The translations under genes were made by a program, and so were the position numbers. Shown here one piece after another: positions 1 to 64,000 of a DNA stretch of 64,000 nucleotides. The DNA is taken from positions 124,001 to 188,000 of the forward strand of contig NZ_JAIVAI010000003.1 of NCBI RefSeq assembly GCF_020171525.1, in the 5' to 3' direction. Origin of the DNA: Halobacillus yeomjeoni (GTDB taxonomy: Bacteria > Bacillota > Bacilli > Bacillales > Halobacillaceae). The stretch's first letter is position 1. The number at the start of each line of letters is the position of its first letter. The notes beneath the pieces are model-generated. The model made no database searches, was not told where the DNA came from, and saw nothing but the letters and a program-made list of their open reading frames with translations.

Positions 1-1497
1 GAAAACGCAAGTTCTGAAAATGAGGTCATCCAGGCCATCAATGAAAAAGAGGCAGAAGAAGAAATAGAGGAAACTTCGACGGACGATGGGAGCGGAAAAA
101 TCGTAGCTGTCACCGCATGCCCGACAGGAATCGCTCATACGTACATGGCCGCAGACAAGCTTAAAGCGACAGCGAAAGAAATGAATATTCAAATCAAAGT
201 CCAGACCAATGGTTCCAGCGGTGTAAAAAACCGACTGACAGAAAACGATATTGCAGAAGCTGATGCTGTCATCGTAGCCGCAGATACCAAAGTCGATATG
301 AGCCCCTTCAACGGTAAACATGTGATTGAAGTTCCGGTAGCAAAAGCGATACACGAACCGCAAGAACTTTTGAAAAAAGCACAGAATAAAGAAGCAGATA
401 TTTACCATAGCAGTGAGAAATCCTCAGAGGGGACAAATAAGAAAAAACAAAAGACAGGATTTTATAAGCACTTGATGAACGGTGTCTCCCACATGCTGCC
501 TTTTGTCGTTGGCGGCGGGATTCTAATTGCGATTTCTTTCTTTTTCGGTATCAATGCCGCAGATCCTTCCAGCGACGAATACAACCGATTTGCTGAAATG
601 TTGATGACGATCGGCGGAGCTAATGCGTTCTATCTGCTTGTACCAGTGTTAGCCGGTTTCATCGCTTACAGTATAGCGGACCGACCTGGATTCGCCCCGG
701 GGATGATCGGCGGGTTGATTGCCATCACTTCAGGCGTGGAAGGTGCCGGTAACGGCTCAGGATTCTTAGGCGGATTGATCGCCGGTTTCCTGGCGGGTTA
801 CTTGACACTTGGAATAAAACGGATGCTTGATGGACTGCCTGCTTTTCTCGACGGGATGAAAACCGTGCTTTTTTATCCAGTATTAGCGATTTTCGGAACA
901 GGAATGATCATGCTCTTGATCAACCCGAGTCTGACGAGCATTTACAATGGTCTACTCTCTTGGCTGGAAAGCCTCAGTGGTGCAAACATAGCACTTGTCG
1001 GAATCATCATAGGAGGGATGATGGCTGTCGATATGGGAGGGCCGATCAACAAAGCGGCTTATACATTCGGCCTCGCTACATTGGAGTCAGGAAACTATGA
1101 GTTTATTGCTGCTGCTATGGCCGGCGGAATGGTTCCTCCACTAGCGATGGCTTTAGCGACAACTCTTTTCAAAAACAAATTCACTGAACAAGAGCGCGAG
1201 ACAGGGAAAACCGCTTATGCTCTTGGAGCTTTCTTCATTACGGAGGGTGCGATACCGTTTGCAGCTGCGGATCCTGCAAGAGTCATTCCATCCATGGTTG
1301 CAGGATCTGCCATCGCTGGAGCGTTGACTACATGGTTCAGCATCAACTTGACTGCCCCTCACGGAGGCATCATCGTCATCGGCTTGGTCGAAGGTGGAGT
1401 CATGAAAGCGCTGCTATATATTTTAGCGATTGCAGTCGGCTCGATTATTGGAGCAATTGCTGTAGGATTGTTGAAAAAAGACCTGCAAAAGGCTTAA
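1..1497 (+). CDS. fruA: PTS fructose-type permease, EIIB-EIIC part (5'-truncated by window edge)
   Basis: This is the 3' part of a fructose-family phosphotransferase permease, which imports and phosphorylates its sugar at the membrane. The frame is open from base 1, so the true start lies outside the window; the internal ATG at 145 is not the start because it falls inside the EIIB motif. About 498 codons are visible: an acidic linker that probably follows an EIIA domain, then EIIB with the phosphorylatable Cys (codon 118-120) in ACPTGIAHT, then EIIC from about residue 160 with many hydrophobic segments and the GGPINKAAYTFG motif. HPr and enzyme I follow on the same strand. Fructose as the substrate is inferred from the family; a mannose-type or 2-O-glycerate permease is possible. 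Confidence 0.88.
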   Translation, partial: ENASSENEVIQAINEKEAEEEIEETSTDDGSGKIVAVTACPTGIAHTYMAADKLKATAKEMNIQIKVQTNGSSGVKNRLTENDIAEADAVIVAADTKVDMSPFNGKHVIEVPVAKAIHEPQELLKKAQNKEADIYHSSEKSSEGTNKKKQKTGFYKHLMNGVSHMLPFVVGGGILIAISFFFGINAADPSSDEYNRFAEMLMTIGGANAFYLLVPVLAGFIAYSIADRPGFAPGMIGGLIAITSGVEGAGNGSGFLGGLIAGFLAGYLTLGIKRMLDGLPAFLDGMKTVLFYPVLAIFGTGMIMLLINPSLTSIYNGLLSWLESLSGANIALVGIIIGGMMAVDMGGPINKAAYTFGLATLESGNYEFIAAAMAGGMVPPLAMALATTLFKNKFTEQERETGKTAYALGAFFITEGAIPFAAADPARVIPSMVAGSAIAGALTTWFSINLTAPHGGIIVIGLVEGGVMKALLYILAIAVGSIIGAIAVGLLKKDLQKA

Positions 1498-1551
1498 AAT
1501 GATAGAGTTAGGGTATCTCAAAATAAAATACTTTCTTAGGAGGAAATCAAT

Positions 1552-1818
1552 ATGGTAGAAAAAACATTTACTATAACTTCTAATGACGGCGTACACGCTC
1601 GCCCGGCAACTGTGCTTGTCCAAAATGCGGGTAAATACGAAGCTGACATTAACTTACATTATAAAGAAAAGGCTGTGAACCTGAAGTCCATCATGGGAAT
1701 CATGAGCCTTGGCATCCCTGCAGGAGCAGAAGTCAAAATCACTGCAGAAGGAAGCGATGAGCAGGAAGCGATCGATCATCTTACTACGACAATGCAGAAT
1801 GAAGGGTTGGGAGAATAA
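1552..1818 (+). CDS. ptsH: Phosphocarrier protein HPr
   Basis: Central phosphocarrier of the PTS: it takes phosphate from enzyme I on His15 and passes it to EIIA domains. The 88-residue sequence has the His15 motif (GVHARPA) and the regulatory Ser46 in KSIMGIMS, the site used by HPr kinase for carbon catabolite control with CcpA. The start is set by a strong GGAGG ending about 8 bases upstream of ATG 1552. ptsI follows after 4 bases, so the two are cotranscribed. The matching kinase gene hprK and the paralogue crh are both in this window. Identification is firm. Confidence 0.97.
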
Positions 1819-1822
1819 CTTT

Positions 1823-3541
1823 ATGACACATTTACAAGGTATTGCAGCTTCCAGTGGAATCGCGATTGCGAAAGTATATCCACTGGAGGCTCCGGACCTG
1901 TCTTACAGCAAAGAGAAAGTTGAACAACCAGAAACAGAAGTAGAACGACTGCATCAAGCACTTGAGGTCTCTAAATCTGAGCTCGAGAAAATTAAAGAGC
2001 ACACGAAAAAATCCCTCGGTGATGAGCATGCCGAGATTTTCTCCGCTCACCTGCTTGTTCTCAGCGATCCTGAATTGATCAAGCCGATTGAAGATAAAAT
2101 CAAGACCGAAAACGTCAACGCAGAAGCTGCATTGGATGAAACAGCGAATATGTTCATCGACTTGTTCAAAAACATGGACAATGAATATATGCGTGAACGT
2201 GCTGCTGACATTCAAGACGTAACGAAACGCGTCATGGCACAATTGTTGAACGTGACGTTCCCTGATCCAGCGCTGATCAACGAGGAAGTCGTCATTGTCG
2301 CTGATGATTTGACTCCGTCTGATACAGCCCAATTGAACAAACAGTTTGTCAAAGGGTTCACGACAGACATCGGTGGCCGTACTTCCCACTCCGCTATCAT
2401 GGCCCGTTCATTGGAAATCCCGGCTGTAGTCGGAACAAAAAATATCACATCCCAGTCTGAAAAGGATTCCATGATCATTGTCGACGGAATCAGCGGGGAT
2501 GTCATCGTCAACCCTACAGATGAGCAGATTGAAGAATACAAACAAAAACAGGCAGACTTTGAGAAGCAGAAGCAGGAATGGGCGAAGCTGAAAGATGAGC
2601 CTACTGTGACTTCTGAAGGCGATCATGTCGAGCTTGTCGCAAACATCGGTACACCGGATGACGTTGAAGGTGTTCTTGAGAATGGCGGCGAAGGCGTTGG
2701 TCTTTACCGTACAGAATTCCTTTATATGGGTAAAAGTCAGCTGCCGACAGAAGAAGAGCAGTTCGATGCTTACTCTTCCGTCTTGAAGCAAATGGGTGAC
2801 AAACCAGTAGTCGTTCGTACACTGGACATCGGTGGAGACAAAGAGCTGAGTTACTTGGACCTTCCAGATGAGATGAACCCATTCCTTGGTTACCGTGCGA
2901 TTCGTCTGTGTCTTGAACGTGATGACATTTTCCGTGTCCAATTGCGTGCACTTCTACGTGCAAGCGTTCATGGAAACCTGAAAATCATGTTCCCTATGAT
3001 CGCTACGCTGGATGAGTTCCGCCAAGCGAAGGCACTTCTTGATGAAGAAAAAGAAAACTTGGTCAAAGAAGGACATCAGGTCTCTGATGATATTGAAGTT
3101 GGTATGATGGTCGAAATTCCAGCAACTGCTGTGATTGCCCGTCAATTCGCTAAAGAAGTGGACTTCTTCAGTATCGGAACGAACGACTTGATTCAATATA
3201 CAATGGCTGCTGACCGTATGAACGAACGCGTATCATACCTTTACCAGCCGTATAACCCAGCTATTTTGAACCTTATCAATAATGTGATTGAAGCAGCACA
3301 CGCAGAAGGCAAATGGGCCGGCATGTGCGGTGAAATGGCTGGAGATGAAATCGCAATCCCGATCCTGCTGGGACTTGGTCTGGATGAATTCAGTATGAGC
3401 GCGACGTCCATTCTGCCGGCTCGTACACAAATCCGTGATCTTTCCAAGAAAGAAATGGCTTCTTATAAAGAAGAAATCCTTTCAATGGGAACAGCGGAAG
3501 AAGTTGTTGAGTTCGTCAAAGAAAAGACTCAATCCAAGTAG
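1823..3541 (+). CDS. ptsI: PTS enzyme I (phosphoenolpyruvate-protein phosphotransferase)
   Basis: Soluble enzyme that transfers phosphate from PEP to HPr. From ATG 1823 it is 572 residues, the usual length of enzyme I. The N-terminal domain holds the phosphohistidine (His189, [13 protein letters not shown]); the C-terminal TIM barrel has the PEP-binding motifs [22 protein letters not shown] and the active-site Cys in MCGEMAGD. A longer frame begins at 1709, but it runs through ptsH, and a GGTTGGGAG ribosome site near 1806 supports 1823. It ends the PTS operon together with a small ORF at 3627. Confidence 0.97.
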
Positions 3542-3570
3542 TAATCTGCTCATATATGTGGCACAATAGG

Positions 3571-3603
3571 ACATGTGGGAAGGCATTCGCTTCCCCTCCA
3601 TGT
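3571..3603 (+). other. Stem-loop between ptsI and the small downstream ORF
   Basis: ACATG/CATGT outer arms enclose GGGAAG/CTTCCC, a hairpin 30 bases after the ptsI stop. It lacks a U-tract, so it is more likely an mRNA-processing or stabilising stem than a terminator. Function is unknown. Confidence 0.4.
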
Positions 3604-3626
3604 TCTAAGGAAAGAGAAGTGTTGAA

Positions 3627-3794
3627 ATGACCTTTACTATAATAATGATCGTTTGTGTAGGTATCGTGCTCGGTATTGCAGCCATGTTCGGTTTTGCCGT
3701 CTCCAAAGGCTACGAATATAAACACACAATCGACCCACTTCCCGAAAAAGCCGACAAATATGAACCAGACCATAAAAAAGCTGACGCCAATTAA
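3627..3794 (+). CDS. Small single-pass membrane protein (55 aa)
   Basis: The ORF starts at ATG 3627 behind an AAGGAAAGAG ribosome site and ends inside the terminator stem. The product is 55 residues: a hydrophobic helix at about residues 4-26 (rich in I, V, G, A and F) followed by a short, charged, probably cytoplasmic tail rich in K, D, E and Y. I do not recognise the family. It is downstream of ptsI on the same strand and shares the operon's terminator, so it is probably expressed with the PTS genes. No function can be assigned. Support comes from the ribosome site, the helix and the terminator placement. Confidence 0.6.
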   Translation: MTFTIIMIVCVGIVLGIAAMFGFAVSKGYEYKHTIDPLPEKADKYEPDHKKADAN

Positions 3795-3812
3795 ATGGTG
3801 TCAGCTTTTTTG
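3780..3812 (+). terminator. Rho-independent terminator of the PTS operon
   Basis: GCTGAC/GTCAGC stem extended by CC/GG pairs, followed by six T. The stop codon of the 55-aa ORF lies in the loop region. Confidence 0.85.
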
Positions 3813-3899
3813 TTCTTTAATATTAAGGCTTTGTTATTGCTTGGTGTTGTTATTTAACATGTGAGCTCATATCAGCTCTTTCTATCCTGGAATTTGTTT

Positions 3900-4023
3900 G
3901 AGGCGGCCTTTTAGAATGACTCCCTTTCCGTGGGGTACCGTGAGCCTCCTCAGGCTTCGCCTTCCGGGGTCTCACGATGTACCTTTATCCCACAGGAGTC
4001 TCGCCATTCTAAAAGGCCGCCTC
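3900..4023 (-). repeat. Structured repeat unit A1
   Basis: The outer arms are a perfect 19-bp inverted repeat (3900-3918 and 4005-4023). Read on the minus strand, the interior carries the boxes GACTCCTGTGGGA, GTGAGACCCCGGA, GAGGAGGCTCAC and CCCACGGAAAG. GTGGG/CCCAC, GTGAG/CTCAC and GGC-GAA-GCC can pair inside the outer stem. Confidence 0.8.
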
Positions 4024-4080
4024 TTCAAAGTAGAAGGGTCGGAAAAGCCATAACCGAAGTCCGTTACACCAACCACAAGC

Positions 4081-4202
4081 GGGATGGCAGGGAAAACAGG
4101 TAGACTCCTGCGGGAAAAAGGAACAAGGTGAGACCCCGGAGAACGAAGTTCGAGGAGGCTCAGCGTTCCCCGCGGAAAGCGGACTGTTTTCCCTGCCATC
4201 CC
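4081..4202 (+). repeat. Structured repeat unit A2
   Basis: The outer arms are a perfect 19-bp inverted repeat (4081-4099 and 4184-4202). The interior has the same four boxes as A1 but with GCGGG/CCCGC and GAAC-GAA-GTTC stems, that is, paired changes relative to A1. Confidence 0.8.
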
Positions 4203-4315
4203 ATGCTCTGAGTAAATAACGGACCGAACACCTAATCCCAGACAGGGACTATTTAGTAATCGTTTAAAATATCAACAATCAACTTTAACAGAGCCAATAT
4301 TTCATTCGTTATTCA

Positions 4316-4906
4316 TCATTTCTTCCAGGATTGATGGACAAACGTGCACTTTTCCTCAATAGGCGATCGGGGTTTAAATTTCGGAACTTTCTTCGGGTAC
4401 CCCATTTGTAAGACAGCAGCAAGCTTATATTTTGACGGCGGCAGCCCAAGATCTTCAGCAAAAAGCGGATCATTCAAGTAAGGACTTGTCGTCCATAACG
4501 TCCCCACTCCTTCTTCCCATGCTAATAGTTGAACATTTTGGATATAAGCGCAAACCGCTGCATAGTCTTCTTCAAACTTATGTGAGTCTTTATCTATTTC
4601 CAGATAAACCAAAGCATGGTGGGGTATAGAGACTAAAAAATCACGTATGCCTTTTTTCATTGAATTTATTTTCCCGTTTTCATACCCCTCAAAAAAACCA
4701 TTCCTTACATAACTGTCAAGCACTGCGTCAGCATAATCGATTTTTGCTTCTTCTTGAAAGACAGTGATGTTCCATGGTTCTTTCATACGGTGATTAGGTG
4801 CCCATGAAGCTTGTGAAAATATATGCTTCATTAAGCCGCTCTCCAGTTCCTGAGGCTGAAAATCATGGATGGAACGACGTTCTTTAATCGCAGTTTGAAG
4901 ATCCAT
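4316..4906 (-). CDS. Nitroreductase family protein
   Basis: Predicted FMN-dependent nitroreductase-fold oxidoreductase of 196 residues using NAD(P)H; the physiological substrate is unknown. The N-terminal RRSIHDF segment matches the FMN-phosphate-binding RRS motif of the family, and SWAPNHRMKEPW and the later VGTLWTTSPY and LGLPPSKYKLAAVLQMGYP segments are typical. I chose ATG 4906 (MDLQTAIKERRS) because GGGGAG lies about 9 bases upstream; a longer frame up to 4990 adds a hydrophobic stretch with no good ribosome site. It stands alone beside repeat copy A, so context gives no further clue. Confidence 0.82.
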   Translation of the reverse strand: MDLQTAIKERRSIHDFQPQELESGLMKHIFSQASWAPNHRMKEPWNITVFQEEAKIDYADAVLDSYVRNGFFEGYENGKINSMKKGIRDFLVSIPHHALVYLEIDKDSHKFEEDYAAVCAYIQNVQLLAWEEGVGTLWTTSPYLNDPLFAEDLGLPPSKYKLAAVLQMGYPKKVPKFKPRSPIEEKCTFVHQSWKK

Positions 4907-5030
4907 TTCAATGCCACTCCCCATTAGAAAAAACTTGGTTAATCCCATTCTGAGATGGGCCGGATAAATAAAAGAGAGAATCTGCTTCATTCTAGCGAGA
5001 AGCCACGGATTTTCCTGTAAAAGTCATAAT

Positions 5031-5066
5031 CAATTGACACACCTATTCGAAAAGGTGTGTCAATTG
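5031..5066 (-). terminator. Perfect 13-bp hairpin at the end of the DUF218 gene
   Basis: CAATTGACACACC and its exact complement flank a 10-base loop and contain the end of the DUF218 coding region. The minus-strand U-tract is poor (ATTATGACTTTT), so it may be a weak terminator or an mRNA 3'-end protector. Confidence 0.55.
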
Positions 5067-5624
5067 GTGCATCATCATATAAAGCCATTCCCGGACGAAG
5101 AACGGCATTTTTGTTTCCATGGTTTCATAAGCAGAGTATGCTGTAGGAACGCCTGTGACATCCATCCCCTGATCCTCTGCCATGCCTACCGCTCTTTTCA
5201 GGTGAAATTGATCACTTACCAGCAAATAAGAATCAATCCCTTTGTTATCAGCAACTTTCTTAGCGTTAATCAAATTGTCGACTGTCACGGCGGACTGGCT
5301 TTCAATTAAGATGTCTTCTTTAGGGACTCCTTGATTCAACGCATATTTCATTCCGACTTCTGCTTCTGAAGAGGCGGCATTTTCGCTCATACCACCTGTA
5401 AAGACCAGGTAGTCCACTTTATCGTTTTTATATAACTCTATTCCTTGTTTTAACCTTCCTTCAAATACAGGACTTGGCTTCCCATTCCATTGGGCGGCGC
5501 CAAGGACGATTGCTGCGTCTGCTTCAGGAATATGATCATCAGCGCCATATGTCCAGAGGCTGTATCCCGTGTACACGCTATAGCCCAGCAAAATCAATAG
5601 CAGGATTTTAAGTATACGTTTCAT
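5043..5624 (-). CDS. DUF218 (YdcF/SanA-like) envelope protein
   Basis: A 193-residue protein with an N-terminal membrane anchor (about residues 4-24) and an extracellular DUF218 domain. Family signatures are DAAIVLGAAQWNGKPSPVFEGRL, LVFTGGM, ESQSAVTVDNLINA and LLVSDQFHLKRA. Such proteins (YdcF, SanA, ElyC) are linked to envelope metabolism, but the biochemical activity of this one is unknown. It is a single gene read in the same direction as eno and lies beyond the eno terminator, so it needs its own promoter. A hairpin overlaps its stop codon. Confidence 0.8.
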   Translation of the reverse strand: MKRILKILLLILLGYSVYTGYSLWTYGADDHIPEADAAIVLGAAQWNGKPSPVFEGRLKQGIELYKNDKVDYLVFTGGMSENAASSEAEVGMKYALNQGVPKEDILIESQSAVTVDNLINAKKVADNKGIDSYLLVSDQFHLKRAVGMAEDQGMDVTGVPTAYSAYETMETKMPFFVREWLYMMMHQLTHLFE

Positions 5625-5671
5625 TCTATCTGCTCTCCCAAGATCTCTTTCTGAACTTTATTTTACCATAT

Positions 5672-5702
5672 AAAAAAGCCTCCCTGAAATCAGGGAGGCT
5701 TC
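5672..5702 (-). terminator. Terminator of the glycolytic operon after eno
   Basis: AAGCCTCCCTGA and its complement form an 11-12 bp stem with a short loop, followed on the minus strand by six T. It lies 14 bases beyond the eno stop. Confidence 0.9.
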
Positions 5703-5714
5703 ATGTGGGAACAA

Positions 5715-7004
<1,290 letters not shown>

Positions 7005-7018
7005 TTATCTCTCCCTTG

Positions 7019-8554
7019 TTATTTGATTAATGATTGTCCTGTCATTTCTTCCGGCTGTTCGACGCCGAGTAACTTCAATAGAGTTGGTGATAAGTCACCC
7101 AATACTCCTCCGTCACGCAGTTCTACGCCTTCTTTAGTGACGATGACAGGAACTGGATTTGTTGTATGAGCAGTCATGGCATCTCCTTCAGAGGTCGTCA
7201 CCTCATCAGAGTTTCCGTGGTCTGCTGTAATGATGGCGTGTCCGCCTTTTTCATGAATTTTATCTACGATCTTGCCTAAGCACTCATCGACAGCTTCAAT
7301 TGCTTTGATGGTCGGCTCAAGCATTCCTGAGTGTCCAACCATATCCGGGTTGGCAAAGTTCAAAATGATCGCATTGTGCTTCTCTGCATCCAATTCAGCA
7401 AGCAGAGCATCCGTCACTTCATAAGCGCTCATCTCAGGTTTTTGATCGTAAGTGGAAACTTTAGGAGAATCGATCAGGATGCGCTCTTCCCCATCAAACT
7501 TCTCTTCACGTCCTCCACTCATGAAGAATGTGACGTGTGGGTATTTCTCTGTTTCAGCAATGCGCAGCTGCTTCATGTCATTGTCTGCCAGAACTTCTCC
7601 TACTGTATTCTTCAAGTTGTTCGGTGGGAATGCCACTTTACTGTTCACAGCATCGCTGTATTGAGTCATCCCGACAAAATGAAGGTTCTTCGGAGCTTTT
7701 TCACCACGGTCGAAATCTTCGAAATCATCGTTAGCAAAAGTGCGTGAAATCTGGATGGCACGGTCTGGACGGAAGTTGAAGAACACGATGGCATCTTCAT
7801 CTTCTACCGTTCCAAGTGCTTCTCCCTGGTCGTCTGTAAGGACCACAGGTTCAACAAATTCATCATACACTTCTTTTTCATAGGATTCATCGATCGCTTG
7901 AATGGGATCCTTATGCTTCGGTCCTTCGCCGTAAGCGATGGCATCATAAGCCTTTTTCACGCGATCCCAGCGATTGTCACGGTCCATCGCATAATAACGA
8001 CCTGAGATCGTAGCGATTTGACCGATTCCCAGTTCTTCAACTTTTTCCTGAGTCTGTTTGATGTACGTTTTTGCAGATTGTTGACCTACATCACGTCCAT
8101 CAAGGAAAGCGTGGATATAAACTTGCTCCAAGCCTTCTTCCTTAGCTAACTCAAGAGTTGCGAACATATGGTTGATGTGGCTGTGAATACCTCCATCTGA
8201 CAATAGACCGAAGATATGAAGGGCTTTGCCTTTCGCTTTCGCATGGCGGACAGCGTTCAGCATCACTTCATTCTCAAAGAAATCTCTCTCTCGGATGGAA
8301 AGATTGATACGTGTCAGACTTTGGTAAACGACGCGACCTGCACCGATATTCAAGTGACCGACTTCCGAATTCCCCATTTGTCCTTCAGGAAGGCCTACAG
8401 CCTCTCCACATGCAGTCAATTGGGAATGAGGGAACTGGTTCCAAAACCGATCAAAGTTCGGGGTGTTCGCTTGCTTGACGGCGTTTCCGAACTCTTCATC
8501 ACGAAGAGCGTAGCCATCAAGGATGATTAATGCTGCTAAGTTTTTGTTACTCAT
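7019..8554 (-). CDS. gpmI: 2,3-bisphosphoglycerate-independent phosphoglycerate mutase
   Basis: Interconverts 3- and 2-phosphoglycerate using two metal ions and a phosphoserine intermediate. From ATG 8554 it has 511 residues. The catalytic Ser63 lies in QMGNSEVGH; the alkaline-phosphatase-type metal motifs [22 protein letters not shown] and [10 protein letters not shown] are intact. The upstream frame to 8572 has no better start; ATG 8554 overlaps the last 8 bases of tpiA and has GGAGG upstream, so translation is probably coupled. Confidence 0.97.
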
Positions 8555-9308
8555 GCTTACCTGCCTCCACAAGTTTTAGGAAGGAATCAGCTTCAAGGCT
8601 TGCTCCGCCGACTAGTGCACCATCAATATCGGATTGAGACAGAAGCTCTTCGACGTTTGCCGGCTTAACGCTTCCTCCGTATTGGATGCGGACTGCATCT
8701 GCAGCTTCAGCATTGACGAACTCGCTGACAACTTTACGGATGTGTGTACATACTTCGTTCGCCTGCTCAGCAGAAGCCGTACGTCCAGTACCAATCGCCC
8801 AGATTGGCTCATAAGCGATGATCGCCTGTGCACACTGTTCGTTCGTCAAGCCTTCCAACGCTTTCTTCACTTGTGCTTCTACATGATCCATTGTTTGATT
8901 CGCTTCACGTTGATCAAGCGTTTCACCGACACAGATGATTGGAGTCAGACCATGTTTGAAAGCAGCATGGACTTTTTTGTTCACATCTTCATCTGTTTCG
9001 TTGAAGATTTCACGACGTTCGGAGTGGCCAAGTACGACATACGTGACGCCAAGCTCTTTCAGCATAACCGGGCTTACTTCACCAGTGAATGCGCCGCTTT
9101 CTTCAAAGTGCATGTTTTGAGCACCGATTTTCAAGTCTGTACCTTCTGTTTCTTCAACGAGCTTCTGAAGAAAAGGAGCCGGTGCACATACGACTGACTC
9201 CACCTGGTCAGAAGAAGGCACTTCATTTTTTGTCGTTTGAATAAAATCTTCCGCTTCGCGGTGGGTTTTATTCATTTTCCAATTTCCTGCAATCACTTGT
9301 TTACGCAT
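8547..9308 (-). CDS. tpiA: Triosephosphate isomerase
   Basis: Interconverts dihydroxyacetone phosphate and glyceraldehyde 3-phosphate. The 253-residue TIM barrel keeps Lys11 (AGNWKMNKT), His95 (VLGHSERR) and the catalytic Glu167 ([11 protein letters not shown]), with the phosphate-binding GGSVKP and [10 protein letters not shown] loops. It lies 16 bases after pgk and overlaps gpmI by 8 bases, all within the cggR operon. Confidence 0.98.
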
Positions 9309-9324
9309 GTTTCCTTCACCTCTC

Positions 9325-10509
9325 CTATTCTTTATCGTTTAGTAGAGCGACACCTGGAAGTTCTTTACCTTCCATGAATTCCAAGGAAGCGCCGCCTCCT
9401 GTGGATACGTGATCCATGTCATCAGCATAACCGAACTTTTCAACGGCTGCGGCAGAGTCTCCACCACCGATGACAGTATAACCTTCGGTGTTAGCAAGTG
9501 CATTTGCGACCGCTTTTGTTCCGTTTGCAAATGTTTCAAGCTCGAATACGCCCATAGGGCCGTTCCAAATGACGAGCTTGGAATCTTTGATGATTTGATC
9601 ATACTTCTCTCTTGTTTTCGGTCCGATATCCAGCGCTTCCCAATCAGAAGGGATGCTGTCGATTCCGACTTCTTTCGTATTCGCAGAATCAGAGAAATCG
9701 TCAGCAACGATTACATCTTCAGGCATGTGGAAGTTCACGCCTTTATCTTCTGCTTTTTTCATATATTCTTTAGCCAAGTCGATTTTGTCTTCTTCTAGAA
9801 GAGACTTACCGATTTCATAGCCACGTGCTTTTATGAAGGTATAAGCAAGTCCGCCGCCGATAATCAAATGATCGACTTTGTCAATCAGGTTATCGATGAC
9901 TCCGATTTTATCTTTGACCTTCGCTCCGCCGATGATGGCAGTGAAAGGACGTTCAGGATCGGATAGCGCTTGTCCTAATACATTGATTTCTTTCTCCATA
10001 AGAAAACCTGCGACAGCCGGAAGGTGTTCAGCTACACCTGCTGTTGACGCATGAGCACGGTGTGCAGCACCGAATGCATCGTTGACATAAAGGTCTGCCA
10101 TATCAGCGAACGCTTTAGCAAGGTCTGCATCATTCTTTTCTTCACCCGGGTGGAAACGGACGTTTTCAATCAATAGAACGTCGCCATTTTCCATTTCAGA
10201 AAGTGCCTGGTTCACTTCGTCACCATGCACCTCATCTGTTTTCGTAACCGTCTGACCTAACAGGTCACTCAAACGGTTGGCAACAGGGTCTAGACGAAGC
10301 TCTTCGACAGCTTCTCCTTTTGGACGACCCAGGTGGCTGGCAAGAATCACTTTGGCACCGTTGCCTGTCAAATGTTTGATTGTCGGCAGTGCTGCTTTGA
10401 TTCGTGTGTCGTCTGTTACTTCTTTACCGCTCATCGGAACATTGAAGTCGACGCGGCAAAACACAGTTTTCCCTTGTACTTCAACATCACGGATTGTTTT
10501 CTTATTCAT
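9325..10509 (-). CDS. pgk: Phosphoglycerate kinase
   Basis: Makes ATP from 1,3-bisphosphoglycerate and ADP. From ATG 10509 it has 394 residues, the usual size. Motifs include [15 protein letters not shown], the hinge region around [20 protein letters not shown] and [13 protein letters not shown] near the nucleotide site. The frame continues to 10569, but AAGGAGG sits 8 bases before ATG 10509, which starts the canonical MNKKTIRDV. It follows gap after a 178-bp gap that contains a hairpin. Confidence 0.98.
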
Positions 10510-10619
10510 GAAAGACAACCTCCTTGGTTTGTGGTCAGGTTCATCGCCTGCCCATATGTACGTTTCCACGCTTGCAATCCATGAAAACGCCTAAAAGCAG
10601 GGACCATTAGAAATGGATA

Positions 10620-10647
10620 AAGGAGGAGGACATGAGACCTCCTCCTT
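10620..10647 (-). terminator. Stem-loop between gap and pgk
   Basis: AAGGAGGAGG/CCTCCTCCTT, a 10-bp stem downstream of gap on the minus strand. The following U-tract is weak (TTATCC), so it is probably a partial terminator or mRNA-processing stem that sets gap expression above the distal genes. Confidence 0.6.
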
Positions 10648-10687
10648 TTCCACGTTCTTTTTAATTCTTTTTATTGATTCTTACTTT

Positions 10688-11695
10688 TTACAGTCCTTGG
10701 TTCTTGATGTAAACAGCTAGGTCTACACAACGGTTGGAATAACCAGTTTCGTTGTCATACCAAGAAACAACTTTTACCATGTTGTCTTCTAGAGTAAGAG
10801 TAGATAGACCATCGATGATGGAAGAGTGAGTGTTTCCGTTGTAGTCAGTGGAAACTAGAGGCTCATCACTGTAGCCAAGGATTCCTTTAAGGTTACCTTC
10901 AGCTTCAGCTTTAAGCGCTTCGTTCACTTCTTCAGCTGTTACGTTCTTATCAAGTTCAGCAACGAAGTCTACGATGGATACGTTTGCTGTTGGAACACGC
11001 ATAGCCATACCGCTAAGCTTGCCATCAAGCTCTGGAAGAACTTTTGCAACTGCTTGAGCAGCACCTGTAGTTGTTGGGATGATGTTTTGAGCTGCTGCAC
11101 GCGCACGACGGTAGTCTTTGTGTGGCAGGTCAAGAATTTGCTGGTCGTTTGTGTAAGAGTGGACAGTAGTCATCATACCACGCTTAAGACCGAACTTCTG
11201 ATCAAGAACTTTAGCGTATGGTGCCAGGCAGTTCGTTGTGCAGGAAGCGTTTGAGATTACGTGGTGAGCATCTTTGTCATACTGATCTTCGTTAACACCC
11301 ATTACGATAGTAAGGTCTTCCTGCTTAGCTGGAGCAGAGATGATAACTTTCTTCGCACCTGCATCCATGTGTTTCTTCGCGTCGTCACGCTGAGTGAAAC
11401 GACCTGTAGATTCGATTACGATATCTACACCAAGATCTCCCCAACCAAGTTGAGCTGGATCTTTTTCAGAAAGAACTTTGATTTCTTTTCCACCTACGAT
11501 AAGGTTGTCACCGTTTGTTGAAACTTCTTGAGAAAGAGTTCCGTGTACAGTGTCGTATTGTAGTAGGTGAGCTAGCATATTCGCGTCAGTAAGGTCGTTG
11601 ACCGCCACTACTTCTACGTTTTCATTGTTCAAAGCAGCACGGAAAACATTACGTCCGATACGACCAAAACCGTTAATTCCAATTCTTACAGTCAT
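10688..11695 (-). CDS. gap: Glyceraldehyde-3-phosphate dehydrogenase, glycolytic type
   Basis: NAD-dependent oxidation of glyceraldehyde 3-phosphate to 1,3-bisphosphoglycerate. The 335 residues start with the Rossmann motif GINGFGRIGR; the catalytic Cys152 is in SNASCTTNCLAP and the substrate motif WYDNETGYS is present. GGAGG lies 8-9 bases upstream of the ATG. It follows cggR by 37 bases, the arrangement of the B. subtilis gapA operon, so it is the glycolytic rather than the gluconeogenic isozyme. The stem-loop after it suggests a separately stable gap mRNA. Confidence 0.97.
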   Translation of the reverse strand: MTVRIGINGFGRIGRNVFRAALNNENVEVVAVNDLTDANMLAHLLQYDTVHGTLSQEVSTNGDNLIVGGKEIKVLSEKDPAQLGWGDLGVDIVIESTGRFTQRDDAKKHMDAGAKKVIISAPAKQEDLTIVMGVNEDQYDKDAHHVISNASCTTNCLAPYAKVLDQKFGLKRGMMTTVHSYTNDQQILDLPHKDYRRARAAAQNIIPTTTGAAQAVAKVLPELDGKLSGMAMRVPTANVSIVDFVAELDKNVTAEEVNEALKAEAEGNLKGILGYSDEPLVSTDYNGNTHSSIIDGLSTLTLEDNMVKVVSWYDNETGYSNRCVDLAVYIKNQGL

Positions 11696-11732
11696 GCAAA
11701 ATTCCTCCTTAGAATGTATAAAAAAGATTTAT

Positions 11733-12761
11733 TTAAAGGGAATGCTCCCTTATTAACTCTTGTGCAGCACCTTCATCGGTGATCAGGACATTGCTCTGTC
11801 CCGGTTGAAAATAAGATGCAATGGCTTGAGCTTTCGTATGACCACCCGCGACCGTAATCACATGTCTTGCATGCTTCAAGTCTTCGAGTTGAAGACCTAC
11901 CGTACGGACTTTATGAACGATTTCACCTTTGGTATTGAAATAATATCCGAAGGCTTCTCCCACGGCCTGGCGTTCTTTGATGATCTCCAGCTGTTTAGCT
12001 GACGTTTTTCTTCGTTCAGCCATCGTCAGAGCATCACCGACGCCATGGATGACGATTTCTGCATTGCGGATGATATCAAGAACCTCTTTTATTGAAGGTT
12101 CCTCTATGATCGTCTGATATGATTCTTCACTTAATGGGTCAGGAACATACAACAATCGATATTCTCCACGAGCTTTTTTCGCCATTTCGGCACAAATGGT
12201 ATTCGCTTGATTTTCTACTCGTTCTCCCAGTCCACCTCGGGCAGGTACGAACAAGCAGCGGTCCGCGCCGGTTAATGGAGTCATCGCACCAGCAACTGCA
12301 GCCATCGTCGTTCCACCTGTGATGGCAATGGCTTCACCGGCTGCCAGATGCCCTTTCAAATACTGGACGCAGGCTCTTCCCATTTCATGTTTTACCCAAT
12401 CGAGCTGATCGCTATCTCCTGGAACAACAACGACGTGGTCTAGCTTTAATTTATCCTTTAATTGCTGTTCCAAAACCTTGACTCCTGTTACATCCTTGAT
12501 GAACTCAGCAAGTTGTTCAAGAATATTTTGGCCTTCATACGTCAAATGCATGCCCCTGGAAGTCACTTCCACGGCCCCTTGCTTATTCAGGAAATCCACT
12601 TCACTTCGAACTGTACGTTCAGCGAGATCCATGTTTTCAGACAAAGCACGGCGGCCTACAGGCTCCATGATTTGAATGAAGTGCAACAGTTGATAACGGC
12701 GTTGCATAATGTCCAAGACATCAGGGAACAATTTCTTTTGTAAGTCGATCAACGCTCGCAT
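11733..12761 (-). CDS. cggR: Central glycolytic genes regulator CggR
   Basis: SorC/DeoR-family repressor of the operon it heads; in B. subtilis fructose-1,6-bisphosphate relieves repression. The 342 residues comprise an N-terminal winged helix-turn-helix (about 20-85, VGRRALSENMDLAERTVRSEVDFL) and a sugar-phosphate-binding domain (about 90-340) with GDSDQ, AITGGTTMAAVAG, ARGGLGERVENQANTI and VTVAGGHTKAQAI. A matching operator lies 39 bases upstream of its start, which supports autoregulation of cggR-gap-pgk-tpiA-gpmI-eno. Identification rests on sequence and gene order. Confidence 0.95.
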   Translation of the reverse strand: MRALIDLQKKLFPDVLDIMQRRYQLLHFIQIMEPVGRRALSENMDLAERTVRSEVDFLNKQGAVEVTSRGMHLTYEGQNILEQLAEFIKDVTGVKVLEQQLKDKLKLDHVVVVPGDSDQLDWVKHEMGRACVQYLKGHLAAGEAIAITGGTTMAAVAGAMTPLTGADRCLFVPARGGLGERVENQANTICAEMAKKARGEYRLLYVPDPLSEESYQTIIEEPSIKEVLDIIRNAEIVIHGVGDALTMAERRKTSAKQLEIIKERQAVGEAFGYYFNTKGEIVHKVRTVGLQLEDLKHARHVITVAGGHTKAQAIASYFQPGQSNVLITDEGAAQELIREHSL

Positions 12762-12799
12762 GAAAAAGCTCCTTTAACTCAAATTCACCATTACCTCCG

Positions 12800-12835
12800 G
12801 GATATTTATGTCCCAGCTAGTCATATTCTGTCCCG
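12800..12835 (-). promoter_or_regulatory. CggR operator
   Basis: On the minus strand: CGGGAC-N6-TGAC-N4-TGGGAC-N6-ATCC. This follows the B. subtilis CggR operator architecture (CGGGAC-N6-TGTC-N4-CGGGAC-N6-TGTC, recalled from the literature) with mismatches mainly in the second half. It lies between a possible promoter (TTGCGT-N17-TAATAT, minus strand, within about 12860-12893) and the cggR start, as expected for a roadblock or repressor site. Confidence 0.8.
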
Positions 12836-12900
12836 CCAGCTGCAAAAAAATATCCTTTTCACTTTTTCATATTAACAGTGGGGGGACGGGCACGCAAGCA

Positions 12901-13149
12901 TTAGCCCCCGTTTTTTTTATGTAACCGTTTTTCTAAAGATAAATAATCAATTGCCTCATACCCGATCTCCTCTCCATTCACTACAAGGACCGGGACTTCA
13001 AACATATACTTCTCTAACAGCCGATCATCCTGTTCGATATCCACTTCTTCAAGGTCTATTTCATAACTGGATGCCATCAAACCGACAAGGCTCTCGACTT
13101 CGTCACATAATGGGCATTGTTTTTTAGTATACATAACGATCGTATTCAA
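12901..13149 (-). CDS. Glutaredoxin-family protein
   Basis: An 82-residue thioredoxin-fold protein with a CPLC redox motif after the first strand (VMYTKKQCPLCDEV) and a cis-Pro loop (FEVPVLVVNGEEI). Its role is probably thiol-disulphide exchange, but the partner is unknown; it resembles the DUF836-type small glutaredoxin-like proteins. It is just upstream of cggR on the same strand, with 139 bases between that hold the CggR operator, so the two are probably regulated separately. Confidence 0.85.
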   Translation of the reverse strand: MNTIVMYTKKQCPLCDEVESLVGLMASSYEIDLEEVDIEQDDRLLEKYMFEVPVLVVNGEEIGYEAIDYLSLEKRLHKKNGG

Positions 13150-13191
13150 TCATCTGACCTCCTTGCCATCGGTTCACATTATAAATGGTAC

Positions 13192-13224
13192 AAAAAAAGA
13201 ACACGTTTAGGAAGCGTGTTCTTG
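13192..13224 (-). terminator. Terminator of the small ORF 13207-13431
   Basis: AAGAACACG and its complement enclose a 9-base loop; seven T follow on the minus strand. The end of the ORF is inside the stem. Confidence 0.85.
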
Positions 13225-13431
13225 TTTATCATAAAAACCATTCTCTATTTTAAGCTCTCTTTTCTGTAAAAATTCGAGTAACTCTTCGCACGCATAATGT
13301 CTTCGTGTCCGTTTAAGAGATTCATAATTGAACGACAGCTTCAATTGTTGCTGCATATCGAAAACATGAATCCGGCGATCTTCAGAAATGAGTTCTGTTG
13401 CCAACAATTTGTAACGGATTATATTCTTCAT
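13207..13431 (-). CDS. Hypothetical small basic protein (74 aa)
   Basis: I do not recognise this family. From ATG 13431 (MKNIIRYKLLATEL), with AAAAGGAGTG about 6 bases upstream, the product is 74 residues, charged, without signal or membrane segments, with a probable helical C-terminal half (YACEELLEFLQKRELKIE). A longer frame to 13515 has no ribosome site. A strong terminator overlaps its stop, so it is probably a real single gene. Nothing in the context suggests a function. Confidence 0.6.
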   Translation of the reverse strand: MKNIIRYKLLATELISEDRRIHVFDMQQQLKLSFNYESLKRTRRHYACEELLEFLQKRELKIENGFYDKQEHAS

Positions 13432-13589
13432 AGACACTCCTTTTCTTATACCTGAGCGAAAAGTCTGATTATTTCGTATATTATAACACATGTACTCACT
13501 TGTGAAAACTACCATAATATAATCGTTTATTTAAGCTATCGAAATCTATGAGGGAATGAAAAATTGAACTTCAAGCATCCTGGAGCACA

Positions 13590-13707
13590 GGGGCGTCAGG
13601 GAAGGGGGAGACTTTCACGGGAAATGGAAACAGGCTCTGGCCCCACAGGGCTTCAGCCCGAGGGAGTTTGCCGGTTCCTCCGCAGGAAAGCGGATCCTTT
13701 CCATAAT
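13590..13707 (+). repeat. Degenerate structured repeat unit E
   Basis: The order of boxes matches units A2 and B2: GACTTTCACGGGAAATGG, GGCTCTGGCCCC, a GGCTTCAGCC hairpin, GAGGGAG and TCCGCAGGAAAGCGG. The outer arms are poorly paired, so it is an old or divergent member. It fills most of the interval between the small ORF and tRNA-Arg (13432-13929); I see no gene there. Confidence 0.5.
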
Positions 13708-13885
13708 TTGCTTCGGAATCTTCTTAGTTATTAGAGTGAAAAAGATATAACACCCTTATTAATTAGTTGTGAACCTATAAAATGGATGTTGAGCTTATCA
13801 AAAACTTAGGGTGGATTTAGAACACAGAGGTGTGTTAGCACTTTAGATTCGGAGAGGGAAATAAACAGCAGATTTTAATAGAACC

Positions 13886-13919
13886 AAAAAAGCTTCTCTG
13901 TCTTTGACAGAGAAGCTTC
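13886..13919 (-). terminator. Terminator downstream of tRNA-Arg
   Basis: AAGCTTCTCTGTC and its complement with a 3-base loop, followed on the minus strand by six T, 11 bases after the tRNA end. Confidence 0.92.
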
Positions 13920-13929
13920 TTTGAATCAG

Positions 13930-14005
13930 CGCGCCCGGAGGGATTCGAACCCCCGACAGACGTGGTACCGGAAACCACCGCTCTATCCGACTGAGCTACG
14001 GGCGC
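13930..14005 (-). tRNA. tRNA-Arg (anticodon CCG)
   Basis: The minus strand folds into a complete cloverleaf of 76 nt: acceptor GCGCCCG/CGGGCGC, D arm with AGCTCAGTCGGATAGAGC, anticodon stem GTGGT/ACCAC with loop TTCCGGT, and T arm GGGGG-TTCGAAT-CCCTC. Anticodon CCG reads the Arg codon CGG. CCA is not encoded. A terminator follows directly, so it is a single-gene transcript. Confidence 0.95.
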
Positions 14006-14175
14006 AAATTGACATGCATTTAATATTATAGGGATGATACTAAAAAAAAGCAATAGATTTAAAGAAAATAAACGCCAGAGCAGCTGAGAAATTTTTCTAT
14101 TCTATCTATGTTTATCTAAATATTTTTAGGGAATGATGGTAGCAGGTGTTCTGAGAAAAAGGTCGATTGTTTTTG

Positions 14176-14205
14176 TTTGACCTTCATTGACCTTAATTGT
14201 ATGAT
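14176..14205 (+). promoter_or_regulatory. clpP promoter overlapped by a CtsR operator
   Basis: A sigma-A type promoter TTGACC (14177-14182), 17-bp spacer, TATGAT (14200-14205). The heptad direct repeat TTTGACCTTCATTGACCTT (14176-14194) is the reverse of AGGTCAA-TGA-AGGTCAAA, matching the CtsR consensus. The overlap with the -35 box implies repression by CtsR and induction by heat or protein-folding stress. Confidence 0.88.
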
Positions 14206-14250
14206 AAATGTATTCCATCAAATTTCAATTGATGATAAGGAGGAAATCAC

Positions 14251-14841
14251 ATGAATTTAGTCCCTACAGTAATTGAACAGACAAATCGCGGAGAGCGTGC
14301 TTACGATATTTACTCCCGCTTACTTAAAGACCGTATCATCATGCTTGGGAGCCCGATTGATGACAACATCTCAAACTCCGTTGTCGCGCAATTGTTGTTC
14401 CTGGCAGCAGATGATCCGGAAAAAGACATTTCCTTGTACATCAACTCTCCCGGCGGCTCTATCACAGCTGGTATGGCCATCTACGATACTATGCAGTTCA
14501 TCAAGCCGAATGTATCTACCATCTGTACAGGTATGGCAGCATCCATGGGTGCTTTCCTGCTGAACGCTGGAGAGCCTGGTAAACGTTATGCTTTACCTAA
14601 CAGTGAAGTCATGATTCACCAACCTCTTGGCGGTACCCAGGGACAGGCTTCAGATATCGAAATTCACGCAAAACGAATCATCAAGATGCGTGAGAAGCTG
14701 AACAAAATCCTTGCAGAACGCACAGGGCAGCCTATCGAAGTCATCGAACGTGATACGGATCGTGACAACTTCATGTCTGCACACGAAGCTGTAGATTATG
14801 GCTTAATCGATAAGGTTATGGAAAAAACTACAGATAAATAA
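14251..14841 (+). CDS. clpP: ATP-dependent Clp protease proteolytic subunit
   Basis: Serine protease that forms the tetradecameric chamber working with ClpC, ClpX or ClpE. The 196 residues carry the complete triad Ser98 (GMAASMGAF), His123 (MIHQPLGG) and Asp172. An AAGGAGG site lies 8 bases before the ATG. It is a single gene between its own CtsR-controlled promoter and a terminator, and the only plus-strand gene between ptsI and the SNF2 helicase. Confidence 0.98.
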
Positions 14842-14845
14842 TCGA

Positions 14846-14876
14846 AAATCCGCTGCACCAGCAGCGGATTTTTTAT
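14846..14876 (+). terminator. clpP terminator
   Basis: AAATCCGCTGC/GCAGCGGATTT stem with a 4-base loop and a following T-tract, 5 bases after the stop. Confidence 0.93.
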
Positions 14877-14942
14877 TTGTACTCTTCACAATGAATATAA
14901 AACAAAAGTACGTTCATTTATTCACAAAACAGGGTGATAAAA

Positions 14943-15197
14943 TCACTCTGCTTTTACAAATGATTCCAACTTCTCCAATGCCTCTTCTTCGTCGCTGCCA
15001 TCAGCAATCAGCTTAATTTCTTCGCCTGTGCCTATGGCGAGGCTCATCAATCCCATAATACTTTTGGCATTGACTCTTTTTTCATCCTTTTCAATGAAAA
15101 CATCGGCATTGAAGCGGTTCGCTTCCTGCACGAATTGAGCTGCCGGTCTTGCTTGAAGACCTGTATCCAACTCTACGTTTATCGTCCGTTCAATCAT
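14943..15197 (-). CDS. crh: Catabolite repression HPr-like protein Crh
   Basis: An HPr paralogue of 84 residues. Position 15 is Gln instead of His (TGLQARPA), so it cannot carry phosphate for sugar transport, while Ser46 is kept (KSIMGLMS), the site of HprK. Crh(Ser-P) is a CcpA corepressor in Bacillus. It sits 130 bases after whiA, separated by a terminator, so unlike a simple yvcI-to-crh operon it may need its own promoter. A GGAGA ribosome site precedes the ATG. Confidence 0.96.
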   Translation of the reverse strand: MIERTINVELDTGLQARPAAQFVQEANRFNADVFIEKDEKRVNAKSIMGLMSLAIGTGEEIKLIADGSDEEEALEKLESFVKAE

Positions 15198-15258
15198 CGT
15201 TCATTCTCCTCTCATTCCTGCTCTGTGCCAATTTCGAAAGCGCATTCAAAACGCTCAA

Positions 15259-15286
15259 GAAAAACGCTCCCAAAGGGAGAGCGTTA
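15259..15286 (-). terminator. Terminator between whiA and crh
   Basis: AACGCTC/GAGCGTT stem with inner CC/GG pairs and a short loop; TTTTTCTT follows on the minus strand. It would end the yvcI-rapZ-glmR-whiA transcript before crh. Confidence 0.75.
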
Positions 15287-15327
15287 ATAATTGTTTACCA
15301 TTATAGCATGAATCCAACTTGAATACA

Positions 15328-16284
15328 TTAATTTCGAGAGCTTTCTGTAACTTCCCCTTTGCGGACCTTATCCGCGAATTCATCAATTTTTCTCAGTCTG
15401 TGATTGATTCCTGACTTACTGATAGGTGCTCCAGAAACATATTCCCCAAGTTCTTTCAAAGAGACATCCTGGTATTGAAGGCGGAGTGAAGCAATTTCCT
15501 GCAGCTTATCAGGCAGCGCATCCAATCCGACCGTACGCTCAATAAATTTGATATTTTCAACTTGTCGGAATGCGGCTCCGATTGTTTTATTCAAATTAGC
15601 TGTTTCACAGTTGACTAAACGGTTGACGGAATTACGCATATCACGGACGATCCGAACATCCTCGAATTTAAACAAGGCTTGATGAGCACCGATATTGCTG
15701 ATCAATTCTGTGATCTTTTCAGCTTCCTTCAAATAGGTAATGTACCCTTTTTTACGGACAAGCGTACGCGCCCTTAGTCCGAATTGATTCATAAGCTTAC
15801 ACAACGCTTCGTTGTGTTCCTCATCCGAAGAATAGATCTCCAGGTGATAGGAGGAGGTCTCTGGATTGTTCACAGACCCGCCGGCGAGGAAAGCGCCTCT
15901 CAGATAAGCACGCTTGCAGCATGTATCTTTCATATATTTTTCTGGAATATCTGGATTAATCGATAAAGGTCCATCCAGAATCTCCAAGTCATTTAAGACT
16001 TGATCCGCCTGTTCCTTCATCCTGACAATGTAAACATTGTTCTTTTTGAGGCGCATTTTCTTACGAACGAGCAGTTCAACAGGATAAGGATAGAGCTGTT
16101 TGATGAGCATGTAGATTCTTCTTGCGATGGCTGCATTTTCGGTTTGAATATCCAGAATATATTCTCTATTGGATAAAGAAAAGGTCCCGTTCATACGGAC
16201 AAGAGCTGCCAGCTCCGATTCCATACAGCATGACTCTGCTTCTACGTTTGTCAGTTCTTTTTTGATCTCTGATGCAAATGACAT
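15328..16284 (-). CDS. whiA: Sporulation/division regulator WhiA
   Basis: WhiA homologue (318 residues): an N-terminal LAGLIDADG homing-endonuclease-like fold ([19 protein letters not shown], about 120-140) and a C-terminal helix-turn-helix ([25 protein letters not shown], about 275-300). In Bacillus it binds DNA and affects division and chromosome segregation rather than acting as a nuclease. I take ATG 16284 ([11 protein letters not shown]), which has a GGGGG site upstream; the frame extends to 16314 without a better site. It starts 33 bases after glmR and belongs to the rapZ-glmR-whiA block. Confidence 0.95.
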
Positions 16285-16317
16285 AGATGTACACCCCCTC
16301 TGACCACAAGTCACCTT

Positions 16318-17271
16318 TTAAAGCATCGAATATAAAAGATTGGATAATTTATCTGTATCGTGACGTAACATCGTTTGACTATGGTCTATAATGTCCTCTT
16401 CAATGATTTCGATTCCCATTGACCTGAGACGATCAATGTCATACACGACCGGTTCAGCCTTTTCTTTTGCATAAACACTCTTCATTCCTTGGTCGATCGG
16501 TTTATTATGAACAATAATGGAATTGATGACTCCAGTACCGATGTGGTCCACCAAGGCTTGCAAATGATCGGCAGCCGTGTACCCTGAAGTTTCCCCTTTT
16601 TGGGTCATTACATTGCACACATAAGTAACTTTAGCTTTCGTGTCCTTCAAAGCTTCCCCGATTTGAGGAATGATGATATTCGGTAAGATGCTTGTGTACA
16701 GACTGCCCGGCGCAATGACAATCAAATCTGCAGTCTTGATTGCATCGACCGCTTCAGGCAGAGGCTGCACTGGATTAGGACTGACAAAGACCCGTTTGAT
16801 TTTCTTATTCTGCTCGGGGATCTTCGATTCTCCAGTGACTACGGTCCCATCTTCCAACTCAGCATGAAGATTCATTGAATGATTGGCGATCGGGTAAATA
16901 TGACCTTTAACATTCAAGACTCTTGATATCTCTTTGATTCCTTTATAAAAATCTCCGGACATGGAAGCCATAGCGGCAAGCAGCAGATTTCCCATGGAGT
17001 GACCGGATAACCCGTTTCCATGGGCAAATCGATGCTGAAACAGTTCTAAAAGCATAGGTTCAGCATCCGATAAGGCAGCGACGACATTCCGAATATCGCC
17101 GGGAGCCGGAATGGCCAGTTCATTCCTGAGCCTGCCGGAACTACCACCATCATCTGCTACTGTGACAATCGCAGATAAATCCACCGGCAATTTTTTTAAC
17201 CCGCGCAGCAGCACAGGCATTCCTGTCCCACCGCCTATGACGACTACGCTGGGCTTTTTTGATTGAGCCAT
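16318..17271 (-). CDS. glmR: YvcK/GlmR, gluconeogenesis and cell-wall factor
   Basis: CofD-like UDP-sugar-binding protein of 317 residues. In B. subtilis YvcK (GlmR) binds UDP-GlcNAc and stimulates GlmS, and is needed on gluconeogenic carbon sources. Family motifs are VVIGGGTGMPVLLRGLK at the N-terminus, TVADDGGSSGRLR, PGDIRN, GNLLLAAM and APGSLYTSILPN. It starts 3 bases after the rapZ stop, so the two are cotranslated. No phosphotransferase function should be assumed from the CofD name. Confidence 0.94.
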   Translation of the reverse strand: MAQSKKPSVVVIGGGTGMPVLLRGLKKLPVDLSAIVTVADDGGSSGRLRNELAIPAPGDIRNVVAALSDAEPMLLELFQHRFAHGNGLSGHSMGNLLLAAMASMSGDFYKGIKEISRVLNVKGHIYPIANHSMNLHAELEDGTVVTGESKIPEQNKKIKRVFVSPNPVQPLPEAVDAIKTADLIVIAPGSLYTSILPNIIIPQIGEALKDTKAKVTYVCNVMTQKGETSGYTAADHLQALVDHIGTGVINSIIVHNKPIDQGMKSVYAKEKAEPVVYDIDRLRSMGIEIIEEDIIDHSQTMLRHDTDKLSNLLYSML

Positions 17272-17274
17272 CTG

Positions 17275-18159
17275 CTATTTCCCTTTCCTTTTCTCAATAT
17301 CCCGGTGCGTGACATGTGTGTTGAAATCACTGGAAAAGTACTCACCGAAATATTCAGCAAGAGCTACAGACCGGTGCTGGCCTCCTGTACATCCGATTGC
17401 TATGACAAGCTGGCTTTTTCCTTCCCTTTTATATTGAGGAAGCATGAATTGCAGCAAATCTTTCAATTTCTCCAGGAACTTCTGAGTATCTGACCATTTG
17501 AAGACATAAGAGGATACATCCGTATGAAGGCCCGTCAAATCCCTCATGTGTTCAACGTAGTGAGGATTCGGCAGGAAACGCACATCGAACATCAAATCCG
17601 CATCAATCGGTACCCCGTATTTAAACCCGAAAGAAACCATCTGGATGGAAAACACCTGTTGTTCTTTCTCACGATACTTTTCAATGATTTGTTCCCTCAG
17701 CGCTTTCGGCTTCAGGTTTGATGTATCAATGATCGTTTGAGAGCGTCCACGCAGTTCATCAAGCATCCTTCGCTCTTTACGGATTCCATCTAAAGGCAGC
17801 CCATCTTTAGCTAATGGATGAGACCTCCTCGTTTCCTTATAACGGGAGACCAGCGACTGATCATCTGCATCCAGGAAGAGTATATGTTCTTGTATCCAAT
17901 CTTCATTGCCTAGACGATCGAGCGAATCGAACAAGGATTCAAAGAACTCTCTCCCTCTCAAGTCCATCACTAAAGCTACGTTTTGGATATTGTTGCTGGA
18001 GTCTTTCATCAACTCTAAAAATTTAGGCAGTAAAGCGGGCGGAAGGTTGTCCACACAAAAAAAACCGAGGTCTTCAAAGCTTTGGACCGCTACGGTTTTC
18101 CCTGCTCCTGACATCCCAGTTATAATTACTAATTGAGTACTGTAAGCATCTTCAGGCAT
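17275..18159 (-). CDS. rapZ: RapZ/YvcJ nucleotide-binding protein
   Basis: A P-loop protein of 294 residues: Walker [12 protein letters not shown] near the N-terminus, DLRGREF, and the C-terminal YvcJ/RapZ signature [13 protein letters not shown]. In enterobacteria RapZ controls GlmZ RNA; in Bacillus YvcJ hydrolyses GTP and affects competence, with no known sRNA partner. The close link to glmR points to amino-sugar and cell-wall control as a shared theme (inference). It lies 16 bases after the NUDIX gene. Confidence 0.94.
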
Positions 18160-18175
18160 AATCGATCGCTCCTCA

Positions 18176-18643
18176 TTAGTCGGGTCGGGACGGATCCATA
18201 TCCTGATCGATCAGTTTGAAATCCGTCGTATATACAAATGTTCCATAAATTTGTTCTTCACTGTTTAATATGTGTTTGAAGATATGACGGTCTCCTTCAG
18301 CCATAGGCTTTTGAAGGACTTCATCAACAGGAACCCACTCGAGTTCCCCCTCTTCGCTGACATCAAGAAGTTCTCCTGTATAACTTGTGCTGAAAAACGT
18401 AAACATCATCCACTCATGGGTCGTTTTCTCCCCATCACGCATGATGAATGTGAACGAACCTCTAAGCTCAGGCTGATCCACGGACAGGCCGGTTTCTTCC
18501 TTGAATTCCCGGACAGCAGAATCCTTGATATTTTCACCAGATTCCATTTTCCCACCTGGAGCTACATACCAGCCTCTTCTTGGTTTTTTCAACATGAGAA
18601 CATGGTCATCTACTTTTAGAATACAATTGGCTACACGTTGCAT
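18176..18643 (-). CDS. NUDIX hydrolase (YvcI-like)
   Basis: A 155-residue NUDIX protein, annotated in many Bacilli as an 8-oxo-dGTP diphosphatase, though the substrate is unproven. The complete NUDIX box is at residues 31-53 (G-x5-E-x7-REFKEETGL). GAGGTGA lies before the ATG. It is the first gene of the yvcI-rapZ-glmR-whiA block, as in B. subtilis, and is separated from trxB by a terminator. Confidence 0.92.
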
Positions 18644-18742
18644 AAGCTGTCACCTCATTCTCTTTCCAGAGGACATCTCCCCTCATTATACACCGAATAG
18701 ATCGAACCCTACAATATTATGATTCATACTCCTGAAAATGCC

Positions 18743-18775
18743 CAAAAAAATAACACAGGTGAAAAGCACCTGTGC
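18743..18775 (-). terminator. trxB terminator
   Basis: CACAGGT/ACCTGTG stem with a 7-base loop; TTATTTTTTT follows on the minus strand. It lies about 100 bases beyond the trxB stop. Confidence 0.85.
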
Positions 18776-18874
18776 CAATAGAGATTCTATCTATTAAAGG
18801 GGGTCAATTAATCATCACCATTATAACGTAATAATATTTCACTCGTATTACAGAAGAGTTAAAATGTTATGACT

Positions 18875-19831
<957 letters not shown>

Positions 19832-19999
19832 TCATCAGCTCCTTGCTTTTCCAATAAACTTCTAACTTTTCATGTTCATATCATAGTAAATCATACGAAA
19901 ACCGTCCATTAATGTGCTTGAAAACTAGTCCAATGGGCCTGGATCCCATCAAAAACTTTCATGACAGGCTGGAATTGTTTTGATTTTCAAACATGCAAA

Positions 20000-20027
20000 A
20001 GGTTGAGAGGTACTCCTCCCAACCACC
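20000..20027 (-). terminator. Terminator after the TPR gene (end of the his transcript)
   Basis: GGTTGAGAGG/CCTCCCAACC stem (one mismatch) with a 4-base loop and CTTTTG on the minus strand. No terminator separates hisI from the TPR gene, so this may end the whole his operon. Confidence 0.7.
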
Positions 20028-20041
20028 TGCACAGTCTGTGA

Positions 20042-21058
20042 TCAGCGTTCTGTCCAAGGTCCACCATCAAGGCTCAATTTCGGAAACTGTTTACAGCCTT
20101 TTTCCCAAAGGTTAAGGGCCTTGGATGGATCTCCTGTATGATATGAGGCAATACTGTACCATTTATAATAGACTTTCCGACGAACTACTTGTTTATCCCT
20201 TAAAACACTGAATCGCTCGACTGCTTCCTTATATAACCCTGCCCGCGCCAAAGTTTCGGCAATAGCCAGCTTCTGCTGTTCATGCATAGGGAATACATTT
20301 CTCAAGAGCTCGACGTGTCCGTGGGCTTCGTCACGTTTGTCCATTTCCAAATAAAAGGTTGCCAAGTTGACGTGACTTTGAATGTTGGAAGGCTCTTTTT
20401 CAAGACAATCCACCTCAATATCAACAGCCTCTGATTCTTCTCCGCTCATAAATAAGGCGTATGCGTATTTATGCTTTGCGGTAGTGAATTCAGGGAACAT
20501 CTGCATCATCTCATGAAGGACGCCAATAGCTTCTTCCCACTCTTCATGCTCAAGGTGGTAGAAAGCTGTTTCTTGATAAATCAGTAATTCATCTTCATCA
20601 TCAAAAGCCCATTCATCATCTTCGTCATCTTCATCCAACGACTCCAACATGTCAATCAACTGCTGAGCCGCTTCCTCAAACTCTCCGTCTTCTGCGTACT
20701 CCATATAGGTGTCTGCATACTTTTTAGCATCTTTCAACAGCCCTAAATGAGCATAATTATTCGCCATAAGATAATAGCAATCTACATACTCTTTTCCGAA
20801 TTTCGTCAGAACCTCACTCAACAATTGATTCGCCGCATGGTAAGAGCCTACTTCTGTATATACGACAGAAAGCTGGCATTGGTAAAGAGGTTCATCAGGC
20901 GAAGTATCGATCGCTTTTTTCAACCATTTGACGGCTGCATTGAAACGGCGTTTCTGAAATGCCTGTATGCCATGAGAGAAATAAAACTTCCCTGATGGTA
21001 AAAAAGGGATGATATTCGACTGATCTTGAGCTGCTGCACTTTGTAGTGATGTCGTCAT
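20042..21058 (-). CDS. TPR-repeat protein (YvcD-like)
   Basis: A 338-residue helical repeat protein, probably a protein-protein interaction scaffold. Tetratricopeptide repeats are visible at about residues 26-60 (FSHGIQAFQKRRFNAAVKWLKKAIDTSP), 65-125 and 160-270. A very acidic stretch (residues 146-160, nearly all D/E) interrupts the repeats. A GGAGG site precedes the ATG. It starts 91 bases after hisI with no terminator, so readthrough from the his operon is likely. The specific function is unknown. Confidence 0.82.
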   Translation of the reverse strand: MTTSLQSAAAQDQSNIIPFLPSGKFYFSHGIQAFQKRRFNAAVKWLKKAIDTSPDEPLYQCQLSVVYTEVGSYHAANQLLSEVLTKFGKEYVDCYYLMANNYAHLGLLKDAKKYADTYMEYAEDGEFEEAAQQLIDMLESLDEDDEDDEWAFDDEDELLIYQETAFYHLEHEEWEEAIGVLHEMMQMFPEFTTAKHKYAYALFMSGEESEAVDIEVDCLEKEPSNIQSHVNLATFYLEMDKRDEAHGHVELLRNVFPMHEQQKLAIAETLARAGLYKEAVERFSVLRDKQVVRRKVYYKWYSIASYHTGDPSKALNLWEKGCKQFPKLSLDGGPWTER

Positions 21059-21149
21059 GACCGTCCTCCTAATTCCGTTACAATCTCACTAATAAAGCAG
21101 TATAACACAGAAATGCATTTAGAAGTAGGAGGAATTTGGTACATTTTAT

Positions 21150-21773
21150 TCAAGAATGACGTTTTTCCAATACATTCAGTACTTCATCCAAGGAGACATT
21201 TCGGTCTGTCAGAAGAAGTAAAAGGTGGAAGAGAAGGTCGGCGGATTCAAGCGCCATTTCCTCCGGGTCATCATTTTTAGCAGCAATAATGACTTCACCC
21301 GCTTCTTCACCGATCTTTTTCGCAATCCTGTCCACACCTTCCTGGAACAATTGCGCTGTGTAGGAGCCTTCAGGCAGCGTCGACTTTCTTTCAGCCAACA
21401 CTTGTTGTAACTGATCTAAAATGTAATAACGGTCCTCTTTCGGAGATGTACTTCCTTCAGTCAATCTTTCAGAAAAACAGCTGTAATCTCCTTTGTGACA
21501 AGCCGGGCCTTGAGGGATGACTTGAACGAGGAGAGCATCCTGGTCGCAATCATAACGGATTTCTTTGACCTTTTGAATATTGCCGGATGTTTCACCTTTG
21601 TGCCATAGCTCCTGGCGGGATCGGCTGTAAAATACAGTCTCTCCGACCTCCAGCGTTTTTTCTAAAGACTCTTTACTCATGTAAGCCAGAGTCAAAACGG
21701 ATTTTGAGCGTGCATCTTGGACAATGGCAGGTACGAGACCTTTTTCGTCAAACTTGATGTCTTTTATATTCAT
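21150..21773 (-). CDS. hisI: Bifunctional phosphoribosyl-AMP cyclohydrolase / phosphoribosyl-ATP pyrophosphohydrolase
   Basis: Catalyses the second and third steps of histidine synthesis (HisIE fusion, 207 residues). The N-terminal HisI domain (about 1-115) has the metal-binding [10 protein letters not shown] and [11 protein letters not shown] motifs and [10 protein letters not shown]; the C-terminal HisE domain (about 118-207) has [16 protein letters not shown] and [13 protein letters not shown]. It overlaps hisF by 4 bases (ATGA type). It is the last biosynthetic gene of the operon. Confidence 0.96.
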
Positions 21774-22528
21774 CGGACGGTCACTCCTCTCTCTTTCAAA
21801 TAGCTTTTTACATTCATGACAGAAGTTTCTTTGTAATGGAATATGGATGCAGCCAATGCTGCGTCTGCATCGACTTCGGTGAATACTTCATAAAAATGCT
21901 CACTCGAACCCGCACCGCCTGAAGCGATGACAGGGACACTCACTACTTTTTGGACAGCCTCAAGGAGCGGAAGATCAAAACCAGTCTTTTCCCCATCTTT
22001 GTTCATAGACGTCAGCAGGATTTCACCAGCACCCAGACGTACCGCTTCCTGCGCCCATTCGGTCACTTCCCAGTCCGTCGGAGTTCTTCCCCCGTGTGTA
22101 TAGACCCGCCATGATTTCAATTCTTCATCATAACGAGCATCGATGGCGACAACGATACATTGGCTTCCAAAGTAGTCTGCCCCCTCAGTAATCAATTCAG
22201 GGCGTTGGACTGCAGATGAGTTGAGCGAAACTTTATCGGCACCATTCCGGAGAGTTTCTTTGATATCCTCAAGCGTCCGGATACCTCCTCCAACCGTAAA
22301 AGGAATGGCCAGTTCAGACGCAACAGAGCGAACGACATCAATCATCGTTTTCTTTCCTTCATGACTTGCAGAAATATCTAAAAATACGAGCTCATCCGCT
22401 CCTTGTTCATCATAGACTTTAGCCAGCTCCACCGGATCTCCAGCATCACGAATATCCACAAACTGAATGCCTTTGACGACTCGCCCGTCCTTTACATCTA
22501 AACACGGGATGATTCGTTTGGATAACAT
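21770..22528 (-). CDS. hisF: Imidazole glycerol phosphate synthase, cyclase subunit
   Basis: Cyclase half of IGP synthase, which with HisH converts PRFAR and glutamine-derived ammonia to IGP and AICAR. A 252-residue (beta/alpha)8 barrel with [14 protein letters not shown] (catalytic Asp11), [11 protein letters not shown], the second acid in [14 protein letters not shown] and [13 protein letters not shown]. It overlaps hisI by 4 bases and meets hisA at one base, indicating translational coupling. Confidence 0.97.
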
Positions 22529-23259
22529 CAGGACTCCTCCACTTCTAGGGCTTCTGACAAGCTGAAGCGGTTGGAATAGAGAGCTTTTCCGACAATAGAA
22601 CCGATTACATGCTGCGTCTGGTACTGCTTCAACACTTGAAGGTCCGCAAGACCCTGGATTCCACCAGATGCAATGACATCCACACCCGTCTCCTTAGCTA
22701 AATGTACGATTTCCTGTACATTCGGACCTGAAAGCATTCCATCTTTCGCAATATCCGTGTAGATGAACGTTTGCGCTCCTTCTTCCGCTAATGCAAGTCC
22801 AAGGTCGACCGCCTTCACTTCTGAAGACTCAAGCCACCCTTCTGTTGAGACATATCCGTCCCTCGCATCTAAACCAATCGCTATTTTTTCTTTGTATTTT
22901 CGGATCAAGCTTTTCGTCAATTTCGGATCCCTTACTGCCAATGAACCGATGATGACACGGTCGACGCCTTGATCCAGATAAAAGCGGACATCTTCTTCAG
23001 AACGGATTCCTCCACCGATTTGAACGCGGCAATCCAACTCATTCGCTACCCGCAACACATGACCAGCATTTTGTTTGGAACCTTCTTTCGCTCCATCAAG
23101 ATCTACCATGTGAATCCATGAAGCACCTGCTGCTGCGAATTCTTTAGCTACTTCAAATGGATCTTCTCCATATACCGTTTCTTTATCAAAATCCCCTTGT
23201 TCCAATCGTACACATTTTCCATCTCTCATATCGATAGCCGGATAGATTGTAAAACTCAT
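22528..23259 (-). CDS. hisA: ProFAR isomerase
   Basis: Isomerises ProFAR to PRFAR by an Amadori rearrangement. A 243-residue TIM barrel with [27 protein letters not shown], the acid in [14 protein letters not shown] and VIASGGIQ. It lies 11 bases after hisH and abuts hisF. Confidence 0.97.
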
Positions 23260-23270
23260 TTAAAAACTCC

Positions 23271-23900
23271 TCACTGTTTGACCATTACTTTACAAAAGTT
23301 TTCTAAGAGCCGCATGCCAGGTTCTCCACTTTTTTCAGGGTGGAATTGACTGGCTACTAAATTTCCTCTTCCAATGATTGCAGGAACCTCTAAATGATAG
23401 TCAGAGGTTGCATATAAAATTTCAGGGTGATCGGTTTGAACGACAAACGAGTGGACGAAATAAACAAAGTCCTCCCCGACTTCGTTCAGTAACCCCTTAT
23501 CCGGTTGATGAATGTTCAACCTGTTCCACCCCATATGTGGGACTTTATAAGAATTGCCGTTTTCATCCACACCAGGAAACTTGACGATGGTTCCAGGAAA
23601 TAAACCAAGCCCCTCCGTTTGTCCACCTTCCTCACTGGACTCAAATAAAAGCTGCATACCCAGGCAGATCCCATAAATAGGCACGCCCTCATTCACTTTC
23701 TCCTTGATGAATGTGATGAATCCATGGTCCCCCAAAGCTTTCATCGCATCAGGAAACGCTCCGACGCCGGGAAGAATATATCCGTCACATTCAGAGATTT
23801 TTTCAGGGCGGTCTCCCACCTTATAAGGGACATCCAGACGCTCCAAAGCTTTTGAAACACTGAATAAATTCCCCATTCCGTAATCAATGATTCCTATCAT
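23271..23900 (-). CDS. hisH: Imidazole glycerol phosphate synthase, glutaminase subunit
   Basis: Class I glutamine amidotransferase that supplies ammonia to HisF. About 209 residues; the nucleophile Cys is in GICLGMQLLFESSEEG and the His/Glu pair in QFHPEKSG. The two leading Met codons (23903 and 23900) both overlap the hisB stop; I give 23900 because [11 protein letters not shown] is the usual family start, but either is possible. Confidence 0.96.
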   Translation of the reverse strand: MIGIIDYGMGNLFSVSKALERLDVPYKVGDRPEKISECDGYILPGVGAFPDAMKALGDHGFITFIKEKVNEGVPIYGICLGMQLLFESSEEGGQTEGLGLFPGTIVKFPGVDENGNSYKVPHMGWNRLNIHQPDKGLLNEVGEDFVYFVHSFVVQTDHPEILYATSDYHLEVPAIIGRGNLVASQFHPEKSGEPGMRLLENFCKVMVKQ

Positions 23901-24490
23901 CATAAACTTCCTTTCGTACTCGGTACTCCTTTGACACGAGGATCGATTTGAGTCGCTTCATCCAGTGCTCTGGCTAAAGCCTTGAACATCGCTTCAATGA
24001 TATGGTGCGTATTATGACCATGATGAAGGACGATATGTAAATTCATTCGAGCTTCTACTGCAAATTTCCAGAAAAATTCATGGACGTTTTCTGTATCAAA
24101 CGTACCGACACGCCCTTTTGGCAGCTCAGCCTTCCATTCGAAATGTGGACGGTCACTCAAGTCCACGGCTACCGTGACTAACGTTTCATCCATCGGCAGC
24201 GTCATGGATCCATAACGTTTCATGCCGTGTTTGTCCCCTACCGCTTCACGAAACGCTTGTCCGAGACAGATTCCGATATCTTCGGTCAAATGGTGGTCAT
24301 CCACCTCAACATCTCCATGACCTTTGACTGTCAAATTGAAAAGCCCATGCTTAGCGAAAAGTTCCAACATGTGGGATAAAAATGGCGTTTGTACGTCCAA
24401 GTCGGAGCTTCCCTGTCCATCTATGGAAAGCTCCAACTCGATATCTGTCTCTCTCGTCTTTCTCTTGATTTCAGCTTTTCGATCATTCAT
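23900..24490 (-). CDS. hisB: Imidazoleglycerol-phosphate dehydratase
   Basis: Dehydrates IGP to imidazole acetol-phosphate; Mn-dependent. 196 residues with the metal-binding histidine motifs [31 protein letters not shown] and [12 protein letters not shown] place the start at ATG 24490, which overlaps the hisD stop as ATGA; an in-frame ATG at 24499 is an alternative. As in other Firmicutes it lacks the N-terminal histidinol-phosphatase domain of enterobacterial HisB. Confidence 0.95.
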
Positions 24491-25764
24491 GATTTCCATC
24501 GCTCCTTACGTATCTCCACGGCGCGCGCATGGGCTTCCAACCCTTCCAACCGTGCGAACCTGGCAATTTTATCAGCATTTTCCTTCATAGCTTGTGCACT
24601 GTATGAAATCACACTCGATTTTTTCACAAAGTCATCGACGTTCAATGGACTTGAAAAACGAGCCGTTCCATTGGTCGGAAGCACATGATTGGGTCCAGCA
24701 AAGTAGTCCCCGACCGGTTCACTACTGTATGGCCCGAGGAAAATCGCTCCAGCATGCTTGATTCTTCCTAACTCTTGAAATGGATCTTCCGTAATGATTT
24801 CCAAGTGTTCAGGAGCGATTTCATTGATGGTTTCTACTGCTTCATTCCACGTTTCACAAAGAATGATCATGCCGTAGTCTTCAACGCTTTTCCTTGCAAT
24901 TTCTTCTCTCGGAAGGTCGGCAAGCTGCCTCTCTACTTCCGATTGGACCTGCTCAGCTAATGAAGAACTGGTGGTGACAAGAACGCTTGAAGACCTTGCA
25001 TCGTGCTCAGCCTGCGATAGTAAATCCCCTGCCACTTCTGCAGCTTCAGCCGTATCATCAGCTAAGACGGCAATTTCACTGGGACCGGCAATCATATCGA
25101 TATCGACATCTCCGAAAACCTCACGCTTTGCGAGCGCAACGAATACATTCCCGGGTCCTGTGATTTTATCGACGGCTTGAATCGATTCCGTACCGTAAGC
25201 CAGAGCCGCTACTGCCTGAGCGCCGCCGACTTTATAAACATCTTCCACACCTAAAATATGAGCGGATAGGAGCACTCCCGCAGGTACTTTTCCATCCTTC
25301 CCGGGAGGAGTCACCATCACAATCCTCTCCACACCCGCGACTTGCGCTGGAATGATGTTCATGAAAACGGATGAAGGATATGCGGCCGTACCGCCTGGAA
25401 CATATACACCTGCAGCATCGATCGGTGTGATCTTTTGTCCTAAGATCGTTCCATTACTTTGTGTGTCAAACCATGATTTCGTCGATTGTTTTTCATGGAA
25501 AGCCCGGATATTGTCTGCGGCTTCTTTCAAAATTTGCACGTATTCTCCATCCAGTGAATCATACGCTTCTTCAAATTCTTCGCTGGTCACTTTGTAATCA
25601 TCAAGTTTCACACCGTCAAAACGCTCTGTATAGGATAAAACGGCTTGATCACCGTTTTCTTTCACATCCTGGATAATGGATTGGACAATTTTTCTCTGTT
25701 CTTCGGTCCCTTGATCGACTGTACGTCTTAGATTGATCCGGTCACTTTTTCGGATGATTTTCAT
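24487..25764 (-). CDS. hisD: Histidinol dehydrogenase
   Basis: Zn-dependent, NAD-linked four-electron oxidation of histidinol to histidine. 425 residues; motifs include [46 protein letters not shown] (zinc ligands) and [18 protein letters not shown]. It overlaps hisG by 4 bases at its start and hisB at its end. Confidence 0.97.
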
Positions 25765-26399
25765 ACTTCTTCCCCTTCCATGACCTCACTCAATTTATTT
25801 ACCATCCGGTCGATCTCCTCACTTTTCAATCGATAGCTGACAGGGTTTACGATCAACCGGGATGTGATATCTGCAATCTTTTCGTATTCGACTAATCCAT
25901 TTTCTCTAAGCGTGCGGCCGGTAGACACGATATCGACAATTCGATCCGCCAAACCGATCAGCGGCGCCAATTCAATCGAACCATTCAATGGAATGATTTC
26001 TATCTGCTCGCCTTGTTCTCGGAAATAATCCGAAGCGACTTTCGGATATTTCGTAGCGATTTTAGGCGCAATCCGGTTCATCGGCTGATCAGGCAGGCCT
26101 GCCACTGCTACATAGCAAGGACTGATTTTCAAATCCAGGACTTCATAAACATCCCGGTCCTGCTCGAGCAGCACATCTTTACCTGCAATTCCGATATCTG
26201 CAGCACCATACTCTACATAAGTGACAACGTCCATCGGTTTCGCCATCATGATTTGAATGTTTTGTTCCGGAAATTCAAGAATCAATTTCCTCGACTCATC
26301 CTGGTCCGCTCCCAAATCATAACCGGCCTGTTTCATAAGTTCTGCCGCTTCTTCATAAATGCGTCCCTTCGGCATAGCAATGGTAAGTTTGTTACTCAT
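25761..26399 (-). CDS. hisG: ATP phosphoribosyltransferase, catalytic subunit (short form)
   Basis: Commits PRPP and ATP to histidine synthesis. About 212 residues, the short form that lacks the regulatory C-terminal domain and works only with HisZ, which is encoded immediately upstream. Motifs: [60 protein letters not shown] chose ATG 26399; a GTG at 26408 in frame is the alternative. It overlaps the end of hisZ. Confidence 0.95.
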
Positions 26400-27576
26400 C
26401 CTGTCCACCCCCAGCCTCTGTCATATCTTCTGTATTTGCTAATTCCTGCTTGAATGATTGAACATCCGGGATTTGATCAACATGTTGAAGCAATACAGAA
26501 TATCCATTCTTTCTGTATTCCTTCGCTTTTTGCATCCCTCGCTGGAACGAGTCGTCATCTACGATGATTCCTATACGTTCATCGTTATCTTCACTTTCAT
26601 TCAGCGCTTCTACCAGACGTTCTACGTGGATCGCGAAACCGGTCGCGGAAGCATTGAGCTGGAAGGAAGGCAGTAACGCATCATAGCGCCCGCCATTACA
26701 TAGCAGCGCTCCAAGATTGGGAGCATAGCCTTCGAATAGAATGCCGGTGTAATAATCCATGTGACTGATCAAATTCAAGTCGAATTGGATATACTTCTCC
26801 ACTCCATGTTGTTTCAATAGACGATAAAGCTGTTTCAAGTCATTGACCGCCTGCATACACGATTGGTTACGAGCCAGTGATCGGCTTGATTCGAAGATTT
26901 CTTCTCCTCCACGAAGGGAAAGAAGCTGAAGCAGAGCCTGCTGTTTATCGTGTTTGATCGAGAGTTGTTTAACGGCTTCTCTAAACCCTACATAATTTTT
27001 TCTATATAGGTACTCTAATAGACGATCGATCGTTTCATCGTCATCTTCAAGAAGATCACTGAAAAAAGCTTTTACATAACCGATGTGACCTACGGTAATG
27101 ACGAAATCGTCAAGACCTGCTTTTTTCAACGAATCGACTAACAAAGCGATCACTTCTGCATCACCGAACGATGAATGATCGCCGATCAATTCTGTCCCCA
27201 CTTGTTCAAATTGTGCAGGCTTTCCACCCTCCGTCTGTTGAGCACGGAAAACCGGTCCATCATAGGCAAGACGAAGAGGAAATTCAGAATTCTTCAATTG
27301 TGAAGCAGCTACGCGTGCTATGGGAGCTGTCATGTCCGGACGCAGTACGAGCGTGTGCCCTTGCTGGTCCAGCAGCTTGAACAACTGCTGATCCAAGGTT
27401 GCACTCACTTCTCCCACTGTTTCGTGATATTCAAGAAAAGGCGTGTCCATAAAGGAGTAGCCGTGGGCAATGATTTCTTCCGATAACTGTTTTCTTACTT
27501 TTGCTTTTTGTCTATAAAAAAAGGGAAGCGTATCGCGCATTCCCAGTGGTTTTTCAAACATTAAACGCTTTACCAA
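26392..27576 (-). CDS. hisZ: ATP phosphoribosyltransferase regulatory subunit HisZ
   Basis: Class II aaRS-like (HisRS paralogue) subunit that activates and feedback-regulates short HisG. 394 residues if the TTG at 27576 is used; AAAGGA lies about 10 bases upstream of it. The in-frame ATG at 27561 ([14 protein letters not shown]) would have its ribosome site too far away. The motif 2-like [13 protein letters not shown] and GGRYDALL regions of the HisRS fold are visible. It is the first gene of hisZGDBHAFI. Confidence 0.93.
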
Positions 27577-27617
27577 TGGAATTCATTCCTTTCGACAAAT
27601 CCTTTACTTCGCTAATA

Positions 27618-27633
27618 TGTTAACATGCTAACA
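27618..27633. promoter_or_regulatory. Palindrome in the his operon leader, candidate operator
   Basis: TGTTAACATGCTAACA is a 16-bp palindrome with one mismatched pair, enclosing ATGTTAACAT with its flank. It lies downstream of the putative -10 box and about 40 bases before the hisZ start, a repressor-like position. The binding protein is not known to me; a histidine-responsive regulator is an inference. Confidence 0.5.
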
Positions 27634-27682
27634 AAATGAAGATATACCGTCAATCATTAATACTCCATGGTTTCCCTCTTTC

Positions 27683-27691
27683 ATCATAGCA
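27683..27691 (-). promoter_or_regulatory. Putative extended -10 promoter of the his operon
   Basis: On the minus strand TGC-TATGAT, an extended -10 box (hexamer at 27683-27688), about 107 bases upstream of hisZ. The -35 region is poor. There is no T-box sequence (AGGTGGTACCGCG-like) in the leader. Confidence 0.5.
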
Positions 27692-27815
27692 GAAACTAAG
27701 ACGAAAAACGGGTGTTAACCTGCCTTTGGTGTGTTTTTTGAACGAATTTTCCGAATTATGTCTTATTTAGGATGATCAGGGGAAAAAATATAAAGTTTCT
27801 CTGCGTAATCTTAGA

Positions 27816-27862
27816 AACAAAAAACACCTCTATTTGTTTAATCTCAACAAAATAGAGGTGTC
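27816..27862 (-). terminator. Terminator of the gene at 27868
   Basis: ACACCTCTATTT-GTT/AAC-AAATAGAGGTGT-type stem with one bulge; TTTTTTG follows on the minus strand. Confidence 0.88.
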
Positions 27863-27867
27863 TATAC

Positions 27868-28686
27868 TCAGCGGTACCTGGTTTGCAGCAAAAATAAAAA
27901 GGCGACCAGGGAATGCGGGATGTCATCCCGCTTTTTCCACTCGATCAGAGAACCGTATACATCATTGAAGTCGTCAGCTGCTTCACGTGGAATAGCTCCT
28001 TCTTTCATGACCGCCCACACATTTCCATCCTGATCCTTGATGGTGAAATGGCCAATCACAGGATCTCCCTCTGCACTCCAACGGACATAATTTTTCTCAA
28101 TATACCGGTAGACTTTTTGTCCCGTCGATTTATTTTTCATTTCTTTCGTGTATGCGACATAGGTTCCATCCATCTGCTGGACATAGCCCCTCCAGGTGAA
28201 TCCACCCTTTTTCTCCAGATGATAGATTTCCTTTCCATGATCGGCCCTCATCTTATAATCCGCAGGTCGAATTGAACCATAGGAAAGAAAGGTGGCAAAG
28301 AAAGAAACCAGGCTGTGTCTGCTTCTCGTCTTCTCTTGAACTGAGAAATAAATTTGTTTATTCATATCATACATATGAGATTCTCCGGCTTCTTTTTCAT
28401 TCGCTCCTATGTACATGCGGGCGGGCGCCTTATCAAAAAATATATCTTCATCGTCCTTCAGGGCACGCTCGGTGCGTTTCGCTTTTTGTATATCCCGATA
28501 TCCCATTTGAATCAATCTCCCCCCACTGATTGCAAATAGAGGACCATACAAGAATGCAAGGACAGTGCTTCCTGGATCATATGTAAAAAATCCGATAATA
28601 AAAATAAGAGATACGGCAGCCAAACAGGCTCCTGTTATGAGTTGACGTTTTCCGTCTTTTTCAATCAATTCTCTGACATCTGTCAT
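27868..28686 (-). CDS. Hypothetical two-helix membrane protein
   Basis: I do not recognise this family. From ATG 28686, with GAGGAGG upstream, the product is 272 residues: two hydrophobic helices near the N-terminus (about 20-38 and 43-60), then a soluble domain of about 200 residues, rich in charged and aromatic residues (GGFTWRGYVQQMDGTYVAYTKE, KVYRYIEKNYVRWSAEGDPVIGHFTIKDQDGNVWAVMKEG). The last part resembles a beta-rich domain of the kind seen in LURP/scramblase-like proteins, which is only an impression. It is monocistronic between the his operon and glpD. Confidence 0.65.
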   Translation of the reverse strand: MTDVRELIEKDGKRQLITGACLAAVSLIFIIGFFTYDPGSTVLAFLYGPLFAISGGRLIQMGYRDIQKAKRTERALKDDEDIFFDKAPARMYIGANEKEAGESHMYDMNKQIYFSVQEKTRSRHSLVSFFATFLSYGSIRPADYKMRADHGKEIYHLEKKGGFTWRGYVQQMDGTYVAYTKEMKNKSTGQKVYRYIEKNYVRWSAEGDPVIGHFTIKDQDGNVWAVMKEGAIPREAADDFNDVYGSLIEWKKRDDIPHSLVAFLFLLQTRYR

Positions 28687-28769
28687 TTCACTTCCTCCTC
28701 TCACAATGATTACGGATGGGAACGTGCAGAAGTTTCATTTCAATGAAAATACTCTATTTAATGAGTCCA

Positions 28770-28804
28770 GAAAAAAGCCTCCCACATGATTTGTGGGAGG
28801 CTTC
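28770..28804 (-). terminator. glpD terminator
   Basis: AAGCCTCCCACA and its complement with a 5-base loop; six T follow on the minus strand, 8 bases after the glpD stop. Confidence 0.92.
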
Positions 28805-28810
28805 AGTATC

Positions 28811-30481
28811 TTACTTCACATACTCAACTGGAGTGTCTGCTTCTTCCAAAAGAAGATTCAATTCATCCGTATATTGTTTCTTCTGTTCATCTGAATAACC
28901 CAGTTCTTTTGCCATGAATTCAATAACTGATTCTTTATGATCGTGTACCCATTGAATATCAAAGAACAACGCTCCTGTACGTCTTACGAAGAAGTCGACC
29001 GGTTTGAAAGTCAATTCGTTTTCCAAGCCGTATACGAGTTGAGCAAAAACAACCGGATCGATATTTTCTTTTTCTGCATCTTGCTTACGGTTCTTATAAA
29101 TGCCGTACACTTTATCTACATTCGCTCCATAAAGTCGCACGAGCCGATCCGCCTGTTTTTCACTCAATCCAAGAGACTGCCCGATGTTGATACGTTCGGT
29201 CTTAAAGCGTTCGAAACCTTTCGATCCGTTCACTTCCCCGCCGGAAATCGGCATGTGTTTCGTCTCCGAATCCGAGTAACGGATGCCGTACTCTTCCATC
29301 AACTGATCTCTTACGATACCGACAGCTGTTTCCGCCATCTTCCGGTAACCGGTCAGCTTACCTCCAGCCATTGAAATGAGACCTGAATCCGAAATGAAGA
29401 TCTCGTCCTTTCTGGAGATTTCTGAAGGGTCTTTCCCTTCTTCATGGATCAATGGACGGATGCCGGCCCAGCTTGATTCCACATCATCCGCTGTCACCTC
29501 AACCGTAGGGAACATCATCTTGATCGCATCCAAAATATAATCCCTGTCTTCTTCGGTCATCGTCGGATGAGCAATTTCTTCTGTATATTTGGTATCGGTC
29601 GTTCCTACATACGTTTTTCCATCACGAGGAATAGCGAAAATCATACGACCATCCGGGCTGTCGAAATAGATCGCCTGCTTCAACGGGAATACGGATTGAT
29701 CGAAAACGAGGTGGACACCTTTTGTCAGTTGAAGGGTTTTCCCTTTTTTAGATCCATCGATCTCGCGTAGTTCATCCACCCAAGGACCACCAGCATTGAT
29801 GATCTTCTTGGCTTTTACATGGTATTGCTCACCAGTGACGGTATCCTCGATTTTCGCTCCGCTCAATGTACCATGCTCGTTGTAGATGAAGTCGACGACT
29901 TTCGCATAGTTCGTTGAGCATGCTCCATACTCAACCGCTTTTTTCATCACTTCCAGCGTAAGGCGGGCATCGTCCGTTTTATATTCTACGTAGACTCCTG
30001 CACCTTTGAGACCTTCTCTCTTAACCAACGGCTCCCGCTCAATCGCTTCTTCAGGAGTAAGCATCGTACGACGTTCTGACTTTTTCACTCCAGCCAAATA
30101 ATCATAAACACGAAGGCCGAGGTTCGTAGATAATGGACCGAAATTTCCTCCTTCGTGGAAAGGAAGCATCATCCATTCCGGAGTTGTGACATGTGGTCCA
30201 TTTTCATAAACGATTTCCCGTTCTTTTCCTACTTCGGCCACCATTTTCACTTCAAATTGTTTCAAATAACGCAAACCGCCATGGACAAGCTTTGTGGAAC
30301 GGCTTGATGTACCGGCAGCAAAGTCCTGCATTTCCACTACCGCCGTTTTCATTCCTCGGCTGGCTGCATCCAATGCAATTCCTGAGCCGGTAATTCCTCC
30401 TCCGATGACAAGGACGTCCCACTCTTCCTGGGTCAGTTTTTGAAATTGTTCGTTTCTTTCGTAACTAGAAAATGAAGTCAT
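28811..30481 (-). CDS. glpD: Aerobic glycerol-3-phosphate dehydrogenase
   Basis: FAD-dependent, membrane-associated enzyme that oxidises glycerol 3-phosphate to dihydroxyacetone phosphate, passing electrons to quinone. 556 residues from ATG 30481, which has AAAAGGAGAG upstream; the frame extends to 30526 without a site. The N-terminal FAD motif DVLVIGGGITGSGIALDAASRG, SRSTKLVHGGLRYL, NAGGPWVDE and the C-terminal DAO_C helical domain are present. It is preceded by its own promoter, a possible cre site and a leader terminator, as in GlpP-controlled glpD of B. subtilis. Confidence 0.97.
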   Translation of the reverse strand: MTSFSSYERNEQFQKLTQEEWDVLVIGGGITGSGIALDAASRGMKTAVVEMQDFAAGTSSRSTKLVHGGLRYLKQFEVKMVAEVGKEREIVYENGPHVTTPEWMMLPFHEGGNFGPLSTNLGLRVYDYLAGVKKSERRTMLTPEEAIEREPLVKREGLKGAGVYVEYKTDDARLTLEVMKKAVEYGACSTNYAKVVDFIYNEHGTLSGAKIEDTVTGEQYHVKAKKIINAGGPWVDELREIDGSKKGKTLQLTKGVHLVFDQSVFPLKQAIYFDSPDGRMIFAIPRDGKTYVGTTDTKYTEEIAHPTMTEEDRDYILDAIKMMFPTVEVTADDVESSWAGIRPLIHEEGKDPSEISRKDEIFISDSGLISMAGGKLTGYRKMAETAVGIVRDQLMEEYGIRYSDSETKHMPISGGEVNGSKGFERFKTERINIGQSLGLSEKQADRLVRLYGANVDKVYGIYKNRKQDAEKENIDPVVFAQLVYGLENELTFKPVDFFVRRTGALFFDIQWVHDHKESVIEFMAKELGYSDEQKKQYTDELNLLLEEADTPVEYVK

Positions 30482-30593
30482 TCCGATCTCTCCTTTTATA
30501 TGATGGCTCAAATTTTTCAATGTCATATGATACCTTTATTCCCTAATCTGCATAGAAATATGTCCTTTTACACACATCATCGATGACGGGAAT

Positions 30594-30646
30594 AAAAAAA
30601 GAGACCACGAAAGACTTTATGCCCAGCATAAAGTTTCGTGGTCTCT
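30594..30646 (-). terminator. Leader terminator upstream of glpD (probable GlpP antitermination site)
   Basis: A 20+ bp stem with GAGACCACGAAA and CTTTATGC segments, a 4-base loop and seven T on the minus strand. It lies between the glpD promoter and start codon, about 115 bases before the gene, so it stops transcription unless an antiterminator acts. glpP is encoded in the same cluster. It also ends glpK transcripts. Upstream on the minus strand is the direct repeat CGGAGA-TA-CGGAGA (30644-30657). Confidence 0.85.
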
Positions 30647-30653
30647 CCGTATC

Positions 30654-30668
30654 TCCGACCGTTTGCAT
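30654..30668 (-). promoter_or_regulatory. Candidate cre (CcpA) site in the glpD leader
   Basis: Minus-strand ATGCAAACGGTCGGA fits WTGNAARCGNWWNCA at 13 of 15 positions, located 16-30 bases downstream of the -10 box. The mismatches fall in the right half, so this is a weak candidate, though glycerol genes are usual CcpA targets. Confidence 0.4.
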
Positions 30669-30683
30669 TAACTTGTTGCTTAC

Positions 30684-30711
30684 ATTGTAACAGATATGTG
30701 GATTCTGTCCA
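30684..30711 (-). promoter_or_regulatory. glpD promoter
   Basis: Minus strand TGGACA, 16-bp spacer, TACAAT with an upstream TG (extended -10). It begins 5 bases beyond the glpK stop codon, giving glpD an independent promoter. Confidence 0.75.
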
Positions 30712-30715
30712 CCAT

Positions 30716-32224
<1,509 letters not shown>

Positions 32225-32311
32225 CTACTCTTCTTTTTGGCTCTGTTATTGCTTCGTGTTGTTATTTCATATGTGAGCTTATACCAACTCTTTCTGTCCT
32301 AAAATTTGTGT

Positions 32312-32433
32312 GAGGATGCCTTGGGAATGACTCCCTTTCCGTGGGGTACCGTGAGCCTCCTCAGGCTGCGCCTTCCGGGGTCTCACGATGTACCTTTATC
32401 CCACAGGAGTCTCGCCATTCCCAAGGCCGCCTC
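32312..32433 (-). repeat. Structured repeat unit B1
   Basis: Outer arms GCCTTGGGAATG/CATTCCCAAGGC (32318-32329, 32416-32427), where copy A1 has CCTTTTAGAATG and its complement: a compensated change. The four internal boxes are intact on the minus strand. Confidence 0.78.
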
Positions 32434-32490
32434 TTCCAAGTAGAAGGGTCGGAAAGGCCATAGCCGAAGTCCGTTACACCAACTACGAAC

Positions 32491-32613
32491 GGGATGGCAG
32501 GGAAAACAGGTAGACTCCTGCGGGAAAAAGGAACAAGATGAGACCCCGGAGAACGAAGTTCAAGGAGGCTAAAGCGTTCCCCGCGGAAAGCGGACTGTTT
32601 TCCCTGCCATCCC
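32491..32613 (+). repeat. Structured repeat unit B2
   Basis: Same 19-bp outer arms as A2 (32491-32509 and 32595-32613) and the same internal boxes, with GCGGG/CCCGC and GAAC-GAA-GTTC stems. Confidence 0.8.
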
Positions 32614-32750
32614 ATGCTCTGTTCAAAAAACGGACCGAACCTATAATTCTACACGGAACTTTAACAGAGTCTTCTTTTTAACGCTGTTTAATACAGGGAT
32701 CATCCAAAAAATCTTAATGCAGTTTATTCGTCATTGAACATTAACACTAT

Positions 32751-33551
32751 TTAAGCCGCTTTGACTTTTTTCAACTCCACCCTCATGGATGCGAACAATA
32801 ACGCGATGATGAGAAGTGAAGAAATCCAAAACCACCCGGTCATGTTCGCCTTAAAAATCGCTTCGTAGAACAAACCGCCGTACATGCCTCCGATTACAGG
32901 TCCGATAATCGGAACCCAGGCGTATCCCCAATCCGAACTCCCTTTACCCGGAATCGGCAGCAGCGCGTGAGCAAGTCTCGGACCAAAATCACGTGCTGGA
33001 TTGATGGCATATCCCGTAGTTGCTCCGAGAGACATACCGATAGCTACAATCAACAGTCCTACAATCAATGGGTTCAACCCTTCTGTAAATTCATTGGCAC
33101 CGATGAAAAGAATCCCGATGACCAACACAAATGTTCCAATGACCTCACTGACCAGGTTCGAAATGGGGCTTCGAATCGCAGGATCGGTACAAAACACCGA
33201 CCTCATCGCTAATTTGTCTTCTGTGTCTTTCCAATGAGGCATGTAGTGGAAATAGACGATGGAGGCACCGATAAATGCTCCCATTGTTTGAGCTACGATG
33301 TACATCGGTACTTTCGACCATGGAAAGTCGCCAACCGTAGCTAAACCAAGGGTTACGGCAGGATTGATATGTGCCCCACTCACCTGCTTGACCGCATACA
33401 CCCCCATGGCGACAGCCAGTCCCCAGGCAACGGTAATCAGTACCCAGCTACCTTCGGCTTTTGTATGTTTCAAGTTGGCACCGGCTATGACCCCGCCACC
33501 GAGAATGATTAAGATCATAGTTCCGACCAGTTCTCCCATGAATTCTGTCAT
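32751..33551 (-). CDS. glpF: Glycerol uptake facilitator
   Basis: Aquaporin-family channel for glycerol in the cytoplasmic membrane. 266 residues with six hydrophobic helices and both half-helix motifs: NPA in SGAHINPAVTLG and NPARD in GYAINPARDFGPRLAH; the Asp after the second motif marks the glycerol-conducting branch. It follows glpP after a leader terminator, the usual GlpP-controlled arrangement. In B. subtilis glpFK are one operon; here repeat copy B separates them. Confidence 0.96.
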   Translation of the reverse strand: MTEFMGELVGTMILIILGGGVIAGANLKHTKAEGSWVLITVAWGLAVAMGVYAVKQVSGAHINPAVTLGLATVGDFPWSKVPMYIVAQTMGAFIGASIVYFHYMPHWKDTEDKLAMRSVFCTDPAIRSPISNLVSEVIGTFVLVIGILFIGANEFTEGLNPLIVGLLIVAIGMSLGATTGYAINPARDFGPRLAHALLPIPGKGSSDWGYAWVPIIGPVIGGMYGGLFYEAIFKANMTGWFWISSLLIIALLFASMRVELKKVKAA

Positions 33552-33583
33552 GGCAGCAAGCCCCTTTCCTTACGCCCGCCTTT

Positions 33584-33622
33584 AAAAAAATCACACAATG
33601 TCCATGATGGACAATTGTGTGA
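33584..33622 (-). terminator. Leader terminator upstream of glpF (probable GlpP antitermination site)
   Basis: TCACACAAT-GTCCAT and its complement (one bulged A) around a 1-base centre, then seven T on the minus strand. It sits 33 bases after the glpP stop and 32 bases before glpF, so antitermination by GlpP with glycerol 3-phosphate is the likely control. Confidence 0.85.
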
Positions 33623-33654
33623 CATCTAGGTGAGTGCTTCAGCTAAGGAAAGAT

Positions 33655-34212
33655 TTATGTATCATGCGAAAACCGCCATAAATCCTTATGTGAAGACGAT
33701 ACAGCTGAAGCTCCTGCTTCAATAGCCTCGTCGACTTCATCTGCATGACGAATGAGTCCACCGGCAATGACAGGAATACCCAGACGGGCTTTAATCTCTC
33801 TTATCATTCCCGGTAAAACGCCAGGTAAAACCTCTACATAATCAGGTTGGGACTTTTTCATAAGTTTAACGTTGTGTTCAATCGCTTGACTATCAATCAA
33901 AAACAATCGCTGCACGCTGACCATCTCGTATTTTTTTGCCTGACGTATGACATGCGCTCTAGTGGAAATGACTCCGTCCGGCTTCACTTCCTGCCCGATA
34001 TACTCCATTCCGAAATCATCCGCTTTCAACCCTTGAATCAAATCGACATGAACGAAAATCTTCTTCCCCGCTTTTTGACCGACTTTTACAAGTTTTCTTA
34101 AAAGGCCCAGACGACTTTCGAGGAGAATGATCACTTCTGTCTCACTGTCGAGAAGGGCTTCAAACTCTTTCACGGTCTTTACAGCAGGTAATACAGGGTC
34201 TTTGAAGTTCAT
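33655..34212 (-). CDS. glpP: Glycerol-3-phosphate-responsive antiterminator GlpP
   Basis: RNA-binding regulator of glpFK and glpD; binds glycerol 3-phosphate and prevents termination in their leaders. 185 residues of the GlpP TIM-barrel family: ILLESRLGLLRKLVK, KKIFVHVDLIQGL, DGVISTRAHVIRQAKK, LFLIDSQAIEHN, VEVLPGVLPGMI and IPVIAGGLI. Its start overlaps the yvoF stop by 4 bases, so it may be transcribed with the hprK-lgt-yvoD-ppaX-yvoF group. Two matching leader terminators lie in this window. Confidence 0.94.
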   Translation of the reverse strand: MNFKDPVLPAVKTVKEFEALLDSETEVIILLESRLGLLRKLVKVGQKAGKKIFVHVDLIQGLKADDFGMEYIGQEVKPDGVISTRAHVIRQAKKYEMVSVQRLFLIDSQAIEHNVKLMKKSQPDYVEVLPGVLPGMIREIKARLGIPVIAGGLIRHADEVDEAIEAGASAVSSSHKDLWRFSHDT

Positions 34213-34751
34213 GAAGATCCCTCTTTTCTATTGAAAAAATCATCCTGTCTTCTCCGTTCATCCATTTCTTCCTTGGAGTAGATGACCGCCATCGGATTGC
34301 CACCTACAAATGCTCCTGCAGGAACATCTTTATGGACGAGTGTACCTGCTGATACGATGGCACCATCACCGATCTTCACACCAGGTAAAATGGTGGTGTT
34401 GGCTCCGATCATCACCTCATCTCCAATGAGGACATCCCCAAGCCTGTACTCCTGGATCAAATATTCATGAGCCAGTATCGTCGTGTTATACCCGATGACA
34501 CTATTGCGCCCGACTTTGACCCGCTCCGGGTACATGACATCGAGCATGACCATCAAGGCGAAGGCGGTTTTCTCCCCTACATCCATCTTCAGAAATGTAC
34601 GGTACAACCAGTTCTTCATGCCGAGAAATGGCGTATATCTTGCAAGCTGGATGACGATGAAGTTTTTGACCACTTTGAAGAATGGCACCGTTTTATATAC
34701 GTGCCACAAAGAATTAGCTCCTTTCACTTCATAGCGTTCTGTGTTTCTCAT
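34209..34751 (-). CDS. Left-handed beta-helix acyltransferase (YvoF-like)
   Basis: A 180-residue hexapeptide-repeat O-acetyltransferase. The C-terminal half (about 85-160) shows the [LIV]-G-x4 repeat pattern: VGRNSVIGYNTTILAH, IGDEVMIGANTTILPGVKIGDGAIVSAGTLVHKDVPAGAFVGGNPM. The acceptor is unknown. It stands after ppaX in the hprK-lgt-yvoD-ppaX-yvoF order of B. subtilis and overlaps glpP by 4 bases. Confidence 0.88.
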   Translation of the reverse strand: MRNTERYEVKGANSLWHVYKTVPFFKVVKNFIVIQLARYTPFLGMKNWLYRTFLKMDVGEKTAFALMVMLDVMYPERVKVGRNSVIGYNTTILAHEYLIQEYRLGDVLIGDEVMIGANTTILPGVKIGDGAIVSAGTLVHKDVPAGAFVGGNPMAVIYSKEEMDERRRQDDFFNRKEGSS

Positions 34752-34754
34752 CCG

Positions 34755-35393
34755 TCATCCTCCTGTAATTTCAATCAGCTCTCTCATATTTTCAAGCATA
34801 TAATCAGGGTTCAAATCATCCAGAACTTTTCGCCCTTTGACCGTCCATGCCACTCCAGCAGTTTTTGTACCAGCATTTTTCCCTGCTTCGATATCATGCG
34901 TATTATCTCCGACCATCATCGCTTCCGATGTTTTGACACCCAATTGGTCCAGAGCTTTCAAAATCGGCTCCGGATGAGGCTTGGCATGTTCTACGTCATC
35001 CAGGGTGACGACCGTTTCAAACAGCCCGTCAAGGTCCGTCAACTCCAGCCCCATTTGGACCGTATTTCTCATCTTTGTCGTCACGATGCCTAAACGATAA
35101 TCTTCTTCCTTCAGCTTTCGGATGGTTTCCACCACTCCGTCGTACGCTTTCACATACGAATCGTGGTTTTCAATGTTGTGTTTACGATATGTCTCGACCA
35201 TTTCTTCGACGCGATCCGGGTTGATTTTTCTCAAGCTGTCTCTTAGAGGGGGACCGATGAAATCGAGGACTTCATCCCTTCCATAATCCCGGTCTCCGTA
35301 TTGCTCGATCGTATGCATGAAAGAAGCAATGATCAACTCGTTCGTATCGATCAACGTTCCATCCAAATCAAAAAGTATGGTATTTATTTTCAT
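34755..35393 (-). CDS. ppaX: Pyrophosphatase PpaX (HAD family)
   Basis: HAD-family phosphatase of 212 residues; in B. subtilis PpaX hydrolyses the pyrophosphate that HprK produces when it dephosphorylates Ser-P-HPr. Motif I FDLDGTLIDTNE, motif II VTTKMR, motif III K (HAKPHPEPI) and motif IV MVGDNTHDIEAGKNAG. ATG 35393 has GAGGAAGGA upstream and overlaps the end of yvoD by 26 bases; a frame to 35444 lies inside yvoD. Linkage to hprK and lgt supports the specific name over generic phosphoglycolate phosphatase. Confidence 0.92.
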   Translation of the reverse strand: MKINTILFDLDGTLIDTNELIIASFMHTIEQYGDRDYGRDEVLDFIGPPLRDSLRKINPDRVEEMVETYRKHNIENHDSYVKAYDGVVETIRKLKEEDYRLGIVTTKMRNTVQMGLELTDLDGLFETVVTLDDVEHAKPHPEPILKALDQLGVKTSEAMMVGDNTHDIEAGKNAGTKTAGVAWTVKGRKVLDDLNPDYMLENMRELIEITGG

Positions 35394-36324
35394 AAGAAGT
35401 ATCCTTCCTCTGCTGTTGTAATCTGTTCCAAACGAAACCGACACCCGCCGTCAAAATGATCGCTGTAGCTAAACGGATAGCCAATAGAGGCCACACCGGT
35501 ATGCCCAAAGGAATGAAAATCAACGTATCCTCTACGACAGCGTGACAAGAAACTAAAAACAAAATCGCTAAATACATATCTTTTTTGGAAACCCCATCCT
35601 CTTCCACTGCCTGGATCATCAAACCTGCTCCATAAGCAAGACCGATGGTGAGTCCGGCAACTAAGGTCATGGACGTATTCCGCTCCATACCAAGGAAACG
35701 TGTGGCAGGGGCAACCCACCGGGAAAAAAGGTCCAGCCAACCTTTTTCCCGGAGGTATTGCATGAAAATCATCAAAGGGATGACAATGAGCGCCAGCTGC
35801 AAAACACCCATGGATGCTGTCTGAAACCCTTGCCAGATGATTTCTCCCCATCCACCAGGGTCAGAAGTTTTCTCAGGGGCAAGGCCGTATTTAGCTACTT
35901 CACCCCCACCTTTCCAAAGGAGGTTGATCAAAACGGCCGATAGGAATGCCAAACTCAGACGGACTCCTGCGACGAACCACCAGCTTACACCAACCTTTTT
36001 GGCAACTGTCGATTCGATGAGTAAGTTGTGGGAGAAGGACATCATGACCGCCAGGATGAACACTTCTTTGACGGTGAATTCAAACGATATGATCGCTGCA
36101 ATCCCTGCGTATAAGTTTAAAAAGTTTCCGACGACAAGAGGGACTGCAGCTTCTCCAGATAAGCCGATGAACTTCATGAGCGGTTCTAGTTTTTCAACTA
36201 CCCACGGAAGGACAGGCGTGTACTGAAGGATCGTAACAATCAAGGTAACTGGAAAAATCACTTTTCCAAGCGTCCAAGTAAGAGATATCCCTTTCCCGGC
36301 TCCTCGTTTCATGATTCCTTTCAT
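35368..36324 (-). CDS. yvoD: Nucleoside-recognition (Gate) domain membrane protein YvoD
   Basis: A 318-residue integral membrane protein with about eight hydrophobic segments and two Gate-type regions (for example VPLVVGNFLNLYAGIAAIISFEFTVKEVFILAVMMSFSHNLLIEST and the second around TMTLVAGLTIGLAYGAGLMIQ). These domains occur in nucleoside transporters and the SpmA/SpmB proteins; the substrate is unknown. It lies between lgt (14 bases) and ppaX (overlap). Confidence 0.87.
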   Translation of the reverse strand: MKGIMKRGAGKGISLTWTLGKVIFPVTLIVTILQYTPVLPWVVEKLEPLMKFIGLSGEAAVPLVVGNFLNLYAGIAAIISFEFTVKEVFILAVMMSFSHNLLIESTVAKKVGVSWWFVAGVRLSLAFLSAVLINLLWKGGGEVAKYGLAPEKTSDPGGWGEIIWQGFQTASMGVLQLALIVIPLMIFMQYLREKGWLDLFSRWVAPATRFLGMERNTSMTLVAGLTIGLAYGAGLMIQAVEEDGVSKKDMYLAILFLVSCHAVVEDTLIFIPLGIPVWPLLAIRLATAIILTAGVGFVWNRLQQQRKDTSYENKYHTF

Positions 36325-36338
36325 TCTGGTACTCTCCC

Positions 36339-37172
36339 CTATTTTACTTTCTTTCCGTCATAATATTTATCTGCCATTCCAGTCTTACGGCGATAAATCA
36401 TGACAGCGATCGCTAAGACGACAAGAACGATCGATATGAATTGAGCCGTGCGGATCTCTCCAAATAGATAAAGGCTGTCAGTCCGCATTCCTTCTATGAA
36501 GAATCGACCGACGGAATACCAAATGACATAACTCAAGAATACTTCTCCGCGGCGAGGGTTGAACTTATGTCTCAGAATCAACAAGAAAATGAAACCTAGA
36601 ATGTTCCATACGGATTCATATAAGAACGTGGGGTGATATAACGTTCCTCCGATACACATTTGCTGATTGATAAATCCAGGCAGATACTGCATGAAATTAT
36701 TATAGAACGCTTCAGATACCGGCCCGCCGTGGGCTTCTTGGTTCATGAAGTTTCCCCACCGACCGATCGCCTGACCAAGGATGATACTTGGCGCAGCTAT
36801 ATCGGTAATCATCCAAAAGGACAAGCCTTTAAGTTTCGTATACAAGTAAGCGGTCAACACGGAACCGATCAATGCTCCGTGGATAGCGATACCGCCTTCC
36901 CAGACGGCAAACACTTTCCACCAAGGTCCGCCGACATAACGTTCCCATTCAAAAATGACATAATACAATCGTGCGAAGATGATAGCCGCCGGAATAGCAT
37001 AGACGACAATATCGACCATATAATCTTTTTTCAAACCTAGACGTTCTGTTTCCTTCGTTGCGATCAACAGCCCCAAAAAGGCCCCTGTCGCGATGATCAG
37101 GCCGTACCAATATATAGATAAAGGACCAAGTTGAAGGAATACACGGTCTAAGGACTCTGCCGTACAACTCAT
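36339..37172 (-). CDS. lgt: Phosphatidylglycerol-prolipoprotein diacylglyceryl transferase
   Basis: Membrane enzyme that adds diacylglycerol to the lipobox Cys of lipoproteins such as CccB in this window. 277 residues, about seven helices; the family signature [18 protein letters not shown] and the [14 protein letters not shown] and R-containing IRTAQF regions are present. It starts 15 bases after hprK, the typical Bacillus operon arrangement. Confidence 0.96.
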
Positions 37173-37187
37173 GTTGAAAATTCCTCC

Positions 37188-38120
37188 TTACTCTTTCAAT
37201 TGGTCCTGATCGATGACGTTCGTCAAACGTTCAGAAAATTCTTCTGCGGCATTGACTCCCATTCTTTTCAAGCGGAAATTCATCGCCGCCACTTCTATGA
37301 TGACAGCCAAGTTCCGACCTGGACGGACCGGGATGGTGGCTTTCGGTACTTCAACGTCCATGATCTTCATAGTTTCTTCCTCAAGTCCTAAACGATCATA
37401 TTGTTTCTGTTTATCCCATAATTCCAAGTTGATGACTAGCGTGATCCGCTTATAACTTCGAACGGCTCCAGCACCGAAGAGAGTCATGACGTTAATGATG
37501 CCTAATCCGCGAATTTCAAGCAAGTGCTCGATAAGCGGGGGGCTGTTTCCGATTAAAGTATCATAATCCTCCTGGCGAATTTCAACGCTGTCATCAGCGA
37601 CAAGGCGGTGTCCACGTTTTACAAGTTCAAGTGCAGTTTCACTTTTACCCACACCACTTTGACCGGTAATCAATACACCTATCCCGTAGATGTCGACCAA
37701 AACACCGTGAATCGCTGTGAAAGGAGCAAATTTGGACTCCAAATAGTTCGTCAGACGGCTTATGACTCTCGTCGTTTTATATGGGGAAAGCATCAATGGA
37801 ACCCCTGCTTCTTTCGCTGCTGTGTGCAGCTCTACTGGAATATCCATCCCCCGTGTGATAACGATTCCCGGCGTCACATCCGTACACAGTTTCTCAGCAC
37901 GATCCTGCCTCTGCTCCTGGTTCAGTTCATTGAAGTAGGAAAGCTCTGTTTTTCCTAACAGCTGAAGACGATCTTTCGGGTAAAATTTGAAATACCCCGT
38001 CATCTCGACACCAGGGCGAGATATATCGCTCGTATGTATTTCACGGTGAATACCATCTTCACCTGCAATCAATTCCAATTTGAATTGTTCTAATAAATCT
38101 TCGGTGCGAACCTTACTCAT
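37188..38120 (-). CDS. hprK: HPr kinase/phosphorylase
   Basis: Bifunctional sensor enzyme that phosphorylates Ser46 of HPr and Crh (ATP or PPi) when glycolytic intermediates are high and removes the phosphate by phosphorolysis when phosphate is high. 310 residues: N-terminal domain (1-130) and kinase domain with P-loop GQSGVGKS (153-160), the acid pair in LVADDSVEI and the HprK signature [17 protein letters not shown]. It heads hprK-lgt-yvoD-ppaX-yvoF. Its substrates ptsH and crh are both in this window. Confidence 0.97.
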
Positions 38121-38287
38121 GTGGTACCACGACCTCCTTATAATTCCTTCAATTCCTGCCCCCTATTGTAGCATGTTTTTACTATCCATGGACATACGAG
38201 GGATTACAGCCGCTATTATAGTTGGAATCAGAGGTTAGAGGAGTGTGTGAATGATGCCTTATTTTAGTTTGGGATTATTTATATATA

Positions 38288-38730
38288 GGCTCTGATATGG
38301 ATTGGAGTTTTGCTTTTTTTCATGTGAGCTCATATCAGCTTTTTGTCCTAAAATTTGTATGAGGCAGCCTTGGGAATGAGACTCGTGTTCGATGGAATCT
38401 CTTCAACGTCTCCCAGACGATTCCTTCATCCTATAGAAGTATTCCTTTGAACAAAGTACGGGCTTAGAGGGATGGAAAAGTCATATACCTTTATAAAAAG
38501 AAGTCCGTTACACCAACTGGGAAAGGGAGGGAAGGGAAAACAGGTAGACTCCTGCGGGAAAAAGGAACAAGGTGAGACCCCGGAGAACGAAGTTCGAGGA
38601 GACTCAAGCGTCCCCCATGGAAAGCGGACTGTTTTCCCTTCCCTCCCATACTCTTAGCAAAGAACGGACCGAAACCACAATTCCCGACGGGTGGACCATC
38701 AAAATATCAACACCAGACTTTAACAGAGAC
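38288..38730. mobile_element. Composite palindromic repeat element, copy C (left half decayed)
   Basis: Ends GGCTCTGATA and TAACAGAGAC correspond to those of copies A and B, and the right half and parts of the flanks are strongly similar. The left unit (about 38365-38440) has diverged beyond reliable alignment. No convincing target duplication remains. It occupies most of the 666-bp hprK-yvlD interval, which has no gene. Confidence 0.65.
38525..38647 (+). repeat. Structured repeat unit C2
   Basis: Outer arms 38525-38543 and 38629-38647 are a perfect 19-bp inverted repeat but differ from A2/B2 (GAGGGAAGGG instead of GATGGCAGGG), with matching changes in the other arm. The inner GCGGG/CCCGC stem is disrupted (CCCAT). 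Confidence 0.78.
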
Positions 38731-38737
38731 TGAACAT

Positions 38738-38774
38738 AAAAAGCCTGCACAAGTTCAATGACTTGCACAGGCAT
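38738..38774 (-). terminator. yvlD terminator
   Basis: GCCTG-CA-CAAGT/ACTTG-CA-CAGGC stem with an internal 2-base mismatch; TTTTT follows on the minus strand. Confidence 0.8.
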
Positions 38775-38786
38775 TCGTGTTTGTGC

Positions 38787-39137
38787 TTATTTCATATCTT
38801 TGATCAGGCTGTTCAATACAAGGTTGATCAGGGCAATGATGATGGCGGCGACGAAAGCCATTCCAAACCCGTCAATGTTAAATGTGCTGCCGAGAAGAAG
38901 GTCTGTTAACACGAGAGTGATCGCGTTGATGACCAGCAGGAACAACCCAAGGGAAAGAATCGTAATCGGCAGTGTTAAAATAACGAGAATAGGACGGACA
39001 ATTGCATTCAAAATGGAAAGAATGAAACCTGCCAGCAATGCTCCCACCACACCATCGATTTGAACGGCTTCAAACAACGCACCGACGGCTATGATGGCAA
39101 TAGCATTGACTATGATATGCATCAGCCAGTTTTTCAT
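38787..39137 (-). CDS. yvlD: Phage-holin-4_2 superfamily membrane protein (YvlD-like)
   Basis: A 116-residue, four-helix membrane protein: hydrophobic segments at about 5-22, 28-50, 55-78 and 90-112, with the conserved NAIVRPILVILTLPITILSLGLFLLVINAI core. Despite the superfamily name there are no phage genes nearby; it is a housekeeping protein of the yvlABCD group that often precedes uvrBA in Bacilli. The function is not established; involvement in envelope stress is an inference. yvlC (PspC-like) is not between yvlB and yvlD here. Confidence 0.9.
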   Translation of the reverse strand: MKNWLMHIIVNAIAIIAVGALFEAVQIDGVVGALLAGFILSILNAIVRPILVILTLPITILSLGLFLLVINAITLVLTDLLLGSTFNIDGFGMAFVAAIIIALINLVLNSLIKDMK

Positions 39138-39210
39138 AGTATCCCCTCTTTCTATTACAGTGTTTTACCTGAAAAAGAAGACATCCTCCCCCCTGCTGTC
39201 AATCACTCAA

Positions 39211-40233
39211 TTACAATGCCCGCTTGACGGTCACGGTACCGGTTTTAGTTTCTGCCTCGACGTGGAAGCTTTCTCCAAACTCCTCGAAGGCTTCGAACTC
39301 AAGCTTCTTATTCACTACTTCGTTTTTATCACTTAAAATCTTATAGTTATCCAGCTGGCAGTCGATTTTTCCAATACTGGAACGCAGCACACCATCGATC
39401 TGCTTATGTTTCGGCAGCGTGATGTCTACACTTCCAGTGCCCGTTTTATAAAAACCTGTATGAGCACGCCCTCCTGTATGCTCGACTACGATGCTGCCGC
39501 TGATAGCGGATGCGTCACTTTTACCATATTCACCTCGTAACGTTATAGAACCGTTTACGGTATCTGTTTCACACGTATCAAACTTTCCTTCTGTCACCCG
39601 GACAGCTCCATTGACTGTTCCTATCTTACAACTTTCTCCATTCACAGATTCCAGCTGCACTTTGCCGTTCGCCGTTTTGAGATGCATGTGATCCGCTTTG
39701 ACATTTCTCATATCCAAGCTTCCATTGGAAAGTTTCATTTTAATAAAATCATAGTACTTTTCAGGAATGTATAAGTGGATATTCGTCTTGATTTTTTTAG
39801 ACGGACTTGCAATACGGAGTAAATCTCCTTTAACTTCAAATTGATTATCTGCTAAAAACCTCTCTCTAGCCTCTTCCTCGTTTTCCACTTGGTAAGCTTT
39901 GATGTCGTAGACCGCTTTCAGGTGCGATTCACCCCAGGACTCTATTTTTGCTCCACCATTAGCTATTGAAAGATCGATGTCTTTAAAATCTACATCTTCT
40001 GTTTCTGTTTCATAGGTAAACTCCACATAATCACCGAAGGATAAGTCAAAGTCCGCGTTCCTGATTTTTTCAACCGCATCTTCTAAAAAATTTCTGATGC
40101 CATAGGTTTTCTTATCACTCTTCGCAGGTTCAGACTTCTCTTTATCCAATGAATCTAAAAGTCTGCTTCCTTCTTCGGCAGATATTGTCCCTTCTTCAAT
40201 CATCTTAAGTACTCTCATGCGTTCTTCATTCAT
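39211..40233 (-). CDS. yvlB: DUF4097 protein (YvlB-like)
   Basis: A 340-residue protein. Residues 1-30 form a short helical SHOCT-like module (MNEERMRVLKMIEEGTISAEEGSRLLDSL); residues about 90-330 form a repetitive beta-strand domain (DUF4097/4098) with regular N-G turns (TANGKVQLESVNGESCKIGTVNGAVRV). In Bacilli the family belongs to membrane-stress loci related to LiaG. No signal peptide is seen, so the domain is probably cytoplasmic. It lies 73 bases upstream of yvlD on the same strand. Confidence 0.88.
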   Translation of the reverse strand: MNEERMRVLKMIEEGTISAEEGSRLLDSLDKEKSEPAKSDKKTYGIRNFLEDAVEKIRNADFDLSFGDYVEFTYETETEDVDFKDIDLSIANGGAKIESWGESHLKAVYDIKAYQVENEEEARERFLADNQFEVKGDLLRIASPSKKIKTNIHLYIPEKYYDFIKMKLSNGSLDMRNVKADHMHLKTANGKVQLESVNGESCKIGTVNGAVRVTEGKFDTCETDTVNGSITLRGEYGKSDASAISGSIVVEHTGGRAHTGFYKTGTGSVDITLPKHKQIDGVLRSSIGKIDCQLDNYKILSDKNEVVNKKLEFEAFEEFGESFHVEAETKTGTVTVKRAL

Positions 40234-40294
40234 AAAGCATCCACTCCTTTATCTATTAATACAGCTTTCCCGTTGGTAAGGTTTCAAAAACTAT

Positions 40295-40334
40295 AAAAAA
40301 ACACCTCAAGAAGGTGTGTCCTTCTCAAGGTGTC
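40295..40334 (-). terminator. Terminator after bshB2
   Basis: ACACCT-CAAGAAGG/CCTTCTCAAGGTGT stem with a 2-base mismatch and 5-base loop; seven T follow on the minus strand. Confidence 0.82.
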
Positions 40335-40341
40335 GTAGAAA

Positions 40342-41001
40342 TTACTGTTTAAATCGATACTTGTAGAACCGCTCTTTCTTCAACCGTTCCAACTGTTCGG
40401 ACTGTTGGTCTGTACTTTGAATTAAACTCATCATCCCATCCGCTTGAGATAAATGGGCTTTAATCGCAGCCAGCTTACGGTCCCAGTACGGCTCGATATC
40501 ATATACAATATCCGGTTCGCCTATTTCTTCTTCATGATCGTTTGAAATTGCATGCATCCAAACTTCCGGCCTATCATCCGAATCCATTTGACGGACAGCT
40601 TCTACAACTGCAGCTCCGAGAGCATCATGATCAGGGTGAACTGCATACCCAGGGTAATGGGTGATGACCGTAGTCGCTTTATACTCGGATATTTTCCGTT
40701 TCAAATGGTCCGCCATCTGAGCGACCGGTTCAAATTCAAGGGTTTTGTCACGATAGCCGAGATACTCGACATCGATATCCAGCTGCTTTGCTGCTTCTGC
40801 CAATTCTTTTTTACGGAATGAAGAAAGGGTTTCACGGTTGGCGAATACAGGATTCCCCATATTCCTTCCCATTTCTCCCAGTGTTCCGCATAAGTAAGTG
40901 ACAGGAACTCCTTCATCTCTGAACTTGGTGATTGTACCTGATGCGCCGAATGATTCATCGTCTGGATGTGGAAAAATGACCAGGACGTGTTGATTACTCA
41001 T
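40342..41001 (-). CDS. bshB2: Bacillithiol biosynthesis deacetylase BshB2
   Basis: Zn-dependent LmbE/PIG-L deacetylase, expected to remove acetyl from GlcNAc-malate in bacillithiol synthesis. 219 residues from ATG 41001. The metal motif VIFPHPDDESFGASG is near the N-terminus and the second ligand site in HYPGYAVHPDHDALG. The chosen ATG has GAGG 9 bases upstream and overlaps the yojF stop by 8 bases; upstream in-frame Met codons are inside yojF. The yojF-bshB2 pair is conserved in Bacilli and separates BshB2 from the paralogue BshB1. Confidence 0.92.
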   Translation of the reverse strand: MSNQHVLVIFPHPDDESFGASGTITKFRDEGVPVTYLCGTLGEMGRNMGNPVFANRETLSSFRKKELAEAAKQLDIDVEYLGYRDKTLEFEPVAQMADHLKRKISEYKATTVITHYPGYAVHPDHDALGAAVVEAVRQMDSDDRPEVWMHAISNDHEEEIGEPDIVYDIEPYWDRKLAAIKAHLSQADGMMSLIQSTDQQSEQLERLKKERFYKYRFKQ

Positions 41002-41371
41002 GGACATCAGCCTCATTGGAAAATGGTGTTTCACTGATTTCCAAAGCCACCATCAACCGGCCTTCACGATCATGCCCTGCCATCAACAAACGATCCTTAT
41101 CATCAATTTCGAAGTCCGTAACACCTTCCGCATAGACCCATCCAAGATCGAGCTTCAAGCCTACACGGTAGGAGCCACCGGTACTTACGATTTTTCCATG
41201 CTGGTAACGGACCTTGGCATTGCGGATGAATGCACCGACGTTATAAGCATTTTCATTGAAATGGCTGGCGTATGCGCCATTCGTTGTTTCTAAGTGTACG
41301 TACACATCTTTATCTGCAAAGTCATTGATTTTATTTTGCACGATTTCTTGTTCGATTGCTTTCACTAACAA
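40994..41371 (-). CDS. yojF: YojF family protein (DUF1806)
   Basis: A 125-residue soluble protein of the YojF family: VYVHLETTNGAYASHFNE, GAFIRNAKVRYQHGKI, YRVGLKLDLGWVYAEGVTDFEID. The function is unknown. It is translationally coupled to bshB2 (8-base overlap), so a role linked to bacillithiol is likely but unproven. Confidence 0.9.
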   Translation of the reverse strand: MLVKAIEQEIVQNKINDFADKDVYVHLETTNGAYASHFNENAYNVGAFIRNAKVRYQHGKIVSTGGSYRVGLKLDLGWVYAEGVTDFEIDDKDRLLMAGHDREGRLMVALEISETPFSNEADVHE

Positions 41372-41432
41372 TTCCTCCCGTCAAACATTTCTTGTTTAAC
41401 GATACTGAATAGGCTGCCCAGCGTCAAAACAT

Positions 41433-44309
41433 TTACTTATTGGTCACTTTCTGCTTGGATTGCAGCTTCTTCTCCATCCGTTTCCTGTCCCGTTCTAAGA
41501 CAGGTTTTAAATACTTGCCTGTATAGGAACGAGATTCTTCTGCGACTTCTTCCGGCGTGCCGCATGCGATGATCTGTCCGCCATTTTCTCCGCCTTCCGG
41601 GCCGAGGTCCACAATATGGTCTGCCTCTTTGATGACATCCAGGTTGTGTTCGATGATGAGTACGGAATCTCCATTTTCGACTAAACGCTGCAGTACTTTC
41701 AGCAGACGGGATATATCATCTACGTGAAGACCAGTCGTCGGCTCATCCAGGATATAGAAGGATTTACCATTAGACCTGCGATGTAGTTCACTGGCAAGTT
41801 TCACCCTCTGAGCCTCTCCTCCGGACAGGGTTGTAGCCGGCTGCCCCAACTTGATATATTCAAGGCCTACATCTGCAACTGTCTGTAGTTTGCGCTTGAT
41901 CTTAGGAATATTTGCAAAGAAATTCAAAGCTTCCTCGATCGTCATCTCCAAAACATCGGAAATGCTCTTGTTTTTGTATTTGACTTCTAATGTTTCACGA
42001 TTGTATCGTTTTCCGTCACAAACTTCACAAGGCACATAGACATCAGGGAGGAAGTGCATTTCAATCTTGATGATTCCATCTCCCCGGCAGGCTTCACAGC
42101 GTCCGCCTTTGACGTTGAAACTGAAGCGCCCTTTTTTATATCCACGGATTTTAGCTTCATTCGTCTGTGCAAATACATCGCGGATATCATCAAACACACC
42201 CGTATAAGTTGCCGGATTGGAACGGGGAGTACGGCCGATCGGAGACTGATCGATATCGATGACTTTATCCAAATGTTCAATTCCTTCGATCGTTTCATGT
42301 TTCCCGGGCTTCTGTTTTCCTTTATGAAGCTTCATTGAAAGAGATTTGTATAAGATTTCATTAATCAAGGTACTTTTTCCTGATCCGGAAACCCCTGTCA
42401 CAGCGGTGAACACGCCTAAAGGTATTTGGGCATCGACTTTTTTCAGGTTGTTTTCTTCCGCTTTCTTGATTTCCAAATAGCGCCCGTCAGGCTTTCTTCG
42501 TTCCGCCGGAAGCGGAATGAACTTTTTACCTGATAAATATTGTCCTGTAAGCGACTTTTTACTCTTCATGACCTGTTTTGGAGTTCCTTGAGTGACGATA
42601 TCTCCACCATGGGCACCAGCGCCCGGACCAATATCAATGAGATAATCGGCAGCTAGCATCGTATCTTCGTCATGCTCGACGACAATCAAAGTGTTGTCCA
42701 AGTCTCTCATTCGTTTAAGCGTATTGATGAGGCGGTCGTTATCCCGCTGGTGTAAACCGATGGAAGGCTCATCCAATACGTAAAGAACGCCTGTCAATGC
42801 AGAGCCGATTTGAGTCGCAAGGCGAATCCGCTGCGCCTCACCACCAGAAAGCGTTCCTGCCGATCTGGAAAGCGTCAAATAATCCAGTCCGACATTGGCA
42901 AGAAAACTCAAACGTTCGCAAATTTCTTTTAGAATCATTCGGGCAATGGTCTCTTCTTTTTCCGTCAGTTCGAGGCTTTCAAAGAATTCTTTCGCTTCCG
43001 TCACAGAGTAATCTGTAGTGATTCCGATATGCTTTCCGTTGATCAACACCGCTAATGCTTCTTCATTCAAGCGGTTGCCTTTACATTTCGGGCACGGCTT
43101 CTGAGCCATGTATTTTTCCATTTGCTCCCGAATATAATCAGAACTTGTTTCACGGTATCGACGGGAGATGTTCGGGATTACACCTTCGAAGAAGATTTCA
43201 TTTTCCCTTACCTTTCCGAAGTCATTCTCATATCGGAAATGGATTTTTTCATCTCCGCTTCCGTACAAAACGCGCTCCATATGCTCTTTAGGCAGGTCTT
43301 TGATCGGACAGTTCATATCAATGCCGTAATGGTTGGCGACGCTCTGCAGCAGCTGAGGATAGTACTGGGAACTTGCCGGCTCCCACGCCGCAATCGCGTT
43401 TTCCTTCAGTGACTTATTCCAATCAGGGATGACGAGGTCGATGTCCACTTCCAGCTGAGTACCCAGTCCGTCACAGCGGCTGCAGGCACCATAGGGACTG
43501 TTGAAAGAAAACATCCGAGGTTCCAGTTCGCTTACGGAAAAGCCACAGATCGGACATGCATGGTGTTCACTGAACATGAGTTCTTCTTCACCGATGACAT
43601 CGACAATTGTATGACCACCGCCTAATTTCAACGCCGTTTCAACAGAATCAGACAAGCGACCCTCGACGCCTTCTTTAACGACAATTCGATCCACGACCAC
43701 TTCAATGGAATGTTTTTTATTCTTATCAAGCGTTATTTCCTCGGAAATTTCGCGCATTTCACCATTCACACGAAGTCGGATATACCCTTCTTTTTGCAGC
43801 TGTTCGAATACACGGGCATGCTCGCCTTTTCGACCTGAAACGACAGGTGCTAAAATTTGCAGCTTCGTCCGTTCCGGATATTCCATGACACGGTCGACCA
43901 TCTGCTGAACCGTTTGAGAGCTGATTTCAATTCCGTGTTTCGGGCATGTCGGGCGGCCGATACGCGCAAATAAAAGTCGCAGGTAATCATAAATTTCGGT
44001 GACCGTCCCGACAGTGGATCTCGGGTTTCGGCTGGTTGTTTTTTGATCGATTGAAATGGCTGGGGAAAGTCCTTCAATCGAATCGACATCCGGCTTATCC
44101 ATCTGTCCTAAAAATTGTCTCGCATATGCACTGAGGGACTCGACATAACGTCGCTGTCCTTCCGCATAAATCGTATCGAAGGCCAGAGATGATTTACCCG
44201 AGCCTGATAAACCGGTCATGACAACCAGTTTATTCTTAGGAATATCAATGTCGATATTTTTCAAGTTATGAGCCCGGGCACCTCTGATGCTTATGTTTTT
44301 GCTAGCCAT
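41433..44309 (-). CDS. uvrA: UvrABC system protein A
   Basis: Damage-recognition ATPase of nucleotide excision repair; dimerises and loads UvrB. 958 residues with two ABC modules: first Walker [13 protein letters not shown] (about 31-40) and signature [14 protein letters not shown]; second Walker [12 protein letters not shown] and [16 protein letters not shown]. Two zinc modules are visible (CPICGF...[14 protein letters not shown]...CEVCDGKRY). It begins 7 bases after uvrB and is cotranscribed with it under the LexA box. Confidence 0.98.
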
Positions 44310-44316
44310 ACTGAAA

Positions 44317-46296
44317 TCATCCCTCCGCTTTTAATTCCAATAAGATATCTCGTAATTCTGCCGCACGCTCGAAATCCAGGTCGCGCGCCGCTTGCTTCAT
44401 TTCTGTTTCCATATTGTCGATCAGTTCCTGACGCTCTTTCTTCGTCATTTCTGATGGTTTCTTACCTGTATCGTAAACTTCTTCTTCTTCAGCAGCTGCT
44501 GTTGCTTTGATGACATCCCTGACTTCCTTCTTGATCGTCTTCGGCGTGATGCCATGCTCTTCATTGTAGGCGATTTGTTTTTCTCGTCGTCTGTATGTTT
44601 CGTCGATGGCATACTGCATAGAATCCGTCATCTTATCTGCATACATGATGACTCGGCCATTTTCGTTACGTGCAGCACGTCCGATCGTTTGAATAAGTGA
44701 GCGGCTTGAACGAAGAAAACCTTCTTTATCCGCATCCAAAATGGACACTAAAGAAACTTCAGGAATATCAAGGCCTTCTCTTAGCAGGTTGATTCCGACA
44801 AGTACATCATACTTGCCGACACGAAGATCGCGGATGATCTCGATTCGTTCAAGAGTCTTGATTTCTGAGTGCAGATACGCCACTTTGATTCCGAGGTCTT
44901 TCAAATATGCAGTAAGATCTTCGGACATCTTTTTCGTCAATGTCGTAACAAGGACTCTTTCTCCTTTGTCTTTCCGCTTATGAATTTCCCCTACTAAATC
45001 ATCCACCTGTCCCTGGATCGGCCTTACGTCTATTTCAGGATCAAGCAGCCCTGTCGGACGGATGATCTGTTCTGTCATATAAGGCGTATGCTCCAGTTCA
45101 TATGGTCCTGGTGTAGCGGACACGAACGCCGCTTGATTGATTTTCTTCTCAAACTCAGGAAATTGAAGCGGACGGTTGTCCAAAGCTGAAGGCAGACGGA
45201 AACCATGATCGATCAAGACCTGCTTGCGGGCACGGTCGCCGTTGTACATTCCACGAACCTGCGGAAGTGTAACGTGCGATTCATCCACCATCATTAAGAA
45301 ATCATCAGGAAAATAATCAAGCAGTGTATAAGGAGTTGCTCCCTCTTCACGGAAAGTGAGATGGCGTGAATAGTTCTCGATTCCAGAACAGAATCCCATT
45401 TCACGCATCATTTCCAAATCATAATTGGTCCGCTGTTCCAACCGCTGAGCTTCCAATAGTTTATTTTGGTCTTTCAATTCTTTAAGACGTTCATTCAATT
45501 CTATTTCTATATTTCTGATCGCTTTTTTCATTTTTTCTTCTCGGGTGACGAAGTGAGAGGCCGGGAATATCGCTACATGTTCACGATCCCCTACAATCTC
45601 ACCTGTCAGTACATCAATCTCACGGATACGATCGATTTCATCTCCGAAGAATTCCACACGAATGGCGTGCTCTTCACGTGAGGCCGGTATGATTTCTACT
45701 GAATCTCCCCGGACCCTGAACGTTCCACGCTGAAAGTCGATGTCATTCCGTGCATATTGGATATCGACAAGATTTCTTAATAGTTCATCACGATCTTTTT
45801 CCATTCCCATACGTATAGAAAGGACTTGACTGCGGTATTCGTCTGGAGAACCCAATCCATAAATACAAGAAACACTCGCCACGATAATCACATCATTCCG
45901 TTCAAATAATGCAGATGTAGCCGAGTGTCTTAATTTATCGATTTCATCATTGATGCTTGCATCTTTTTCTATGAATGTATCTGAAGAAGGCACATATGCC
46001 TCCGGCTGATAGTAGTCGTAGTAACTCACAAAATACTCGACAGCATTGTTCGGGAAAAATTCTTTGAATTCACTATAAAGCTGTCCGGCCAGTGTCTTGT
46101 TATGGGCAATGATCAATGTCGGTTTGTTTACTTGTTGAATCACGTTCGACATCGTAAACGTCTTACCCGTACCTGTAGCACCGAGTAAAGTCTGATACCT
46201 TTCTCCACGGTTGATTCCATCAACCAGCTCTTTAATCGCTTTAGGCTGATCTCCCTGGGGAGAGTAGGACGATACTAATTCAAACTTATTCTCCAC
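44317..46296 (-). CDS. uvrB: UvrABC system protein B
   Basis: DNA helicase-like subunit that verifies damage and recruits UvrC. 659 residues: Walker [14 protein letters not shown] (about 37-48), beta-hairpin region [25 protein letters not shown] box [11 protein letters not shown], motif [11 protein letters not shown], and a C-terminal UVR domain ([21 protein letters not shown]) that contacts UvrC. It is the first gene of the uvrBA operon. Confidence 0.98.
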
Positions 46297-46364
46297 GACG
46301 AAAACCTCCGTTCCTTACTTATCAAGAATAGTTTACCACAATATACTACCATTCTAACATCAAA

Positions 46365-46378
46365 CGAACAAACATTCG
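46365..46378. promoter_or_regulatory. LexA (DinR) box of uvrBA
   Basis: CGAAC-AAAC-ATTCG-type 14-bp palindrome; on the minus strand CGAATGTTTGTTCG, one mismatch from the Gram-positive SOS box CGAACN4GTTCG. It is centred about 75 bases upstream of uvrB, so the operon is probably SOS-inducible. Confidence 0.82.
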
Positions 46379-46463
46379 GTTTCACTGATTTATCGAAGAG
46401 AAGATGGATTACGAAAGAGTGCATTTTTAAAGTGAGATTGTTTCCTTTTCCCTGGTTAGGAGC

Positions 46464-46585
46464 AGGAGGTCCGGGAAATCACTCGCTTTCCGTGGGCATG
46501 TGGTGAGCTTCCTCATGCTTCCGCCTTCCGGGATCTCACCGACCATTTTCATCCCACAGGAGTCTCGCAACTTCCCGGACCTCCT
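46464..46585 (-). repeat. Solo structured repeat unit D
   Basis: Perfect 14-bp outer arms (AGGAGGTCCGGGAA at 46464-46477 and complement at 46572-46585), different in sequence from the arms of A, B and C. On the minus strand all four internal boxes are present, with GTGGG/CCCAC and GGTGAG/CTCACC stems. A decayed linker follows (about 46590-46630, similar to the A/B linker), which suggests a lost partner unit. It lies in the 495-bp uvrB-prfC interval, which otherwise holds the LexA box and a terminator. Confidence 0.75.
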
Positions 46586-46751
46586 TTCATTAGTCAGAAG
46601 AACGGAAACACAGTGGCTCTAACACCACCTAAAAATTATACTCCCACCCTAGAATGTTGGCTGATTAGTAATACTTGGTAAAAGTCATTAGAAGCAAGAT
46701 CACCCCGTTGTAGAAGGTTGTCTTTTAGGCTGACACTTGACTGTTGAGTGC

Positions 46752-46783
46752 AAAAAAACCACTACAATACATGTAGTGGTTTC
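46752..46783 (-). terminator. prfC terminator
   Basis: AACCACTACA/TGTAGTGGTT stem with a 5-base loop; seven T follow on the minus strand. Confidence 0.9.
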
Positions 46784-46791
46784 TGTAATTC

Positions 46792-48375
46792 TTATTCGAA
46801 TGTCTGGTTATATTGATTGACCTCGAACAAGTCCGTCAATTCAATATCTGGGTTTTTGTCTTGGAACCAACGCAGGGAGAAGTCGTTCTTGAACAAGACA
46901 AGAGGGTTTCCTTCACGGTCCTGAACAAGCATATTCCGCTCATCGAATAACGTTTCATCCACTTGGTCTTCTTTTAACCAGCGTGGGATACGCTCCCCGA
47001 TCGATGTCAATTCGACATCAACGTTGTACTCATTCTTCATTCGATACTCAAACACTTCATATTGAAGTTCACCGACAGCACCGATGATGTAATCTTCAAA
47101 ACGGTAACGCTTGAATAACTGGATCGCACCTTCTTGAACAAGCTGCTCCAACCCTTTTTTGAACTGCTTGGATTTCATGACGTTCTTTGCAGTGACCTTT
47201 TTGAATAGTTCAGGCGGGAACTGTGGCAGCTCATCATATTCAAAATTCGATTTGCCGGTTACGATCGTATCGCCGATCCTGTAAACGTTCGGATCATAAA
47301 TTCCGATGATATCTCCGGCATAGCCTTCTTCCACTGTTCCACGGGAAGAAGCGACGAACTGTTGCGACTGAGCCAGTTTAAACGATTTTCCTGTCCGGGA
47401 CAGTGTCACGTTCATTCCACGTTCGAACTTTCCTGAACACACACGAACAAAGGCGATACGGTCGCGGTGCTGAGGGTTCATGTTCGCTTGGATCTTGAAA
47501 ATGAATCCTGAAAATTCTTCGTGATCCGGGGACACGACACCTTCTGTGGATTTACGTGGAGCCGGTTCAGGCGCCATATCAATGAATGTATTAAAGAAAG
47601 TTTCCACTCCGAATGGAGCCAGGGCACTACCGAAGAAGACCGGCGTCTGATCTCCTTTCAACACTTTATCCATTGAGAAGTTGTCTCCTGCTTCCTCCAG
47701 AAGTTCCATCTCTTCTTGTGCTTCTACGAAACTTGCATCTTCAGTGATTTCTGGATGCTGATCAAGTTCATCATAAGGAATATACGTTTCCTCTTCATTT
47801 CCTGAGAAGTGTACGAACTCCTTATTATTACGGTCGAATACTCCACGGAAACGTTTCCCCATTCCTGCTGGCCAAGTCATAGGATACGTTTCAATATTCA
47901 GTGTCTCTTCGATTTCTTCCATCAAGCTGAACGGGTCCCGTCCTTCACGGTCCATTTTGTTGATGAATGTGAAAATCGGAATGCCACGCATCTTACAAAC
48001 TTTGAAAAGTTTCAACGTTTGAGCTTCGATCCCTTTTGTTCCATCGATGACCATGACCACACTATCGACAGCCGTCAACGTACGGTACGTATCTTCACTG
48101 AAATCTTCGTGCCCCGGTGTATCTAAGATGTTGACTTGATATCCTTTATAGGGAAAATTCATAACACTTGACGTAACGGAAATTCCACGCTGCTTCTCAA
48201 TCTCCATCCAGTCAGATGTAGCGAACTTGCCTGATTTTTTTCCTTTGACTGTACCTGCTGAACGAATCAAGTTACCGAACAACAGCATTTTTTCAGTCAT
48301 TGTCGTTTTTCCGGCATCCGGGTGGGAAATGATTGCGAACGTCCGGCGTTTTTGCATTTCTTCTTGTATACTCAT
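46792..48375 (-). CDS. prfC: Peptide chain release factor 3
   Basis: Translational GTPase that recycles RF1/RF2 from the ribosome. 527 residues from ATG 48375: G1 [12 protein letters not shown], switch region [10 protein letters not shown]3 [15 protein letters not shown]4 [10 protein letters not shown], then domains II and III typical of RF3 (ending [14 protein letters not shown]). A GGAGGATATGACG site fixes this start; the frame extends to 48390. RF3 is patchily distributed in Bacilli. An unusual hairpin lies in its upstream region. Confidence 0.95.
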
Positions 48376-48508
48376 CGTCATATCCTCCATTTTTCATGTT
48401 CGTTCGGTTTGCTTTTTTAAAGGTAGGATATACGCCTACATTGGACTTCTGCCTCCTATTGCAGCTTTATCCTTTTATTAAGTAAGGATCTCATAAATGG
48501 ATAGAGCC

Positions 48509-48536
48509 ATAAAAAAATCGCTCATCAGATGAGCGG
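48509..48536 (-). terminator. Leader hairpin upstream of prfC, possible attenuator
   Basis: CGCTCATC/GATGAGCG stem with a 1-base centre and ATTTTTTT on the minus strand, about 135 bases before the prfC start. No minus-strand gene precedes it in the gap 48376-48702, so it would act on the prfC leader itself rather than end another gene. Confidence 0.55.
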
Positions 48537-48661
48537 TCGACCTCGAACATAAACTCATACTTTGAAAGTTAGCATACCCATGCGGTAAAATCAATCTAAA
48601 ATGAATCGGTGCAGCAGACAAAAGGTGTGACAAAATTAGGTAAATATCGCCTTTTCAAACC

Positions 48662-48670
48662 TGTTATACT
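48662..48670 (+). promoter_or_regulatory. Extended -10 promoter of the SNF2 gene
   Basis: TG-T-TATACT at 48662-48670, an extended -10 box with a poor -35, 33 bases before the ATG at 48703. Confidence 0.5.
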
Positions 48671-48702
48671 AAAAGTAAAACGAAAGAGTAAGGATGCCAT
48701 TT

Positions 48703-51700
48703 ATGCAGACATACTTATTACAACCTAAAGATATAAAAAAAATAACCGGAAATACCTTTTATACTCGCGGAAAACATTATTATGAAACAGGCAAAGTTTA
48801 TGGCCTCTCTCATAACAGCGCCATTCGTTCATGGCGCGCCGTCGTAACGGGTACTCATGATTATGAGGTACGCGTTTTCTTTTTTGAAGATGACGATGTG
48901 GAAGCAACGTGCGAATGCGAGGCCTACAACACCTACTACACGTGCAAGCACATCGCAGCTGTCCTGATTGCAATCCGAGAAAAAGCACTGGAAGAGCTGG
49001 CTCCGAAGCTTGCTGAAAAAGGCAGCCGCGACCAGGAAATGTCCAGAAGTAATGACCGGTTATTTGCTGTGAGATTGTTCGAGACGTTTCGGCAGCGACA
49101 GGAAAATCGTTCGACTGATGAATTGAAAAAGCCTATACAAGTCAACTATTACCTTCATTATCAATCGATATTAGGTACTAGAAACCTAAGCGTTGAAATC
49201 AAATTCGGTGAAGACTATCCCTATGTAATTAAAAACATCCGGGAGCTTCTTGATCATATTCATAAGGGACAAGCCTATAAAATTACGAAGAAGTTCACCT
49301 ACGACCCAGCAGAACATTCATTAATGGAAGAAGACCTGAAGCTTCTTGAGCTGCTCTATCAAGCATACGAACAGGAACGGTTTTATGAACAACAATGGAA
49401 CTTTTCCGAGCAGAAGACTTTAAGAATTCCGCCTTCGATGGTGAACAAGATGCTTCCGTTACTCGAAGCACAAAGTGCGGAGTTGATTGAAAAAGGAGAA
49501 TCCTTGGGACCTATTCAATTCAAAGAGGAGTTTCCTGACCTTTCATTTTATATATCAGAAGAGCGCGGGCATTTTCATATGCATTTGAATCATTTGAAAA
49601 GCTTCGATTACCTTTCTGAGTACCACCTATTATATAAAGACGGGATATTCTATACTCTTGACGCCCAAAAGGAAGAAATCATCGAAACTCTCCATACGTT
49701 GTTTCCATACAACTCCAACGGCAATCACACCGTAAGCCACGATGATATGGAGGGTATTGTTTCTTATGTACTTCCTGAACTGGAAACGATCGCAAATGTG
49801 AGGCTGGAACCTTCCGCACAAGAGAAAATCGTCCAGGACCCTTTGAAAGCAGAGGTTTATCTTGATTTTCACCACTGGACGTTGACGGTCCAAATCCAAT
49901 TCAAATATGGAGATAAAGTGATCGATCCGTTCAAAAGTGAAAAGGAAAACAATCAGACGATCATCCAGCGTGAAAGTCAAACGGAGCAGGCGATCATGCA
50001 GATCATTGAATTTGCGGAATTCAAATATGACGGTGAAATGGTGTACATCGAGGATGAGGATCAATTAGACAACTTCCTGTTCGAGTATTTACCTAAGTTG
50101 AAACAACATGCCGATGTCTTTCTCTCTTCATCCGTTCGATCTCTGATGGACCATTCCCATCACGAGTTGAAACCGAAGGTCGAGATGGAAAATCCGGGAA
50201 GCTGGCTGGACATCAGTTTCGAGATTGCAGGAATCAGTTCTGAAGATGTATCCCAAGCCTTGAAAGCGTCCATCGAAAAGAAAAAGTATTATCGTCTATC
50301 CGACGGTGCTTTACTTTCCTTGAATTCCGACTCCTTTGAAAGATTTCAACGCCTGGCGACAGAGCTGGATTTGACTGCAAAAGATATCGAGGATGGTCAC
50401 GTCCAAGTCTCAGGTATGAGAAGCTTGCAAGTTGAAGAAGCACTTCAAACGACGGAAGCTGAACGCGATCGTCATTTCAGTGAGCTTGTGGAACGCCTGA
50501 AAACACCGCAATCCTTTGAAATTGAAAAACCTGAAGGCCTAGAGGCAGATCTCCGTCCATATCAGATGACCGGATTCCGATGGTTGAAGTCCCTATCAAC
50601 GTACGGATTGGGAGGAATTTTAGCCGATGATATGGGGTTAGGAAAAACGATACAAACCATCACATTCCTTCTCAATGAAAAGGAAGAAGGATTGATGGAA
50701 CATCCGGCCATCATCATCACTCCTGCTTCCTTGATTTACAATTGGAAAAAGGAAGTGGAGAAGTTCGCACCTGAACTATCCGTGCAAATTATTTCCGGAG
50801 ACCCTCAAACAAGGGCAGAGGCATTTGAAAAAGCATCTTCTGCAGACGTCTGGATCACATCATATCCGTTGATCAGACAGGATGCGGAATTTTATAAAGA
50901 TAAGAGTTTTCATGCCATGATTTTGGACGAATCACAGGCTGTCAAAAACGAAACGACGAAAACAGCTTCAGCTGTCAGAATGATAAAAGCCAAGCACCGG
51001 TTCGCCTTGAGCGGCACCCCGATTGAAAACTCATTGAGTGAACTGTGGTCGATTTTCCGCATCATAATGCCTGGCTTTTACACGAGTAAAAAGAAATTCC
51101 TGCAGATGAAACCGGAAAAGATCGCACGAATGACTCGTCCTTTTGTGCTGCGTCGAATGAAAACAGAAGTGCTTGACGAACTGCCGGACAAAATCGATAC
51201 GGTGCAGTACTCTGAATTGACCCGTGAACAAAAAGAAGTTTATCTGGGATACCTTGAGCGGATACAAAATGATATTCAAGAGACGATTGCCACGAAGGGC
51301 ATACAACGAGGAAAACTGGAAATTCTCGCTGGGCTGACCCGTTTACGGCAAATTTGCTGCCACCCCTCACTATTCCTGGAAAATTATGAGGGTGGATCCG
51401 GTAAACTCGATCAATTGCGTGAGTTAGCAAGAGAATTGAAGGAGAGCGGTCACCGCCTTCTCATATTCTCCCAGTTCTCAAGCATGCTTTCCATTCTTCA
51501 TGAAGACTTGATGAGCGCTGGAATCGACGGCTTTTACCTGGATGGTAGTACGAAATCTGAAAAGCGGATGGAAATGGTCGACCGCTTCAACCAGGGTGAA
51601 AAAGACGCCTTCTTCATTTCATTGAAAGCAGGAGGTACAGGTCTGAACTTGACCGGTGCAGACACCGTCGTCCTCTATGACTTATGGTGGAATCCAGCTA

Positions 51701-51906
51701 TAGAGGAACAAGCTGCAGGTCGAGCTCACCGAATCGGACAAAATCGAGTCGTCCAAGTCATCCGGATGATTTCTGAAGGAACGATTGAGGAACGGATCTA
51801 TCAACTTCAACAAAAGAAACGGGATCTCGTCAACCAAATCATCCAGCCAGGTGAGTCGATGCTTACTTCGTTGAGTGAAGAAGAAATAAAAGAATTGTTT
51901 AAGTGA
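48703..51906 (+). CDS. SWIM-type zinc finger SNF2-family helicase
   Basis: A 1067-residue SWI2/SNF2 ATPase of the bacterial SWIM-SNF2 type, probably an ATP-driven DNA or nucleoprotein translocase. An N-terminal SWIM finger has CxC at 70/72 and CxH at 81/83 (CECEAYNTYYTCKHI). A long middle region of unknown fold is followed by the helicase: LRPYQMTGFRWLKSL, Walker A DDMGLGKTIQT (about 640), DESQAVKN, SGTPIENSLSELWSI, and motif VI RAHRIGQNR. An ATG at 48694 is in frame, but the AAGG site is too close to it. It is monocistronic with a strong bidirectional terminator. Confidence 0.92.
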   Translation: MQTYLLQPKDIKKITGNTFYTRGKHYYETGKVYGLSHNSAIRSWRAVVTGTHDYEVRVFFFEDDDVEATCECEAYNTYYTCKHIAAVLIAIREKALEELAPKLAEKGSRDQEMSRSNDRLFAVRLFETFRQRQENRSTDELKKPIQVNYYLHYQSILGTRNLSVEIKFGEDYPYVIKNIRELLDHIHKGQAYKITKKFTYDPAEHSLMEEDLKLLELLYQAYEQERFYEQQWNFSEQKTLRIPPSMVNKMLPLLEAQSAELIEKGESLGPIQFKEEFPDLSFYISEERGHFHMHLNHLKSFDYLSEYHLLYKDGIFYTLDAQKEEIIETLHTLFPYNSNGNHTVSHDDMEGIVSYVLPELETIANVRLEPSAQEKIVQDPLKAEVYLDFHHWTLTVQIQFKYGDKVIDPFKSEKENNQTIIQRESQTEQAIMQIIEFAEFKYDGEMVYIEDEDQLDNFLFEYLPKLKQHADVFLSSSVRSLMDHSHHELKPKVEMENPGSWLDISFEIAGISSEDVSQALKASIEKKKYYRLSDGALLSLNSDSFERFQRLATELDLTAKDIEDGHVQVSGMRSLQVEEALQTTEAERDRHFSELVERLKTPQSFEIEKPEGLEADLRPYQMTGFRWLKSLSTYGLGGILADDMGLGKTIQTITFLLNEKEEGLMEHPAIIITPASLIYNWKKEVEKFAPELSVQIISGDPQTRAEAFEKASSADVWITSYPLIRQDAEFYKDKSFHAMILDESQAVKNETTKTASAVRMIKAKHRFALSGTPIENSLSELWSIFRIIMPGFYTSKKKFLQMKPEKIARMTRPFVLRRMKTEVLDELPDKIDTVQYSELTREQKEVYLGYLERIQNDIQETIATKGIQRGKLEILAGLTRLRQICCHPSLFLENYEGGSGKLDQLRELARELKESGHRLLIFSQFSSMLSILHEDLMSAGIDGFYLDGSTKSEKRMEMVDRFNQGEKDAFFISLKAGGTGLNLTGADTVVLYDLWWNPAIEEQAAGRAHRIGQNRVVQVIRMISEGTIEERIYQLQQKKRDLVNQIIQPGESMLTSLSEEEIKELFK

Positions 51907-51955
51907 TGACTCTGTTTACTGTTGATCAGCTGTATCATAAATAGAGACAAAAAAT

Positions 51956-51997
51956 AAAAGGGTGTCCGGACCTTAAACAGTCCGGACACCCTTTTTG
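51956..51997. terminator. Bidirectional terminator between the SNF2 gene and ctaA
   Basis: AAAAGGGTGTCCGGAC and its complement with an 8-base loop, flanked by A-tract and T-tract so it works on both strands. It lies between two convergent genes. Confidence 0.95.
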
Positions 51998-52018
51998 TCT
52001 GCGTTTGATAACTTCTAG

Positions 52019-52906
52019 TTAAGCATTTACCGTTCTCTTTTGGAGTTTGAACCAATAACCACCGAGAATGCTTGCACCTATGACCGTGGTGATTGTTGAG
52101 AGAATCATGTGTATAGACGAGGCTATCACGATATTTCCAGTCACCACGATGACAAAACCGACGACAGCATTCAACAGTATACTGATCAAATAAAGCCAGG
52201 ATAAGGTGATATGATACCTGAATTTTGATGCGTAAATGACAAACCATACCGCGGCTACAAGAATGACGACAGTGGCTGTCATATGGATGGAATAAATCAT
52301 GTTCGCTATGGATTCACTACGAACCAAGTATTCCATTGCAGGGATGTCCATCATCACATTGCTTGCCCGGCTGTGCTTGAAAAAAGCCCCCAGTATGACT
52401 TGTAGAATATACAAGCTGAAACCGATCAGGAAGGCACGATAACTCATTGAAATCGTAGCCCAGCTCGTCCGGTTCAATTCAATTTTCTTCTCATGCAGGC
52501 TGTAACTTAACAGCACCAGCACTAGAAGAAGGATTTGACTGAAGGTCACATCCAGCGTCGTGAACCCCGGAGGAGTACCCAGTAAAACATTGAAACCTCC
52601 AATCAATGATTGGAAAACGAGCAGACCAAGACTCAAGATGGATAAAATAAAAACGGATTTTCTTCTGCGATGTTTATATAAAGCTCCCAAAGCGTTGATC
52701 AAAGTCAAAAACGCAAGTAATGGAACCATTAAACGGTGTGAATATTCAATAATTACATGATAGTCCGTAAAATCAGGAATGACCGCACCATTACAAAACG
52801 GCCAAGACGTCCCGCACGCATCCCCTGAATCGGTTGCTACAACCAAATTACCAAGGATCAGTGCCAGAAAGGTTACGAACGTAGTCAAAATGGAGAATTT
52901 CTTCAT
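52019..52906 (-). CDS. ctaA: Heme A synthase
   Basis: Membrane enzyme that oxidises the heme O methyl group to make heme A for cytochrome aa3 oxidases. 295 residues with eight hydrophobic helices in two four-helix halves; the extracellular Cys pair in CGTSWPFCNG and the heme-ligand histidines in IEYSHRLMV and YSIHMTATV are visible. ctaB and the oxidase genes are not adjacent in this window, unlike in B. subtilis. Confidence 0.95.
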   Translation of the reverse strand: MKKFSILTTFVTFLALILGNLVVATDSGDACGTSWPFCNGAVIPDFTDYHVIIEYSHRLMVPLLAFLTLINALGALYKHRRRKSVFILSILSLGLLVFQSLIGGFNVLLGTPPGFTTLDVTFSQILLLVLVLLSYSLHEKKIELNRTSWATISMSYRAFLIGFSLYILQVILGAFFKHSRASNVMMDIPAMEYLVRSESIANMIYSIHMTATVVILVAAVWFVIYASKFRYHITLSWLYLISILLNAVVGFVIVVTGNIVIASSIHMILSTITTVIGASILGGYWFKLQKRTVNA

Positions 52907-53012
52907 CGTCTTACCCTTTCTCTATTCAAAAATGACGACTTCTAAAACATACATGTCCCTTGCCATCATACCATGAACACCAAAGGTTAGAGAATGGCAA
53001 TCCAGGACATTG

Positions 53013-53567
53013 TCATGAACTTTTTGTGAACTTGCGTTTTCTTTTCCTTTTTTCATACAACATGTAGAGGACAGAAGCCACAATCAGAATAATATTGATT
53101 AATGAAAAAATCTCTGCATGGTATTCGTCATCCCAATAAGAAATCTTACTCCTGAACACATAGCTGCTCACAGGATAAAAAACAGGAACGGCATCTTCCA
53201 CATGCGTCAATAAATCCAGGATGACATGGCCGAGCCATCCATACATCAGTGCCGTCCATTTCGTGAGGCGTGGTCCCTGCCAGAACAGGATGATGATGAA
53301 TACGACAATCCAAACAAACAATGAGTGTCCAACCTGCCTCAGAACAAAAACGACAGGATGCTCGAACAAATCCAGGACAAGCTGGAATAAGGACTTGAGT
53401 GGATCAGGATCATCTATGACTTGTAAAGCATTCCTTTCCACACATAAATATAAAAACATTACATAATACACGATATCTGGTGAAATACCTCCCAACACGA
53501 ACCAGCGGGTGAAACGCTGTTTCCGGGAAGCAAAAAACGTCCAATAGGCATGGTGCAGTGTGTTCAT
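53013..53567 (-). CDS. YdjM-like membrane-bound metal-dependent hydrolase
   Basis: A 184-residue membrane protein with hydrophobic segments at about 22-45, 75-95, 105-125 and 148-170. The pattern HHAYWTF, GGISPDIVYY and YGWLGHVILDLLTH with VPVFYPVS matches the YdjM/zinc-dependent phospholipase C-like family, in which these His and Asp residues bind metal. The substrate is unknown. It ends in a Lys/Arg-rich tail. It is oriented divergently from the HAD gene. Confidence 0.75.
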   Translation of the reverse strand: MNTLHHAYWTFFASRKQRFTRWFVLGGISPDIVYYVMFLYLCVERNALQVIDDPDPLKSLFQLVLDLFEHPVVFVLRQVGHSLFVWIVVFIIILFWQGPRLTKWTALMYGWLGHVILDLLTHVEDAVPVFYPVSSYVFRSKISYWDDEYHAEIFSLINIILIVASVLYMLYEKRKRKRKFTKSS

Positions 53568-53649
53568 CAGTCCTCCCCCTCATTTACTAACATACTTGTT
53601 TATCCGTTTTGTTTAAAGGGAAACGACTACGAAAGGAAGGAGCTTATTA

Positions 53650-54300
53650 ATGAGTTATAAAGCTTATGTATTTGATGCATATGGAACATTATTCGATGTC
53701 CACTCTGTTATGGAAAGAATTCATGAACATTATCCTGATAAAGGATCGACGATCAGCCAGCAGTGGAGAGACCGCCAAATCCATTACTTTCTGGTAAGGC
53801 AGTTGATCAATGGGTATAAACCTTTCTCAGAAATCACCCGGTGGGCCCTTTTGGATGCCCTGTCCATAAGTGAAGTTGAAATCAAATCCGAAATCGTAGA
53901 CGACTTGATGAAACAATATGAAAAACTACAGCCTTATTCTGAAGTCAGTCACCTTTCTGAACAACACCCGGATAAGAAATTCACGATTTTTTCAAATGGG
54001 ACGAGGTCCATGCTTGAACCATTACTTGAACACAATCAATTAGAAGAGACATTCGACTTGTTAAGCGCAGATGACGCCCAGGTGTATAAACCACACCCCG
54101 ACGCCTACCACTTTGCTCAAAAAGAGCTTGAATATGATAAAGATGAAATTCTTTTCTTCTCAAGCAACCCATGGGATATCACTGGTGCAGCTTCCTACGG
54201 ATTTCACACCGCCTGGGTCAACCGGAAAGAGCAAAAGTGGCCGGAGCTTGGAGTCGAACCTACTTATATCATCCAAGACCTGAACGAAATTCCTGAATAA
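53650..54300 (+). CDS. Haloacid dehalogenase type II
   Basis: A 216-residue HAD-superfamily protein of the L-2-haloacid dehalogenase branch. The nucleophile Asp is in VFDAYGTLFDVHS; FSNGTRSML, KPHPDAYHFA and FSSNPWDITGAASYGFHTAWVNR match the other catalytic motifs (SNG, K, and the S-x-N-x-W-D typical of true dehalogenases). Hydrolysis of 2-haloacids is plausible, but the natural substrate is not shown. GGAGG lies before the ATG. Confidence 0.9.
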   Translation: MSYKAYVFDAYGTLFDVHSVMERIHEHYPDKGSTISQQWRDRQIHYFLVRQLINGYKPFSEITRWALLDALSISEVEIKSEIVDDLMKQYEKLQPYSEVSHLSEQHPDKKFTIFSNGTRSMLEPLLEHNQLEETFDLLSADDAQVYKPHPDAYHFAQKELEYDKDEILFFSSNPWDITGAASYGFHTAWVNRKEQKWPELGVEPTYIIQDLNEIPE

Positions 54301-54304
54301 ATAA

Positions 54305-54337
54305 AAGGTCCGGAGATATCAGTTTCTCCGGACTCTT
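54305..54337. terminator. Bidirectional terminator between the HAD gene and the GGDEF gene
   Basis: GTCCGGAGA/TCTCCGGAC stem flanked by AAAAG and CTTTT, between two convergent genes. Confidence 0.85.
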
Positions 54338-56398
54338 TTAAATATCTTCATATAAGGACGCACGATCTTTTCCACTTCTTTTTCCATGATAAAGAGCTTG
54401 ATCGGCGGTACGGAATAAATCATCCAGCGTCTCTCCATCTTCCGGGAAACAGGCCACACCGATAGAAAATGTAGATACGATTTCTTTGCCATCCAGGAAA
54501 TAAGGCACTTTTAATTCATCTAGAAGAAGGTTGGCAAATCGCCTCACTTCATCTTTTGAAGTGAAATTCTGCATAAGGATTGCAAACTCATCGCCCCCGA
54601 TCCTTCCCACTGCATCTCCTTTTCGGAGTCTCGCTTTCATCCGAGCAGCCATCATCCGTAAAAATTCATCGCCACTATCGTGCCCATATTGGTCATTGAT
54701 TTTCTTAAAACTGTCTCCATCTAAATAGAGTAGCGCGAACTCCTTTTGGTTGCGTTTATTATTGGTAATCGTCTCTTCAACTCTGTCCTCGAATAACCTT
54801 CTGTTTGGCAGACCTGTCAAATAATCATAGAAAGCAAACTTCTTCAATTGATCTTCATACGACTTCTGCTCTGAAATATCACGGGAGACGACTACAATTT
54901 TGCTCACTTCCCCCTGTTCATCCAAAACAGGTGTTCCAAGACATTCAAACCAGACCCACTGTTTGTGTTTATTCAACAGTTTCATAGCAACAGTGAAAGG
55001 TTTAAAATCTTTTTGACACTGCTGAAAAGCCAATTTCACTTTCTTTAAATCCTCTTCTTTCAGAATGGTCCCCATATCTAAGAGGCTGTATCCTGTTGGG
55101 TCAAACCCCAAAAACTTGGCATGAGAAGGAGAGGCATAATTGATTTCTCCATCCGGAAGCAGGACGGAAATCAGGTCATTGGAATGATCAGCAATCAACC
55201 GGAATTTCGCTTCACTTTGCCGCATTGCTTCTGAAGCATGCTCCTTTTCTGTGATGTCCTCTAAGAGGGCATATAAACCTTCCTTTTTATTTTGATTATG
55301 GATAGGAACCAAATAGACGTTCACGATTTTCACTTCGTTTTTTACACTGAAACGCGTTTGAAACATCACATTTTCAAATTCCAAACTATCTTTCAACTGT
55401 TTTTGAACTAATTCGACTTGAGCATACGGGACCCAGTCTAAAATCGACGTATTGATTAATCGCTCATCACTGGTTTCGGTCATTTCCAAAACAGCTTTAT
55501 TCACTTTGGTAATGGTTCCATCCAATTTTAAAGTCAGAATAGGATGGGGGTTATGTTTAAATAACGAGCGGTACCTGGAACGGCTGGCTCGCAATTCCAT
55601 TTTAGCTTTTTTCTCTGATGTTACGTCCCGAATAATCGAACTCAGACCAATGATTCTACCTTCGTCGTTCTGTATAGGCGCTACCGTAATGGAAACGTCG
55701 ATGAATCTGCCGGACTTGTGCTTACGTATCGTTTGATAACTGGAGATCTCCTCATTGTTCAACCCTTTATGAATCAACGATTCAGCCTCATCCTTCAAAT
55801 GATCCGGAACAAATGGGAACCAGCTGGCATTGAGCTCTTTTTTAGCGTATCCATAAAGCTGCTCAAAAGCGGAGTTGGCTTCAATCAGTTCTCCTTTCGC
55901 ATCAACAATCAAAATTGCGTCAGACGTATTTTCCATGAGGGATCGATAAACGGCATTAATTTCAGCCAGATCTTTCTTTTTTTCGAACAGTTCAGTAACA
56001 TCACGAGTGATGCCTAGTATGTGAGTGACCTCACCATAATCATCAATTAGAGGAGTCAAAGAGGTATGCCCCATGAAAGGGATCCCATTTATGTACATTT
56101 TATCTTCATACGTAACGGCACTTTTGGTGAGGACCACTTTTTCATACTCATCATTCAGTGCTTTTGCACTAGGTTCATCCAAGAGATCATCTATGTACTT
56201 ATTCTGCCACGTCAATTCACCGAAATTGTGATGGTCTTTTGCAGCCTCATTCATATGCATATACCTGAAGAGCCGGGGACCGTCCACTTCCATCAAAAAA
56301 ACAAAGTCAGAAACCCCCTCCATGAGGGTATGGATCAATTGCTCACGAGGGACTTGATCGGAAAAGTTCTTCTTTATCGGATTGAGGTTTTCCATCAT
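54338..56398 (-). CDS. Multi-PAS diguanylate cyclase
   Basis: A 686-residue cytoplasmic sensor. Four PAS modules can be seen (about 20-130, 140-265, 270-385, 390-510; PAC-like ends such as GLSSIIRDVTSEKK and KIVVVSRDISEQK), followed by a GGDEF domain (about 525-685) with an intact RIGGDEFAIL active site and the FYDYLTGLPNRRLFEDR start. It should make c-di-GMP in response to an unknown signal. There is no transmembrane segment and no EAL domain. Start: two adjacent ATGs (56398, 56395). Confidence 0.9.
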   Translation of the reverse strand: MMENLNPIKKNFSDQVPREQLIHTLMEGVSDFVFLMEVDGPRLFRYMHMNEAAKDHHNFGELTWQNKYIDDLLDEPSAKALNDEYEKVVLTKSAVTYEDKMYINGIPFMGHTSLTPLIDDYGEVTHILGITRDVTELFEKKKDLAEINAVYRSLMENTSDAILIVDAKGELIEANSAFEQLYGYAKKELNASWFPFVPDHLKDEAESLIHKGLNNEEISSYQTIRKHKSGRFIDVSITVAPIQNDEGRIIGLSSIIRDVTSEKKAKMELRASRSRYRSLFKHNPHPILTLKLDGTITKVNKAVLEMTETSDERLINTSILDWVPYAQVELVQKQLKDSLEFENVMFQTRFSVKNEVKIVNVYLVPIHNQNKKEGLYALLEDITEKEHASEAMRQSEAKFRLIADHSNDLISVLLPDGEINYASPSHAKFLGFDPTGYSLLDMGTILKEEDLKKVKLAFQQCQKDFKPFTVAMKLLNKHKQWVWFECLGTPVLDEQGEVSKIVVVSRDISEQKSYEDQLKKFAFYDYLTGLPNRRLFEDRVEETITNNKRNQKEFALLYLDGDSFKKINDQYGHDSGDEFLRMMAARMKARLRKGDAVGRIGGDEFAILMQNFTSKDEVRRFANLLLDELKVPYFLDGKEIVSTFSIGVACFPEDGETLDDLFRTADQALYHGKRSGKDRASLYEDI

Positions 56399-56488
56399 AT
56401 TCAGAGTACCGCCTTATCTAATCAAATATTCCTATATTTAAAATAATCATAACATTTCATTCATTTATTTACACTAAATTAATAAAAA

Positions 56489-56523
56489 AACAAAAAAAGC
56501 AATGGGTTCTTAGACCCATTGCT
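56489..56523 (-). terminator. Terminator of the siderophore ABC ATPase gene
   Basis: GCAATGGGT/ACCCATTGC stem with a 6-base loop; seven T follow on the minus strand. Confidence 0.9.
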
Positions 56524-56531
56524 CTGTAATA

Positions 56532-57371
56532 TTAACTAATTGTAGCTTTTTTCGTCTGCGCTTCGGCTTGTGCTTGTTTGATCAAACAGCGCCCTTTTCC
56601 ATGAGGGATACACATCGGTGTTCCAAATAATGGATCCTCCCTCACATCACATGTCATATTGAATACATGCTGCATCAAATCACAGGTGACAACCTCCTCA
56701 GGTCTTCCCTGTGCAAAAACGGTCTTATCTTTTACGGCTATCAAGTGATCAGCGTAACGACAAGCCAGATTGATATCATGTAAGACCATGACCACTGTCC
56801 GCCCATGCTCCTGGTTCAAATCAAACAGTAAATCGAGGATTTCGATTTGGTGGGTCATGTCTAAATAAGTCGTCGGCTCATCCAATAGGATGGTGTCTGT
56901 ATCTTGAGCAAGCGTCATAGCAATCCAAGCCCTTTGACGCTGACCTCCAGATAAGGAATCGACAGCACGGTCTCTCATTTCCGTCATATTGGTATCTTCC
57001 AAAGCTTTTTCAACAGCAGCTTCATCTTCTTTTGACCATCTTCTAGTCAACCCTTGATAAGGATAACGGCCTTGTTTCACCAGTTGATAAACACTGAGAC
57101 CTTCAGGTGTCGTCGGACTTTGAGGCAGAATCGCCATTTTTTTCGCTACTTCTTTTGTTTTCATTTTTGATATATCTTCATTATCAAGGACGACTTCTCC
57201 CATTTTCGGCTTCAACAAGCGAGCCATAGAACGGAGCAATGTAGATTTCCCACAGCCGTTCCCTCCGATAAGAACCGTCACTTCTCCCTTCGGGATCGTA
57301 ACGTTCAATGAATCTATGATAATGGAATCGCCATATCCTAATGTAAGATTATTTGCTAAAAGAGTATCCAT
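56532..57371 (-). CDS. Iron-siderophore ABC transporter ATPase (FhuC/YusV-like)
   Basis: A 279-residue ABC ATPase of the FecE/FhuC family: Walker A GGNGCGKSTLLRS, LPQSPTTPEGLSVYQLVKQGRYPY, signature LSGGQRQRAWIAM, Walker B TILLDEPTTYLD and the H-loop VLHD. The C-terminal tail (about 230-279) has several Cys and ends in an Ala/Gln-rich stretch. No permease or binding protein is adjacent, so it may serve unlinked importers, as YusV does in B. subtilis. A Fur-like box overlaps the region just upstream of its promoter. Confidence 0.9.
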   Translation of the reverse strand: MDTLLANNLTLGYGDSIIIDSLNVTIPKGEVTVLIGGNGCGKSTLLRSMARLLKPKMGEVVLDNEDISKMKTKEVAKKMAILPQSPTTPEGLSVYQLVKQGRYPYQGLTRRWSKEDEAAVEKALEDTNMTEMRDRAVDSLSGGQRQRAWIAMTLAQDTDTILLDEPTTYLDMTHQIEILDLLFDLNQEHGRTVVMVLHDINLACRYADHLIAVKDKTVFAQGRPEEVVTCDLMQHVFNMTCDVREDPLFGTPMCIPHGKGRCLIKQAQAEAQTKKATIS

Positions 57372-57438
57372 GAACTCGCCTCTCCTTTATACCGGCACAT
57401 GATCCATGTAGTATGAAATCGATTTATTCACTATTTCT

Positions 57439-57467
57439 AGTTTATGGGTATAAGAGAGGTGTGTCAA
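57439..57467 (-). promoter_or_regulatory. Promoter of the siderophore ATPase gene
   Basis: Minus strand TTGACA (57462-57467), 17-bp spacer, TAAACT (57439-57444), about 70 bases upstream of the ATG. Confidence 0.75.
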
Positions 57468-57473
57468 TGATTA

Positions 57474-57488
57474 TGAGAATCGTTTTCA
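57474..57488. promoter_or_regulatory. Fur box
   Basis: TGAGAAT-C-GTTTTCA, a 7-1-7 palindrome close to the Bacillus Fur consensus TGATAATNATTATCA, placed just upstream of the -35 box of the ABC ATPase promoter. Iron-repressed expression is expected. Confidence 0.78.
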
Positions 57489-57507
57489 ATGATAGATTAA
57501 TGACCAT

Positions 57508-57540
57508 AAAAAACTGCAGCCAATAAATATGGCCGCAGTC
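57508..57540 (-). terminator. Terminator of the small gene at 57560
   Basis: ACTGC-GCC/GGC-GCAGT stem with one mismatch and an 8-base loop; TTTTTT follows on the minus strand. Confidence 0.8.
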
Positions 57541-57559
57541 ATTTGGTCGGTTAGATCTT

Positions 57560-57739
57560 TTATAAATGTTCTGGTTTTGTAGATTGGTTCCCGGCACCAT
57601 GAGTTATATAATCTTCCTGCAAAACTTGATGATCTTTCATGGTCAAATGGTCTCTTTCAGCCTGGCGCCTGCCGCGTCTCTCAAAGTACACAGCAAGAGC
57701 AATCAAAGATACAGGGATCGTGAGCAGCAGCCACATCAT
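57560..57739 (-). CDS. Small single-pass membrane protein (59 aa)
   Basis: The family is not recognised. From ATG 57739 (next codon also ATG), with GGAGGGG about 8 bases upstream, the product is 59 residues: an N-terminal helix (about 2-18, WLLLTIPVSLIALAVYF), then a positively charged ERRGRRQAER stretch and a polar tail of about 30 residues. By the positive-inside rule the tail is cytoplasmic. It has its own terminator. A real gene is likely from the ribosome site, helix and terminator. Confidence 0.62.
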   Translation of the reverse strand: MMWLLLTIPVSLIALAVYFERRGRRQAERDHLTMKDHQVLQEDYITHGAGNQSTKPEHL

Positions 57740-57902
57740 TCGAAACCCCTCCTGTAATGATATTGACTTACAGTAAACCATTCCCCTTTTTCATACCGAT
57801 ATGCAATCCTTACAGAAGACAGGTCTACAGCACCAAATTCTGTTACACAAGACCTTGTTTTGAAACACAATCTACATTAAATTTCTATCAATTGAAAGAA
57901 GG

Positions 57903-58556
57903 CTAGTCCATTTTAAGTGTTTCAATTTCCTTTTCCTTGATCTGCCTCTGTAAATCTTCAAGTTCATCTAAAAGTTTTAAAACCATTTCGTCACTTTTAC
58001 GTAGTTCCTCATTCAAATGCTGGATCGTCTCTTCTTCCCAAATGAATGGATTTCCATTCACAGGGGTGACCGGAATGTCTTTATACTCGACACCCTCTTC
58101 TTCGTCTGTGGGTTGGAAATAGACTACGACTTCACAACCTTGGTGCCCTAAAGCTATTCTTTTTCTGAGATTAACCTTCCCATACCCCATTCTTCTCGCT
58201 GCAATTCCGCCGAAAACACTTGATGTCATCATACATAAGTGAGGGGCGTCCTGGACAATATCCCCAAAAGGACAAGCCTTAGCTTTTACGACGACCCGGT
58301 CATGATACACTTCAGAAATTTGGAAATGTCCCCCGATTGAATTTTTCAAGTCCACAATGACTTCTGCATATCGGTCAGGAGACCACAGCTCCTCTTTATC
58401 ACTGTAAAAGGACTCAATCCACTCTCCTGTTTTAATCCCAATTTGCTTAATGTACTCACCGGCTTGATCGCCAACTGTCCGTTCATGCAAGTAGGCATAT
58501 TGAGTGATGAGTTTAGATAGAAAGATTGTTCCAGAAAGAGGTGTATGATTTCCCAA
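57903..58556 (-). CDS. Methanogen output domain 1-like protein
   Basis: A 217-residue soluble protein. Residues about 10-145 resemble the MetOD1-type sensory output domain, with conserved Cys in VKAKACPFGDIVQDAPHLCMMTSSVFGGIAARRMGYGKV and LGHQGCEVVVYF; a coiled coil ends the protein (about 170-215, heptad-like EELRKSDEMVLKLLDELEDLQRQIKEKEIETL). The family name is from memory. A redox or metal role for the cysteines is an inference. It is monocistronic with unrelated neighbours. Confidence 0.7.
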   Translation of the reverse strand: MGNHTPLSGTIFLSKLITQYAYLHERTVGDQAGEYIKQIGIKTGEWIESFYSDKEELWSPDRYAEVIVDLKNSIGGHFQISEVYHDRVVVKAKACPFGDIVQDAPHLCMMTSSVFGGIAARRMGYGKVNLRKRIALGHQGCEVVVYFQPTDEEEGVEYKDIPVTPVNGNPFIWEEETIQHLNEELRKSDEMVLKLLDELEDLQRQIKEKEIETLKMD

Positions 58557-58699
58557 TAATTTTCCCCTCCTGTTAATCTTTTCTTTTATTATAAATAAAA
58601 TACAAGTGTATGGATACTAGTAAATTCACACCTTCATACCCCCACCCGAATCAAAAGTCAGTGTTCCCATAGGTTGAATGAAGGGTAAAATATTTTTCT

Positions 58700-58734
58700 A
58701 ATAAAATAAGACAGATGACCCAGGTCACCTGTCT
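58700..58734 (-). terminator. minJ terminator
   Basis: GACAG-TGACC/GGTCA-CTGTC stem with one mismatch and a 2-base loop; TTATTTTATT follows on the minus strand. Confidence 0.7.
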
Positions 58735-58754
58735 CTACTTATTTCGACAATATT

Positions 58755-59954
58755 TTACACTTGACCGAAGAATCCGACGGACTTTTCATGCGTCGGCGGT
58801 TCCACGAACACCAAACCTAATTCAAAATGCTCTCCTTCATATAAGGCGCGTTGGACATAGCGGTTCTCTCCCCACTCATCACGTACTTCAATTTTATTGA
58901 ACCCTCCATTCACTTGAAGAGCTTCATAGAATTGATTTTCTGTTCCCACAGGAAGCGCATTGACCCGCTCAATCAGTTCTCCCGGAATCAATCCCATTTG
59001 TTCTGCAGGGCTTCCAGGCAGCACCCCTAGTATGCGGAGCCCTCTGTAATGAGAAGTGAAGAATGGCTTTCGATCTTCTCTCATTCGATGACTCGTGTAT
59101 ATGACTATACGACCTGCTAAGGCGATGGCGATTGCCGCAAGAGAGAGAATTGGCAGGTAGAAGCCTCCTATCGTCACCCCTGTGACTACTAATGCCATGA
59201 GAAAGATATGACGCCCGATCGTTTTCGATGCATGCACAGGGGATTGCCCGCGTGCCACCCATTCCCATCCAGTTAAAAATGGAATGACGATCAAACCGTA
59301 ACTTTCTCCTCCGACGGATAAAAGGGGCCACCATGGAAAAAGAGGCTCAATGCTACCGACAGGCAGGAAAGCCAAAAATGGAACGACCGCCAACTTTCTC
59401 CCCCGGTGCTGCCCGATCCACATTCCCCTTCTCCCTTTAATACGTTCAGGAAATGATTGATGAGGCGTAGTTCTCAACATCAGTATCGCCTCTACAAATA
59501 GCAAGACGCTCAATAACACAGCTAGAAGACTGAAAGGCGTGGATTGCAATGTAGAGATCCAGGATAGCTCCTGGTACTTGTCAGGTATGTAAGATAAACC
59601 GAAGATGACGAAGGAACTTATTCCAATAATATAAACCGATGAATACCATTTGAGTTTAAGCGGCAGGCTTACTATGAAAGTGACGGCTGCAACTAAGAGC
59701 AGCAACGGCCACGTGACCACCATTCCTCCGATGAGGGAAAAGACGGATATGACCATACCTGCAACCAACGCAGTGCCCCATGTACCTTGAAACTCTGCAA
59801 AAGGATTGAATATTTTAATGCCGAACTGCTTTCTTTCACGTTTGATTCTTCGCCTTGATACAATTGCTCCCATAATGATTGCCATATATATAAAGGGCTG
59901 GGTAAATATTCTACCTAAACCATACAACACCTCTACCAACCAAACATCCAACAT
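58755..59954 (-). CDS. minJ: Cell-division topology protein MinJ (PDZ membrane protein)
   Basis: A 399-residue protein with about eight transmembrane helices (between residues 15 and 290) and a cytoplasmic C-terminal PDZ domain (about 310-385, RGLRILGVLPGSPAEQMGLIPGELIERVNALPVG). In B. subtilis MinJ bridges DivIVA and MinD to keep division at midcell. The identification rests on this architecture and on position directly downstream of ctpB, as in B. subtilis, though swrA is absent between them. Confidence 0.85.
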   Translation of the reverse strand: MLDVWLVEVLYGLGRIFTQPFIYMAIIMGAIVSRRRIKRERKQFGIKIFNPFAEFQGTWGTALVAGMVISVFSLIGGMVVTWPLLLLVAAVTFIVSLPLKLKWYSSVYIIGISSFVIFGLSYIPDKYQELSWISTLQSTPFSLLAVLLSVLLFVEAILMLRTTPHQSFPERIKGRRGMWIGQHRGRKLAVVPFLAFLPVGSIEPLFPWWPLLSVGGESYGLIVIPFLTGWEWVARGQSPVHASKTIGRHIFLMALVVTGVTIGGFYLPILSLAAIAIALAGRIVIYTSHRMREDRKPFFTSHYRGLRILGVLPGSPAEQMGLIPGELIERVNALPVGTENQFYEALQVNGGFNKIEVRDEWGENRYVQRALYEGEHFELGLVFVEPPTHEKSVGFFGQV

Positions 59955-59977
59955 GATTCTCCTCTCCGATGTTCACG

Positions 59978-60006
59978 AAAAAATCCGCAGTCATAGACTA
60001 CGGATA
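59978..60006 (-). terminator. ctpB terminator
   Basis: ATCCG-AGTC/GACT-CGGAT stem with one mismatch and a 3-base loop; TTTTTTC follows on the minus strand, so ctpB and minJ are separate transcripts. Confidence 0.85.
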
Positions 60007-60036
60007 TAATTCGTGATGGGATAGTCAAATCCCTGC

Positions 60037-61539
60037 TTATTTGAACAGTACCTCCAACGCTTTCTTCATTTGACGGTCGTTATCTTCGTCCCGCACTTCT
60101 TTGATGATGCCTTCTTCAAGCTTACCGCCAGTTTTTTCATCTACTTCACCTGTAGTAGAAAGACCGGCATCCGCTTGGAAGGCTTTCACAGCATCTTCAG
60201 TCGCTTTGCTGAAATATCCATCTGTCCGACCCGGGTCATACCCAAGTCCTTTAAGCATTTTCTGGACATTTTTCACTTTTTCATTATTATCGTTGACCTT
60301 CAAAGGCTTCTTCACTTCCACCGGATTGGTATAAAAGTAGTCCGGCTGCTCCACTTTGACTGTCGGCTCGATGCCTTTTTCGTGGATCCAATTGCCATCC
60401 GGCGTCAACCATTTGAACAATGTCAGTTTGATCGTACTTCCATCGCCCATCGGAATCGCCTGCTGGACGGTACCTTTTCCGAAGCTCTTCGTCCCGACTA
60501 AATCATAGCCGCCGGCTTCATGCATGGTTGCAGCTAATATTTCAGATGCAGAAGCACTGCCTTCATCCATCAACACAGTAACCGGGTAGTCTTTCTTCTC
60601 TTTCGTATCGGAGAAGTAACGAGACTTTTCACCTTTACGATCTTCGACCTGTACAATCGGCTTGTCATCCGGAATGAATTCTTTTAAGATTTCCTGGACA
60701 TCTGTGAACAACCCACCTGGGTTTCCACGGACATCGATCACGAGTCCTTCCATCCCTTCTTTTTCAAGCTTTTCCAGCGCTTGAGTGAATTCTTCAGATG
60801 TTTTTTCAGAGAAGGAGGTGATTTCGATGACACCGACGTTCTTTCCGTCCACTTTCTTCGTATCTGTATAGACCGTTTCCAAAGGAATGTCATCGCGCGT
60901 AATCTTTATGTTCAATGGCTCGCTGACGCCAGGACGCTCAACTTGAAGTGAGACTTCTGTTCCTTTTTCGCCCCTGATTTTAAGCACAGCTTCATATAAA
61001 TCAAGGCCTTTGACACTTTCACCATCGACTTTGATGATTTGGTCATTGGGTTTCAGTCCAGCTTCTTCTGCTGGTGAACCTTTGATTGGAGCGACGATCG
61101 TCACTTTGTCATTAACCATACTGACTTCGGCACCGATGCCTTCAAAGGAAGACTCAATGGATTGATTGAATTGTTCCATCGTTTCTTTGTCCATATAAAC
61201 ACTATATGGATCCTCCAGCGTATCCAACATCCCCTGAATCGCACCTTCAATCAACTCATCCTTATTGACCTCACTGACATAATTATCCTTGATGATGCCA
61301 TAAGCTTGGGATATTTTTTTCAACTCTTTGCTTCCTGCCATATCTTCAAGAAGCTTTTTACGCTCTTCTTCAGAAAGACTGGCAAAATTGCCTTGATCGG
61401 CATTCGCGATCTGCCCGCTTTTTTCCTCTGTCTTTTGATCACTGCTTGCGAAGTACTCTATGCCTATGTAAGAACCTGCAGCTCCCAATAGGACCGCCAA
61501 CGCCATCAATAGCGCTATCGAACGCGGTTTAATATTCAT
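60037..61539 (-). CDS. ctpB: Carboxy-terminal processing protease CtpB (S41)
   Basis: Exported serine protease of about 500 residues. Order: N-terminal membrane anchor (about 8-28), PDZ domain (about 110-190, GSPAEEAGLKPNDQIIKVDGESVKG), S41 protease with the Ser in DEGSASASEILAAT (about 328) and Lys in GTKSFGKGTVQ (about 353), and a C-terminal peptidoglycan-binding domain (about 415-475, VKNVQKMLKGLGYDPGRTDGYFSKATEDAVKAFQ). In B. subtilis CtpB cleaves SpoIVFA during sporulation. ATG 61539 has AGAAGGGTG upstream; a GTG at 61548 is an alternative. Confidence 0.93.
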   Translation of the reverse strand: MNIKPRSIALLMALAVLLGAAGSYIGIEYFASSDQKTEEKSGQIANADQGNFASLSEEERKKLLEDMAGSKELKKISQAYGIIKDNYVSEVNKDELIEGAIQGMLDTLEDPYSVYMDKETMEQFNQSIESSFEGIGAEVSMVNDKVTIVAPIKGSPAEEAGLKPNDQIIKVDGESVKGLDLYEAVLKIRGEKGTEVSLQVERPGVSEPLNIKITRDDIPLETVYTDTKKVDGKNVGVIEITSFSEKTSEEFTQALEKLEKEGMEGLVIDVRGNPGGLFTDVQEILKEFIPDDKPIVQVEDRKGEKSRYFSDTKEKKDYPVTVLMDEGSASASEILAATMHEAGGYDLVGTKSFGKGTVQQAIPMGDGSTIKLTLFKWLTPDGNWIHEKGIEPTVKVEQPDYFYTNPVEVKKPLKVNDNNEKVKNVQKMLKGLGYDPGRTDGYFSKATEDAVKAFQADAGLSTTGEVDEKTGGKLEEGIIKEVRDEDNDRQMKKALEVLFK

Positions 61540-61787
61540 CGCATTCACCCTTCTGTTAATAAATTCAATGTTGTTTCTATACTAGCAAATAAGAACCTTC
61601 ACCGTAAATGTGTGTTTCTAACTGTTCTAACGTATGCCAAAACTCAGCTTAGCATGTCCACATAATTATAGAATCTATTGCTGTAAATGAAAACCTTTTT
61701 ATTGGAAAAATCGGGATAATGTCACGTCCATGAATAAACTGTGAACTCGATAGTCATGGATCAGCCTCAATCAATGGGAAATTAAAA

Positions 61788-61817
61788 AGCTGCCCCATAT
61801 CATGAGACAGCTTATCG
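61788..61817 (-). terminator. Terminator immediately after ftsE, where ftsX would be expected
   Basis: AAGCTG-C-CAT/ATG-G-CAGCTT-type stem with two mismatches; TTTTTAA follows on the minus strand, within 35 bases of the ftsE stop. The rest of 61549-61820 has no ORF of meaningful length on either strand. Confidence 0.75.
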
Positions 61818-61820
61818 CCA

Positions 61821-62507
61821 TTAAAATTCGTAGCCGTAATCACCTTTCATTTCATCACGTGCAATCATGCCATCCTCAATCGCGATGACACGCTTACGAA
61901 TCGTGTTCACGATTTCTTTACTGTGGGTAGCCATTAAGACGGTGGTACCACCTTCATTGATTTCCTCTAAAATGTGCATGATTTCCCAGGAAGTATCAGG
62001 GTCTAGGTTACCCGTAGGCTCATCGGCAATCAGAATCTTAGGATGGTTGACAATGGCACGAGCAATCGATACCCTCTGCTGTTCACCGCCTGACAATTCA
62101 TCCGGGATGAAACGAGCTTTGTTTTTTAGACGAACTTGATCTAAAACGTCCATCACCCGGCGGCGGATGTTATTCGGATTCTCCTCGATCACTTCCAAAG
62201 CGAAAGCGACGTTTTCATAAACCGTCAATTGTGGTAGCAGCCTGAAATCCTGATAAACGACACCAATTTGTCGACGTAGTTTAGGTACTTTTCTTTCTTT
62301 CATGGAATATAGGTCATAATCGATGACTTTTACCGTTCCTTTAGTAGGCTTTTCCTCACGGTAGATCAATTTAGTAAACGTCGATTTCCCGGCTCCACTC
62401 GGACCGACAACATATACGAATTCACCTTGATCGATTTTTACATCCAGACCGTTTAACGCAGTCACACCATTGGGGTAAGTCTTATATACGCCCTGCATAT
62501 CTATCAT
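61821..62507 (-). CDS. ftsE: Cell-division ATP-binding protein FtsE
   Basis: ABC-type ATPase that with FtsX controls peptidoglycan hydrolases (CwlO in B. subtilis). 228 residues from ATG 62507, with AAGGTG upstream; a GTG at 62519 is the alternative. Walker A GPSGAGKSTFTKL, IGVVYQDFRLLPQLTVYENVAFALEV, signature ELSGGEQQRVSIARAI, Walker B ILIADEPTGNLDPDTSWEIM and H-loop ATHSKEIVN are intact and the C-terminus (DEMKGDYGYEF) is family-like, so the protein looks functional. The partner gene ftsX, normally overlapping, is missing and a terminator follows. Confidence 0.95.
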   Translation of the reverse strand: MIDMQGVYKTYPNGVTALNGLDVKIDQGEFVYVVGPSGAGKSTFTKLIYREEKPTKGTVKVIDYDLYSMKERKVPKLRRQIGVVYQDFRLLPQLTVYENVAFALEVIEENPNNIRRRVMDVLDQVRLKNKARFIPDELSGGEQQRVSIARAIVNHPKILIADEPTGNLDPDTSWEIMHILEEINEGGTTVLMATHSKEIVNTIRKRVIAIEDGMIARDEMKGDYGYEF

Positions 62508-62634
62508 AGTTTCAATCACCTTATACTTTCGTTTATTTCTTTATGTCTTTTATCTGAAAACACCTCTATTATAACATTCATTTTCGATATTTTTAGACAA
62601 AAAATATTACATTTCCTTTTCAATTGTCTATACA

Positions 62635-62663
62635 CTAAAAAAGCCCGGCACCAAGCCGGACTT
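62635..62663 (-). terminator. cccB terminator
   Basis: AAGCCCGGC/GCCGGACTT stem (one mismatch) with a 4-base loop; TTTTTT follows on the minus strand. Confidence 0.88.
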
Positions 62664-62682
62664 TTCCTTACGTAAGTATTCT

Positions 62683-63102
62683 TTATTTCATCGTCGCCAA
62701 CCAGCCTGCAATCAGCTGGGCGTCTTCGTCGGAAACTTGCTCTTGAGCAGGCATGCTTCCTTGTCCATTCTTAATGATGTTCACGATTTCATCAGCAGAG
62801 TATTTTGACCCGATCTGTGCCAGAGCCGGTCCAAATCCACCGCCCAGTTCACCACCGTGACAGCTGGAGCAGTTGTTCTGGTACGCTTTTTCAGCGGCAG
62901 CCGTATCAACGGTACCCTCACCGCCACCTTCTGTACCTTCTCCTGAATCATCTCCAGTCGTATCTTCTGTACCCTCATCGGCTTTTTCTTCCGTTGCAGG
63001 CTCTTCAGATGTGTCCTCAGATGTCCCTTCGTCTCCGCCGCCACCGCATGCGCCTAAGACAAGGACCATGGCAAATAAAAGTGCGAAAAGTAATTTCTTC
63101 AT
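62683..63102 (-). CDS. cccB: Cytochrome c-551, lipoprotein type
   Basis: Membrane-anchored small cytochrome c of 139 residues. Lipoprotein signal peptide 1-18 with lipobox LGAC (Cys19), then a roughly 47-residue linker made almost only of Gly, Glu, Asp, Thr and Ser, then a class I cytochrome domain with the heme motif CSSCH (78-82) and the axial Met in GSMPAQ. It probably carries electrons to a terminal oxidase. The position next to ftsE and yvjA matches B. subtilis. The long acidic linker fits a halophile. Confidence 0.93.
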   Translation of the reverse strand: MKKLLFALLFAMVLVLGACGGGGDEGTSEDTSEEPATEEKADEGTEDTTGDDSGEGTEGGGEGTVDTAAAEKAYQNNCSSCHGGELGGGFGPALAQIGSKYSADEIVNIIKNGQGSMPAQEQVSDEDAQLIAGWLATMK

Positions 63103-63153
63103 GTCATCGGTACCCCCTTATCACTAAAACAGTATAGAGGTATTATAACCGAC

Positions 63154-64000
63154 TTATGTCGTTTTGAAACCTTCCCCGAGAACCTCTGTTGCATTCATCG
63201 CTACGACGAATGCCCCCGGATCGACCATCTTGACGGTTTGTGTCAATTTAATGAATTCATTTTGCTGGACGACGCACATGACAACACGGCGCTCACGTTC
63301 CGTATATCCCCCAGCTCCGCTCAACACAGTCACACCTCGATCGATTTCCTCGAAAATCGAATCACGCACATCCTCGACATATTCTGTAATAATCATGACA
63401 TTTTTTGAAGTATTGAAACCGACTTGTACAAAATCGATGGTCCGGCTCGTTGCAAACAAACCAATCAATGCATACAACCCTTCTTCTAGTGAAAATACGA
63501 GCGCAGATGTCACGACAATCATACCATCCAGCAGAGCAACGCTGATGCCAAGTGGAAGGTGGGTGAACTTATGGACCACTTGTGCTGCGAGATCGATTCC
63601 ACCTGTAGATGCACGACCTCGGAAAACGATTCCAAGACCCAGACCGACACCCATGCCGCCAAAGATCGCCCCGAGTAAAGAGTTATCCGTAGCTGCATCA
63701 ATGTCACTCGTCAACAGGACGAACAAAGGTAGTACAATCGTTCCGACAAACGATTTTAAACCGAAGTTCTTTCCTAATATGACAACTCCGATGATGAACA
63801 ATGGAATATTGAGCACCCATTGCACGACTCCAGGCTCCCAGTCAAAAACAGCTTTGGTGATTGTACTTATACCCGCAACACCGCCTGATGCGATATTATT
63901 CGGTAATAGAAAAACGTTGAAAGCTAAAGCCACAAAAAATGAACCTAAAATAACAAGACTATATTCAATCAAATTTCTAAGTAGTGGTGGCAGGGGTTCC
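63154..64000 (-). CDS. yvjA: YitT-family (DUF161/DUF2179) membrane protein, 5'-truncated by window edge
   Basis: About 282 residues are visible; the frame is open to the window end (residues LPPLLRNL precede the TTG at 63972, which has no ribosome site), so the true start is outside. Five or more hydrophobic segments (DUF161, about residues 10-185) are followed by a soluble DUF2179 domain (about 205-275: MIITEYVEDVRDSIFEEIDRGVTVLSGAGGYT, VVMCVVQQNEFIKLTQTVKMVDPGAFVVAMNATEVLGEGF). The function is unknown; YitT proteins are ubiquitous in Bacilli. The order cccB-yvjA matches B. subtilis. Confidence 0.9.
   Translation of the reverse strand, partial: EPLPPLLRNLIEYSLVILGSFFVALAFNVFLLPNNIASGGVAGISTITKAVFDWEPGVVQWVLNIPLFIIGVVILGKNFGLKSFVGTIVLPLFVLLTSDIDAATDNSLLGAIFGGMGVGLGLGIVFRGRASTGGIDLAAQVVHKFTHLPLGISVALLDGMIVVTSALVFSLEEGLYALIGLFATSRTIDFVQVGFNTSKNVMIITEYVEDVRDSIFEEIDRGVTVLSGAGGYTERERRVVMCVVQQNEFIKLTQTVKMVDPGAFVVAMNATEVLGEGFKTT

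Follow-up and report, generated by a model that had tools for sequence, protein, structure and literature searches.

What kind of element can recur within 64 kb of DNA, end in an inverted repeat, encode no protein, and carry two structured units with facing 5′ ends? This question is raised by three stretches, copies A, B and C, in the window (the whole 64-kb stretch of Halobacillus yeomjeoni DNA analysed here). A sequence-only reading had proposed a non-autonomous element moved in trans and had likened its ends to those of ISL3-type transposons.

Copies in the window and their family in the genome

Copies A and B each contain two opposed units with facing 5′ ends, a conserved linker, and a terminal inverted repeat (TIR). 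This architecture, which had been described from the letters alone, was borne out by the sequence and by a covariance model of the unit, R1 (Table 1). The body of the element consists of two copies of a structured unit of ~127 nt. Facing 5′ ends are separated by 56 bp in copy A and 55 bp in copy B, and the copy A linker was retained in a 35-copy consensus. Copy C had been described as keeping its ends and one unit: the unit is present, and the ends are present but mutated. The absence of an encoded protein is supported in that the only open reading frames (ORFs) overlapping copy A were five of 41–75 codons, one of which starts outside the copy.

The window also holds a solo unit, with no GGCTCTGTTA ends in the surrounding sequence inspected, and a seventh, weak and diverged unit (13587–13714, 35.8 bits), with no GGCTCTGTTA ends in the nearby sequence examined. 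Copy B is flanked (window 32212–32751) by glycerol-kinase-like (FGGY) and glycerol-facilitator-like (MIP) genes on one strand. Given this arrangement, copy B may lie within a glpFK operon and may affect that operon.

Table 1. Positions of the element copies, their parts and the unit matches within the 64-kb window.
Feature	Position	Strand	Basis or remark
Composite MITE copy A, 469 bp	3827..4295	+	TIR at both ends
Left TIR of copy A, GGCTTTGTTATTGCTTGGTGTTGTTATT	3827..3854	+	
Right TIR of copy A	4268..4295	-	
Structured unit 1 of copy A	3900..4023	-	R1 108.8 bits
Structured unit 2 of copy A	4080..4203	+	R1 114 bits
Linker joining the facing 5′ ends of the copy A units, 56 bp	4024..4079	.	Gap between R1 matches
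Intrinsic-terminator-like hairpin and T-tract just upstream of the copy A insertion point	3780..3811	+	Sequence
Composite MITE copy B (L024), 433 bp	32239..32671	+	Between glpF-like and glpK-like genes
Target duplication of copy B, left, 8 bp, ttcttttt	32231..32238	.	
Target duplication of copy B, right, 8 bp, ttcttttt	32672..32679	.	
Structured unit 1 of copy B	32311..32434	-	R1 103.4 bits
Structured unit 2 of copy B	32490..32614	+	R1 96.7 bits
Copy C, decayed, mutated ends, one unit	about 38288..38730	+	Covariance model and sequence
Structured unit of copy C	38524..38648	+	R1 97.4 bits
Solo structured unit	46462..46587	-	R1 111.2 bits

Searching copy A against its own genome (G000; 3.27 Mb in 15 contigs) with BLAST returned 116 pieces at no fewer than 40 scored places, a floor because a first look showed 153 candidates. 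At least 460 of the 469 bases of copy A were covered at 22 places, namely A itself and 21 others with 82–94% identity. The terminal repeat proposed as GGCTYTGTTA/TAACAGAGYC proved to be real, but its length did not: the family TIR is imperfect and about 28 bp long, starts with GGCTCTGTTA, and has the consensus ends GGCTCTGTTATTGCTTGGTGTTGTTATT and GGCTCTGTTAAAGTCTGTTGTTGATATT. Comparing the ends of genome-wide hits, the check that had been suggested against coincidence, revealed this shared TIR together with a perfect 8-bp target duplication at 21 of 40 copies, versus 4 of 1560 left–right flank pairings across different copies. Allowing up to one mismatch raised these numbers to 24 of 40 and 21 of 1560, with at least five copies (L019, L025, L026, L033 and L035) counted as misses on account of one end that was not confidently placed. 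The duplication is AT-rich and constant in length. The 8-bp duplication reported for the window therefore holds for the family and for copy B, which is perfectly flanked by ttcttttt. Copy A has flanks identical at six of eight positions (aatattaa and aatatttc), an imperfect duplication, and copy C has no recognisable target duplication.

A query composed of the ends only matched 11 of 31 genomes (own included). It uncovered additional, shorter forms in the own genome and many copies in two genomes of the same genus (G013 and G018), where six of the seven loci compared had perfect 8-bp duplications. We also searched nine relatives with the joined flanks of eight occupied sites. For one site (L005), matches spanning the junction were found in four relatives. 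In the aligned sequence, the site was empty in two of them (G032 and G004), which had a single TTATGTAA and no insert, and it was uninterrupted but diverged in G003. The other seven sites had no match across the junction in the nine relatives. The shared TIR, the 8-bp duplications, and the empty L005 site together identify the element as a MITE: judged from sequence, the family comprising A, B and C is a short, non-autonomous, TIR-bounded DNA transposon.

The paired, TIR-bounded form is real and recurrent, as had been anticipated. Facing pairs lie inside TIRs in the 469-bp type, which occurs in the own genome and in G013 and G018, and in a second type of 576–581 bp in the own genome. The latter was found with a perfect duplication, ttaaatta (L220:1883-2463), and once with no matching duplication (L171:451-1026). 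The two types align mainly at their ends and units and have little other sequence in common. Four more loci (L059, L076, L235 and L237) have facing pairs whose ends were partial, absent, or searched in the carrier test only (described below). Neighbouring units on the same strand also exist (L188, L215 and L222), so facing is common and not a rule.

TIRs of the same kind also bound other sequences. At two loci in relatives (L047:496-1053, L047:1501-2033 and L048:972-1529) they enclose AT-rich bodies, which look like IS1595 derivatives with remnants of passenger genes; R1 found no unit at L047. In Allobacillus halotolerans (L080:6885-7185) the same TIR type surrounds a tandem array of short repeats, not a unit. 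Eight proteins near TIRs of the contig loci were ordinary enzymes or unassigned, with no transposase among them, and a phage search with a 183-bp element returned no match.

IS1595 partner elements and their target sites

When a 30-base TIR query was compared with plasmids, 21 records were returned, the best being a Pontibacillus plasmid. Its element (L135:3001-5204) is 2204 bp long, has TIRs of the matching type at both ends, and is flanked by the duplication attcgaaa. It carries a gene annotated as an IS1595 transposase, adjoining a glutamine synthetase fragment, whose product scores 209 bits against NF033547 (cut-off 75) and 50.9 bits against PF12762. The right end of the family-consensus MITE and the left end of this IS1595 element are identical at 27 of 28 bases. 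The search proposed in the sequence-only reading, for an insertion sequence with a matching TIR and an 8-bp duplication, thus had a positive outcome. The Pontibacillus element has two further genes, one encoding DUF6176, and is flanked by annotated pieces of glutamine synthetase.

Relatives of the Pontibacillus transposase occur in 121 of 397 genomes of the order (E ≤ 1e-20). Among 30 IS1595 loci fetched from relatives, 18 had a TIR pair with a perfect 8-bp duplication, two more had a TIR pair with 1–2 mismatches in the duplication, and a TIR pair was not found in 10. A MITE does not need an intact parent transposase in the same genome. No intact transposase of the Pontibacillus type was found in 22 genomes of the genus: pieces occur in 12 (own included) and none in the other 10, with each match spanning at most ~82 of 349 residues and many containing stops. 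The own genome has two pieces, both with stops. A profile search with PF12762 missed the relict in the own genome, which was recovered with the Pontibacillus protein as query. This relict (L171:1419-2497) has the IS1595 left TIR, the transposase start, and a passenger-like reading frame. It continues past an internal right TIR into the right half of a MITE, and its outer flanks both read aatttttt. In our reading, one IS end and one MITE end acted jointly in this single case.

No unit was found between the ends of 31 IS1595 loci searched; the sole unit match was partial, at the edge of L161 and outside its TIRs. It is therefore unlikely that MITE bodies arose by shortening of these IS, and an origin in which TIRs came to enclose a unit is likelier than simple deletion within an IS. 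On a Priestia plasmid, a 1303-bp element has TIRs of a second type, a duplication matching at seven of eight positions, and a broken IS1595-like gene (NF033547, 99 bits). Both the mover (IS1595) and the element class (MITE) are well supported. The proposal of a non-autonomous element moved in trans gains support accordingly from the 27 of 28 matching TIR bases, with IS1595 and not ISL3 as the mover.

MITE and IS1595 insertions were found to share a target preference. Around the duplicated 8 bp, MITE sites (n = 24) had T at −1 with frequency 0.83 and A at +1 with 0.88, and IS1595 sites (n = 19) had 0.89 for both. We then applied a home-made hairpin-plus-T test for terminators, leaving out the same five of 40 copies with an uncertain end. 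MITEs lay at a terminator-like T-tract at 16 of 35 sites, copy A (L001) being counted among those near a terminator, versus 8.9% of shifted and 10.2% of AT-matched positions in the same flanks. The corresponding count for IS1595 was 9 of 20 versus 3.7%, or 8 of 19 versus 3.5% of AT-matched control sites after removal of L146, a near-duplicate of L145. Some control positions are coding, so these figures probably overstate the enrichment over intergenic DNA. The shared preference is for T-rich sequence before and A-rich sequence after the insertion, often at the T-tract of a terminator-like hairpin.

These observations fit a mechanism in which an IS1595 transposase, known in the genus now only from pieces, would have bound the TIRs and inserted elements into terminator T-tracts. 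We propose that the 8-bp duplication would restore the T-tract, making insertion nearly harmless.

Fold, strand and pairing of the unit

To characterize the unit, we searched the loci with a profile of ten units. This gave 141 matches, 125 of them long, which were reduced to 25 non-redundant sequences and 21 aligned as set A1; four units (L097, which has an insert, L069, L023 and L056_2028) were excluded ahead of all counts. RNAalifold predicted 41 pairs in A1, 33 of them with double changes. Paired cells made up 89.7%, versus 69.6% in shuffles (0 of 500 as high), and covariation was 0.523, versus 0.189 when shuffled and at most 0.141 when the partner was slid. A second set, A2, contained 37 units from 29 loci in other genomes. 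These were found and fitted with the model but were not among the sequences used to build it. Paired cells in A2 reached 95.6%, versus 77.8% shuffled, and covariation was 0.464 versus 0.124. We consider it very probable that copies A, B and C belong to a composite IS1595-family MITE, moved in trans by an IS1595 transposase, and that their unit is a covarying fold of several helices.

The fold could be kept at the level of RNA or of DNA. Outer stems change in concert on both sides within one genome, as in TTTTAGAAT/ATTCTAAAA versus TTGGGAAT/ATTCCCAA. Such long, nearly perfect arms with coupled changes between copies would also be seen in a DNA palindrome (a cruciform or protein site) whose arms are kept matched by template switching, a process that can itself produce covariation, leaving the unit as mere structural filler of MITEs. 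Furthermore, both strands of the unit are predicted to fold stably. Against this, covariation extends to inner helices set apart by unpaired columns. G-U combinations also exceeded A-C by 41 to 9 in A1 and 26 to 7 in A2 after setting aside the commonest U-G pair, whereas shuffles gave ratios of ~1.3 and ~1.1, an excess that points to one strand, as in RNA. The U-G pair set aside is nearly fixed (A1, 16 of 21 sequences; A2, 33 of 37). An unselected palindrome is not expected to retain such strand-specific wobble, and we regard the DNA palindrome as rather unlikely. On the strength of covariation and strand preference we infer, with less certainty than the mover, that the unit is kept as an RNA fold. 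Rfam gave no match at the units of the window (gathering score) or at the units of six loci (E up to 1).

We also examined the genes around 38 units, from 42 loci, that had ORFs on both sides. The upstream gene was on the strand of the unit in 25 of 38 cases, and divergent settings were the rarest (4 of 38). This orientation fits, weakly, a role at the 3′ end of genes. If kept as RNA, the unit would act in read-through or 3′-end transcripts. Its head-to-head pairing would then make the element blind to direction, with read-through from either side meeting one sense unit. We infer that this is the use of pairing: one sense unit in transcripts from either side. It is possible, and we put it forward tentatively, that the unit represents a structured RNA of ~127 nt, not described before, that spans the order, occurs in about three quarters of the sampled Bacillales-type genomes, often dozens of times in one genome, and rides IS1595-type MITEs into gene 3′ ends, its head-to-head pair in this genus serving to make the element independent of orientation.

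Range, carriers and known relatives

The expectation that related units recur in other Bacillaceae turned out to be well founded. R1 matched 75 of 101 genomes of the order, own included (E ≤ 1e-5), with at least 34 scored places per genome in 31 of the 75. Across a phylum sample of 119 genomes including the own, none of the 118 others matched, at least three of which came from the same class. Both searches used strict filters under which weak matches are lost. A pattern scan of named genomes found 18 stretches in Domibacillus, Neobacillus, Metabacillus, Alteribacter, Allobacillus and others.

How the unit is carried was assessed with 29 top-scoring units, 28 from other genomes and one from the own, by looking for a TIR (at least 9 of 12 positions) and an 8-bp duplication with at most one mismatch. 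Both were present for 7 of 29 units versus 1 of 87 shuffles. Six of the seven had the MITE TIR, as visual inspection showed for L210 and L229 as well, and one had the second TIR type, which starts GCTGTTTTCGT. With only 7 of 29 having both, many units may spread or persist otherwise. The unit and the TIR might even be independent, the unit being an older, separately amplified repeat of the Bacillales that was often caught by chance between IS1595 ends. The 22 units that lack the combination would fit such a history, as would the carriage of the unit by two TIR types and several plasmid units whose limits are GTTGATT..AATCAAC and beyond which no TIR was recognised. However, single-unit MITEs with duplications are present in several genomes, including 182–183-bp elements of Bacillus sp. 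SJS that consist of the TIR and one unit with perfect 8-bp duplications (L090 and L096). The GTTGATT at the end of the unit in these short elements is similar to, or overlaps with, the inner TIR box TGTTGATTTT. In view of this, we find chance capture of an independent repeat improbable, to about the same degree as the palindrome.

Two records deserve separate mention. A contig titled Pseudomonas sp. ISL-84 (L092) has a unit and TIR beside T-box and L20 leaders, and its record name may be wrong. On a Priestia megaterium plasmid (L199:801-938), a unit lies beneath the annotated hypothetical protein WP_205664564.1, which is probably a false gene.

Movement by an ISL3-family transposase is highly improbable, since ISL3 elements of the genus, which also begin with GGCTCT and make 8-bp AT-rich duplications, differ from the MITE in the remainder of the TIR, with 14 and 10 matches out of 28 at the two ends of one genus element compared to 27 of 28 for IS1595. 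The resemblance noted does not extend past GGCTCT. A search for the ISL3 transposase (PF01610) covered 22 genus genomes and 299 from the order as well as the own genome, which had no match; 3 of the 22 genus genomes had one. The genus elements have ends GGCTCTAGAATATTTGTTGGGG and GGTTCTAAGTCAATTG, and ISL3 ends across genus and order are mostly GGCTCTANAATATNTGTTGGGG and GGTTCTANGTCAA. At all 29 ISL3 loci examined from the order (L106–L134), the stretch nearest to the MITE TIR still differed at 9 or more of 28 positions. IS256-type transposases (PF00872) matched 4 of 22 genus genomes and not the own; ends were compared at three of eight loci, where nothing linked IS256 to the MITE TIR.

Among known systems, the IS1595 family (NF033547 and PF12762) has its TIR, 8-bp duplication and target preference in common with the MITE. 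In contrast, the MITE has no transposase, and the unit is absent between the ends of the 31 IS1595 loci. An IS1595 MITE listed with ISHwa6 in Haloquadratum walsbyi is 165 bp long, with 7 copies, an inverted repeat of 25 and a direct repeat of 8 (PMC3852290). It is likewise a short, non-autonomous IS1595 derivative with 8-bp duplications but has an archaeal host and 7 copies, and no structured unit is mentioned in its listing (PMC3852290). IS1595 elements are described as over-represented between genes of the same direction (PMC9208149). Bcr1 and Bhal-1 are also repeated intergenic sequences of bacilli with a common predicted fold, whereas the description of them mentions neither TIRs nor a transposase nor a paired form (PMC2267715). 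Bhal-1 of Bacillus halodurans is 74 bp long, with 36 copies (PMC2267715), and by description it could be part of the same unit. Among titles and opening lines of abstracts in the open-licence PMC literature, no description of the element or unit was found.

Derived from IS1595, the MITE is a new member of an established kind of element, and the surprise is its cargo, a unit found across the order. Folded intergenic repeats of the Bacillaceae are here connected with IS1595 as their mover, with terminator T-tracts as their target, and with a fold that can be tested. The units may also account for some false small genes, such as the hypothetical protein on the Priestia plasmid. Should the unit prove to be an RNA, the order would harbour a very widespread, mobile structured RNA for which no Rfam match was found, and each insertion would add a defined RNA module to the 3′ end of a gene. 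The family would then amount to a natural experiment in which transposons spread a regulatory structure without breaking genes.
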